39,732 bases of DNA. Origin: Bacteroidota bacterium (lineage in GTDB: Bacteria > Bacteroidota > Ignavibacteria > Kapaibacteriales > UBA961). Shown here in pieces: positions 1 to 39,732 of the stretch (its first letter is position 1; every line of letters begins with the position of its first letter). Location of the stretch: NCBI GenBank assembly GCA_018266765.1, contig JAFDZU010000033.1:1-39732 (forward strand). The letters are read 5' to 3'. Below the pieces are notes generated by a model. It made no database searches. It was not told the DNA's origin and saw only the letters and a list, made by a program, of their open reading frames with translations. Both the position numbers and the translations under genes were made by a program.

Positions 1-1144
1 TTCCAGCTTGATTAACGCTTCTAACATAGATGGTACTCTCACCTTCAGGTACATTCCAATCTAATTCATTTTTGGTAAGTGATGTCCAATTACCATTATC
101 TATTTTAAATTCATAATGGCTAAACCATGGCATATTATTTTGAAGATTGAGGGTAAAATTTGGTTTTGCGGCAAACAAATACATATTTGCCAAATATTCA
201 TCATTATTATTTATTTTGAAATCACTTAATATTTGCTGGAGGTTTGGAGAAGACTCCTTGTAATTAAATATTACAAGTGTATGATTGAGAGCATAATATA
301 AATCTCGGGGATTTTGAGTGTAAACCATAGAACGAGCAGTAAGACCTTGACTAGTAAGAAACTGATCTTTTGAATCTAACGATAATGTAATTAAACTTAT
401 ATTATTATCTCTAAAATATGGTGTCAATAATTGTCCAAAATAGGGATCTAAAAATTTCCGGTATTCTGAAATTACTTGTTGTTTTTTTAGTCCATTTTTT
501 GTCATAAATAATTCAGAAACAATAAATTCTATTTGATTGAATTTACCTTGCTTACGTAGTAAATACATATCATAATAATTTAAATATTCGCCTTTATATT
601 TTGCATAAATACAAAATTGGGGGTCAATATATATCCACTTTTGTAAAGTGTTTGACCAAACTTCAGAAGCCGCATGCCCCATTCCGAGTGTTCCATAAGC
701 AATGTCTTTTGAATTCATCCCAATTAGCCGCGAAACATAACCAAGCGAAAGCAGTACATCTGATACAACTCTACCATACTCCAGACATCTAAATTCCGTT
801 CCATTGTTTGCCAACTTTAGAATATCTAAAGAACTAGCATCCGGTGGTGGCTCATTAAAACCATTATGTTTCCACTGAATACCGACCCATTCCATAACTT
901 TGAAGAATACTTCTGGGTCACTCAAATTGTTTGTAGATAGAGAAGCAGAGACATGTTTTTTTAAAGATACAAGAATGCTGTCTTGGAGGGTATTGGGAAT
1001 AGTTAAAGTGTGAAAACGGTCATCTAAACGTTCATTATTTGACTCTATAATAGTAATTTTTTTAAGTTTGTCTAATGGTGAAGAATTAGCTGTTATCGTT
1101 GGTATAATAAATAAATAAATAAACAGTAAAAATAACTTTGACAT
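1..1144 (-). CDS. Transglutaminase-like secreted protein (C-terminus cut by window edge)
   Basis: An open frame runs from an ATG at 1144 off the left edge of the window, giving 381 complete codons and no stop. The N-terminus is a hydrophobic signal peptide (about residues 1-19, rich in Leu/Phe/Ile, ending TITAN). The middle carries a transglutaminase-like (papain-fold) triad in the right order and spacing: Cys120 in the context TEFRCLEYGR, His157 in GMGHAASEVW and Asp174 in YIDPQ. This context fits bacterial transglutaminase-core proteins, which act as cysteine peptidases or peptide-modifying enzymes; the substrate cannot be read from sequence. The last visible ~60 residues look like a beta-rich module with Trp/Tyr-rich strands, perhaps Ig-like. 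The stretch is very AT-rich (a sampled 60 nt at 481-540 is about 20% G+C). The fold is fairly secure; the role is not known. Confidence 0.8.
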   Translation of the reverse strand, partial: MSKLFLLFIYLFIIPTITANSSPLDKLKKITIIESNNERLDDRFHTLTIPNTLQDSILVSLKKHVSASLSTNNLSDPEVFFKVMEWVGIQWKHNGFNEPPPDASSLDILKLANNGTEFRCLEYGRVVSDVLLSLGYVSRLIGMNSKDIAYGTLGMGHAASEVWSNTLQKWIYIDPQFCIYAKYKGEYLNYYDMYLLRKQGKFNQIEFIVSELFMTKNGLKKQQVISEYRKFLDPYFGQLLTPYFRDNNISLITLSLDSKDQFLTSQGLTARSMVYTQNPRDLYYALNHTLVIFNYKESSPNLQQILSDFKINNNDEYLANMYLFAAKPNFTLNLQNNMPWFSHYEFKIDNGNWTSLTKNELDWNVPEGESTIYVRSVNQAG

Positions 1145-1264
1145 AAAAAATAAAGTGAGTAGTTAATATGAATTAAATATTAATAAATATTTTTATATAT
1201 TACAATTTATAAATTTTAATTAAATATAATTAATTTATAGTAATAATCCTTTAAAATAATAAGC

Positions 1265-1289
1265 AAAAATACGGATATTATTCTCCGTA
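1265..1289 (-). terminator. Probable intrinsic terminator of the response-regulator gene
   Basis: A perfect 6-bp stem (TACGGA at 1270-1275 with TCCGTA at 1284-1289) closes an 8-nt loop. On the minus strand it is followed by a run of five T (plus-strand AAAAA at 1265-1269). It lies about 50 nt past the stop codon at 1341. A second 6-bp hairpin (GGACAA 1297-1302 with TTGTCC 1315-1320) sits between it and the gene. Confidence 0.5.
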
Positions 1290-1340
1290 AAAAATAGGAC
1301 AAATTTTGAATTTATTGTCCGTATAATTCCTACATGACAT

Positions 1341-2021
1341 TTAAATTAGATTATTTCGCACAGCATATTGCACTATTTCCGAATTATTTTTTAAATTCAT
1401 TTTTTCCAAAATTCTTGTACGATATGTACTTATTGTTTTCACACTTAAAATTAGTTCTTTGCCAATTTCACCTACTGTTTTTCCTGAAGCAATCATACTC
1501 ATGGTTTGAAATTCTCTGTCAGAAAGAAGTTCATGCGGCATCATTCCACCTTTTTGAAAAGTATCAGCAAGTACTTGTTTAGTTACCGAAGAACTAATGT
1601 ATTTTCTGCCTGATATGACTGTTCGGATTGCTTCACTAAATTGCTCTATTGATGATGGAGAAGACTTATATCCGGAGGCCCCTAATTTCATAACACGTGA
1701 AGCAAATTTATCATCATACCCTGTATTAATTACAAGGATAGGAATTTCTGCAAACTCTTCTCGGAGAGTTTGTATAATATCCAAGATTCCATTTCTTGCC
1801 CATACCATATCAATCATAATGAGGTCTATTTTGCCGGATTCCACATCATGAGCCGATTGTTTCTCCAAAATTTCGATAGATTCTTGTATGTTATCGGTAG
1901 TAATGACATCTACATCAATATCAGATATAAGTAGTAAATTAAGTGCCTTACGAACAACAGGTCGTCCATCTATCAACAAAATAGTCGGTATCCCCGATGG
2001 ATTAATTGAACTCTTTATCAC
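1341..2021 (-). CDS. NarL/LuxR-type response regulator with degenerate receiver
   Basis: The 226-residue protein has the two-domain layout of NarL/FixJ regulators. A receiver spans about residues 12-135, and a LuxR-type helix-turn-helix spans about 163-225 (LSDREFQTMSMIASG, then a VKTISTYRTRILEKM recognition region). It should bind DNA and control transcription in the cytoplasm. The phospho-acceptor Asp71 (LIMIDM) and the switch Thr100 are present. The acidic pair near the N-terminus reads Asp18-Gly19 instead of Asp-Asp/Glu. The usual Lys three residues after the GxxGY motif (GASGY, Tyr118) is Ser121, with a Lys at 119. Phosphorylation may therefore be altered or absent. No histidine kinase is adjacent, so it is an orphan here. 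Confidence 0.9.
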   Translation of the reverse strand: MIKSSINPSGIPTILLIDGRPVVRKALNLLLISDIDVDVITTDNIQESIEILEKQSAHDVESGKIDLIMIDMVWARNGILDIIQTLREEFAEIPILVINTGYDDKFASRVMKLGASGYKSSPSSIEQFSEAIRTVISGRKYISSSVTKQVLADTFQKGGMMPHELLSDREFQTMSMIASGKTVGEIGKELILSVKTISTYRTRILEKMNLKNNSEIVQYAVRNNLI

Positions 2022-2323
2022 AATGGAAGTATTCCTCTCAGTTTTTACCCGCTATCAATAAAATAGTCTTAATTCAACGGGCATAATAATATAAAATTGA
2101 TAGTTTAGTTACAGCTACACCGGAAGTGCACCCCTTTATTTTTAATCTCAAAAAATTAATGTTTCGAACATAAAAAATTATTTCAGAGTAGAAATCAACT
2201 TGATTCGAGAATTTGGAAGTGAATTTTAATGTAGTTGTGAAAGTGATAGCCACATTTATTATACCGTTTTTCAAATTCGATAAATAATTCTGACTTTATA
2301 ATTTTTGGTATAACTTATTACAA
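2022..2323. other. Intergenic stretch of about 300 nt with no gene seen
   Basis: This lies between the start of the response regulator and the end of the ABC exporter gene, both on the minus strand, and should hold the regulator's promoter. An open frame at 2074-2274 has no homology that I can recognise and an unlikely composition, so I do not call it. No clear hairpin or repeat was seen. Confidence 0.4.
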
Positions 2324-4156
2324 TTATCTTTCCTTATTCAAGACTGCACCTTCTCTCATATCAGTTTCAAATTGTAAGGCGCAGAGACGAGCATATTTGC
2401 TTTCAGGGTAAGCAATGAGTTCTTCGTGTGTGCCCGATTCAATTATTTCACCTTTGGAAAATACAAAAATGGTATCGCATCGTCGAACTGTAGAAAGCCG
2501 GTGTGCAATAATAATTGTTGTACGACTTTCCATAAGTCTTTCCATAGCTTCTTGTATTAAATGTTCTGATTCTGAATCGAGCGAACTCGTAGCTTCGTCC
2601 AAAATTAGTATAGGAGGGTTCCTGAGAATTGCTCGTGCAATTGCAATACGCTGACGTTGTCCCCCGGAAAGTTTTACACCACGTTCACCGACCAGAGTAT
2701 GGAGCTTTTCAGGAAATTTTCCTATAAATTCCGACGCATTGGCAAGTTCTGCCGCTTTCCACACTTCATCTTCTGTTGCTTGTAAATTTCCATAACGGAT
2801 ATTCTCTAAAATACTGCCACCAAATAGAACTATATCCTGCGGTACAACTCCGATATTTATCCGAACATCTGCGAGATTAAGTTTTGATGATGATATTCCG
2901 TCATAGAGAATATCTCCTGAATCCGGTTCGTAAAAACGTTGAATTAGTCCTGCCATCGTACTTTTACCGGCACCGCTTTCGCCCACGAACGCAACTCTCT
3001 TTCCTGCCCCAATTTCCAATGATACATTGTTGAGTGCAGGTATTTCCGGTCTGGAAGGATAACTAAATCTAATATTTTTCACAATAACCGAACGTAATTT
3101 TTGAGGAGAATCAAGTCCGCTTATTTGCTCAATTTTTTCACCTAAAATTTCTTGTATTCTCACAGCTGCACCCAATGCTTTTTGCATTTGTGAAAACAAC
3201 TCGGCAAAACTTCCCATCGCACCGCCTACAAACATTGCATACATCAGAAATGTAGCAAAATCACCGATGGTAATTTCTCCGCTTTGCACAAGTGTTCCGC
3301 CGTACCAAATTACCCCTGCAATTCCACCAAAAAATGCAAAGAGAATAAATGAAATAAATGCTGATCGCATTTTAGCTGTCTTGATTGCAAGCGCAATTGT
3401 ATTTTGAAGGGCGCTGTTATAACGCTTAGCTTCATATGATTCATTCGAGTACGACTTAACACTGGCAATCCCCTGTAACGTTTCTTCGACAATAGTAGCA
3501 GACTGTGCGAGTGCATCTTGTGTTTTAGTGCTGAACGTGCGAATTTTTCGTCCAAATAAAACTGCAATTGTTATTAGTATTGGCATTGCAAGTAATATTG
3601 GAGCGGCAAGATTCATACTTTTGCTCACTATAAAAGCCACACCTCCAATAAGAAATATAGATTGCCTGAGTAGTTCAAGAATTGCGAATGAAAATGTTTC
3701 TTGAATTTGAGTTAAATCTGATGAAAGTCGTGATGATAATTCTCCGACGCGTCGCTCTCCAAAAAACTTCATCGGCAAACGAATAAGATGCTCGAAAACG
3801 CGTGTACGAAGTGTGGCAATTACATTTTCGGTTATTGTAGCCAGTTGCATTGAAAACACATAACGGATCCCAAATTGAATGACAATTACTCCAAGCAAAG
3901 CACCGGCAATCATTCCGGGAGAAAATGCAGATTTTTCGGGATGGAGAACCGAATCTAGTATCATTCCCACAAGTCGCGGGAACAGCAGTCCGGCAGAAGC
4001 CGTAATCATCATTACTACTAATGCAATAATTGCTTTGTACTTGTATGGCTTGTAGAATGAAAGTAGGAATGAGAGCTGTTTTGTGGATTCTTCGCGTGAC
4101 AACTTAACTTTTGGTGTGTCGTTTCTGGATTTATTACGTCGGCTTTCTTGACTCAT
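2324..4156 (-). CDS. ABC exporter, fused membrane and ATPase domains (MsbA-like)
   Basis: This 610-residue half-transporter has the usual size of the ABCB/MsbA class. After a charged N-terminus of about 30 residues, an ABC_membrane domain with about six helices fills residues ~35-330. The ATPase domain follows: Walker A GESGAGKS (about residue 391), a Q-loop (VVPQDIVLF), the signature LSGGQRQRIAIARA (about 495), Walker B ILILDEATSSLDS (about 518) and an H-loop (IIIAHRLSTV). Such proteins dimerise in the inner membrane and export lipids, lipid A precursors, peptides or drugs at the cost of ATP. The substrate cannot be decided from sequence, so I give no symbol. It is divergent from the nuclease gene across a 230-nt gap that should contain both promoters. 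Confidence 0.93.
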   Translation of the reverse strand: MSQESRRNKSRNDTPKVKLSREESTKQLSFLLSFYKPYKYKAIIALVVMMITASAGLLFPRLVGMILDSVLHPEKSAFSPGMIAGALLGVIVIQFGIRYVFSMQLATITENVIATLRTRVFEHLIRLPMKFFGERRVGELSSRLSSDLTQIQETFSFAILELLRQSIFLIGGVAFIVSKSMNLAAPILLAMPILITIAVLFGRKIRTFSTKTQDALAQSATIVEETLQGIASVKSYSNESYEAKRYNSALQNTIALAIKTAKMRSAFISFILFAFFGGIAGVIWYGGTLVQSGEITIGDFATFLMYAMFVGGAMGSFAELFSQMQKALGAAVRIQEILGEKIEQISGLDSPQKLRSVIVKNIRFSYPSRPEIPALNNVSLEIGAGKRVAFVGESGAGKSTMAGLIQRFYEPDSGDILYDGISSSKLNLADVRINIGVVPQDIVLFGGSILENIRYGNLQATEDEVWKAAELANASEFIGKFPEKLHTLVGERGVKLSGGQRQRIAIARAILRNPPILILDEATSSLDSESEHLIQEAMERLMESRTTIIIAHRLSTVRRCDTIFVFSKGEIIESGTHEELIAYPESKYARLCALQFETDMREGAVLNKER

Positions 4157-4386
4157 TGCATTAATTGTTTTGTTGTGTTCAAATAGATTTGATCTGCTTA
4201 GACGAATTGAGAGAGTTGTGTATTTGACACTTGGAATTTTAACAATATTCTAAAGTATAATTTGAGGATGCATATAATAATTTTGCATGACTAATCCTGT
4301 TTTGTATGGACATTTGGAATAAAATCAATAATTTGGCAGAAATTCCTGATCAATTTCAATTTACATCATTCATAAGAAAGAATGTT

Positions 4387-5238
4387 ATGAAACTTTCTCC
4401 AGCATTTCTCGGCAAATTTTCAATATTAATTTTCTGTGCTATTATAATTATTATTCTTGCTTCATGTAGCGATAATTCTACTACTCCAACCCCTACACCA
4501 ATCCCGACTGAAGAAGTTACGGCACCAATTGGACGCTCTATTCATCTTGAATTAAATACACCGACCGATGCCGACAGTTCTGATGATTATCTTATAGTTC
4601 GTCCTCAATATGCACTTTCCTATAATAAAAATCGCAATGTTAACAATTGGGTTTCTTGGGAATTAAATAAAGATTGGTATGGCGATGCGAAGCGTTTTAC
4701 AGGTAATTTCATTACAGATACTTCCCTTCCTGCGTCGTTTTATCGAGTTAAGCATGCTGATTATACCAATTCCGGCTACGACCGTTCTCACCTTGTTGGA
4801 AGTGAAGAGCGCACACGTAATGATGAAGATAATAAATCTACGTTTTTGATGACAAATATTATTCCGCAACGTCCTGACCTCAATCAAGGTGTGTGGTACG
4901 ATATGGAAAAATGGTGTTTGCAAATGTGCAAAGATTCACTCAAAGAATTATTTGTTTGTGCAGGTGGCATTTACAAAAGCGGCAGTAAAATCAACCAATT
5001 AGTTTCTATTCCCGATAGTTGTTTCAAAATAGTTGTCGTACTCGAACCGGGACAAAAATTAGCCGATGTGAATCTTAATACTCGTATAGAAGCAGTCATT
5101 ATGCCAAATATAGACGGTATTCGCTCTGATAAATGGAGAAAATACAAACGAACCATAAATGATATTGAACTTGCAACAGGTTATAATTTCTTGAATTATG
5201 TCCGTAATGATATTCAAACTGTAATTGAAAGCAAATAG
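4387..5238 (+). CDS. DNA/RNA non-specific endonuclease (NUC1 family), lipoprotein
   Basis: The protein matches the NUC1 (Serratia nuclease) family of beta-beta-alpha-metal nucleases, which cut DNA and RNA without sequence preference. Numbered from an upstream ATG at 4306, the core reads YDRSHLVGSEERT with His162 (the DRGH-motif base). It is followed by TNIIPQRPDLNQGVW with the metal-binding Asn193 and Glu201 eight residues on, the same spacing as in Serratia nuclease. I prefer the ATG at 4387 (283 residues). It gives a short MK start, a hydrophobic stretch and a lipobox LASC with Cys27, whereas the 4306 start would put 27 extra polar residues before the signal. A Thr/Pro linker follows the lipobox. 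It is thus probably a periplasmic or surface lipoprotein, perhaps for nucleic-acid scavenging. Its stop overlaps the next gene's start by one base. Confidence 0.9.
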   Translation: MKLSPAFLGKFSILIFCAIIIIILASCSDNSTTPTPTPIPTEEVTAPIGRSIHLELNTPTDADSSDDYLIVRPQYALSYNKNRNVNNWVSWELNKDWYGDAKRFTGNFITDTSLPASFYRVKHADYTNSGYDRSHLVGSEERTRNDEDNKSTFLMTNIIPQRPDLNQGVWYDMEKWCLQMCKDSLKELFVCAGGIYKSGSKINQLVSIPDSCFKIVVVLEPGQKLADVNLNTRIEAVIMPNIDGIRSDKWRKYKRTINDIELATGYNFLNYVRNDIQTVIESK

Positions 5239-6224
5239 TGAAGCAATATGTAGAAGCAGTAAAACTCAATGATTTGTTTACATCGCGGAATGACTCGGAT
5301 GACAAGCGAATTGGCGATATTATTATACCTCTCACTGATTTTCAGGAGGAATTATCAGGTGCTATTGTCCTGGTAGGAGTTCCTCAAGATGAGGGAGTTC
5401 GACGCAACGGTGGACGTACAGGAGCATCGAAAGCTCCCGTTGCTATCCGCAAAACATTCTATAAACTTACACCATTTTACAATACTACTAATCAACGATT
5501 ATCAATTGAAAATTTGCGTATTTTTGACACAGGAAATATACGTACCGACGGAGTGGAATTAGAGGAAATTCACAAACGCCAACGGGAAGTTGTTAGAAAA
5601 TTATTACAATTAGGCGCACTACCAATTGTAATCGGAGGCGGGCACGATATTGCCTATCCCGATGGTGCGGCACTCGGAGATGGTGGTCAGCCGTTGGGAA
5701 TACTTAACTTTGACGCACATACTGACGTTCGTCCGTTAATTGACGGAAAATATGCACATTCAGGAAGCGGGTTTCGGCAACTTTTGGAGGACGATACACT
5801 TACTATTGGCAGATTTTGTGAATTTGGGATACAATCCTTTGCTGTTTCAGCCAAACATATAGAGTATATTACCAACTTGGGTAAATCAATTATTTTCTAT
5901 GATGAAATTCGGGAAACCGGAAATTTTGAACACTCTTTTCTTTCATCTCTTAATTATTGTTCAAATAGTGGAAGTAATGCTGTCTATGTATCGTTTGATA
6001 TAGATGCCGTTACCTCAGCTTTTGCTCCGGGAGTAAGTGCTCCGGCAGGAATTGGCTTCACAGCAGATGAACTATGCAAAGCCGCAGAACTTGCAGGTAA
6101 AGACTCCTCAGTGAAAATCATTGATATTGCTGAAGTGAACCCGATTTTCGATATTGACGGTCGTACGGCAAAACTTGCTGCTCTTGCCATAGCATATTTT
6201 ATAAGCGGAGTAGCACAACGCTAA
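5238..6224 (+). CDS. Ureohydrolase (arginase family), probably formimidoylglutamase (HutG-like)
   Basis: The 328-residue length and motifs are those of the arginase/agmatinase/formimidoylglutamase superfamily, dimanganese hydrolases that release urea or formamide. The metal ligands are all visible: His136 (IGGGHD), Asp159, His161 and Asp163 (NFDAHTD), and Asp254 and Asp256 (SFDIDAV). The residues after the metal site (AHSGSGFRQLL) look more like formimidoylglutamase (histidine degradation) than arginase or agmatinase, but this is a judgement by eye. No other hut genes are in the window. Translation would start at GTG 5238, one base into the preceding TAG stop, so the two genes are probably translationally coupled. 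Cytoplasmic. Confidence 0.85.
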   Translation: MKQYVEAVKLNDLFTSRNDSDDKRIGDIIIPLTDFQEELSGAIVLVGVPQDEGVRRNGGRTGASKAPVAIRKTFYKLTPFYNTTNQRLSIENLRIFDTGNIRTDGVELEEIHKRQREVVRKLLQLGALPIVIGGGHDIAYPDGAALGDGGQPLGILNFDAHTDVRPLIDGKYAHSGSGFRQLLEDDTLTIGRFCEFGIQSFAVSAKHIEYITNLGKSIIFYDEIRETGNFEHSFLSSLNYCSNSGSNAVYVSFDIDAVTSAFAPGVSAPAGIGFTADELCKAAELAGKDSSVKIIDIAEVNPIFDIDGRTAKLAALAIAYFISGVAQR

Positions 6225-6305
6225 AAGTATGTGTGCTAAACCATTATTTGAGAGAAAACCGATATTTTTGCATGCAAGCAGAGTATTAAACAAAAAATAT
6301 TATCT

Positions 6306-7322
6306 ATGAAATATTTTCTCCTTTTAGTTTATGCAGTATGTATGCCACTAGCGGCTTGGGGACAAATTTTTCCGGCATTCGGTGGAGAACGTACTGGAAT
6401 TTCGATTGCTGCGGCACTTAAAATTGGCGTTGGAGCACGAGCTTCGGGAATGGGAGAAACATTTGTAGCTATTGCTGATGATGCTTCGGCACTGTATTGG
6501 AATCCTGCCGGGATCACTCAATTTAAAAGCAATCAAGCACTTTTTGGATATACTCGATGGTTAGGCGGACTTACTCATCAATCAATGAATGCAGTCTATC
6601 ATTTAGATGAAAACAATGCACTTGGAGCAAGTATTGGATTGCTTGGAGTCGGTTCAATTCCCGTTACGACAGAATTTCAACCACGTGGGACAGGCGAAAC
6701 ATTTAGAATGCAAAATATTAATATAGGACTCACCTATTCTCGGCAATTCACTGAACAATTTAGTGCCGGAGTAACGCTTCATTATATCCATGAAGACCTT
6801 GGTAAAGCATCACTGAATGGTGTGTTATTCGATGCAGGAACATATTACCGCACAGGACTTGGCTCCTCCCGATTTGCGGTAGCAGTATCAAATTTTGGAG
6901 GAAAAATCAAACCTACAGGAACAGTTTCGACAATGGGTTCATTACCTGATTTTAATGGTGGTTCACAGTCGTCGTTTCAATCCTTTGATCCACCTATAAA
7001 TTTTAGGATTGGCTTTGCAATAGAGCCGATTCTGGAGGAAAATTATCGTCTTACGGTTGCTCTGCAATTAAATCATCCTAATGACAACTCAGAGAATTAC
7101 TGTTTAGGTAGTGAGTATTTCACAAAATTTCTGGGGAATTTTCCGGCAGAAGTTTCTGCTCGAGCGGGATGGAAAATCAACGCTGATGAAGAAACATTTT
7201 CACTCGGTGTCGGTGCTTTTTTGCCAATCAACGAACCGTTTGGCGTTTCAGTTGATTACGGCTATTCTCAATTTAAAACTCTGGGTGGTGTACAGCGACT
7301 AAGTTTCGGTTTACGCTTTTAA
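6306..7322 (+). CDS. PorV/PorQ-family outer-membrane protein
   Basis: The 338-residue protein has a signal peptide ending AAWGQ (about residue 20). It then carries the family hallmark: a GARASGMGETFVAIADD stretch followed by ALYWNPAGI, near residues 42-75. The rest alternates short amphipathic strands and ends in an aromatic Phe (SFGLRF), as in outer-membrane beta-barrels. PorV and its relatives are FadL-like barrels. In Bacteroidota PorV shuttles T9SS cargo to the attachment machinery, but the family has many copies per genome, so this copy need not be PorV itself. Two proteins in this window carry T9SS sorting domains, which fits. It is convergent with the next gene with only 15 nt between stops. 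Confidence 0.85.
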   Translation: MKYFLLLVYAVCMPLAAWGQIFPAFGGERTGISIAAALKIGVGARASGMGETFVAIADDASALYWNPAGITQFKSNQALFGYTRWLGGLTHQSMNAVYHLDENNALGASIGLLGVGSIPVTTEFQPRGTGETFRMQNINIGLTYSRQFTEQFSAGVTLHYIHEDLGKASLNGVLFDAGTYYRTGLGSSRFAVAVSNFGGKIKPTGTVSTMGSLPDFNGGSQSSFQSFDPPINFRIGFAIEPILEENYRLTVALQLNHPNDNSENYCLGSEYFTKFLGNFPAEVSARAGWKINADEETFSLGVGAFLPINEPFGVSVDYGYSQFKTLGGVQRLSFGLRF

Positions 7323-7337
7323 TATGATTGCATTCAA

Positions 7338-8114
7338 TTAATTTATCAAGCCAACACTGAGCGTCAGAAACAATCCGCCAAAGTCAGTAATAGGCAAATC
7401 TCGAATACTTTCTAAACCATTACCACCAAAAGGAATAAAATAATATCGGACATTTATTCCCATTAAACTTTTAGAACTGCTCCCTAAATTTGCTCCTACC
7501 CCAACAAACCCACCAAATCGCGTATAGCCGTTTGCATGCCCGAATGCAGAGAAAAACTCCCTATCATACGGCGTTGCAAGAATAAAAGTAGTTCCTATTC
7601 CTGCGTTGATATGAGGACGGAGAGATTCTGCTATTTTATCGGCAAACACACGATATTGTACTCCAATAGTGAGCGGAAAAATATACAACCGATTTATTTT
7701 ATTTGGCACATAAACCTGACCTGTATAAGGATTGTACTGTTCAAATTCATCACTGTTCCGAGCACCGGAAATGCCGAGATTTATAAATCCTGATGTAGTT
7801 TCAGAAAAAAATCGCTGATAAAATCCTCCTGCTCCGAATCCATTCGACGAAAATAATAGATCTAAACCCCATGCTTTACTATGAACTTTCGATTGTTGAA
7901 ATTCGGATAAAAGCGGTCTCGGAGATGTAAAGATAATTGTGGTGTCTTCATCAAACGGTCTGCCGGGGAGCGGTGCACCCGTAACCTGAGCTTTTACAAT
8001 TCCGTTGTAATTAATAAAAAAAAACAATAAAATGCCAATAGCTGATTTTAGATTCAGATTGAGACAAATTCTAATCAATGTTCTTATTCTATAAAAAAAT
8101 TTTGGATTTGTCAT
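7338..8114 (-). CDS. Putative outer-membrane beta-barrel protein, unknown function
   Basis: The 258-residue protein has a long basic N-terminus and a hydrophobic signal (about residues 24-42) ending IVKAQ. The mature part alternates Gly- and aromatic-rich strands (for example GFINLGISGA, GVQYRVF, GGFVGVGANLG and a terminal GLFLTLSVGLI). This is the look of a small 8- to 10-stranded outer-membrane barrel of the OmpW/OmpA-barrel kind. I recognise no specific family. The signal starts unusually far in, so the true start may be one of the later codons; none of them is clearly better. Confidence 0.65.
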   Translation of the reverse strand: MTNPKFFYRIRTLIRICLNLNLKSAIGILLFFFINYNGIVKAQVTGAPLPGRPFDEDTTIIFTSPRPLLSEFQQSKVHSKAWGLDLLFSSNGFGAGGFYQRFFSETTSGFINLGISGARNSDEFEQYNPYTGQVYVPNKINRLYIFPLTIGVQYRVFADKIAESLRPHINAGIGTTFILATPYDREFFSAFGHANGYTRFGGFVGVGANLGSSSKSLMGINVRYYFIPFGGNGLESIRDLPITDFGGLFLTLSVGLIN

Positions 8115-8423
8115 CGGACTATCTCTCCACTTGGTAAAATGAGAGGAAAAATTATTGAAAAATCAGTTAATTAATAATTATCAAGCAGTTGATTTTCATT
8201 CAAATATCCTAAAAAGAATCTTCTAATCAAAGCAGAAAGAATAATTTGACGAAAATATCTTCTATTCTAACGGCTTCGATTGTATTATAAACGTACTATG
8301 TTTGCTGTGCAACTTGGCTAAGAACGCGAAGTTTCATAAATTTGCATAGAATTTATGTAGAACTTTTTCAAAGTAGCCGGAAGTATTAAATTCTGCGTCT
8401 GTACTTTCTTTATAATTAAACCG
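8115..8423. other. Divergent intergenic region of about 310 nt
   Basis: This lies between the minus-strand barrel gene and the plus-strand Nif3-like gene, so it should carry promoters for both. It is AT-rich. I see no convincing RNA gene, repeat or strong hairpin. Confidence 0.4.
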
Positions 8424-9224
8424 ATGCGACTCGACCATCTTATAGAATTAATACATACGGCTCTGCCACCCGAAACCGCTATGAAAGGCGATAAGTTAGG
8501 GCTACAAGTTCAGAGTAGCAGAAGCGAAATATCATCAATAATGACCACCCTTGAAGTTACCGATGAAGTGATAACTGAAGCACAAAACAATGGATGTGAT
8601 TGTATTGTTACATTCCATCCACTTATTTTTTCGCCTCTTTTCTCACTTCAGGATAATGATCGTGTTGGACGTTTATGCAGTAAACTTATTCGGAGTGGAA
8701 TTGCGCTGATAGCAGTTCATACGAATTTTGATGCTTTTCCGAAAGGGACAAGTGCATTGCTTGCTTCTGAACTTGGCTTGAAAATTGACCATATTTTGCT
8801 ACCGGATGAACATATCCAAAACTGCGGAATCGGTGTGGTTGCAAGTAGTAGCAGTGCATTAGACTACGAAAGTTTACTTTCAAATATTCGGAGAGTATGC
8901 GGTTCTCCGGTGCGATATTCTAAAGGCAAAAATTTTGAAATCAAACAAATTGCAATCGTTGGAGGTAGCGGTTCGTCGTTTATAGATGAAGCAATAAATT
9001 CAGGTGCAGATTGTTTTATTACAGCTGATGTGAAGTACCATACATTCCATCGTGCTAAGGGTGAAATAATGCTAATAGATCCCGGACATTACGAAATGGA
9101 ACGTTTTGTACCACAAGGTCTTGCTTCATTATTAGAGGAAATTAGCACAGGGTATATTCATGGGAAACCTCCTCGAATCTTATGTGCAGAGTCAAATACA
9201 AATCCTATTCATTATTTTAATTAA
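8424..9224 (+). CDS. Nif3-like dinuclear metal centre protein
   Basis: The 266-residue protein matches the Nif3/YbgI family, toroidal hexamers that bind two metal ions per subunit; their biochemical role is still debated. Visible ligands are His65 (TFHPLIF), His99 and Asp103 (HTNFDA), and His222 and Glu226 (DPGHYEMERF). The first His of the usual HH pair is Phe64; eukaryotic NIF3L1 also lacks a His there (Tyr), so this is a tolerated variant. Other family marks are GDKLGLQV near residue 22 and ITADVKYHTFHRA near 199. It is followed after 66 nt by the zinc-ribbon gene and then rnpB, a neighbourhood also known from other bacterial phyla. Confidence 0.92.
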   Translation: MRLDHLIELIHTALPPETAMKGDKLGLQVQSSRSEISSIMTTLEVTDEVITEAQNNGCDCIVTFHPLIFSPLFSLQDNDRVGRLCSKLIRSGIALIAVHTNFDAFPKGTSALLASELGLKIDHILLPDEHIQNCGIGVVASSSSALDYESLLSNIRRVCGSPVRYSKGKNFEIKQIAIVGGSGSSFIDEAINSGADCFITADVKYHTFHRAKGEIMLIDPGHYEMERFVPQGLASLLEEISTGYIHGKPPRILCAESNTNPIHYFN

Positions 9225-9290
9225 TTTTGAATAATAAATTATTAAAAAAAATATAAAATCAAATTTTCAATCATCAATTATAGGTAAAGT

Positions 9291-10007
9291 ATGCAGCCAC
9301 TTATGGCCCAATTGGCAGAGTTAGCAGCAATAGATACACATCTCGACGAACTTCACGAAGACCTTGGCGATTTGCCAAAAGAAGTTAAAGACTGTGAACG
9401 TACTGTAAAAACAAGAACAGCACTAGCTGAAGAAACCCAACAACTTCTAAATGAGCTTCTTGCGTTTCGAGCTAACGCTCATATCATGCTTCAAGAAATT
9501 AAAGATAAAGAAGCACAATATACAGAGCAACAGTTTCAGGTGCGTAATAATCGTGAATTCGATGCAATTACCAAAGAAATTGAAAATCTCCGTGAAGAAC
9601 GCAATAGAATCAATGAAGAACAGCGTACTTCAAGTGTAAAAGAAGAAAATATTCTTCAAATTCTCTCCCAACAGAAGCAAGATCTTGCCGATGCACAAGA
9701 GATACTAAACGATAAAGAAAAAGAGCTTGAAGATTTATCAAGTGGACATAACAACGAGTTGAAATCACTCATGTCACAGCGTGTAGAGCTTGCTAAAACA
9801 ATTGATATAGGTCCACTTGCAGATTATGAACGAATACGCACTTTCCATACAGAAGCAGCAGTTCCCCTTCGTAAGAATTGCTGTTCAGGGTGTTTTAGTG
9901 CTGTACCAGCTCAAAAAATCGTTGAAATTCGAAACAATCTGAGCAAAATGTTCCTCTGTGAACACTGCGGAAGAATACTGTTTCCTGAAGACATGAAGCA
10001 AGTTTAA
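9291..10007 (+). CDS. C4 zinc-ribbon coiled-coil protein (PF02591 type)
   Basis: The 238-residue protein has a long heptad-like helical hairpin (about residues 20-165, rich in Glu, Lys, Gln and Leu, without Pro). A C-terminal zinc ribbon follows, whose ligands are the CSGC and CEHC pairs. The order matches the PF02591 family, which includes Helicobacter HP0958/FlgZ, a protein reported to bind mRNA and the sigma-54 factor. The family is thus plausibly nucleic-acid or protein binding and not catalytic. The downstream neighbour is the RNase P RNA gene. Cytoplasmic, as no signal peptide is seen. Confidence 0.9.
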   Translation: MQPLMAQLAELAAIDTHLDELHEDLGDLPKEVKDCERTVKTRTALAEETQQLLNELLAFRANAHIMLQEIKDKEAQYTEQQFQVRNNREFDAITKEIENLREERNRINEEQRTSSVKEENILQILSQQKQDLADAQEILNDKEKELEDLSSGHNNELKSLMSQRVELAKTIDIGPLADYERIRTFHTEAAVPLRKNCCSGCFSAVPAQKIVEIRNNLSKMFLCEHCGRILFPEDMKQV

Positions 10008-10038
10008 TAACTTGATATAATTAATACAATAAGAACAT

Positions 10039-10550
10039 GCGGGGAAAGCGGGCAGTTGCATTTATTTTATTATAAATGAGGAAAGTCCGAACACCACAGA
10101 ACAGCACGCTTCGTAACGCGAAGGCAGTAACGCAAAGTAATAATTGAACAATTATTAACTGCAAGCTGACGGATAGCGCAACAGAAAGTAAACCGCCAAT
10201 CCGCTTTGCGAGTAATTTCCTACAGGTGAATTGCTTGCAAAGGTCATGGAGGTAAGGGTGAAACGGTAAGGTAAGAGCTTACCGCGCAAAATATCGGGCA
10301 ACCGAAGCGGCAGGGCAAGCCCCGTGCGGTGCAAGACTAAATAGGAAGTGAGTTGTACTATTATAGAAATATAGTAGCACATTTGAGCTGTTCGTTCAAT
10401 GATATAACGAAAGTTATTCGCTCATTTCGGGTAAGTCGCTTGAGGGTTACGGTGACGTAATTCCCAGATAAATAACTACCTCTTTGTTGTAAATCTTCTA
10501 ATCGAAGTACTGCTTCAAAAAGACAGAATTCGGCTTATAGCTTTCTTCGC
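10039..10550 (+). ncRNA. rnpB: RNase P RNA, bacterial type A
   Basis: The conserved regions appear in order. They are GAGGAAAGTCCG near 10078, ACAGAAA followed by CCGCC near 10180-10197, a GGTAAGGGTGAAACGGTAAGG block near 10252, GCAAGACTAAATAGG near 10332, CCCAGATAAATAACTACC near 10463 and ACAGAATTCGGCTTATAG near 10523. The ends are set by a complementary P1 stem: 10039-10049 pairs over 11 bp with 10540-10550, including two G-U pairs. P2 can form between the GGCAGTTG segment near 10051 and ATAACTACC. At about 512 nt it is larger than the ~377-nt E. coli RNA. Part of the excess is an insertion of about 40 nt (10481-10522) between P2 and the last conserved region. It is the catalytic subunit of the tRNA 5'-end maturation enzyme. 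Confidence 0.95.
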
Positions 10551-10614
10551 ATATTTTATTATTAATTCTTTACATTTGAACTAATTTGTCATTGTCCATT
10601 TAATCGGAGATTTT

Positions 10615-10914
10615 ATGAAACTTCCCGATGACCCGTTTATTCTCGAACTTCTGCCGGAGTTTTTAGACACGTGGATTGAAGATCTTAACGGACAGTATTT
10701 AATACTTGTTCAGACGAAAAACGAGCAAGAATTATATCGCATGGGACACACAATTAAGGGTTCCTGCGCACAATTTGGTTTAGAAGATGTATCGAAAATG
10801 GGAATTGAATTGATGGGATTTGCGCGTGCGCATGAATGGGGTAAAGCCCTGGCCATACGAGAAATAATTCTGAAATCAATTATCGAGATGAAGCAATACA
10901 TTCAGTCTTTATAA
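10615..10914 (+). CDS. Orphan Hpt (histidine phosphotransfer) domain protein
   Basis: This 99-residue protein consists only of an all-helical Hpt domain. The phospho-accepting His45 lies in the canonical context HTIKGSCAQFGL, followed by an acidic/amphipathic helix. Hpt proteins relay phosphate between hybrid kinases and response regulators in the cytoplasm. No kinase or receiver gene is adjacent, so its partners are elsewhere. ATG 10615 is preceded by a GGAG-like ribosome site (TCGGAGATTTT). The next gene starts 21 nt downstream, suggesting cotranscription. Confidence 0.88.
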   Translation: MKLPDDPFILELLPEFLDTWIEDLNGQYLILVQTKNEQELYRMGHTIKGSCAQFGLEDVSKMGIELMGFARAHEWGKALAIREIILKSIIEMKQYIQSL

Positions 10915-10935
10915 ATGTAGAAGGAGAAATTACTA

Positions 10936-11433
10936 ATGAAAAAATATATATTGCTTGCTATTATAGCATTTGTAGTTTGTAGTGGTTTTGCTATGGCACA
11001 GCAGAGAATTGCTGTTCTTCCTTTTAGAAACATGGACGGAAATCTCGCACTTAACACTTGGTGTTCACGCCTTTCTGATTCGGTTGCCGCAGGTTTGCGA
11101 CTTCGAGATACAGCAAATAAGTATTATTTTGTTGTGTCGCAAGATACAGTAGCCGAGACACTTGCAACACTCAACCTCGACCCGACAAACCCACAATATG
11201 AATCTGACCTATGGAAAGCAGTTGCTATGCTCAAAATCACTCGTGTTATTACAGGAAATTTCAATGTTCAATCCGGTAAAATGTTAATCAACTGCTATAA
11301 TTACGATGTAGAAACTAAAATACCCAATCCTACGGGACAAGCACGCAATTTATACAAATCTATAGATAAATGTCTTGAAACTGTACCGACTATTATCAAT
11401 AAAATGCTTCTTGGGCTTGTTCCGAAAGAATAA
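10936..11433 (+). CDS. Small exported protein with TolB-N/CsgG-like start
   Basis: The 165-residue protein has a clean signal peptide (MKKYILLA start, hydrophobic core, AMAQQ cleavage region near 21-23). The mature protein opens with RIAVLPFRNMDG and then WCSRLSDSVAAGL. This resembles the beta-alpha start of the TolB N-terminal, FlgO and CsgG-like domains, in which a putative 'total system' protein senses or assembles in the periplasm. The resemblance is by eye only. A good AGGAGAA ribosome site lies 7 nt upstream of the ATG. It is probably cotranscribed with the Hpt gene. Confidence 0.65.
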   Translation: MKKYILLAIIAFVVCSGFAMAQQRIAVLPFRNMDGNLALNTWCSRLSDSVAAGLRLRDTANKYYFVVSQDTVAETLATLNLDPTNPQYESDLWKAVAMLKITRVITGNFNVQSGKMLINCYNYDVETKIPNPTGQARNLYKSIDKCLETVPTIINKMLLGLVPKE

Positions 11434-11505
11434 TTTATAATTTAGTAAGTGATTCTTAATCAACTCTTTAATTTAAAAATTAGGATACTAATAATATAGA
11501 AATTC

Positions 11506-12750
11506 ATGCTCACCATTTCAGTATTAACTATCGGTGATGAAATATGTATAGGTCAAATCATCAACACAAATGCCGCATGGATTGCAAACGAATGCACAAA
11601 AATCGGCTGTAATGTAACGATACATTCTACAATCGGTGATGATATTTCAATTATACTCCGCGAAGTAGAGCGACTTATTACCACAAGCGATGTGGTGCTC
11701 ATCACAGGCGGATTAGGCCCAACACATGACGATCTCACCAAAGATGCTTTGTGTGAATATTTCAATGACACTTTAGTACACCATCAACCCACGTTTGACT
11801 ATCTCAGTTCAATATACGCCAGACGCGGTCAAACTGTTTCCGAACGCAACGCAACACAAGCATTACTTCCCTCCAAAGCTACTATCCTAAATAATTTACG
11901 TGGGACTGCACCCGGAATGTGGTTTGAACAGAACGGAAAAATAGTAGTTTCAATGCCGGGTGTTCCGCGCGAGATGAAGGGAATAATGGAAAATCATGTT
12001 TTGCCTGCTCTCTCTGAATTGACAGCTAAAACCAAAGGTGTTCAGGTATTCAAAACGTTATTGACCACCGGTATTACTGAAGCAAATCTTGCAGATTTAA
12101 TTGGTGAACCAAACACTTTTATGAACGACGCAACCTTGGCATTTTTGCCATCTTACCAAGGTGTTCGGCTAAGAATTGGCGTGTTAAGAGCAGAGAAACA
12201 AGATGCTCTTGCTGAATTAACAAGGATTGAAAGCCATATCCGTAGTCGAGCAAATAACTTTATTTTTGGTGAAAATGAACAAACCCTTACATCAGTTGTA
12301 GCAGGTTTATTACTCGAAAAAAAATGCACAGTATCAGTAGCTGAATCGTGTACCGGAGGAATGCTTGGCGCGGCTCTAACAGAATTAGCAGGAAGTTCGG
12401 CTTATTTCGAAGGTGGAGTGCAGGTATATAGTTATTCAGCTAAAGAAAAAATATTGGGTGTGCGGCACAGTACCTTGCTTGAATTCGGTGCAGTCAGTCA
12501 AGAAACGGTCGAGGAGATGGCAAATAAGGTTCGTGAAAAATTTGGAACAGACTATGGCATTTCAATCAGCGGAATCGCCGGCCCGGAAGGCGGATTACCT
12601 GATAAACCCGTTGGAACTGTTTGGATAGGACTTGCAGACAGATATAGCGTTCACTCACAAAAATTTGTTTTTAGCAACGACCGAACTATCAATCGTGAAC
12701 GATCGGTCAGCACTGCTCTTGAAATGCTGTACCGTGCACTCTTACTGTAA
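11506..12750 (+). CDS. cinA: CinA family protein: MoCF-like domain + nicotinamide-nucleotide amidase
   Basis: The 414-residue protein has the full two-domain CinA layout. The N-terminal part (about 1-165) is the MoCF/COG1058 domain with GDEICIGQIINTNAAWIA and LITGGLGPTHDDLTKDAL. The C-terminal part (about 260-410) is the CinA amidase domain with VSVAESCTGGMLGAALTEL, GGVQVYSYSAKEK and SGIAGPEGG, where the Ser of AESCTGG is the expected nucleophile. The enzyme recycles pyridine nucleotides by deamidating NMN, and the N-terminal domain of homologues hydrolyses ADP-ribose. Cytoplasmic housekeeping protein. Nothing is missing. Confidence 0.95.
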   Translation: MLTISVLTIGDEICIGQIINTNAAWIANECTKIGCNVTIHSTIGDDISIILREVERLITTSDVVLITGGLGPTHDDLTKDALCEYFNDTLVHHQPTFDYLSSIYARRGQTVSERNATQALLPSKATILNNLRGTAPGMWFEQNGKIVVSMPGVPREMKGIMENHVLPALSELTAKTKGVQVFKTLLTTGITEANLADLIGEPNTFMNDATLAFLPSYQGVRLRIGVLRAEKQDALAELTRIESHIRSRANNFIFGENEQTLTSVVAGLLLEKKCTVSVAESCTGGMLGAALTELAGSSAYFEGGVQVYSYSAKEKILGVRHSTLLEFGAVSQETVEEMANKVREKFGTDYGISISGIAGPEGGLPDKPVGTVWIGLADRYSVHSQKFVFSNDRTINRERSVSTALEMLYRALLL

Positions 12751-12857
12751 ATTTCACATCACGAAAGATTGGTTTTGCCTAAGCCGAATAGAGTTCGTAT
12801 TTTTACGGAAATTTTACTGCATATTTTGAGTATTCTATTCTAAAGGAGAAACTTTCA

Positions 12858-14621
12858 ATGAAGCAATCTACAATTCATTGGACACTTGCGTCGCTCTGTG
12901 CTTTTTGTTGGATAATTGGTGCTTGTACCCTTTCTGCTCAAGCTCAAACTGATAATTGGCTTTGGGTAAAAACCACAGATTCTGTCAATGGAAGAATATC
13001 ACCGACTTCAATTACTTCCGACCTCGAAGGCAACACATATATAGCTGGTTCATTTCAAGGACACGGAAAGTTTGGAGACATAACGTTAATTTCCTCGGGA
13101 AGTGATGACGCTTTTCTTATGAAATATAATCGTAAAGGTGAAGTTGTTTGGGCGCAAAAATTTGGTAGCACCAACAATGAAACTATCACCGGAATCGCTA
13201 TGGACGGTTCCGGAAATCTCTTTGCTGTAGGTAATTATCTAAGTGATACTTTAAAAATAGGTTGGATGGAAATATACCGTTCTTCGCTTACTTCAATTTT
13301 TGTAGCTCGCTTTTCTCCTAATGGTGACCTCTCTTGGGTAGATGCCCCAAAAGCAGTAGGACGCTCTTCGTCTTCCTTGATTAATACAGTTTCATCTATT
13401 AGCGTTACTGCTTTAGGAGATATTTATATCACCGGCTCATACCAAAGTTTGAATTTGACATTCGGTGACAAAATAATTTCAAAGCCAATAACTCCTGATA
13501 CTTTAAATAATATAAATTTATATGTTGCTAAATATAATTCAGGAGGCGATGCCATTTGGGCAAAAGAGTTTGGCAACGAAGGTGAGGATATTGGTAAATC
13601 AGTTACAACTGACCTCGATGGTAACTGCTATCTCGGTGGAACTTTTAATGGTTCAAAAATTACATTTGGAACATCAGTATTCACAAATACAGTTACTACA
13701 CCCTCTACAACTGATTTCTTTGTACTTAAATTTTCCCCTACCGGAATAATTTTGTGGGCTAAACACGGAACAGGATTAAAATTTGATGATATTAGAGCGG
13801 TAAAAACAGATATTTCAGGGAATTGCTATATTACAGGAACATTCCGAAGTTCAAAATTAACAGTTGATAATCTTACGCTTGATGTGTATGGTTTGGGTGC
13901 AGGTTATGTGATTAAATTTTCTACAGACGGCTCAGTTTTGTGGGGCAAAAGTTTTGGAGGACAGAGTGAAGAAATTGGTACAGGAATCAGTTTTGACCAA
14001 ACACAAAATGCGTATGTAACCGGCTCATTCAGAAGTGATTTAATCGTCTTTAATCCTCTGGTAGAAATAACTAATAATGGAGATATTTTTACTGCTGATA
14101 TATTTATAGCAAAGTTTTCTCCTACCGGTGATGTACTTTCGGCAGTTAGCGGCGGTAGTATGGGTACTGATGCCGTTGCAGGAATCACCGTTGATGCCGA
14201 CGGACAATTCCTTATAGCAGGTTCTGCTCCAAGTGACACACTTAATTTCGGTGACAAGAAAGCAACTGCAACTTCTATTAAAGATAATACTTCCGGTGGC
14301 TCTACTAATTTATTCGTTGCTAAATATGGCAATGGAGCAGTTGATGTGAAAGAAGAAAGTTTTACTTCATCAAGTAAAGTAATAGTTTTTCCGCAACCTG
14401 TAATTCGTACTTTAAATTTTAGGTTTACACTCGAACAGTCCTCACCTGTTACAGTAGAAGTCATTGATATTCTTGGTAATTGTATTGCATCCATTGAAGA
14501 TATGGCAAATTCCGGCGACAATCGTCTTTCTTGTCAGTTTAATGCGCCGTCGGGTATATATTTCTACAACGTAAAATCAACTCAGACCAATCTACACGGT
14601 ATGTTTCAAGTTGTGAGGTAA
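12858..14621 (+). CDS. Secreted SBBP-repeat beta-propeller protein with T9SS sorting domain
   Basis: The 587-residue protein starts with a signal peptide ending SAQAQ (about residue 30). About seven copies follow of a ~65-residue SBBP-like unit: DxxGNxYxxGSF...FG, then AFLMKYNRKGEVVWAQKFG-type strands, typical of bacterial propellers. A short linker leads to a C-terminal ~80-residue type A sorting domain (VIVFPQPVIRTLNF, then PVTVEVIDILG, then SGIYFYNVKS and a final VVR). The domain is expected to route the protein through T9SS to the cell surface. A strong AGGAGAA ribosome site sits 8 nt before the ATG. The ligand is unknown. Confidence 0.88.
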   Translation: MKQSTIHWTLASLCAFCWIIGACTLSAQAQTDNWLWVKTTDSVNGRISPTSITSDLEGNTYIAGSFQGHGKFGDITLISSGSDDAFLMKYNRKGEVVWAQKFGSTNNETITGIAMDGSGNLFAVGNYLSDTLKIGWMEIYRSSLTSIFVARFSPNGDLSWVDAPKAVGRSSSSLINTVSSISVTALGDIYITGSYQSLNLTFGDKIISKPITPDTLNNINLYVAKYNSGGDAIWAKEFGNEGEDIGKSVTTDLDGNCYLGGTFNGSKITFGTSVFTNTVTTPSTTDFFVLKFSPTGIILWAKHGTGLKFDDIRAVKTDISGNCYITGTFRSSKLTVDNLTLDVYGLGAGYVIKFSTDGSVLWGKSFGGQSEEIGTGISFDQTQNAYVTGSFRSDLIVFNPLVEITNNGDIFTADIFIAKFSPTGDVLSAVSGGSMGTDAVAGITVDADGQFLIAGSAPSDTLNFGDKKATATSIKDNTSGGSTNLFVAKYGNGAVDVKEESFTSSSKVIVFPQPVIRTLNFRFTLEQSSPVTVEVIDILGNCIASIEDMANSGDNRLSCQFNAPSGIYFYNVKSTQTNLHGMFQVVR

Positions 14622-14662
14622 TTTTCCACGATTGGCCTGTAAAAAATTCGTACAATAAATCA

Positions 14663-14689
14663 TTAGAATAGAACTCTAAGATTTTTTTT
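14663..14689 (+). terminator. Possible terminator between the SBBP gene and asnB
   Basis: A short perfect stem (TTAGA 14663-14667 with TCTAA 14675-14679, 7-nt loop) is followed by GA and eight T. It lies about 40 nt past the SBBP stop. The stem is short and AT-rich, so the call is tentative. Confidence 0.4.
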
Positions 14690-14712
14690 CATTAATAAAC
14701 GAGATAAAACTA

Positions 14713-16638
14713 ATGTGTGGAATTGCCGGAATAGTAGAAACTGCATCAGCCGAACCAAGTATCTCTGAAAGTATATTACGCAAGATGAGTACTGTAATCC
14801 ACCATCGCGGGCCCGACGATGACGGACTATGGATGTCCCCGAATCACAGATGCGGTTTTGTATTCAGACGGTTGGCAATTATAGACACATCACCGGCAGG
14901 GCATCAACCAATGAGCACGTCCGACGGAAGATTTACCATTGTTTTTAATGGTGAGATATACAATCATGCTATTCTTCGGCGTGACCTCGAAGAGCGTGGC
15001 TATCAATATAATTCCAAGACCGATACCGAAACAATTCTTTATGGATATAGGGAATACGGACAGAATTTTCTCTCTAAAATGGTCGGAATGTGGGACTTGG
15101 CTATATGGGATAATGACAAACAAGAACTCTTTTGTTCACGCGACAGAATTGGAATAAAGCCATTATATTACAGCTACCAACAAGGAAGATTTATTTTTGG
15201 CAGTGAAATAAAGTCAATATTAGAGCATCCATCTATTTCGCGTGAGATGAATATTAGAGAAATGACAAATTATCTGTCGTTTTCGATGACAAGCGAGCAT
15301 TCTACCCTATTTGAAGGTATTCATAAACTTCCTGCAGGACATTTTTTACGATTAAAGGCAGACGGAACGATTTCCACAGAACGGTATTGGTCGCCACTAC
15401 CACCAAATACGCCCTATTCTACTCTCTCCGAAAAAGAAACAATAGATGAAATTATGCGGCTGTTACGCCAAGCAGTCAAAGATAGAATGATGAGTGATGT
15501 ACCGTTTGGTGTGTTCTTGAGTGGCGGTGTGGATTCAAGTACGAACGTCGCGTTGATGGCAGAACTCATGGACAGACCAATTGATACATTTTCAGTTGGT
15601 TTCAAAGAGTTAGAGAAATACAACGAAATGGAATATGCCCGTAAAGTTGCAGGGATTTTCAAGACGAATCATCGTGAAGTTTTGATTGACCATAATGATG
15701 CTTTGCCTGTTATGGAAGAACTTGTGTGGCATGAAGACGAGCCGAACGGAGACCCTGTTTGTATTCCATTGTATTTTTTGAGTAAACTAACGCAAGAATC
15801 CGGTACAACGGTTATTCAAGTAGGTGAAGGAAGCGACGAGCAGTTCGTTGGCTATCCTTGGATGGTACGTGAACTCAAATTTCATAATAGTTATTGGAAA
15901 AATTTCAGACAATTACCGAAGTTTATTCAGCGTAGTATTTATTCAGCTACCAAACCTATCTTTCAAGCGCGCGGGCAATATCTTGCGTTAGACTATATCC
16001 GTCGTGCAGTAGAGGACAACCCTCTTTATTGGGGTGGCGCAGTAGATATAACTCCTTCGTATTTAGAACGATTGCTCACGCCTCAGTTCCGAGAATATTC
16101 CCGTTCCCCCGTTCAGATGGCAAAAAGACTTAATAACGATGCACTTTCACGTCAAAGCCACGAAGATTTCATTCAGCAAATGGCATTTGTCGAGCTTTCG
16201 CACCGATTGCCGGAACTATTACTCATGCGTGTGGATAAAATGACAATGGCTCATTCATTAGAAGCACGAGTGCCATTTTTAGACCACCGTTTGGTAGAAT
16301 TTTCGATGACAATACCTGCAAATATTAAGCTCCCAATAGGTGCAACAACAAAGCATCTGCTCAAAAAAGGAGTAGAACAAATTCTTCCAAAAGATATAAT
16401 TTATCGTAAGAAACAAGGATTTGACGCTCCAATCAAAGAATGGCTTCGCAACCAATGGTATGATTATACTAAATCAATAATTTTCAATTCTCATCTTGTT
16501 AAAAGCGGAATGTTGGATGCAAATTTTATTCAATTTATGTTAGATTTTCATCGAGCGGGAAGAGGTAAATTTGCAAGACCGATTTTTGCTATCCTAAACC
16601 TTTGTTTATGGCACAAACGTTTTTTTGAGAACAATTAA
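14713..16638 (+). CDS. asnB: Asparagine synthetase (glutamine-hydrolysing)
   Basis: The 641-residue protein begins MCGIAGIVE. Cys2 is therefore the Ntn-type glutaminase nucleophile that releases ammonia from glutamine. The glutaminase domain (about 1-215) shows HHRGPDDDG and FNGEIYNH. The synthetase domain carries the pyrophosphatase loop SGGVDSS (about residues 269-275) and ends with EARVPFLDHRLVEF and RKKQGFDAPIKEWL. The latter is typical of the asparagine synthetase family used both for asparagine and in glycan or secondary-metabolite clusters. It carries out the ATP-dependent amidation of aspartate in the cytoplasm. With no cluster around it, plain asparagine synthesis is the default reading. 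The start is fixed by the need for Cys at position 2. Confidence 0.94.
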   Translation: MCGIAGIVETASAEPSISESILRKMSTVIHHRGPDDDGLWMSPNHRCGFVFRRLAIIDTSPAGHQPMSTSDGRFTIVFNGEIYNHAILRRDLEERGYQYNSKTDTETILYGYREYGQNFLSKMVGMWDLAIWDNDKQELFCSRDRIGIKPLYYSYQQGRFIFGSEIKSILEHPSISREMNIREMTNYLSFSMTSEHSTLFEGIHKLPAGHFLRLKADGTISTERYWSPLPPNTPYSTLSEKETIDEIMRLLRQAVKDRMMSDVPFGVFLSGGVDSSTNVALMAELMDRPIDTFSVGFKELEKYNEMEYARKVAGIFKTNHREVLIDHNDALPVMEELVWHEDEPNGDPVCIPLYFLSKLTQESGTTVIQVGEGSDEQFVGYPWMVRELKFHNSYWKNFRQLPKFIQRSIYSATKPIFQARGQYLALDYIRRAVEDNPLYWGGAVDITPSYLERLLTPQFREYSRSPVQMAKRLNNDALSRQSHEDFIQQMAFVELSHRLPELLLMRVDKMTMAHSLEARVPFLDHRLVEFSMTIPANIKLPIGATTKHLLKKGVEQILPKDIIYRKKQGFDAPIKEWLRNQWYDYTKSIIFNSHLVKSGMLDANFIQFMLDFHRAGRGKFARPIFAILNLCLWHKRFFENN

Positions 16639-16675
16639 TTTAGGACTCTATATATTAAAGTCCTTTGGTTCTCAA
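16625..16675 (+). terminator. Probable terminator overlapping the end of asnB
   Basis: Two nested stems can form: TTGAGAAC (16625-16632) with GTTCTCAA (16668-16675), and inside it AGGACT (16642-16647) with AGTCCT (16659-16664). The structure overlaps the asnB stop codon. No long T-run follows, so it may be a transcript-end stabiliser and not a classic terminator. Confidence 0.4.
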
Positions 16676-16744
16676 TGCTATATAATAGATAAAGAATTTT
16701 CAACAAGTGAAACTATTTACGTTAAATTTACCACAGTATAGTTT

Positions 16745-17320
16745 ATGAAATCGAACGAGCACTGTAAAACATATTCAGATGCCGAATTGTTCACAATGCT
16801 AAGCGGCACACAATCAGAGGTTAACAGCAGTTTCCAAGAGCTATACCGCCGTTATGCTGTTCGGATTTATGGATATTGTAGGCGAATGGTCGGTGACGGT
16901 GCGGCAGAAGATGTTTGTCAAGATGTTTTTCTTTCGTTTCTTGACCACGGTAAAAAATGTACTCCAGTAAATAATGTTCCTGCATACCTTTTTCGGATTG
17001 CACAGAATAAATCGAGAAGACATCGAACCGGTGAAAACGAACGAACAATGGAAGAATTTAAAGAGGAATTATTTAGTGCAGTAAATGTTTCTCCTGAAGA
17101 ACGTGAAACGAATCAACTTGTAGCGTCAGCAATGGAATTACTGCCGGACGACCACAGAGAAACATTGGCATTACAGATTTATGGCGGAATGACTTACGAA
17201 GAAATTGCAACGGTAAGAAGAGTACCAATCACAACTGTTCGAAATCATGTTCTCCGCGCAAAAAAGAAAATACGTGAACTTCTGCTCCCATATTTTCAAG
17301 ATGAATATAAAAAAAAATAA
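16745..17320 (+). CDS. ECF-type RNA polymerase sigma factor
   Basis: The 191-residue protein has a sigma-70 region 2 (about 27-62: ELYRRYAVRIYGYCRRMVG, then AEDVCQDVFLSFL) and a region 4 (about 128-178: LLPDDHRETLALQIYGG, then TYEEIA and a VRNHVLRAKKKIRELL helix). It lacks regions 1 and 3, as ECF factors do. It would direct RNA polymerase to a small stress or envelope regulon. The next gene, 57 nt downstream, encodes a small single-pass membrane protein with the features of its anti-sigma factor. Confidence 0.92.
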   Translation: MKSNEHCKTYSDAELFTMLSGTQSEVNSSFQELYRRYAVRIYGYCRRMVGDGAAEDVCQDVFLSFLDHGKKCTPVNNVPAYLFRIAQNKSRRHRTGENERTMEEFKEELFSAVNVSPEERETNQLVASAMELLPDDHRETLALQIYGGMTYEEIATVRRVPITTVRNHVLRAKKKIRELLLPYFQDEYKKK

Positions 17321-17377
17321 CACTTTTAATTATAAGTAATTGAATTAGTAGGTATTAGTAAATATATTAAACTATTT

Positions 17378-17941
17378 ATGGATAACATATCGTACTCCCC
17401 CTCGGAAATGATTGACTTAGTATTAGATGGCGAAATAGACAACAGTCAGTCAAGTTCGCTTTTTACAAATCTTGCTACGGATAATACTTTGCAAGCAGAG
17501 TTTCATCAGGCACTTGCCATTAGACGTGCAATGAGTAATGAAATTCAAACCAGTGTTCCATCAGCTCAATTTACTAATGCGCTTTTCAATCGTGCCGGTA
17601 TTGGAGTTACTTCCGAAGTTGCTACTTCAGTCATTGTCCAAAACACTACACAATGGGCACAATTGGCAACAACTGCCCTTATTTCATTTGTTATTGGAGC
17701 TGTTGCCATTGTTAGCATTGGTTCGTTTTCTACAAACAAACCGACTCAGAACATAACAGTACAACCAAATCCTATAGAACTTCCTAAACTATATTCTATT
17801 TCTATCGAACCTGAAATAGAAATAAAGACCCAAAAAGCAATTAAATCATCAAATACTAAAAAAGAAGTAACTGATAATTATTCAAAGAAGATTCTTACTC
17901 CTTTGCATAATTCTTCAAACAGTAAAACATCTAATGAGTAA
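17378..17941 (+). CDS. Probable membrane-bound anti-sigma factor
   Basis: The 187-residue protein starts with a soluble part (about 1-90). It includes SPSEMIDLVLDGEIDNSQ and an alpha-helical stretch, a layout like the N-terminal domains of ECF anti-sigma factors. One transmembrane helix follows (about 96-117, LATTALISFVIGAVAIVSIG), and then a polar Lys/Ser/Thr-rich periplasmic tail of about 70 residues. No zinc-binding His-x3-Cys-x2-Cys motif is visible, so it is not a classical ZAS protein. Position after the ECF sigma gene, size and topology support the call; sequence alone would not. Confidence 0.65.
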   Translation: MDNISYSPSEMIDLVLDGEIDNSQSSSLFTNLATDNTLQAEFHQALAIRRAMSNEIQTSVPSAQFTNALFNRAGIGVTSEVATSVIVQNTTQWAQLATTALISFVIGAVAIVSIGSFSTNKPTQNITVQPNPIELPKLYSISIEPEIEIKTQKAIKSSNTKKEVTDNYSKKILTPLHNSSNSKTSNE

Positions 17942-18265
17942 AGGAAGATTGTACCCACTATTTTATATAAAAAGTTATACAAAATAGCATTGCTTCTTAC
18001 CGATTTTTAATTACTTGATTTACTAACCCATAAATAATTTCCTTATGGATTTTTACTGAAATTATTCTTGATTGAATATTTAAAGTTACAATGTGTACCC
18101 TTCAAATCATCTCACTGATAACTATAGATTTACCCTTCTATTTTTGTAGCTTGTACTTATTTTTATTGCACCACAAAATATCCTTTGGATAATTGATTTT
18201 AATTTGATAGCTTACAGTTAAATTTTTCAGCAATCTTTTTCATTAATTATTTTTGGAGTACTTTT
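17942..18265. other. Intergenic stretch of 324 nt, one weak hairpin
   Basis: The region separates the anti-sigma gene from the first LamG-like lipoprotein gene and is strongly AT-rich. A weak stem (CCATAA 18028-18033 with TTATGG 18043-18048, followed by ATTTTTA) could end the sigma operon. The right part should contain the lipoprotein promoter; I cannot pick out an element with confidence. Confidence 0.35.
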
Positions 18266-19066
18266 ATGTTTTTCCGTACCCTTACTTTCGTAACCGCATT
18301 ATGTCTTTTAGTTAGCTGTAATGTGCGTGGCCCCGTTGATGGTGAAAACAATCCTATTAATAATGATTCGCAGTACGCCTTAGAGTTTAATGGCACAACG
18401 GATCATATAGTAATTGAGAACATTCCAAAATCCATAGGTGTTAACAGCACAACAACAGCTTGGATTTATAAAACTCAAGAGGCAACTAATCAACAATGGA
18501 TTGTTGGTATGGGTGCAAGACAAAACCTTATAGTTCAAGAAGATGGACGTGTCGCTATAACCAACTATTTAGCAAAAGGACGTTCAAATAACAATCTTGA
18601 CCCAGGATATTGGTGTTCTGTAGCAGATCCTGAAAAAGTTCAGCTTAACACATGGGTGCATTATGCCGGAGTACTCGAAACAGATGGAACTCATACAACC
18701 CTCAAGTTATATCGTAACGGAAATCTTGTTAATGAACATACATTTGATTATGCAGTAAACGGTAATCCAGGATGTGATGGCTTCATCGGTGGTGTTCACA
18801 CTGGTTATAAAGGACCTGAATGTGATTTCAGAACTCCACAACGGTATGTTGGACAACTTGATGAACTTAGTATGTGGAATCGTGCATTATCCCAAACTGA
18901 AATTACTGAGGTTATGCAGAGAAAACTCAATAAAGACGACGAAGGATTAATAGGATATTGGCCATTCGAGGAAGGAAAAGGCCCCATGTCAATTGATAAA
19001 AGCAAGTACCATAATAACGCATATATAATTTATGGTGCTACCTGGGTTAAACTACCTAAACTTTAA
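18266..19066 (+). CDS. LamG-like (concanavalin-fold) lipoprotein
   Basis: The 266-residue protein has a lipoprotein signal (LCLLVSC, lipid-bearing Cys at about residue 18). One LamG/laminin-G-like jelly-roll domain of about 210 residues follows. Its marks are ALEFNGTTDHIVIENIP, the W-x-H-YAGV strand (TWVHYAGVLETDGTH), LKLYRNGNLVNE, FIGGV and QLDELSMWNRALSQTEI, ending GLIGYWPFEEGKG. LamG domains bind sugars or proteins; here it is probably displayed at the outer membrane. A GGAG ribosome site precedes the ATG. The next gene is a clear paralogue. Confidence 0.88.
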   Translation: MFFRTLTFVTALCLLVSCNVRGPVDGENNPINNDSQYALEFNGTTDHIVIENIPKSIGVNSTTTAWIYKTQEATNQQWIVGMGARQNLIVQEDGRVAITNYLAKGRSNNNLDPGYWCSVADPEKVQLNTWVHYAGVLETDGTHTTLKLYRNGNLVNEHTFDYAVNGNPGCDGFIGGVHTGYKGPECDFRTPQRYVGQLDELSMWNRALSQTEITEVMQRKLNKDDEGLIGYWPFEEGKGPMSIDKSKYHNNAYIIYGATWVKLPKL

Positions 19067-19097
19067 TTCCTATTATTTTTTATACTTTATAACAAGC

Positions 19098-20006
19098 ATG
19101 AACACCAAGAAATTTTTCTCATTAAATTTAGACAGATATAGAACTATTTTATTTGCATTCGGTACATTTACTATTTGTTTGTTCTTTATTTTAGAAAATG
19201 GATGCTCTTCTGATACGGTAACAAAAGTTGTAACTGATAGTATTTATATCCGTGATACTACGTTCATCAAAGACACAGTTATTATAAAACAAATTCCAGC
19301 AATTAATTCTAAATATGCAATGTTATTTAACGGTAACGATGCTTATATTTCTATTTCTAATATTCCGAGTACAACTGGTACAAATTCTACAAGAATGGTG
19401 TGGGTCTATGTTCGTTCTATTCCAAGTAAGCAACAATGGATTTTCGGACAAGGTTCTCGTGAAAGTATAGTTATTCAAGATAATGGTAAGGTAGCTTTTA
19501 CAAACTTATTTTCAACAGGTTGGGTGTCTATTGCAGATAGTATCGTTGTTCCAACTAATCGCTGGGTACATTTCGCAGCAGTTGAAACAGTTGATTCACT
19601 CTCCACAACGATTGCCTTATTTAGAGATGGCAACTTAATAAATATTAGAACTCTCCCTGAAAAACCTAAAGTGAATTCTGGGTGTGATTTATTTATTGGT
19701 GGTGTTAAACTTGGAGGAGCAGGAGAATGTTATTTCAGCACATTACAAAATTTTTCGGGGGTAATAGATGAGGCAAGTATTTGGTCTATAGCTCTTACAA
19801 AAGAACAGATAAATGCAAAGATGAAAGTACATTTAACACCTAATGAAAATGGGTTAGTCGGTTATTACTCATTTGAGAATAGTACTGGTGCTATAATTAA
19901 TGATGATAGTGGTAATAATAATAATGGGCAATTAGGTGGCAACGGTGCAATAATTATTCCATTAGGTTCACCTTTTATTTCAAATGGTAGTGTAATAGGT
20001 CATTAA
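19098..20006 (+). CDS. Second LamG-like lipoprotein, paralogue of the preceding gene
   Basis: I place the start at ATG 19098 (302 residues). The longer frame from 19032 overlaps the end of the previous gene and adds an implausible 22 residues. The signal is hydrophobic and ends near ENGCSS, so a lipid-anchored Cys is likely but the lipobox is not canonical. A short coiled or linker segment with repeated DSIYIRDTTFIKDT-type residues leads into a LamG-like domain. It matches its neighbour in order and in detail: QQWI.G.G.R, VIQDNGKVAFTN, NRWVHFAAVE, LFRDGNLIN, FIGGVKLG, DEASIWSIAL and GLVGYYSFE. It probably arose by tandem duplication. A strong terminator follows. Confidence 0.85.
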   Translation: MNTKKFFSLNLDRYRTILFAFGTFTICLFFILENGCSSDTVTKVVTDSIYIRDTTFIKDTVIIKQIPAINSKYAMLFNGNDAYISISNIPSTTGTNSTRMVWVYVRSIPSKQQWIFGQGSRESIVIQDNGKVAFTNLFSTGWVSIADSIVVPTNRWVHFAAVETVDSLSTTIALFRDGNLINIRTLPEKPKVNSGCDLFIGGVKLGGAGECYFSTLQNFSGVIDEASIWSIALTKEQINAKMKVHLTPNENGLVGYYSFENSTGAIINDDSGNNNNGQLGGNGAIIIPLGSPFISNGSVIGH

Positions 20007-20025
20007 ATAATATATCTTTTTAAGC

Positions 20026-20073
20026 AAAAAACCTCATCTATTGCAAAGAGATTGCACTTAGATGAGGTTTTTT
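20026..20073. terminator. Strong bidirectional intrinsic terminator
   Basis: A 15-bp perfect inverted repeat (20026-20040 with 20059-20073) has an A-run on its left and a T-run on its right. An inner stem (TGCAA with TTGCA) extends it. It lies between the convergent LamG-lipoprotein gene and HAD gene and can stop transcription from both sides. Confidence 0.9.
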
Positions 20074-20091
20074 ATGAATTCATGTTTTATC

Positions 20092-20745
20092 TTATTTAGA
20101 AACATTTATAATCTTCCATTCATGTTTCATCCAACTAATGTCTTGTTTATTATGGATGACGAAACTATTTCCGGTAAGAGATAGAAGCGGTATATCGCTC
20201 TTAGAGTCCGAATACGAATATGAATGCTCCCAATCAACATCTTCCCAAAAAAGAATTTTCTTTAGTTTTGTAATTTTCTTTGCACCCAAACATTCTTCAT
20301 CAATCCCTAAAAAATTATCATTTTCAAATAGTAATGCAGTAGAAACTACTTTTTCTATATTATAAGTCTGTGCGTAGTATTGAAGATAAATATCAAATCC
20401 ACCTGAAAGTATAATAATAGTATGTCCTAATTTTTGATGCCAATGAAGTCTTTCTACTACATTTTTATGTTCTCTTTTAAGTAATATTTCATTATTGAAA
20501 TCGAAAGCTATAGTCTCCATTAACTTCTTATCTTTTCCTTTCAATGGGGAAAAAAGAAAGTTCTTATGTTCTAAACTTAAGTCATCATCTTTTGGAGAAT
20601 TACTAAATAGTTTTCTTGCTTTTATCTGAGTTTTAATTAACCAGTTTTTTTCTTTTTTATAAAGATAATCCAAAAATAAATTAATTGATTGTCCATCAAA
20701 AAGTGTATCACAAAAGTCAAATAATGCAACTATGTTCTTGCCCAT
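20092..20745 (-). CDS. HAD-superfamily phosphatase (PSPase-like) with Cys at the +2 site
   Basis: The 217-residue protein has the HAD motifs. Motif I is ALFDFCDTLFDG with the nucleophile Asp10, motif II is IIILSGGFD, a Lys-rich segment (LGAKKITKLKK) provides motif III, and motif IV is YSDSKSDIPLL. The helical cap after motif I is of the phosphoserine-phosphatase (C1) type. The residue two after the nucleophile, normally an Asp acid/base, is Cys12, with Asp at +3. DFC(D/E)T-type variants occur among HAD enzymes of surface-glycan clusters, so this may be a real subfamily trait. It is the last gene of a three-gene minus-strand operon, and its ATG overlaps the preceding stop by one base (TAATG). 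The likely job is removing phosphate from a product made by the two upstream genes. Confidence 0.82.
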   Translation of the reverse strand: MGKNIVALFDFCDTLFDGQSINLFLDYLYKKEKNWLIKTQIKARKLFSNSPKDDDLSLEHKNFLFSPLKGKDKKLMETIAFDFNNEILLKREHKNVVERLHWHQKLGHTIIILSGGFDIYLQYYAQTYNIEKVVSTALLFENDNFLGIDEECLGAKKITKLKKILFWEDVDWEHSYSYSDSKSDIPLLSLTGNSFVIHNKQDISWMKHEWKIINVSK

Positions 20746-21911
20746 TATTCAAAACAAATTTTAATAGAATTGATGATTAAGGCATTCTCATCCTTATTTC
20801 GAGAAGCAATCCTTACAAATTGTCCTTCAAGTCCTATTTTATCAGCGCAGTTTCGAGTATATATACCATGACCAATAAGTAACTTAGAGACAAAATCGGT
20901 AGAAGTAGAACCATCTTTTAATTCAATTAATCCAAAATTAGCTAAACCAGGATATAACTGTATTTGTGGAATGGTACTTAGTTCTTTAAAAAACAGTTGA
21001 GTTTCTTGAATATATTTTATCCGTACTTTTTCATATTCTTTTAAGAAAGTATCATGAACATATAAACGAAAGAAATACTCTGCAAGCCCGCTAGAGTTCC
21101 AAAGAAAGCCATTTTTTAATAAATATGCAACCCTTTTGCTGTCCATGACTGCATATCCTGCCCTAACACCTGCAATTCCAAAATCTTTTGACATACTTTT
21201 GATTACTATTAGGTTAGGATAATCCTTAACTAATTCGGTTGCACTTTTCATTTCATACGTTTCATCTTCATAAGCAAAATGAATAAAACTTTCATCAATA
21301 ATAACGGTTTCTACTTCTGTAAGATTTGCGAGTAAATATTTAATATCAGAATATTTAACATAACCACCATCAGGGTTATTAGGATTTATAATAACAATAG
21401 TATCCGGCTTTTCTTTTTTCACTATTTGAATATATTTTTCTATATTAAGCCTATAATTTTCGCCCTTTTCTAATGGATTAAATAGTATCTCTATCCCATC
21501 TTTTACAAACTCATAGTACGATGAAAATGTTGGAATATTAACAATGATTTTATTTTTGGTGAAATTATGAATAACTGCTTGAATTATCTCTATTGCACCA
21601 TTCCCAATAAAAATACTTTTAGGATTTACATTAAGGCATTCTGATAATATCTCTGCAATGACATTATTCTGAGATGGATAGAATTCTAGAACATCACGCA
21701 TTTTTCTGGAATCAACTAAATCTCGTTTCAGGTAAGTGAAAAATAATTCAGTAGCGTATGGATTCGAGAGGAAACAAGCATCAACATGTATTTTGAGTTC
21801 AGGGATTTTTTCTGCAACAGTAAAAATACTTGGAGAATGTGTACCTGCCTCATCTTTCAGTTTTTTAATTTTAGCTGCAATTTCCTGCTCTTTTTGATTT
21901 AATGATATCAT
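20745..21911 (-). CDS. PLP-dependent aminotransferase or decarboxylase, HisC/CobD-like
   Basis: The 388-residue protein is a fold-type I class I/II aminotransferase. The PLP lysine is Lys242 in KSMSKDFGIAG, the pyridine-N aspartate is Asp206 (IIDESF), Asn178/179 lie in NPNNPDGG, and an Arg follows in GVRAGYAV. This pattern is shared by histidinol-phosphate aminotransferase (HisC) and threonine-phosphate decarboxylase (CobD). Both act on phosphorylated amines, which fits the HAD phosphatase encoded immediately downstream. An N-terminal helix of about 25 residues (MISLNQKEQEIAAKIKKLKD) is extra to HisC. No histidine or cobalamin genes are nearby, so a specialised pathway is more likely. It lies 5 nt from the ligase gene upstream. 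Confidence 0.85.
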   Translation of the reverse strand: MISLNQKEQEIAAKIKKLKDEAGTHSPSIFTVAEKIPELKIHVDACFLSNPYATELFFTYLKRDLVDSRKMRDVLEFYPSQNNVIAEILSECLNVNPKSIFIGNGAIEIIQAVIHNFTKNKIIVNIPTFSSYYEFVKDGIEILFNPLEKGENYRLNIEKYIQIVKKEKPDTIVIINPNNPDGGYVKYSDIKYLLANLTEVETVIIDESFIHFAYEDETYEMKSATELVKDYPNLIVIKSMSKDFGIAGVRAGYAVMDSKRVAYLLKNGFLWNSSGLAEYFFRLYVHDTFLKEYEKVRIKYIQETQLFFKELSTIPQIQLYPGLANFGLIELKDGSTSTDFVSKLLIGHGIYTRNCADKIGLEGQFVRIASRNKDENALIINSIKICFE

Positions 21912-21916
21912 AAAAT

Positions 21917-23209
21917 TTATTTAATAAAAGATTCTATGGCTTTAATTTTACCAGTTTTTTGACTACGAATTATTTCAGGAACTATTTGAAAAGTCATGGG
22001 TAAATCACCGACTCTATACGAAAGGGCAACTCTAATCTCGTCAAGTTCACTTTGTATTATTGGCGAGTGTTCAACTAATTCGATTCTAAGAGATTTATCT
22101 GTGTTTTGTGTTATTTTAAACTGCTTAATTTTCTCAAATACCTGCATAGCTGTATAAATATTCGCTGTCGGAATTTTAGTACTGTCATCTTTTAATAAAA
22201 TATCATCTGAACGTCCATCAATTCCTTTAAATGGAATACTTAGCCCTCTTTTACATTCACAAGCTCCAATGTTGTGCTCAAGCTTGATAGCTATGTCACT
22301 TGTTGCATATCTAATAAGTGGCATTACATCATTATTTAGTGAGGTTGCAAGGATTTGACTGTTCTCGTCCAATTCAACTATCCCATATTCATCGTTATTA
22401 TGATAATTACCAAAACTACATTGTTGAACTGTAACGGATCGCTCGTTTTGACCATACCAGTCAAGCACCTTAAAGCCCCAATGTTCTTCAATAGCTTCAC
22501 GATATTTTGGAAGAAAGGATTCAGAAGAAGTAACGACAGTTTTAATTGTATCTAAATGAACTTGCTTTTCTTTTAAAAGTAAACTAAAGATATAAATTGA
22601 ACTTGCATAACCTCTTATAATTTTAGCACCAGATTCTTGTATAGTTTTTTGATAAAACTCTAAGTTGTTCTCGTTAATATCAAATGCAGATAAGTACCAA
22701 ATATTTTTTCTTCTTCTTAAAAGTGGTTCGCCCTGTTTTGGAGCATAGCTTCTGAGAGATATAATTGGGTCATTTGGCTTATATTGATAATTCAATCCCA
22801 TACTCCACGCCCGAGCAGACATAATATTTTCAAATGAATCACTATAAAAAGGTAATATAAAATGGAAGGGTTTACCCGACGAACCTGAAGTATGAGACCA
22901 CTGAGAATATTTTTTATTTATTTTATCACTGATAAACATATCTAAGTTGTTGCGGATTAATTCCTTATCAACAACAGGAAATTTATTAAGTTCATTCTGT
23001 GAGAATTTATTAAAGTCTATTTTACTTTTTAAATGATGATAATAAGGCACATGGTGTACTGCTTGATAAAGTATATGTTTTAATTTATCGGTTTGAATGC
23101 TTTGTAGTTTTTTCTTGTCAAAAAATTGACTTTGCATATAATAGTTATAATTCCTTTTAAAATGTAATTCATTAAGGAGTACTCTATAATAATGGTGTAA
23201 CGGTTTCAT
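21917..23209 (-). CDS. CapK/PaaK-like adenylating ligase
   Basis: The 430-residue protein belongs to the phenylacetate-CoA ligase/CapK branch of the ANL superfamily. The ATP-binding loop TSGSSGKP (about 107-114), the WYGQNERSV motif with its Tyr-Gly-Gln-x-Glu core, a DGRSDDIL hinge near residue 337 and a C-terminal TGKIKAIESF with the conserved Lys all fit. These enzymes activate a carboxylate as an acyl-adenylate and then pass it to CoA or an amine. CapK homologues are found in capsule and exopolysaccharide loci. A Cys pair (ACEC, about 312) is an oddity. It is the first gene of the three-gene cassette. The DNA is AT-rich, around 30% G+C in samples, well below the flanks. Confidence 0.85.
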   Translation of the reverse strand: MKPLHHYYRVLLNELHFKRNYNYYMQSQFFDKKKLQSIQTDKLKHILYQAVHHVPYYHHLKSKIDFNKFSQNELNKFPVVDKELIRNNLDMFISDKINKKYSQWSHTSGSSGKPFHFILPFYSDSFENIMSARAWSMGLNYQYKPNDPIISLRSYAPKQGEPLLRRRKNIWYLSAFDINENNLEFYQKTIQESGAKIIRGYASSIYIFSLLLKEKQVHLDTIKTVVTSSESFLPKYREAIEEHWGFKVLDWYGQNERSVTVQQCSFGNYHNNDEYGIVELDENSQILATSLNNDVMPLIRYATSDIAIKLEHNIGACECKRGLSIPFKGIDGRSDDILLKDDSTKIPTANIYTAMQVFEKIKQFKITQNTDKSLRIELVEHSPIIQSELDEIRVALSYRVGDLPMTFQIVPEIIRSQKTGKIKAIESFIK

Positions 23210-23269
23210 ATTATTGAAAACTTTAAGATTAGATTAAAACAAAGACAACATTAAACACATAAAGTCCCA

Positions 23270-23971
23270 TCACTTTTTCCGATAATAACCAGGATACAAC
23301 CGTTGGGCGCAATCCGGGCAAATCGTATGGCTAAATTTTGCCTCGGAATGCTTCTGAATATATAACTCCATGTTACTCCATTCACCATCCACATCTCTAA
23401 TATTTTTACACGAAGAACAAATGGGAAGAAGTCCTTTTAGGAGTTTAATTTCGCCTAAGGCATCATGAAGTTTACTTAGTGTTCTTCTTAGTTCAATTAG
23501 TACACTTGCCTGACGCGCCAACGTTCGGAGAGCAATCTGCTGTTGCTCCGTTAGTACTCTTGGTACTCTGTCTATCACACACAACGAACCTAAAGAAAAG
23601 CCATCGGAAGTATTAAGTGGAGCTCCTGCATAAAATCGAATACCGGGATCTCCAATGACTAATGGATTATCTATAAACCTCTCATCCAACAAAGTATCAG
23701 GAACAACCATAACCTCATCAGGTCGTAGTATAGCATGAGCACAGAACGAACTGTCACGCGAAGTTTCCTGTACATCTAATCCAACTCGCGCCTTGAACCA
23801 TTGACGATTTTCATCTACTAAGCTTACCAGAGCAATAGGAGTTTGACATATAGATGATGTAAGCCACACTAAATCATCATAGCTCTTTTCTACTTCTGTA
23901 TCTAAAAGACTACTGCGATGCAAAACCGCTAATCTATCAATTTCATTAATGGGTAATACTGCTGATTGCAT
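23270..23971 (-). CDS. GAF-domain sensor protein with C-terminal Cys motif
   Basis: The 233-residue protein opens with LPINEIDRLAVLHRSSLLDT, a common lead into GAF domains. A GAF domain (about 25-165) follows: FKARVGLDVQETSRDSSFCA, FYAGAPLNTSDGFSLGSLCV. A coiled linker leads to a C-terminal module with two Cys pairs (ICSSCKNIRD and ICPDCAQRLYP), seen at the ends of many PAS/GAF signalling proteins; a zinc site is plausible. There is no kinase, GGDEF or DNA-binding output, so it may sense a small molecule and signal by protein contact. Cytoplasmic. It may share the minus-strand transcript of no neighbour: gaps on both sides exceed 60 nt. Confidence 0.82.
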   Translation of the reverse strand: MQSAVLPINEIDRLAVLHRSSLLDTEVEKSYDDLVWLTSSICQTPIALVSLVDENRQWFKARVGLDVQETSRDSSFCAHAILRPDEVMVVPDTLLDERFIDNPLVIGDPGIRFYAGAPLNTSDGFSLGSLCVIDRVPRVLTEQQQIALRTLARQASVLIELRRTLSKLHDALGEIKLLKGLLPICSSCKNIRDVDGEWSNMELYIQKHSEAKFSHTICPDCAQRLYPGYYRKK

Positions 23972-24208
23972 TTGATTGCATTGAAGTAATTGAGAAATTC
24001 TATGTATGTTAACTTAAACTAATCTTTAAAATAATAAGGAATTGCACTTTTATTTGTGAGAATAATTTAAACAATTTTCTCAAAAATACAATTCAACAAC
24101 TCTTTAACAAAGAAACAAACTGATTTTTTTTCATTTATCATGAGCTCAAAAAGCTTAGACGTATAAAAATAATTGATTATCGTAGATTTTTTTCCCTTAG
24201 AAATACTA

Positions 24209-24922
24209 TCAATCAAATAGAGTGTTCATTTCCGGTGAAGAATACTCGACCGAAGGCAAAACATATCCTTCTACGAGTAATTCCGGCATATCCAACTCCA
24301 CGTTTTTCAATAATTTAGAAACAGGTTTAACAACCATCTCTTGAGACGGATATGGCTTGAGTATGGATAGATGTTGCCTCAAAAATAGTTCATCCGAAAG
24401 CCAATCATTTTCGTTGGAGGTTAGGATTACAGGCATACGGTCATGTATCGGTGCCATTAATTCATTTGGCTCGGTAGTAATAATTGTAAAAGAATGAACG
24501 ACTTCACCCACAGGACTTTTCCACGTTTCCCATAATCCTGCAAGTGAGAATATTTCCTCTGATTTCAGTGAAATTCGCATTGGTTGCTTTCCACGACCTG
24601 TAGGCATCCACTCATAAAAACCGTCAGCCGGTACAAGGCATCTTCGAGATTTAAGTGCATTGCGAAAACTTGGTTTTTCGGCTAATGTTTCTGCACGAGC
24701 ATTTATCATTTTACTGCCGATTGCCATGCTTTCAGCCCACGGAGGAATAAGTCCTCAGCGCATCATCTCTAATTTGCGCTTGCCTCGTTCTACGATAATC
24801 ACCGGTAATTTTTGGGTCGGTGCCGCGTTATAACGAGGTGTCAGCACGCCTTCCGGTACTTCTACTCCATATCGGTCTGCTATCGTTTCGAGGTTTTTAA
24901 ATTGTGTAAAACGTCCGCACAT
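24209..24922 (-). pseudogene. SRAP-domain protein (YedK/HMCES) gene with an in-frame TGA
   Basis: Read from ATG 24922, one frame encodes a full 237-codon SRAP protein broken only by TGA at 24755-24757 (codon 56). Before it lies MCGRFTQF with the catalytic Cys2, then YNAAPTQ. After it come GLIPPWAES, Asn74 in MINARAE, Glu104 in DGFYEW and His160 in APIHDRMPV, matching the known Cys2/Asn75/Glu105/His160 set. The stop sits where the family has a conserved Trp (MRWGLIP), so one G-to-A change (TGG to TGA) explains it. SRAP proteins crosslink to abasic sites in single-stranded DNA and shield them. The 172-residue downstream part, from ATG 24727, could be translated but would lack Cys2. The gene is a fresh pseudogene, a sequencing error or a readthrough case. 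Confidence 0.9.
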
Positions 24923-25074
24923 ATTTTTTCTTTCAGGAATTACAACGAAATCTTTAGTGAATTTTGAACTTATTTTAACTAAATAGTACCATTATTATTA
25001 CGTAACATAGCATAATTTGTGTGACTATCCAACTTTCTATTTGATGTTTGCTCGATTTATCGTAGTTTGGAAGT

Positions 25075-26235
25075 ATGAAGCGTTCCAAAAAACATACGAA
25101 AGATAGTGCCTCGTCGCAATTCACTTTCCAAACGGAAGGTGACATCGTCATTATTACACCACAAAATCCTGTAGTACTTGGCTCTGCATTAGAGTTCACA
25201 AATGCATTTTCTGCACTCGAACTGCCGAAAAATTGCACATCAATAATTCTTGATTTATCTGCAGTCGAACAATATGACTCGTATCTTGTTATTCTGATTT
25301 CTCGGCTTCGTAAACATGCAACGCAGTTTTCTGCCTCGCTCGAAATTCGTGGATTAAATCCACAAATGAAGCAGTTTGTTACTTTGCTCGAAAATCCGCT
25401 CTTGCGAACTAAAAACCGTGCAGAGCTCCCTTCGTTTTTGAAAAGTTATATAGCAAATGTGGGTAATGTAACGGTTGATTTAATTAATGATTTTCGGTTT
25501 TTTTTAGAATTTCTCGGTGAAGTCTTTTCTAATATTTTCAGATTGATATGGAATCCACGTTCTATTCGTTGGAATGACTTTCCGTTTTATTTTCTTCGAG
25601 CCGGGGTGAATGCACTACCGATTGTAGTCGTGGTCGGGTTTCTTATGGGACTGATAATCGGTTATCAAGGTGCAGTTCAACTCCATCAATTCGGAGCAGA
25701 TATATTTCTCGCCGACCTTGTGGGAATCTCCGTTACGCGCGAGCTTGCACCGCTAATGACTGCAATTATCGTAGCCGGAAGGTCAGGTTCAGCATTTGCC
25801 GCCGAGATTGGCACGATGAAAGTATCAGAGGAGTTAGATGCTCTAAGCTCAATGGGAATTAATATTTACAGCTTTTTGATTACTCCGCGAATTTTAGCTG
25901 TTTGTCTTGCAATTCCTTTTTTGGTAGTTTTTTCTGATATTGCCGGAATTATCGGCGGACTGATTACAGGAATGACTACATTAGATTTAACAATGACCGG
26001 CTATTTTACCCAGATGCAACAGGCACTTACGTACAGTCATATTTTTAGCGGTTTATTCAAAAGTTTTTTCCTTGGGTTTATTATTGCCGCTGTCGGATGT
26101 TTGCGTGGACTTCAGGTGCATGGCGGTGCGGAAAGCGTTGGACGGTTTACAACAGCCGCAGTTGTGACGGGTATTTTATTGACCATTATTGTTGATGCAA
26201 TTTTCACGCTGTTGTATCAAACGTTGGGAATTTAG
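25075..26235 (+). CDS. mlaE: MlaE-type lipid ABC permease with N-terminal STAS domain
   Basis: The 386-residue protein joins a STAS domain (about 15-120, with IVIITPQNPVVLGSA and SIILDLSAVEQYDSYLV) to an MlaE permease domain (about 130-386). The permease marks are GFLMGLIIGYQGAVQLHQFG, the coupling segment SVTRELAPLMTAIIVAGRSG and EIGTMKVSEELDAL. In E. coli MlaB, a separate STAS protein, binds the ATPase; here the STAS part is fused to the permease. The complex moves phospholipids between outer and inner membranes. The gene heads an operon with mlaF, mlaD and an auxiliary lipoprotein, but a toxin-antitoxin module separates it from mlaF. ATG 25075 has no clear ribosome site. Confidence 0.92.
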   Translation: MKRSKKHTKDSASSQFTFQTEGDIVIITPQNPVVLGSALEFTNAFSALELPKNCTSIILDLSAVEQYDSYLVILISRLRKHATQFSASLEIRGLNPQMKQFVTLLENPLLRTKNRAELPSFLKSYIANVGNVTVDLINDFRFFLEFLGEVFSNIFRLIWNPRSIRWNDFPFYFLRAGVNALPIVVVVGFLMGLIIGYQGAVQLHQFGADIFLADLVGISVTRELAPLMTAIIVAGRSGSAFAAEIGTMKVSEELDALSSMGINIYSFLITPRILAVCLAIPFLVVFSDIAGIIGGLITGMTTLDLTMTGYFTQMQQALTYSHIFSGLFKSFFLGFIIAAVGCLRGLQVHGGAESVGRFTTAAVVTGILLTIIVDAIFTLLYQTLGI

Positions 26236-26376
26236 ATGTAGGGAATTTCAGACAACAGCTATTTTAATTTTAGCTTGGGTATCAATATTAACTACTCTAA
26301 AGAAAAAATTAGTAATTACAGAAATTTCAAGTATTACATAATATATATGTACCTTATAAAGAAAGTATATAATTTC

Positions 26377-26580
26377 ATGGAAACAATAGTCATACAAACG
26401 CAATCGAAAAGCACATCAAAACTTTTGGTTGAATTAGCGAAAAAGTTGGGAGAAAAAGCCCACGTTTTAGACAAAGATATAGCCGAAAATTTAGTCTTAG
26501 GTGAATTTATGCAGCAAGAAAAAACAGGACAAATGGTATCAAACAAGCGATTACGGAGAAACACCTATAAATCACAGTGA
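26377..26580 (+). CDS. Small antitoxin-like protein, first of a tandem pair
   Basis: I start this at ATG 26377 (67 residues); a longer frame from 26275 adds a hydrophobic, unlikely N-terminus. The protein begins METIVIQTQS and has LLVELAKKLGEKAHVLDKD, a compact beta-helix pattern seen in many short Bacteroidota antitoxins. It then ends in a basic tail (NKRLRRNTYKSQ). It resembles the N-terminus of the next gene (LII, then QLFIGLAQRL), so the two are probably duplicates. No toxin of its own is adjacent. It may be a leftover or a second regulator of the downstream VapC. Confidence 0.6.
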   Translation: METIVIQTQSKSTSKLLVELAKKLGEKAHVLDKDIAENLVLGEFMQQEKTGQMVSNKRLRRNTYKSQ

Positions 26581-26600
26581 ACTACTTTTATGGAGAAAAT

Positions 26601-26846
26601 ATGAATGCACTTATAATAGAGCCGGAAAGTCAAGCAGATTATCAGCTTTTTATTGGCTTGGCACAACGATTACATGTTAGATTCAGAGAGGAAAAAATTA
26701 TGAAAGATGCGCCTATAAAAGACCAAAATGAAGAAGAGTTTTTTTCTTTGTTTGGAGCATTAGAAGGAATAGATTCGCAACTTCTAATAGATAGTATTAC
26801 TTCAGCTCGTACAAACAAAGAAACCGATATTTCGTGGACAACATGA
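26601..26846 (+). CDS. Antitoxin of a VapBC-type module
   Basis: I choose ATG 26601 (81 residues), which has a GGAGA ribosome site 4-9 nt upstream, over a GTG at 26577. The start MNALIIEPESQADYQLFIGLAQRL parallels the preceding antitoxin-like gene. The middle is acidic (QNEEEFFSLFGALEG) and the end likely wraps the toxin. The stop TGA shares an ATGA overlap with the ATG of the PIN-domain toxin, the usual translational coupling of antitoxin and toxin. No known antitoxin DNA-binding family is recognised with certainty. Confidence 0.75.
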   Translation: MNALIIEPESQADYQLFIGLAQRLHVRFREEKIMKDAPIKDQNEEEFFSLFGALEGIDSQLLIDSITSARTNKETDISWTT

Positions 26847-27253
26847 ACTACTTACTTGATACCAATATTTATATCTATTATTTGAATGGTCAATTCGCTT
26901 TGAATCAGAAAATTGCAGAAGTTGGCTTCAAAAATTGCTTTATTTCCGAAATAACAATTCTCGAACTTTACTATGGAATTGCCAATAGTGCTTCGGATAA
27001 AAGAGAACATAATTTGAAAAGATTACTTCAATTTGAAGCAACTTTCCAAGAAAGAATATCTATAATTCGCCCAGTTTTTGAGCAATTTGCAGAACAAAAA
27101 GTTCGATTACGAAAAGTAGGAACTCCTATAAGCGATTTTGATGTATTGATTGCATCAACGACTCTGACCAACAATTTTATTTTGGTTACCAGAAACGTAA
27201 AGGAGATGAAGAGAATTGAAAATTTACAGATTGAAAATTGGGTGGATGTTTAA
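26843..27253 (+). CDS. vapC: PIN-domain toxin, VapC-like
   Basis: The ATG at 26843 gives 136 residues, opening MNYLLDTNIYIYYLNG with the first catalytic Asp in LLDTN. Other PIN-domain acids follow: Glu in ISEITILELYYG (about 35-40), and Asp in FDVLIASTTLTNN (about 98) near the LVTRN motif. VapC toxins are Mg-dependent ribonucleases that cut tRNA or rRNA and are held inactive by the antitoxin. The start overlaps the antitoxin stop by 4 nt. The module lies between mlaE and mlaF of the lipid-transport operon. Confidence 0.92.
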   Translation: MNYLLDTNIYIYYLNGQFALNQKIAEVGFKNCFISEITILELYYGIANSASDKREHNLKRLLQFEATFQERISIIRPVFEQFAEQKVRLRKVGTPISDFDVLIASTTLTNNFILVTRNVKEMKRIENLQIENWVDV

Positions 27254-27331
27254 CTAATAACAACTATTATATTTCAATATCTTTCAGCATAATTAATCAG
27301 CGAAATCAGCAGTCTATCATTCAGTAAACGT

Positions 27332-28096
27332 ATGAATTCAATACCCTCTCTTCCTATCATCGAAGCACGAAATCTGACTGTTCGTTTTGGCGAGCGCACT
27401 ATTTTTGAGAATGTCAGTTTCACGATACATCGTGGGGATATTCTTGTGATTTTGGGAGGAAGCGGATGCGGTAAATCAACATTATTAAGGACATTAACAG
27501 GATTAAACCAACCTACTGAAGGTCAGGTTTTGATAGACGGTGAAGATTTTACTGCTGCTGTAGGAGCAGAAAGAACTCGCCTTCTCCGAAAGTTTGGCAT
27601 ATTATTTCAGTCCGGAGGGTTATTCGCTTCGATGTCGCTTGCCGAGAATATTGCTCTGCCTCTGCAAACCTATACAAATCTGAGTGAGAATGATATTGAA
27701 ACAATGATAACGCTCAAACTCGGTTCGGTTGGTCTTGATGGTTTTCAGGAATTTCTGCCTTCGGAAATCAGCGGAGGTATGAAAAAACGGGCAGGACTTG
27801 CACGAGCAATGGCACTCGACCCCGAAATTTTGTTTTTTGACGAACCGTCGGCGGGCTTAGACCCGATTAGTTCGGTTTCGCTTGATAATTTAATACTCAA
27901 TCTTAATTCTGCACTTGGCACGACGATGATAGTCGTAACGCATGAACTCGACAGTATCAACAAAATTGCCAAGCGAGCACTCATGCTTGACCGAGATGCA
28001 CAAGGTATTATCGCCTTTGGTACGCTCGACGAAGTTAAAAACAACATATCAAATCCGCGTATCAATCATTTTTTTAATAGAATTGCAGAAGAGTGA
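27332..28096 (+). CDS. mlaF: MlaF-type ABC ATPase of the lipid transporter
   Basis: The 254-residue ATPase has Walker A GGSGCGKST (residues 42-50), a Q-loop segment ILFQSGGLFASMSLAENI, the signature EISGGMKKRAGLARAMA and Walker B ILFFDEPSAGLDP, followed by the His switch in VVTHEL. The SGGLFASMS segment and ISGGMKKR signature are typical of MlaF rather than other ABC ATPases. It drives the MlaE permease from the cytoplasmic side. It is followed after 141 nt by the MCE-domain gene, and preceded by the toxin gene (78 nt gap). Confidence 0.94.
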   Translation: MNSIPSLPIIEARNLTVRFGERTIFENVSFTIHRGDILVILGGSGCGKSTLLRTLTGLNQPTEGQVLIDGEDFTAAVGAERTRLLRKFGILFQSGGLFASMSLAENIALPLQTYTNLSENDIETMITLKLGSVGLDGFQEFLPSEISGGMKKRAGLARAMALDPEILFFDEPSAGLDPISSVSLDNLILNLNSALGTTMIVVTHELDSINKIAKRALMLDRDAQGIIAFGTLDEVKNNISNPRINHFFNRIAEE

Positions 28097-28237
28097 GCGA
28101 TTGTCATTTTTTATAATGCTTATAAAAGATTCCGTAGTTTTTAATGATATAAGAGAAAAGTAGTTAATTCAGAAATAGTTTTACATCTTATATTCACAAC
28201 AATAAATCAACATTTAATTTAGTTCAGCGAGGTATCT

Positions 28238-29212
28238 ATGTCTAATCTTCCATCTCGTCGTCGGTCAAGTCCATTTTTAATTGGTCTGTTTGTACTTTCG
28301 GGAATTGCAATAGTCGTTGCCGGAGTATTCTGGCTCGGTGCATCCAAATTTTTTCAAGAATACCGTTACTTTGTTACTTATTTTGAAAGTTCAGTTTCAG
28401 GTGTTGAGAAAGGGCAACCCGTAAAATACCAAGGAGTTCCAATCGGCAATGTCAATTCAGTAAAATTAGCTCCCGATGGTAAACTGATTGAAATTACAAT
28501 GCAAATTGACCGCAAAATGACCGTCAATGATGATATATGTGTTCGTATTGAAATGGCTGGTTTGGCAGGCGGAAAATTCCTTCAATTGTTTTATCCTGAT
28601 AATCCTAATGAATTTTCTACTGTTCCCAGACTGACATTTACTCCAAAGTTTCCGGTGATTCGCTCAACACCTTCGACTCTTGATGCCATGAAACTCTCGA
28701 TTGATGAAGTGATGACCAATTTACTTGCGATTGACACAAAAAATATTTCGAGTGAATCTATTCGATTTATGCACAATGCGGCTGAACTTTTGGGCGATCC
28801 ACGCCTTAAGCAGATGATTCGCGATATTGATGAAACAAGCCGTTCAATTGGCAATCTTACTAATAAAGCCAATGAATCCAACATCATAGAGAATTTTTCG
28901 ATTGTAAGTGAAAATCTTATTCAAACAACAGATAAATTTCAGACTGCCGCCGAAAATTTAAATTCACAAATTCAACAGCTTCAGTTACAAACAAAAGCTG
29001 ACAACGCTTATAAACGCTACGATAGCGTAATGCAAACTGCCGAAAATGCTATTAATACTATAAGTCTGAATTCACAAAGAGTTCTATTTACGTTACAACA
29101 AACTATCGAAGACCTCGGCACAACAAATCGGCAACTCCGAAAATTCGTTCGGTCGGTGAATGACAATGCCTCGCAAGTATTATTAAGCGAGCCGCCGCCA
29201 AGAGAAAAATAG
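28238..29212 (+). CDS. mlaD: MlaD-type MCE-domain protein
   Basis: The 324-residue protein has one N-terminal transmembrane helix (about 13-33, FLIGLFVLSGIAIVVAGVFW). An MCE domain (about 40-125) follows with VSGVEKGQPVKYQGVPIGNV and AGLAGGKFLQLFYP. A long predicted helical tail (about 150-310, Gln/Asn/Leu-rich heptads such as NLNSQIQQLQLQTKAD) could form a tunnel or bridge across the periplasm. MCE proteins hold lipid as a hexameric ring in the periplasm. The GAGG ribosome site is 7 nt before ATG. Longer than E. coli MlaD (183 residues) because of this tail, as in Bacteroidota and chloroplast-type relatives. Confidence 0.93.
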   Translation: MSNLPSRRRSSPFLIGLFVLSGIAIVVAGVFWLGASKFFQEYRYFVTYFESSVSGVEKGQPVKYQGVPIGNVNSVKLAPDGKLIEITMQIDRKMTVNDDICVRIEMAGLAGGKFLQLFYPDNPNEFSTVPRLTFTPKFPVIRSTPSTLDAMKLSIDEVMTNLLAIDTKNISSESIRFMHNAAELLGDPRLKQMIRDIDETSRSIGNLTNKANESNIIENFSIVSENLIQTTDKFQTAAENLNSQIQQLQLQTKADNAYKRYDSVMQTAENAINTISLNSQRVLFTLQQTIEDLGTTNRQLRKFVRSVNDNASQVLLSEPPPREK

Positions 29213-29280
29213 CGATGAATGGTTCATTTCTTACTTATCTGCTCGGCTATTTTGCTGTATAATTCTATCTAATTACAACT

Positions 29281-29901
29281 ATGAAAACTATTTGCGTTCT
29301 TATTACTCTTACATTGGTGGGGTGTATTTCTATCAAAACGGAATATCAACCAATTAACTATTATCGTCTGACTCAAAAACCAATTGCACTTAAAAATATC
29401 GAAACACTTCCCGGTACATTGCTTATTCGTCCTGTTAGTATTGATGGTGAATTTGACAGTGATAAATTATTAATTTCAACTAGTGAAAGCCAACTACATC
29501 CGTATAATTATAACCGTTGGGCTACTGAAGTTTCCGAACTTGCCACAAATTTTATCGTGAACCGCTATGCAAATTACAATGCTTTTTCGGGCGGTGTAGT
29601 TGGTTCTCATTCACTCAGTGGAGCAGATTATATTCTGGAAATTCGCATAACTGAAATGACGGCTCATAACAGTGAAGTTCAAAGCCGAGATTCTAATTAT
29701 GTACAACTCACTATGACGGCTTCGCTCATTCAGCTTAATCTCCAAAAAGGAGCTAAATCTCTTCTAATGCAGAAAACATATTCAAATATAACAAGCCGCG
29801 GCGATAACCTTGTTGCGAGTATTCCAATGGCGTACAGCACCGCATTTTCTACGCTTTGCGACGAAATGCTCGTGGATATTACTCGGCATGTGAAACAGTA
29901 A
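29281..29901 (+). CDS. ABC-type transport auxiliary lipoprotein (PqiC/YmbA-like)
   Basis: The 206-residue protein has a short lipoprotein signal with LTLVGC, so Cys at about residue 15 is lipidated. The mature protein begins YYRLTQKP and has LLIRPVSIDGEFDSDKLLIS and YNRWATEVSELATNFIV. These match the PF03886 (PqiC/YmbA, ABC_trans_aux) pattern: a first conserved strand, then the Tyr-x-x-Trp-Ala helix. Such lipoproteins sit in the outer membrane and partner MCE-protein transporters. Fourth gene of the lipid transporter operon. A strong terminator follows. Confidence 0.82.
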   Translation: MKTICVLITLTLVGCISIKTEYQPINYYRLTQKPIALKNIETLPGTLLIRPVSIDGEFDSDKLLISTSESQLHPYNYNRWATEVSELATNFIVNRYANYNAFSGGVVGSHSLSGADYILEIRITEMTAHNSEVQSRDSNYVQLTMTASLIQLNLQKGAKSLLMQKTYSNITSRGDNLVASIPMAYSTAFSTLCDEMLVDITRHVKQ

Positions 29902-29931
29902 ACTACGGATAGATTCATTGTCAATAGTAAA

Positions 29932-29977
29932 AAAAAATCTCGGCTCGAAGATGAAAAACTTCTTGCCGAGATTTTTT
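29932..29977. terminator. Strong intrinsic terminator closing the mla operon
   Basis: A perfect stem (29932-29944 with 29965-29977; core TCTCGGC with GCCGAGA, flanked by an A-run and a T-run) with an inner GAAG/CTTC pair ends the operon about 30 nt after the lipoprotein stop. The A- and T-runs make it bidirectional, so it can also stop transcription from the right. Confidence 0.9.
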
Positions 29978-30088
29978 ATAATTGATAATTTACATTCTAC
30001 TTCTTCCCCACCGTCGAAAAATCTCCGAAATGCTATGTTAAAAGAAGTGACGCTATAAATTTAACACCTCATACTTATTCATAGATAG

Positions 30089-31342
30089 CTATCGTATCCC
30101 AGCACTTTGAAAATTACCGTAAATGAGCAACTTATCTCTCATACTTGCTATACCTTGAATGGAAACCGGAGTACATCCCGCATCTGTACGATATACTCCG
30201 CCATCTAGGGATTGAATTTTACGTTCTTGAACGTCATATCGTGCGATATTCCCAACTGGAGTGTCGTTGATATAATTAAATTCACCAACAATAAATACAG
30301 ATTGATTTGCTAATAAACATCCTTTTATCAAATAATTTTGATATTCATTATTTCCGAATCCTGCCTTAAAAGTTATAAATTCATCTTTATTTATATCATA
30401 GAGTAACGACCCCGAATATGATTTTCCTTTATATTTTATAGTTGCATTATTAAAGTATATGTAATACTCATTCGCAATCCAATTCCTTGGTAAACCATTT
30501 GTACTGGCTACGACTTCTGTTGATGTACCGGATAATTCGTCATAACGAAAAATTCCTGATGCGTGATTACTTTCACCGGAAATATAGTTAACATAATTAT
30601 AATATATATAACGACCAACACCTATGTAATTCATATCTAAGTTATAATCTGCCCATGGAAAAAAAATTGATATTGGTGCTTTTTCGTATTGTTTATTACT
30701 GAGAGAGTAGCGCCATAATTCATCAGAACGATTGGCATTTAGTTGTTGAATATAAACATAATCACCTGCAATAAACATATTTGTTTGTTTCATTAAATCC
30801 AATCGAATTACAGTATCCAACTGTGTAAGCTGATTCCCATCAAATTTCATGATACCGCTTCCCCGAACTATACCCTTTTCAGTTGTAAAAAGTGAGTCTG
30901 TACTATAAAAATAGAGTATGCCGTCTTTCATAGTAAAGTACCTCATAAAACTAGCAGAAATCATGAGTTTCCATTGCCGTGTATCCAATGAATAAGCCCA
31001 TAAATTTCTTGGAGATGAATAGTCACCATAGTAATCGTGATAAAAGTAAAACAAGTGATGTACTGAATCGGCAAATACAGTTCTTGTTTGCATAAAATCG
31101 TAATTAACTGTAATTCCCGGCAATGGAATATCTTCCCATTGTGACCCATTATAATATGCAAAATAATTTACAGCAACTCTTCCTTGATAGCCATACTTTT
31201 CACAATCAACATCATTAGATGTTGCGGCGAATGGACAACTTTGTAATAACAGAGAAAACAATAGTAACCCAAGCAATATTAAGTATTTTCTTGATTTACT
31301 TTGCCATTTTACAAATGGGAATTGATTTATATTGTTTTCCAT
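30089..31342 (-). CDS. Propeller-like lipoprotein of unknown function
   Basis: The 417-residue protein has a basic N-terminus, a hydrophobic core and a lipobox LLQSC (Cys at about 36). The mature part is a series of aromatic-rich strands with repeated units such as LWAYSLDTRQWK, GSGIMKFDGNQLTQL, LWRYSLSNKQYEKA and GIFRYDELSGTS. This is the kind of kelch/beta-propeller pattern where a value is followed by a label. I recognise no family with certainty. It is expected at the outer membrane facing the periplasm or surface. No catalytic motif is visible. The start is supported by the signal; a shorter Met is not available before it. Confidence 0.7.
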   Translation of the reverse strand: MENNINQFPFVKWQSKSRKYLILLGLLLFSLLLQSCPFAATSNDVDCEKYGYQGRVAVNYFAYYNGSQWEDIPLPGITVNYDFMQTRTVFADSVHHLFYFYHDYYGDYSSPRNLWAYSLDTRQWKLMISASFMRYFTMKDGILYFYSTDSLFTTEKGIVRGSGIMKFDGNQLTQLDTVIRLDLMKQTNMFIAGDYVYIQQLNANRSDELWRYSLSNKQYEKAPISIFFPWADYNLDMNYIGVGRYIYYNYVNYISGESNHASGIFRYDELSGTSTEVVASTNGLPRNWIANEYYIYFNNATIKYKGKSYSGSLLYDINKDEFITFKAGFGNNEYQNYLIKGCLLANQSVFIVGEFNYINDTPVGNIARYDVQERKIQSLDGGVYRTDAGCTPVSIQGIASMRDKLLIYGNFQSAGIR

Positions 31343-31451
31343 ATTTCACCCTTTCCTTTATTTTTGTTTCGGCAATCTTGTTCTAACGATATATAACATT
31401 TACTACAACTCTATAGATTAAAAACGACATAACCAAGAAATATATTTATTT

Positions 31452-31679
31452 TCAATGAAATACGTAGGTTTCTTTCTGGCTTGGACGATAACGGGTGACC
31501 GCAAACACGCGTGTGGAATATGAAGAAGGGATACTATCATTCCAGTCAGGGTATTGGATACCAACTGCCCACCAACATGTACCGATGATACGTCCTGCAT
31601 GTTGCTCTCCCAGCAAGTGTTTATTCAGCAAGTAATTGACGTCAGGTGTAGCACCACAGATGCGGCGAGAAATATTAAG
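31452..31679 (-). pseudogene. Possible gene remnant, C-terminal piece of an unknown protein
   Basis: In the 377-nt gap between the propeller lipoprotein and the WD40 gene, one minus-strand frame is open for 75 codons from just after a TGA to a TGA at 31452-31454, without an ATG. It reads like a real protein (LLGEQHAGRIIGTCWW, then IQYPDWNDSIPSSYSTRVF) with more G and C than the flanks. It has no recognised family. The rest of the gap holds nothing I can name. Confidence 0.35.
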
Positions 31680-31719
31680 TCATATATATAACATCTACCC
31701 CCTTACCGACCTCTACCCT

Positions 31720-34700
31720 CTACCTCACCACATCAACTCTTGTACAGTACGTTCCTTTCGTGGTAGTCAGTCGCAATACATACACACCACTGCCGAATAG
31801 ACTTAAGTCTTGGGTTTGGGTGTATATACCTTCCTGCTGCGCCCCGCTGTTGATAATTGTCTGTACTACTTGCCCAGTCAGAGAGAGTATTTCGAGGCGG
31901 CAAGCGAGCTTCTCCGGCAGCCAGTACCGGATATGCAGGATATTCTGCGCGGGATTGGGATGTACGCTCAGGAAGGTTGTATTTGGTAACTCTCGGTCAT
32001 CCGACTCTTTGCTTGGTATATCGGTCAGTGACACACCTTCTCCGAAGAGCTGGACTGTTGCCGGGCTGCCGATACCGTTATACTCAAACATCACGCGCCC
32101 GCTCGTTCTCCCAAGCTCCGAAGGCTTATATTTTAGATCTACTTTTGCGGTACTGTTCGGCTGGATTACAAAGCTGCCTCCGCCATTCACCGTAGCAAAA
32201 TCATGATCATTCGGACCTGCGAAACGTGTTGCTGTAATGGTCAGCGGAGTAGTGCTGACATTCTTAATCTCAATACTATCATGGAGTTCTTTGGTGGTCG
32301 TAAGTGGTACTTTACCAAAATCCAACATCTGGCCAGCGACCGTAATCGGCGCTGCGAGACCTTCACCACGGATAGTCTGACGGAGTGTCGTTGCCTGGGC
32401 ATAGAGTAATAGTAATGCTGATTTAACACCGGCTGACTCAGGACGGAATCGGAACTCGACGGTCTGAGCGCCGCTCACAGGAATTTCAAATGGCGGCATT
32501 CCGGTTACAATTGAAAATTGTGATGCATCTGATCCCGTAACTTGTAGGGAATCAATACGCAAGGGATAGCTTCCGGTGTTCTGAATATACGCTTGGACAA
32601 GGGTATCTTTTACATTTCCCACCAAACATTGTTTGAGGTCAATATCATGGGCAGCTCCTCCGGGTGCTACGACACTAAAGACAGGAGAAATTGCTTCCTG
32701 TACTATGCTGAGCGACTTTAAATTCCAGATTTTAATGGTATTATCATCACTGCCGGTGACTATTTTGGAGCCGTGCGGACTCCATTCTACCGTATTGACG
32801 GCACCGGAATGTCCGACTAATGTATAGAGCAATTTACCTTGTGAGACATCCCATATTCGCGCTGTTTTATCAGAACTCGCGGTGGCAATCATCGAGCCGT
32901 CGGGACTCCAAGATACATCATTAATCACATTTTTATGCCCCTTCAGCGTAAATAGTGGGAAGCCAATCGTGGACTTCCATATCACAAGGGTTGAATCTGC
33001 TCCGATTGTTGCTACTTTTGAGCCATCAGGACTCCAAATTACTGCATTCACTGCTTTGGTATGACCTTCAAGGACAGCAGTTAAATCTCCCTTTGTAGCA
33101 TCCCAAATCATCGCATTATTATCGGCACTTGCTGTTGCTACTTTTGAGCCATCCGGACTCCAAGTAATGGAGATAACATCTTTAGTGTGGACTTGTAAGG
33201 AATACAGTAATGTTCCATTCCTAGCATCCCAGATTTTTGCCGTTTTATCAGCGCTTGCCGTTGCTACTTTTAGTCCGTCCGGACTCCATACTGCCGAATG
33301 AACTTCGCCCGTATGTCCATTCAATTCAAATTGTAATTTTCCTTTTGCAGCATCATAAATCCGAGCTGTTTTATCGTCGCTGGCCGTCGTTACTTTTAAG
33401 CCATCCGGGCTCCATTCAACAGTACGGATATTATCTTTGTGAGTCGGTAAGGTAAAAAGCAGATTGCCGGTTTCCGTATTCCAGATTTTCGCCGTATTGT
33501 CCAATGATGTTGCAATTTTAGAACCATCAGGGCTGAATGTAGCATCGCACCAACGACTGTACGACAAGAACTTATTCTTATCATTAAGGACAGATAGTAC
33601 TCGCCCGTACTTTGCATCCCAAACTATCGGGAAATTGTATTGAGATGCTGCCACTATTTTAGCTCCATCAGGGCTCCACGCCGCATGATCAACGGCTCCT
33701 CCATGTCCTCGTAAATCATAGATAAGATTGCCGGTCATGGCATCCCATATTTTTGCGGTATTATCCATGCTCATCACCACTCTGTATCCGTCCGGATTCC
33801 AGGAAATGCTGTTGAATGGTCCGATAAAATGAAACAGCATAGCACCGGTAGTGGCATCCCAAAGAAAAGCGTTGTTTTCATTCGACACGGTCGCAATTTG
33901 TGAGCCGTCCGGACTCCATGCCATTGCTCTAACATCGTTATTCGTAATATCTAAATCATAGAGAATGCAAAAACTTACGAGTTGTTTTCCGGTTGAAGCA
34001 TCCCATATTCTGGTTGTACAATCCGCTCCTGCTGTCGCAACCCGCGAGCCGTCCGGACTCCATTGAGCTGTACTAATGATACCGGTGTGTCCTGTTAAAG
34101 TATAAAGGAGTGTTCCGTTGCCTGCATTCCAGATTTTTGAAGTTCTGTCGTAGGAAGCACTTACTACTTTCGTAGCATCGGGGCTCCATTCTATATCAGT
34201 TATAGAATTCTCATGATACAGTGAAAACAGATATTTTCCTGACGCAGCTTCCCAAATTTCAGCATCTCTTGAGCCAATTGCCAGGGCAATTTTTAATCCA
34301 TCCGGACTCCAGGAAACAAAGGTGATATAATTACCGAGAGTTATCGGGCGAGGGGCAACATTTTTATTGAGATCAAAAAGCATCGCGCCGGTATTGGCAT
34401 CCCAAATTTTAGCTTTCAGGGCTAAATTGCCGGATTCTCCGCTTAACGTAACTATTTTAGAGCCGTCCGGACTCCAAACTGCTTTCAATGCCACCCCCCA
34501 CTGATCATCAAGCGTGAGAAGAAGTTTGCCGGCGGTGGCATCCCAAATTTTTACTGTATTATCATCGGATGCAGTCGCTACTTTGAATCCGTCCGGACTC
34601 CACGTGATTGAGTTGATCACTTTCGTATGACCAATGAAGGAAATAAACGGGCGTCCTGTCGTACCATCCCAAAGTATTACTTTCCCTGCATTATCGGCGG

Positions 34701-36273
34701 TCGCAACTTTTGTACCGTCAGGGCTCCAAAATGCAAGGTCAACCAAACTTCTACCATGTCCATCTCCAAGAGTAAGTCCCAGTGTATCGATGGCATTGGT
34801 ATTTGCAGTCAATTGCGCCTGCCGTATCCGTATTTTACACATGGTACTTGCCGGCTTCGGTATATTTTTCCACAGATAGTTGAGGTTCGTAGCCGTTGTG
34901 GTAAGTGTTTTCCAGTCTGCACCATTATCAATAGAATATTCGATTACTACACTGTCAGTTGCCGGTATTCCCTCCCACGTAATAAGAGTATCGCTTCCTG
35001 CAATATAGCTTTCGCCTCCAAGTGGTGAAGTAATTTTGATGGTCGATACGATAGGTTTCTTGCCGACAAAGCCACTACTTGCGAAGAGATCCAATGGACA
35101 AAGATTATTAACAAGCGTAAATTTTCCAAAGACATAACTACTATCCTTCGGAGTAAATGTTACGGTAAGTGGAGTACTTTCTCCCTTACGAAGTTTGAAT
35201 GAAGTCGGTGAAATAGTAAACGCAGGGTTGGAGCTGATAACTGAGGTTACGTCGAAGTCTGCATTCTGAGCAGTGAGAGTAATAGTTGTACTCGCAGGCA
35301 CTCCTTGCTGTCCATTTTTAAATGTTGCACACGCCGGTGTAGGAACTAATTTTGCAATCGATTTTTTGGGGGAAGGATACTGAACCACTGATTTTTGACT
35401 CTCCCAAGTTAATTCAGCGGAGGTATAACCTGCTGCGCATCGTGCAGCACTTGTCCACTCAATAATACACGGACCTCCACCCGTCGCAATGCTCATTATT
35501 TTCAGTATAACATTCTCGGCTTCTTGGGCAGATTTTATGTTGTCGAAATACTGTCCTCCTGTTTGGAGTGACATATCTTTCATACACTGAGGTGACCGTA
35601 AGCCGATTGTCACACAATAAATAGCGCAATCTTGTTTTTTTGCTTCTTCAATTATCTGCAAGGTGTGCGGTACATTTTGGGGTAATCCATCACTGATGAG
35701 CAAGACTACTTTTTTGTACTTTCCTGTCGCACTAATTTGTAGTCCTCCTGCCATAGGATTGATCATCGCAGCATCATAATCTGTCCCATTCTTTGGTAGT
35801 AATGAATTCAAAGCATTGCTAAGTTTCGTTCGGTCGGTCGAAAAATCCTGATTGAGATAATTAATTACATCAAAGCTTGTGATTGCGCATTCACTCTCTG
35901 CTTGTGGTTGTGCGGTGATCCATGTGCGAGCTGCTGCTTTAGCGATGTCAATCGTTGGAGTGCCGAATTGAGCTACCGACATTGAACCGGATACATCTAT
36001 AACTATTACTGAAGATAGTACGTTCGCGGACATTGGTGCAGGACAGATTACGTTTGTAATCGTCTGCTGAGTACCATTTTCAATTACTTTCAATTCGCTA
36101 CTATTGAGAGAAATGGACTTCCCAGCTTTATCAAATGCGTAAAATTTTGCTTTTATCGTCGGGTATGCAGTTGTATCAATTGCAAAGAGAGAAATGGATT
36201 GTCCATTTGCCGACTGAGTTAGAATACTGATGAATACCAAGAATAACAGTACTACATGTTTCATGCGCAACAT
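31720..36273 (-). CDS. Giant secreted VWA + 16 WD40 + Ig-like + T9SS sorting-domain protein
   Basis: The 1517-residue protein starts with a signal peptide (to about residue 25, SANGQ). A von Willebrand A domain (about 85-265) carries the MIDAS DVSGSMS (93-99). About 150 residues of Ig-like/ASH-type sequence (FTISPTSFKLRKGESTPLTV) and a PF18962-like stretch (ITSPLGGESYIAGSDTLI) come next. Then I count 16 WD40 units of about 41-46 residues (WSPDG-SKVATAS-D-TAKIWDA), enough for two propellers. Two choice-of-anchor-D/ASH domains (about 1195-1430) and a C-terminal type A T9SS sorting domain (SVHPNPAQNILHIRY, then GVYVLRL, VVR) finish it. It is expected to be exported across the outer membrane and held at the surface. 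An internal start at 36264 (MKHVV) is possible. Confidence 0.92.
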   Translation of the reverse strand: MLRMKHVVLLFLVFISILTQSANGQSISLFAIDTTAYPTIKAKFYAFDKAGKSISLNSSELKVIENGTQQTITNVICPAPMSANVLSSVIVIDVSGSMSVAQFGTPTIDIAKAAARTWITAQPQAESECAITSFDVINYLNQDFSTDRTKLSNALNSLLPKNGTDYDAAMINPMAGGLQISATGKYKKVVLLISDGLPQNVPHTLQIIEEAKKQDCAIYCVTIGLRSPQCMKDMSLQTGGQYFDNIKSAQEAENVILKIMSIATGGGPCIIEWTSAARCAAGYTSAELTWESQKSVVQYPSPKKSIAKLVPTPACATFKNGQQGVPASTTITLTAQNADFDVTSVISSNPAFTISPTSFKLRKGESTPLTVTFTPKDSSYVFGKFTLVNNLCPLDLFASSGFVGKKPIVSTIKITSPLGGESYIAGSDTLITWEGIPATDSVVIEYSIDNGADWKTLTTTATNLNYLWKNIPKPASTMCKIRIRQAQLTANTNAIDTLGLTLGDGHGRSLVDLAFWSPDGTKVATADNAGKVILWDGTTGRPFISFIGHTKVINSITWSPDGFKVATASDDNTVKIWDATAGKLLLTLDDQWGVALKAVWSPDGSKIVTLSGESGNLALKAKIWDANTGAMLFDLNKNVAPRPITLGNYITFVSWSPDGLKIALAIGSRDAEIWEAASGKYLFSLYHENSITDIEWSPDATKVVSASYDRTSKIWNAGNGTLLYTLTGHTGIISTAQWSPDGSRVATAGADCTTRIWDASTGKQLVSFCILYDLDITNNDVRAMAWSPDGSQIATVSNENNAFLWDATTGAMLFHFIGPFNSISWNPDGYRVVMSMDNTAKIWDAMTGNLIYDLRGHGGAVDHAAWSPDGAKIVAASQYNFPIVWDAKYGRVLSVLNDKNKFLSYSRWCDATFSPDGSKIATSLDNTAKIWNTETGNLLFTLPTHKDNIRTVEWSPDGLKVTTASDDKTARIYDAAKGKLQFELNGHTGEVHSAVWSPDGLKVATASADKTAKIWDARNGTLLYSLQVHTKDVISITWSPDGSKVATASADNNAMIWDATKGDLTAVLEGHTKAVNAVIWSPDGSKVATIGADSTLVIWKSTIGFPLFTLKGHKNVINDVSWSPDGSMIATASSDKTARIWDVSQGKLLYTLVGHSGAVNTVEWSPHGSKIVTGSDDNTIKIWNLKSLSIVQEAISPVFSVVAPGGAAHDIDLKQCLVGNVKDTLVQAYIQNTGSYPLRIDSLQVTGSDASQFSIVTGMPPFEIPVSGAQTVEFRFRPESAGVKSALLLLYAQATTLRQTIRGEGLAAPITVAGQMLDFGKVPLTTTKELHDSIEIKNVSTTPLTITATRFAGPNDHDFATVNGGGSFVIQPNSTAKVDLKYKPSELGRTSGRVMFEYNGIGSPATVQLFGEGVSLTDIPSKESDDRELPNTTFLSVHPNPAQNILHIRYWLPEKLACRLEILSLTGQVVQTIINSGAQQEGIYTQTQDLSLFGSGVYVLRLTTTKGTYCTRVDVVR

Positions 36274-36411
36274 CTCATATAAAAAGAGGTTTGGGGATAA
36301 TGTTCCACAAAAATACGATATATGTTGTGAATTAAGAGTTAAAAATTGAGTTGCCCAAAAAAGGTTATAGTTGTTACATAAGAACGATAATAATATTTAG
36401 AGGAACAACCT

Positions 36412-36993
36412 ATGGATTAGCAAGAACAATTTATACATATCTATCTCATCGTTTGTCAAGAATACAAGAGTCATCTTTGGAAACATTGCTGAGTTTTACA
36501 GATAATTCTTCACCTACATTTACAGATTAAAAAATCATAACAATTTATCAATATGGTATCATGGAACATCTTCAAACAGTAAAAGATATTCATCTGCACT
36601 CAAACGCCACGGATAGAACACAATAGTTTTACAGCTGCTTCAGAGCATGATGTACGTGAGTTCCGTTCACAGTCGCCAGAGTATAAAAACTCTTTTATGT
36701 ACGGAGATAAACCATATGTATGTCATAATTTTGAAGATGTTACTTCTACACATACACTTCAAATTTATACACCAATTCAACGTAAAAGAAACGACCCGTC
36801 ACTCAATGAAATGCAAAACTTAAGGAATAGTTCTGTTAGTTGAATAAGACAACCGATAGAATCATTTTTTAGTTGGTTACAAGAAAAAACCGGCATCCAG
36901 AATGCATCTAAAGTTCCTTCTATTAAGGAATTACTCGTCCATCTCTTCGGCAGAATCATTGCTACACTCTTTATTCTGATTTTTAATTCTTAA
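36412..36993 (+). pseudogene. Decayed insertion-sequence transposase (DDE type)
   Basis: Pieces of one transposase are spread over three broken frames in the 863-nt gap between the giant WD40 gene and the next gene. The start MD-stop-QEQFIHIYLIV (36412) has a TAG at codon 3 and a later TGA. A second frame reads FTDNSSPTFTD-stop-KIITIYQYGIMEHL. A third frame from about 36640 reads SEHDVREF, then MYGDKPYV with one catalytic Asp, IYTPIQRKRND, a stop, and RQPIESFFSWLQEKTGIQNASKV with the catalytic Glu, ending at TAA 36991. The segment with the first Asp is deleted. The pattern is that of IS4/IS982-like elements from Bacteroidota; I cannot fix the family. No clear terminal inverted repeats remain. 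The rest of the gap (36274-36411, 36994-37136) holds nothing else recognisable. Confidence 0.85.
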
Positions 36994-37136
36994 TTCGCAT
37001 TATTTTTGTTCCGTCTTCTAAAAATTACAGTGTAATTTGTTTATTTTTCAAGAATCACGAATAATTGCCGATATTTTATAATACTTTTTTGTAAGTTGGT
37101 GTATTACTCAGAATATAAACTCTATAATATCCTACC

Positions 37137-39125
37137 ATGAAACGTTTAGTATTCCTTTCAGCACTCGCATTATTTTTTGTGGGTATTTCTGTTTCATTTG
37201 GACAAATTCCACGCTTAATGACGTATCAAGGTGTTATTACTAATCCCGACAGAACTCCAATTCCTGATGGCACGTATTCACTTGGTTTTTCGATATTTAC
37301 TCAAGAAACCGGCGGCACGGCAATTTGGTCAGAAAACCAAAATATCCCCGTCGAACGCTCATTATTTAATGTAATTTTAGGTGTAAATTCTCCGCTAAAC
37401 ATCCCGTTTGACAAGCAATATTGGCTCAGCATTAAGTTCATCAGCACAGGTGTAGAACTGACACCTCGCATACGGCTTACTGCTTCGCCTTATTCATTTC
37501 AATCACTTAGCATACCCGATGGCAGTATTACAATTTCAAAGATCAAACCCGACGGCTCGGTCAATGGACAAGTTCTAACTTCTACAGGAACAACGGTTGA
37601 GTGGCGCACTCCCGCAAGCGGCGGAGGTGGAGGAAATAAGGGCGATATAACGGGAGTTTTAGCAGGTGCAGGTTTGGGCGGAGGAGGTTTAGACGGTGAT
37701 GTAACGCTTTTTGTTCGTCCAAAAGGAATCACTTCCGACCTTATTGATGATGGAGCAATTACTTCCATAAAAATTCAAGATGGTGCAATTACTCCCTCAA
37801 AGTTTGCTTCTGGAACTGCTTTTACACCAACAGGCCCGGCAGGCGGAGACCTCACAGGCACATACCCGAATCCGCGCATTGCCCGCAATGCAATCAAAGA
37901 CACAAATATTCTCGATAATTCAATTACTTCCCTAAAAATCAATGATGGTGCAATTACTTCACCCAAAATTGCAACGGATGCAATAACTTCCCAAAAAATT
38001 CAAGATTTAACTATCCAAAATGCTGATATTGCTAATTCTACCATCTCACTTTCTAAAATTAACCCGCTTCCGGCTACAGCAGGACAGGTTGTATTATATA
38101 ATGGAACGAGTATTGTATGGGGGAATCCTACTGCTTCTCGGCTTCTGCTTCCATATTCCGACAGTTCGGCTTCGGCAATTCCAACAATTTCACTTAAAAA
38201 TACGGGAACAGGAAACGCCGCAAGTTTTGAAAACACAGCCGCTAACAACGGAACAAGTGTTGTTTCAGCAACGCACTACGGTAACGGCAAAGCAGGATAT
38301 TTTACTATTTCTAATCCATCAAATAGCAATTCTGCGCTCTATACTTCCTCCAATGGAAGCGGCCCATCATTAGAAACTTTCGCAAGCGGTTCTGGAAATG
38401 CAATTCAAGCATATATTTCCGGTACAGGTAAGGCAGGATTATTCCAAGTTAATAATGCCACCGGTAATAATAATGCAGTAGAAATCATTTCAAACAGCGC
38501 AGGCGATGCACTTTCAGTGAATCAAACAGGAACGGGCTATGCTCTCAATGTAGCAAAATCCGGCAATGGAACTGCGGCATTGATTAATTTTACAACTACA
38601 AGCGGTGCAACCAATACTCATGCACTCGAAGTTCGCAATACAGGAGCGGGCTGGACTGCATATTTACTCGGAAATGGAGGAGCAAGCAAAGGTTTATTCG
38701 TTTCCTCGCCGGTTGTCGGACTGCAAGTTACCGGAACGAAAAATGCCGTTGTAAATACTAACGATGGAGCACGAGCATTATACTGTGAAGAAGCAAGTGA
38801 GGTGTGGTTTACCGATTATGGTTTCGGGAAAATTGAAGGAAATTCTATTATTATGACTCTCGATAAAAAATTTCTTGAAACAGTAAATACAAGCCAGCCC
38901 TATCATGTATTCCTTCAATCATACACCGACACAGAACTCTATGTATCAAATCGCACGGCTACTTCTTTTGAAGTTCGCACGCGCGGAGGAGAACTCACAT
39001 CTGCCGAGTTCTCTTTTAGGGTTGTAGCAAAACGCCTCGGCTACGAATCTATGCGCCTCGAACGCGCACCGTGGGTTGATGATGATATAAACCTCAAACC
39101 AAAACTACTCAAAACCGTAGAATAA
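37137..39125 (+). CDS. Secreted tail-fibre-like repeat protein
   Basis: The 662-residue protein has a signal peptide ending VSFGQ (about 22). A ~100-residue domain common in such secreted proteins comes next (MTYQGVITNPDRTPIPDGTY, then LTPRIRLTASPYSFQ). A Gly-rich linker (about 160-190) follows, then repeated 10- to 15-residue units (DGAITSxKI, 200-310) including GGDLTGTYPNPRIARNAI, as in phage tail fibres and FCB-group surface proteins. Gly/Asn/Ser-rich beta-helix-like repeats (about 350-560) lead to a C-terminal domain (EVWFTDYGFGKIEGN, PYHVFLQSY, FRVVAKRLGYE) shared by such proteins. No T9SS sorting domain is seen. Function unknown, probably structural or adhesive. Confidence 0.8.
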   Translation: MKRLVFLSALALFFVGISVSFGQIPRLMTYQGVITNPDRTPIPDGTYSLGFSIFTQETGGTAIWSENQNIPVERSLFNVILGVNSPLNIPFDKQYWLSIKFISTGVELTPRIRLTASPYSFQSLSIPDGSITISKIKPDGSVNGQVLTSTGTTVEWRTPASGGGGGNKGDITGVLAGAGLGGGGLDGDVTLFVRPKGITSDLIDDGAITSIKIQDGAITPSKFASGTAFTPTGPAGGDLTGTYPNPRIARNAIKDTNILDNSITSLKINDGAITSPKIATDAITSQKIQDLTIQNADIANSTISLSKINPLPATAGQVVLYNGTSIVWGNPTASRLLLPYSDSSASAIPTISLKNTGTGNAASFENTAANNGTSVVSATHYGNGKAGYFTISNPSNSNSALYTSSNGSGPSLETFASGSGNAIQAYISGTGKAGLFQVNNATGNNNAVEIISNSAGDALSVNQTGTGYALNVAKSGNGTAALINFTTTSGATNTHALEVRNTGAGWTAYLLGNGGASKGLFVSSPVVGLQVTGTKNAVVNTNDGARALYCEEASEVWFTDYGFGKIEGNSIIMTLDKKFLETVNTSQPYHVFLQSYTDTELYVSNRTATSFEVRTRGGELTSAEFSFRVVAKRLGYESMRLERAPWVDDDINLKPKLLKTVE

Positions 39126-39421
39126 AACCAATATTTTCCAATTGAATAACTGAAATATTCAGGTAAACATTAATTACTACTTACCTCTTTATTTCTACTC
39201 TCTTGATTCGGGCTACAATTCTTCAGACGGCTATATATCTACATCAATTAACCGTGGAATCCTTGTTTTCGTACCTTTTTTGTCTTTGGTATGATGGTTG
39301 TACGAATCTTTCGTTGAATAATAATGTAAAGTTTTTTTAATTAGTGCCGATACAATGCACTATAGTTTTTTCTAATTCCACAGGATGTGGCATTTAACTT
39401 AATTTATTTCATGGAGGTTTT

Positions 39422-39732
39422 ATGATTTGCTCTACGCGTTGCAACAGCAGACGAACTACGATTCGCGCCTTTGCTTTTGCGGCTTTTGTCTTTTTGACAA
39501 TATGTGCGGGTGCTCTTGAGTCGTACGCACAGAACTATATTGCTACTCTTCGTCAGAGGCGGCATTACGACCAGATACATGTTGAAGTATGGCTGAAATC
39601 TGTTTCAGCGTCGAACACAACTCGGCTTGGCTCGGCTTCCCTTGCCATCCATTATAACTCAACGTATCTCACTCCAAATGTTCCGGCAGCATTTCCGGAC
39701 CCTACAACAGCTACAACCGATTCTATTATTTA
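39422..39732 (+). CDS. N-terminus of a large secreted protein (cut by window edge)
   Basis: An ATG at 39422, with a strong GGAGG ribosome site 4 nt upstream, opens a frame of 103 codons with no stop to the end of the window. A basic N-terminus and a hydrophobic core (FAFAAFVFLTICAGA) form a signal peptide ending SYAQN. The mature part begins NYIATLRQRRHYDQIHVEV and a beta-rich stretch (TRLGSASLAIHYN). The opening resembles cohesin-like or T9SS-exported surface proteins, but this is a guess. The coding is richer in GC than the flank. The full product lies outside the window. Confidence 0.75.
   Translation, partial: MICSTRCNSRRTTIRAFAFAAFVFLTICAGALESYAQNYIATLRQRRHYDQIHVEVWLKSVSASNTTRLGSASLAIHYNSTYLTPNVPAAFPDPTTATTDSII

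Follow-up and report, generated by a model that had tools for sequence, protein, structure and literature searches.

A three-gene cassette with a CapK/PaaK-like ligase as a candidate sugar-acid amidation module in a Bacteroidota genome, with relatives in environmental phages

The capsule precedent and the layout of the cassette

In Campylobacter jejuni, Cj1436 converts serine phosphate to ethanolamine phosphate and Cj1437 yields serinol phosphate, after which Cj1438C, with ATP, joins either phospho-amine to glucuronic acid, Cj1435 takes off the phosphate following ligation, and Cj1441 supplies UDP-glucuronate (PMC12409886, PMC13276843, PMC12096443). These papers bear out the capsule precedent on which an earlier note on this DNA had drawn, namely synthesis of a phospho-amine, amide ligation to a sugar acid and dephosphorylation.

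We analyzed a stretch of 39,732 nucleotides (the window) from a Bacteroidota bacterium of the Ignavibacteria, the 3.7-Mb genome of which is rated 100% complete. The cassette and its closest neighbours are as follows.

21917..23209, minus strand: CapK/PaaK-like adenylating ligase, 430 aa, encoded first in the cassette
20745..21911, minus strand: HisC/CobD-like PLP enzyme, 388 aa, predicted at best reading to be an L-serine-O-phosphate decarboxylase
20092..20745, minus strand: HAD-IB family phosphatase, 217 aa, third and last gene of the cassette
about 20026..20075, bidirectional: terminator-like hairpin in the interval between the HAD and LamG2 genes (fold -24.9 kcal/mol, z -7.2)
19032..20006, plus strand: LamG/ConA-like protein (LamG2), convergent neighbour, PF13385 1.2e-19
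18266..19066, plus strand: LamG/ConA-like lipoprotein-type protein, PF13385 9.2e-17

The coordinates and spacing of the three minus-strand genes were as the earlier note had given them, with 5 nt between the ligase and PLP genes and a 1-nt overlap at the PLP/HAD junction (TAATG). The strong terminator that it had placed at one side of the triad was also recovered; the hairpin folds at -24.9 kcal/mol as compared to -7.0 in shuffles, has A/U tails on both sides, and closes both the triad operon and the convergent LamG gene. It was missed by a simple terminator scan because of its hairpin loop. The G+C content is 28.0% for the HAD gene, 30.2% for the PLP gene and 31.0% for the ligase gene, close to the 30% noted previously, but the GAF gene has 40.3% rather than about 45%, and the window as a whole 37.5%. 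Since LamG2 (32.4%) and the ORF at 30089-31342 (32.8%) are also low in G+C, the AT-richness of the triad is not unique, and composition alone proves little. At 45%, the G+C content of a gene for a WD40-repeat protein (31720-36273; 1517 aa, nine or more repeats) exceeds that of the rest of the window.

No glycosyltransferase domain was found among the window proteins scanned, in agreement with the earlier note, and no UDP-glucose dehydrogenase was found in the cluster of the triad within the window; a TuaD-like UDP-glucose dehydrogenase is encoded outside the window. An origin of the triad from a prophage or mobile element was rejected, as the window proteins scanned include no member of a phage or transposase family. 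The two LamG/ConA-like genes (18266-20006) converge on the triad, either as a possible surface partner or by mere linkage. An AsnB-type amidotransferase, of another amide-forming family, is encoded near the cassette (14713-16638), and a 70% identical homolog lies one gene away from the triad in a related genome (G007).

Assignment of the three enzymes

The PLP enzyme matches Aminotran_1_2 (2.5e-34) and is homologous over its full length to PDB entry 6OUX (E 1.3e-116, residues 4-385, 382 residues). It is 46% identical, over the whole length, to a Sulfurospirillum plasmid protein that is annotated as norcobamide serine-O-phosphate decarboxylase and encoded beside cbiB. The PLP lysine in SMSKDFGIAGVR is invariant, as are the clade motifs GxHSPS and NPYA, and in the tree the enzyme groups with the SMUL_1544-type enzyme (support 93/93), far from another PLP type that is encoded by phages. 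SMUL_1544 was reportedly linked to norcobamide synthesis in a study from 2016, and its reaction, as annotated, is the decarboxylation of serine phosphate. On this homology, the window enzyme is best read as an L-serine-O-phosphate decarboxylase.

Two other identities were tried and rejected for this enzyme. Its score is 156 bits against the HisC model TIGR01141, for which the cut-off is 276.6, and 159.5 bits against the model for CobD, the threonine-phosphate decarboxylase (TIGR01140, cut-off 290.6), and no CbiB is encoded in the genome. Another locus passes the curated HisC cut-off with 285.8 bits, so the PLP enzyme of the triad is not the only histidine enzyme of the organism; had it been the sole HisC, the reading of the earlier note would by its own terms have been refuted. 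With CbiB missing and a separate HisC present, norcobamide and histidine synthesis both fail to explain the PLP enzyme. No match to SerC (TIGR01364) was obtained in the genome and PGDH was matched only below threshold, which we count against the serine-phosphate route.

The ligase has no Pfam match, but is recovered by the NCBIfam model DVU1553_fam_AMP for PaaK/DVU_1553-type AMP-ligases (2.4e-19) and by PDB chain 4r1l (2.4e-8). Its AF2 model (pLDDT 74) is most similar in Foldseek to PaaK2 (2y4o, 2.3e-18), and VIA-align superimposes it on 4r1m with Z 18.3 and an rmsd of 4.2 over 284. The motifs TSGSSGK, YGQNE, IRYAT-D, DGR and KTGK are kept in the triad ligases. Judged by the modelled fold, the phosphate-binding loop and the C-terminal lysine motif, the protein is an ANL enzyme with a PaaK fold, and it is the sole such ligase in the genome. 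Its identification as a PaaK phenylacetate-CoA ligase was rejected (45 bits to TIGR02155, cut-off 646); that the closest PaaK relatives of known structure act as CoA ligases counts against an amide-forming role, and the window ligase may use CoA as well. CapK-like ligases are frequent in polysaccharide loci, and plasmid homologs of the window ligase sit among glycosyltransferases. In the open-access literature, we found no paper that gives the reaction, substrate or acceptor of a CapK-type ligase, nor any report of a CapK/PaaK ligase in a role of this kind.

The third protein matches PF12710 (7e-21) and scores 128.6 bits to TIGR01490, above the cut-off of 98.3, which places it in the HAD-IB family. 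An AF2 model built from two sequences reached a pLDDT of 47 and was too poor for use.

Related loci in bacteria and phages

The bacterial search covered the phylum of the window organism. A ligase, a phospho-amine PLP enzyme and a phosphatase encoded together, the gene set of the C. jejuni type, were identified in the window and in two further genomes of its family (G002 and G007), with protein identities to the window of 69-89% and 33-67%, respectively. Between the window and G002 orthologs, dN is 0.06-0.20 and dS is above 1.5 or saturated, and the triad is under purifying selection in its family. It was not found in the other 96 relatives searched, and samples of 395 genomes from the phylum and 391 from the class added no triads beyond those known. 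The earlier note had made its reading depend on conservation in other genomes; the triad is indeed conserved, but in few of them. In an empty-site comparison, the relatives without the triad proved also to lack the GAF and LamG genes that flank it. A 59% identical homolog of LamG2 adjoins the triad in G002, and the LamG gene at 18266-19066 occurs, among 14 genomes of the family, in precisely the three that have the triad, two occurrences that are linked and so not independent.

The listing of neighbours that had also been proposed revealed that relatives of the cassette parts elsewhere adjoin genes for UDP-glucose dehydrogenase and glycan synthesis. We scanned viral contigs with the PLP enzyme, a wider profile and then a broader ligase profile. 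A search of INPHARED phages with the PLP enzyme and a viral-contig scan with a narrow ligase profile recovered nothing, while the broader profile recovered 39 loci; clustering by ligase identity reduces these to 29 groups at 95% and 12 at 70%. Six phage contigs encode one 829-aa protein in which ligase and PLP enzyme are fused; the N-terminal half shares 29% identity with the window ligase along the length of the latter, and the C-terminal half 46% with the window PLP enzyme. In four more contigs, the two are encoded by unfused genes that overlap and follow the gene order of the window, and all ten have a small HAD gene upstream and a UDP-glucose dehydrogenase gene directly downstream. Among the 36 ligase loci uncut by a contig end, the small HAD and the UDP-glucose dehydrogenase are present in all (36/36 each) and a PLP enzyme in 34. 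The PLP enzyme belongs to the second, HisC-like type in 24 of the 36, with 250-270 bits to HisC, just below the cut-off, and the amine may therefore vary from one system to another. Two loci (L113 and L127) carry HAD, ligase and UDP-glucose dehydrogenase genes, and the stretch examined in them shows neither a PLP enzyme nor an obvious replacement for it. The window HAD, when compared directly with one phage HAD, showed no similarity. UvsX, PhoH, transaldolase or G6PDH-like genes occur on several of the contigs, a trait of T4-like phages, to which we would assign the contigs on this basis. In IMG/VR, the block of HAD, CapK ligase, HisC-like PLP enzyme and UDP-glucose dehydrogenase genes recurs in glycan clusters of dozens of environmental phage contigs (L018-L028 and L094-L132), an observation that is broader than the finding in the window.

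Other loci combine the activities differently. In L017, a PLP enzyme 54% identical to that of the window is followed by a single protein with an ATP-grasp-like N-terminal part (TIGR04443, 6e-7) and a C-terminal part with HAD-like motifs, an apparent alternative ligase-phosphatase fusion; this 467-aa protein is encoded in a glycan cluster (L017, 7175-8578; L134, 6001-7404). In a Bacteroidota glycan locus with a flippase and a glycosyltransferase (G182), a 34% identical ligase precedes a PHP-domain protein and then a HisC-like PLP enzyme. The phosphatase is thus of the HAD-IB type in the window, a small HAD in the phages, a HAD that forms one protein with an ATP-grasp-like ligase in L017 and a PHP protein in G182, and such differing phosphatases and ligases at the same place point to selection on the three activities, not on the families. 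Glycan genes surround the ligase in G182 and also in G315. G182 was the only one of 18 ligase regions examined in the phylum with a PLP neighbour by the profile used, which indicates that a PLP partner is not a general feature of CapK-like ligases. Three CapK-like ligases occur in tandem in another region (L077, 6397-10703, G286). A Rivularia locus (L008) was rejected as related, with an ordinary CobD-like gene and unrelated neighbours.

Proposed reactions, alternatives and comparison with known systems

We favor the reading, at a probability of roughly 0.6, that the triad serves to amidate sugar acids, by serine-phosphate decarboxylation, uronic-acid ligation and dephosphorylation. By close homology, the PLP enzyme would convert L-serine-O-phosphate to ethanolamine phosphate. 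The ligase would activate a uronic acid, most likely glucuronic acid as part of a glycan or nucleotide sugar, by adenylation of its C6 carboxylate and, as the fusion, the neighbourhood and the ANL fold suggest, transfer the activated group to the amino group of ethanolamine phosphate to give a phosphoethanolamide, from which the HAD protein, by analogy with Cj1435, would strip the phosphate to leave a neutral hydroxyethyl amide. The reading of the earlier note is supported in part. Its sequence of steps (make a phospho-amine, couple it to an activated carboxylate, dephosphorylate) is well supported, as a prediction, by the ligase-PLP fusion, the phage block of HAD, ligase, PLP enzyme and UDP-glucose dehydrogenase, and the PHP variant in the bacterial glycan locus; the reactions themselves and their order are predicted. 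Its suggestion of a lipid, peptide or small molecule as acceptor fares less well, since the phage and G182 neighbourhoods, with UDP-glucose dehydrogenase and glycan genes, favor a uronic acid as acceptor over a lipid or peptide. The term stand-alone module holds for the window, where glycan genes do not adjoin the triad, but not elsewhere. The probable substrate of the window cassette is a uronic acid formed elsewhere, and UDP-glucuronate would come from the UDP-glucose dehydrogenase encoded outside the window. Against this reading, no glycosyltransferase or dehydrogenase gene adjoins the window triad, most phage loci have the other PLP type, and the window HAD does not resemble the phage HAD with which it was compared.

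The same module may instead start from dihydroxyacetone phosphate, with the PLP enzyme as a transaminase that makes serinol phosphate and the ligase forming a serinol amide. C. jejuni has both kinds of PLP enzyme with one ligase accepting both products, most phage loci carry the HisC-like type, and the unproven supply of serine phosphate, with SerC unmatched and PGDH below threshold, would also fit. We nevertheless consider serinol unlikely for the window, the PLP enzyme of which sits with the SMUL_1544 type and far from the other phage type.

It is more doubtful still that the ligase works as an acyl ligase of the CoA or carrier type and places a fatty or hydroxy acid on ethanolamine or its phosphate, giving an N-acyl ethanolamine or a lipid head group with no sugar involved. 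Phenylacetate-CoA ligases are its closest solved folds, the window triad has no adjoining glycan genes, and an Mla-type lipid transport operon is located 2-7 kb away. Against this, UDP-glucose dehydrogenase adjoins the ligase in every uncut phage locus, glycan genes do so in G182 and G315, and the ligase model is matched as well by enzymes whose final products are not CoA thioesters, namely PaaK-family AMP ligases and GH3 amido synthetases. A cobamide side pathway, in which the PLP enzyme feeds ethanolamine phosphate to the nucleotide loop, is highly improbable; the nearest characterized relative belongs to a norcobamide operon, but this genome, rated as complete, has no CbiB and no cobamide genes are located near the triad.

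Returning to the amidation of uronic acids, the chances are about even that a whole CapK/PaaK clade amidates glycan uronic acids with phospho-amines, as part of a portable charge-masking kit with a PLP enzyme, a phosphatase and often a UDP-glucose dehydrogenase, in T4-like environmental phages and scattered bacteria, which would give part of the uncharacterized CapK family a function. The similar phage gene sets suggest a widespread, apparently undescribed masking of surface-sugar charge. If so, capsule amidation as known from C. jejuni gains a second enzymatic route, and environmental phages carry a kit that neutralizes charged sugars on virions or hosts. The fusion and the four-gene phage block predict an ANL ligase that couples ethanolamine or serinol phosphate to glucuronic acid.

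The window ligase shares fold, size and core motifs with PaaK, NatL2, AjiA1, BT_0428 and the CapK-type ligases of polysaccharide loci, with only about 20% identity to the solved PaaK-like AMP ligases. The SMUL_1544-type enzyme (6OUX) shares the GxHSPS and NPYA motifs and 46% full-length identity with the window PLP enzyme, but its gene is located between cbiB and cobU in Sulfurospirillum, without a ligase or HAD partner, whereas the window genome is devoid of CbiB. The HS:2/HS:19 capsule system of C. jejuni resembles the loci described here in its phospho-amine PLP enzyme, ATP-dependent ligase role and phosphatase, and the phage blocks also in the UDP-glucose dehydrogenase. The apparent difference lies in the ligase, since a CapK/PaaK adenylating type takes the place of Cj1438C here and, in some phages, forms one protein with the decarboxylase. 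The phage four-gene block is a near-complete counterpart of the C. jejuni set, and its two PLP types serving one ligase type mirror Cj1436 and Cj1437. Unlike the C. jejuni cluster, the window cassette has no adjoining glycosyltransferase or dehydrogenase; by its gene content it is the same kit as the phage block, minus the dehydrogenase that is encoded elsewhere in the genome.
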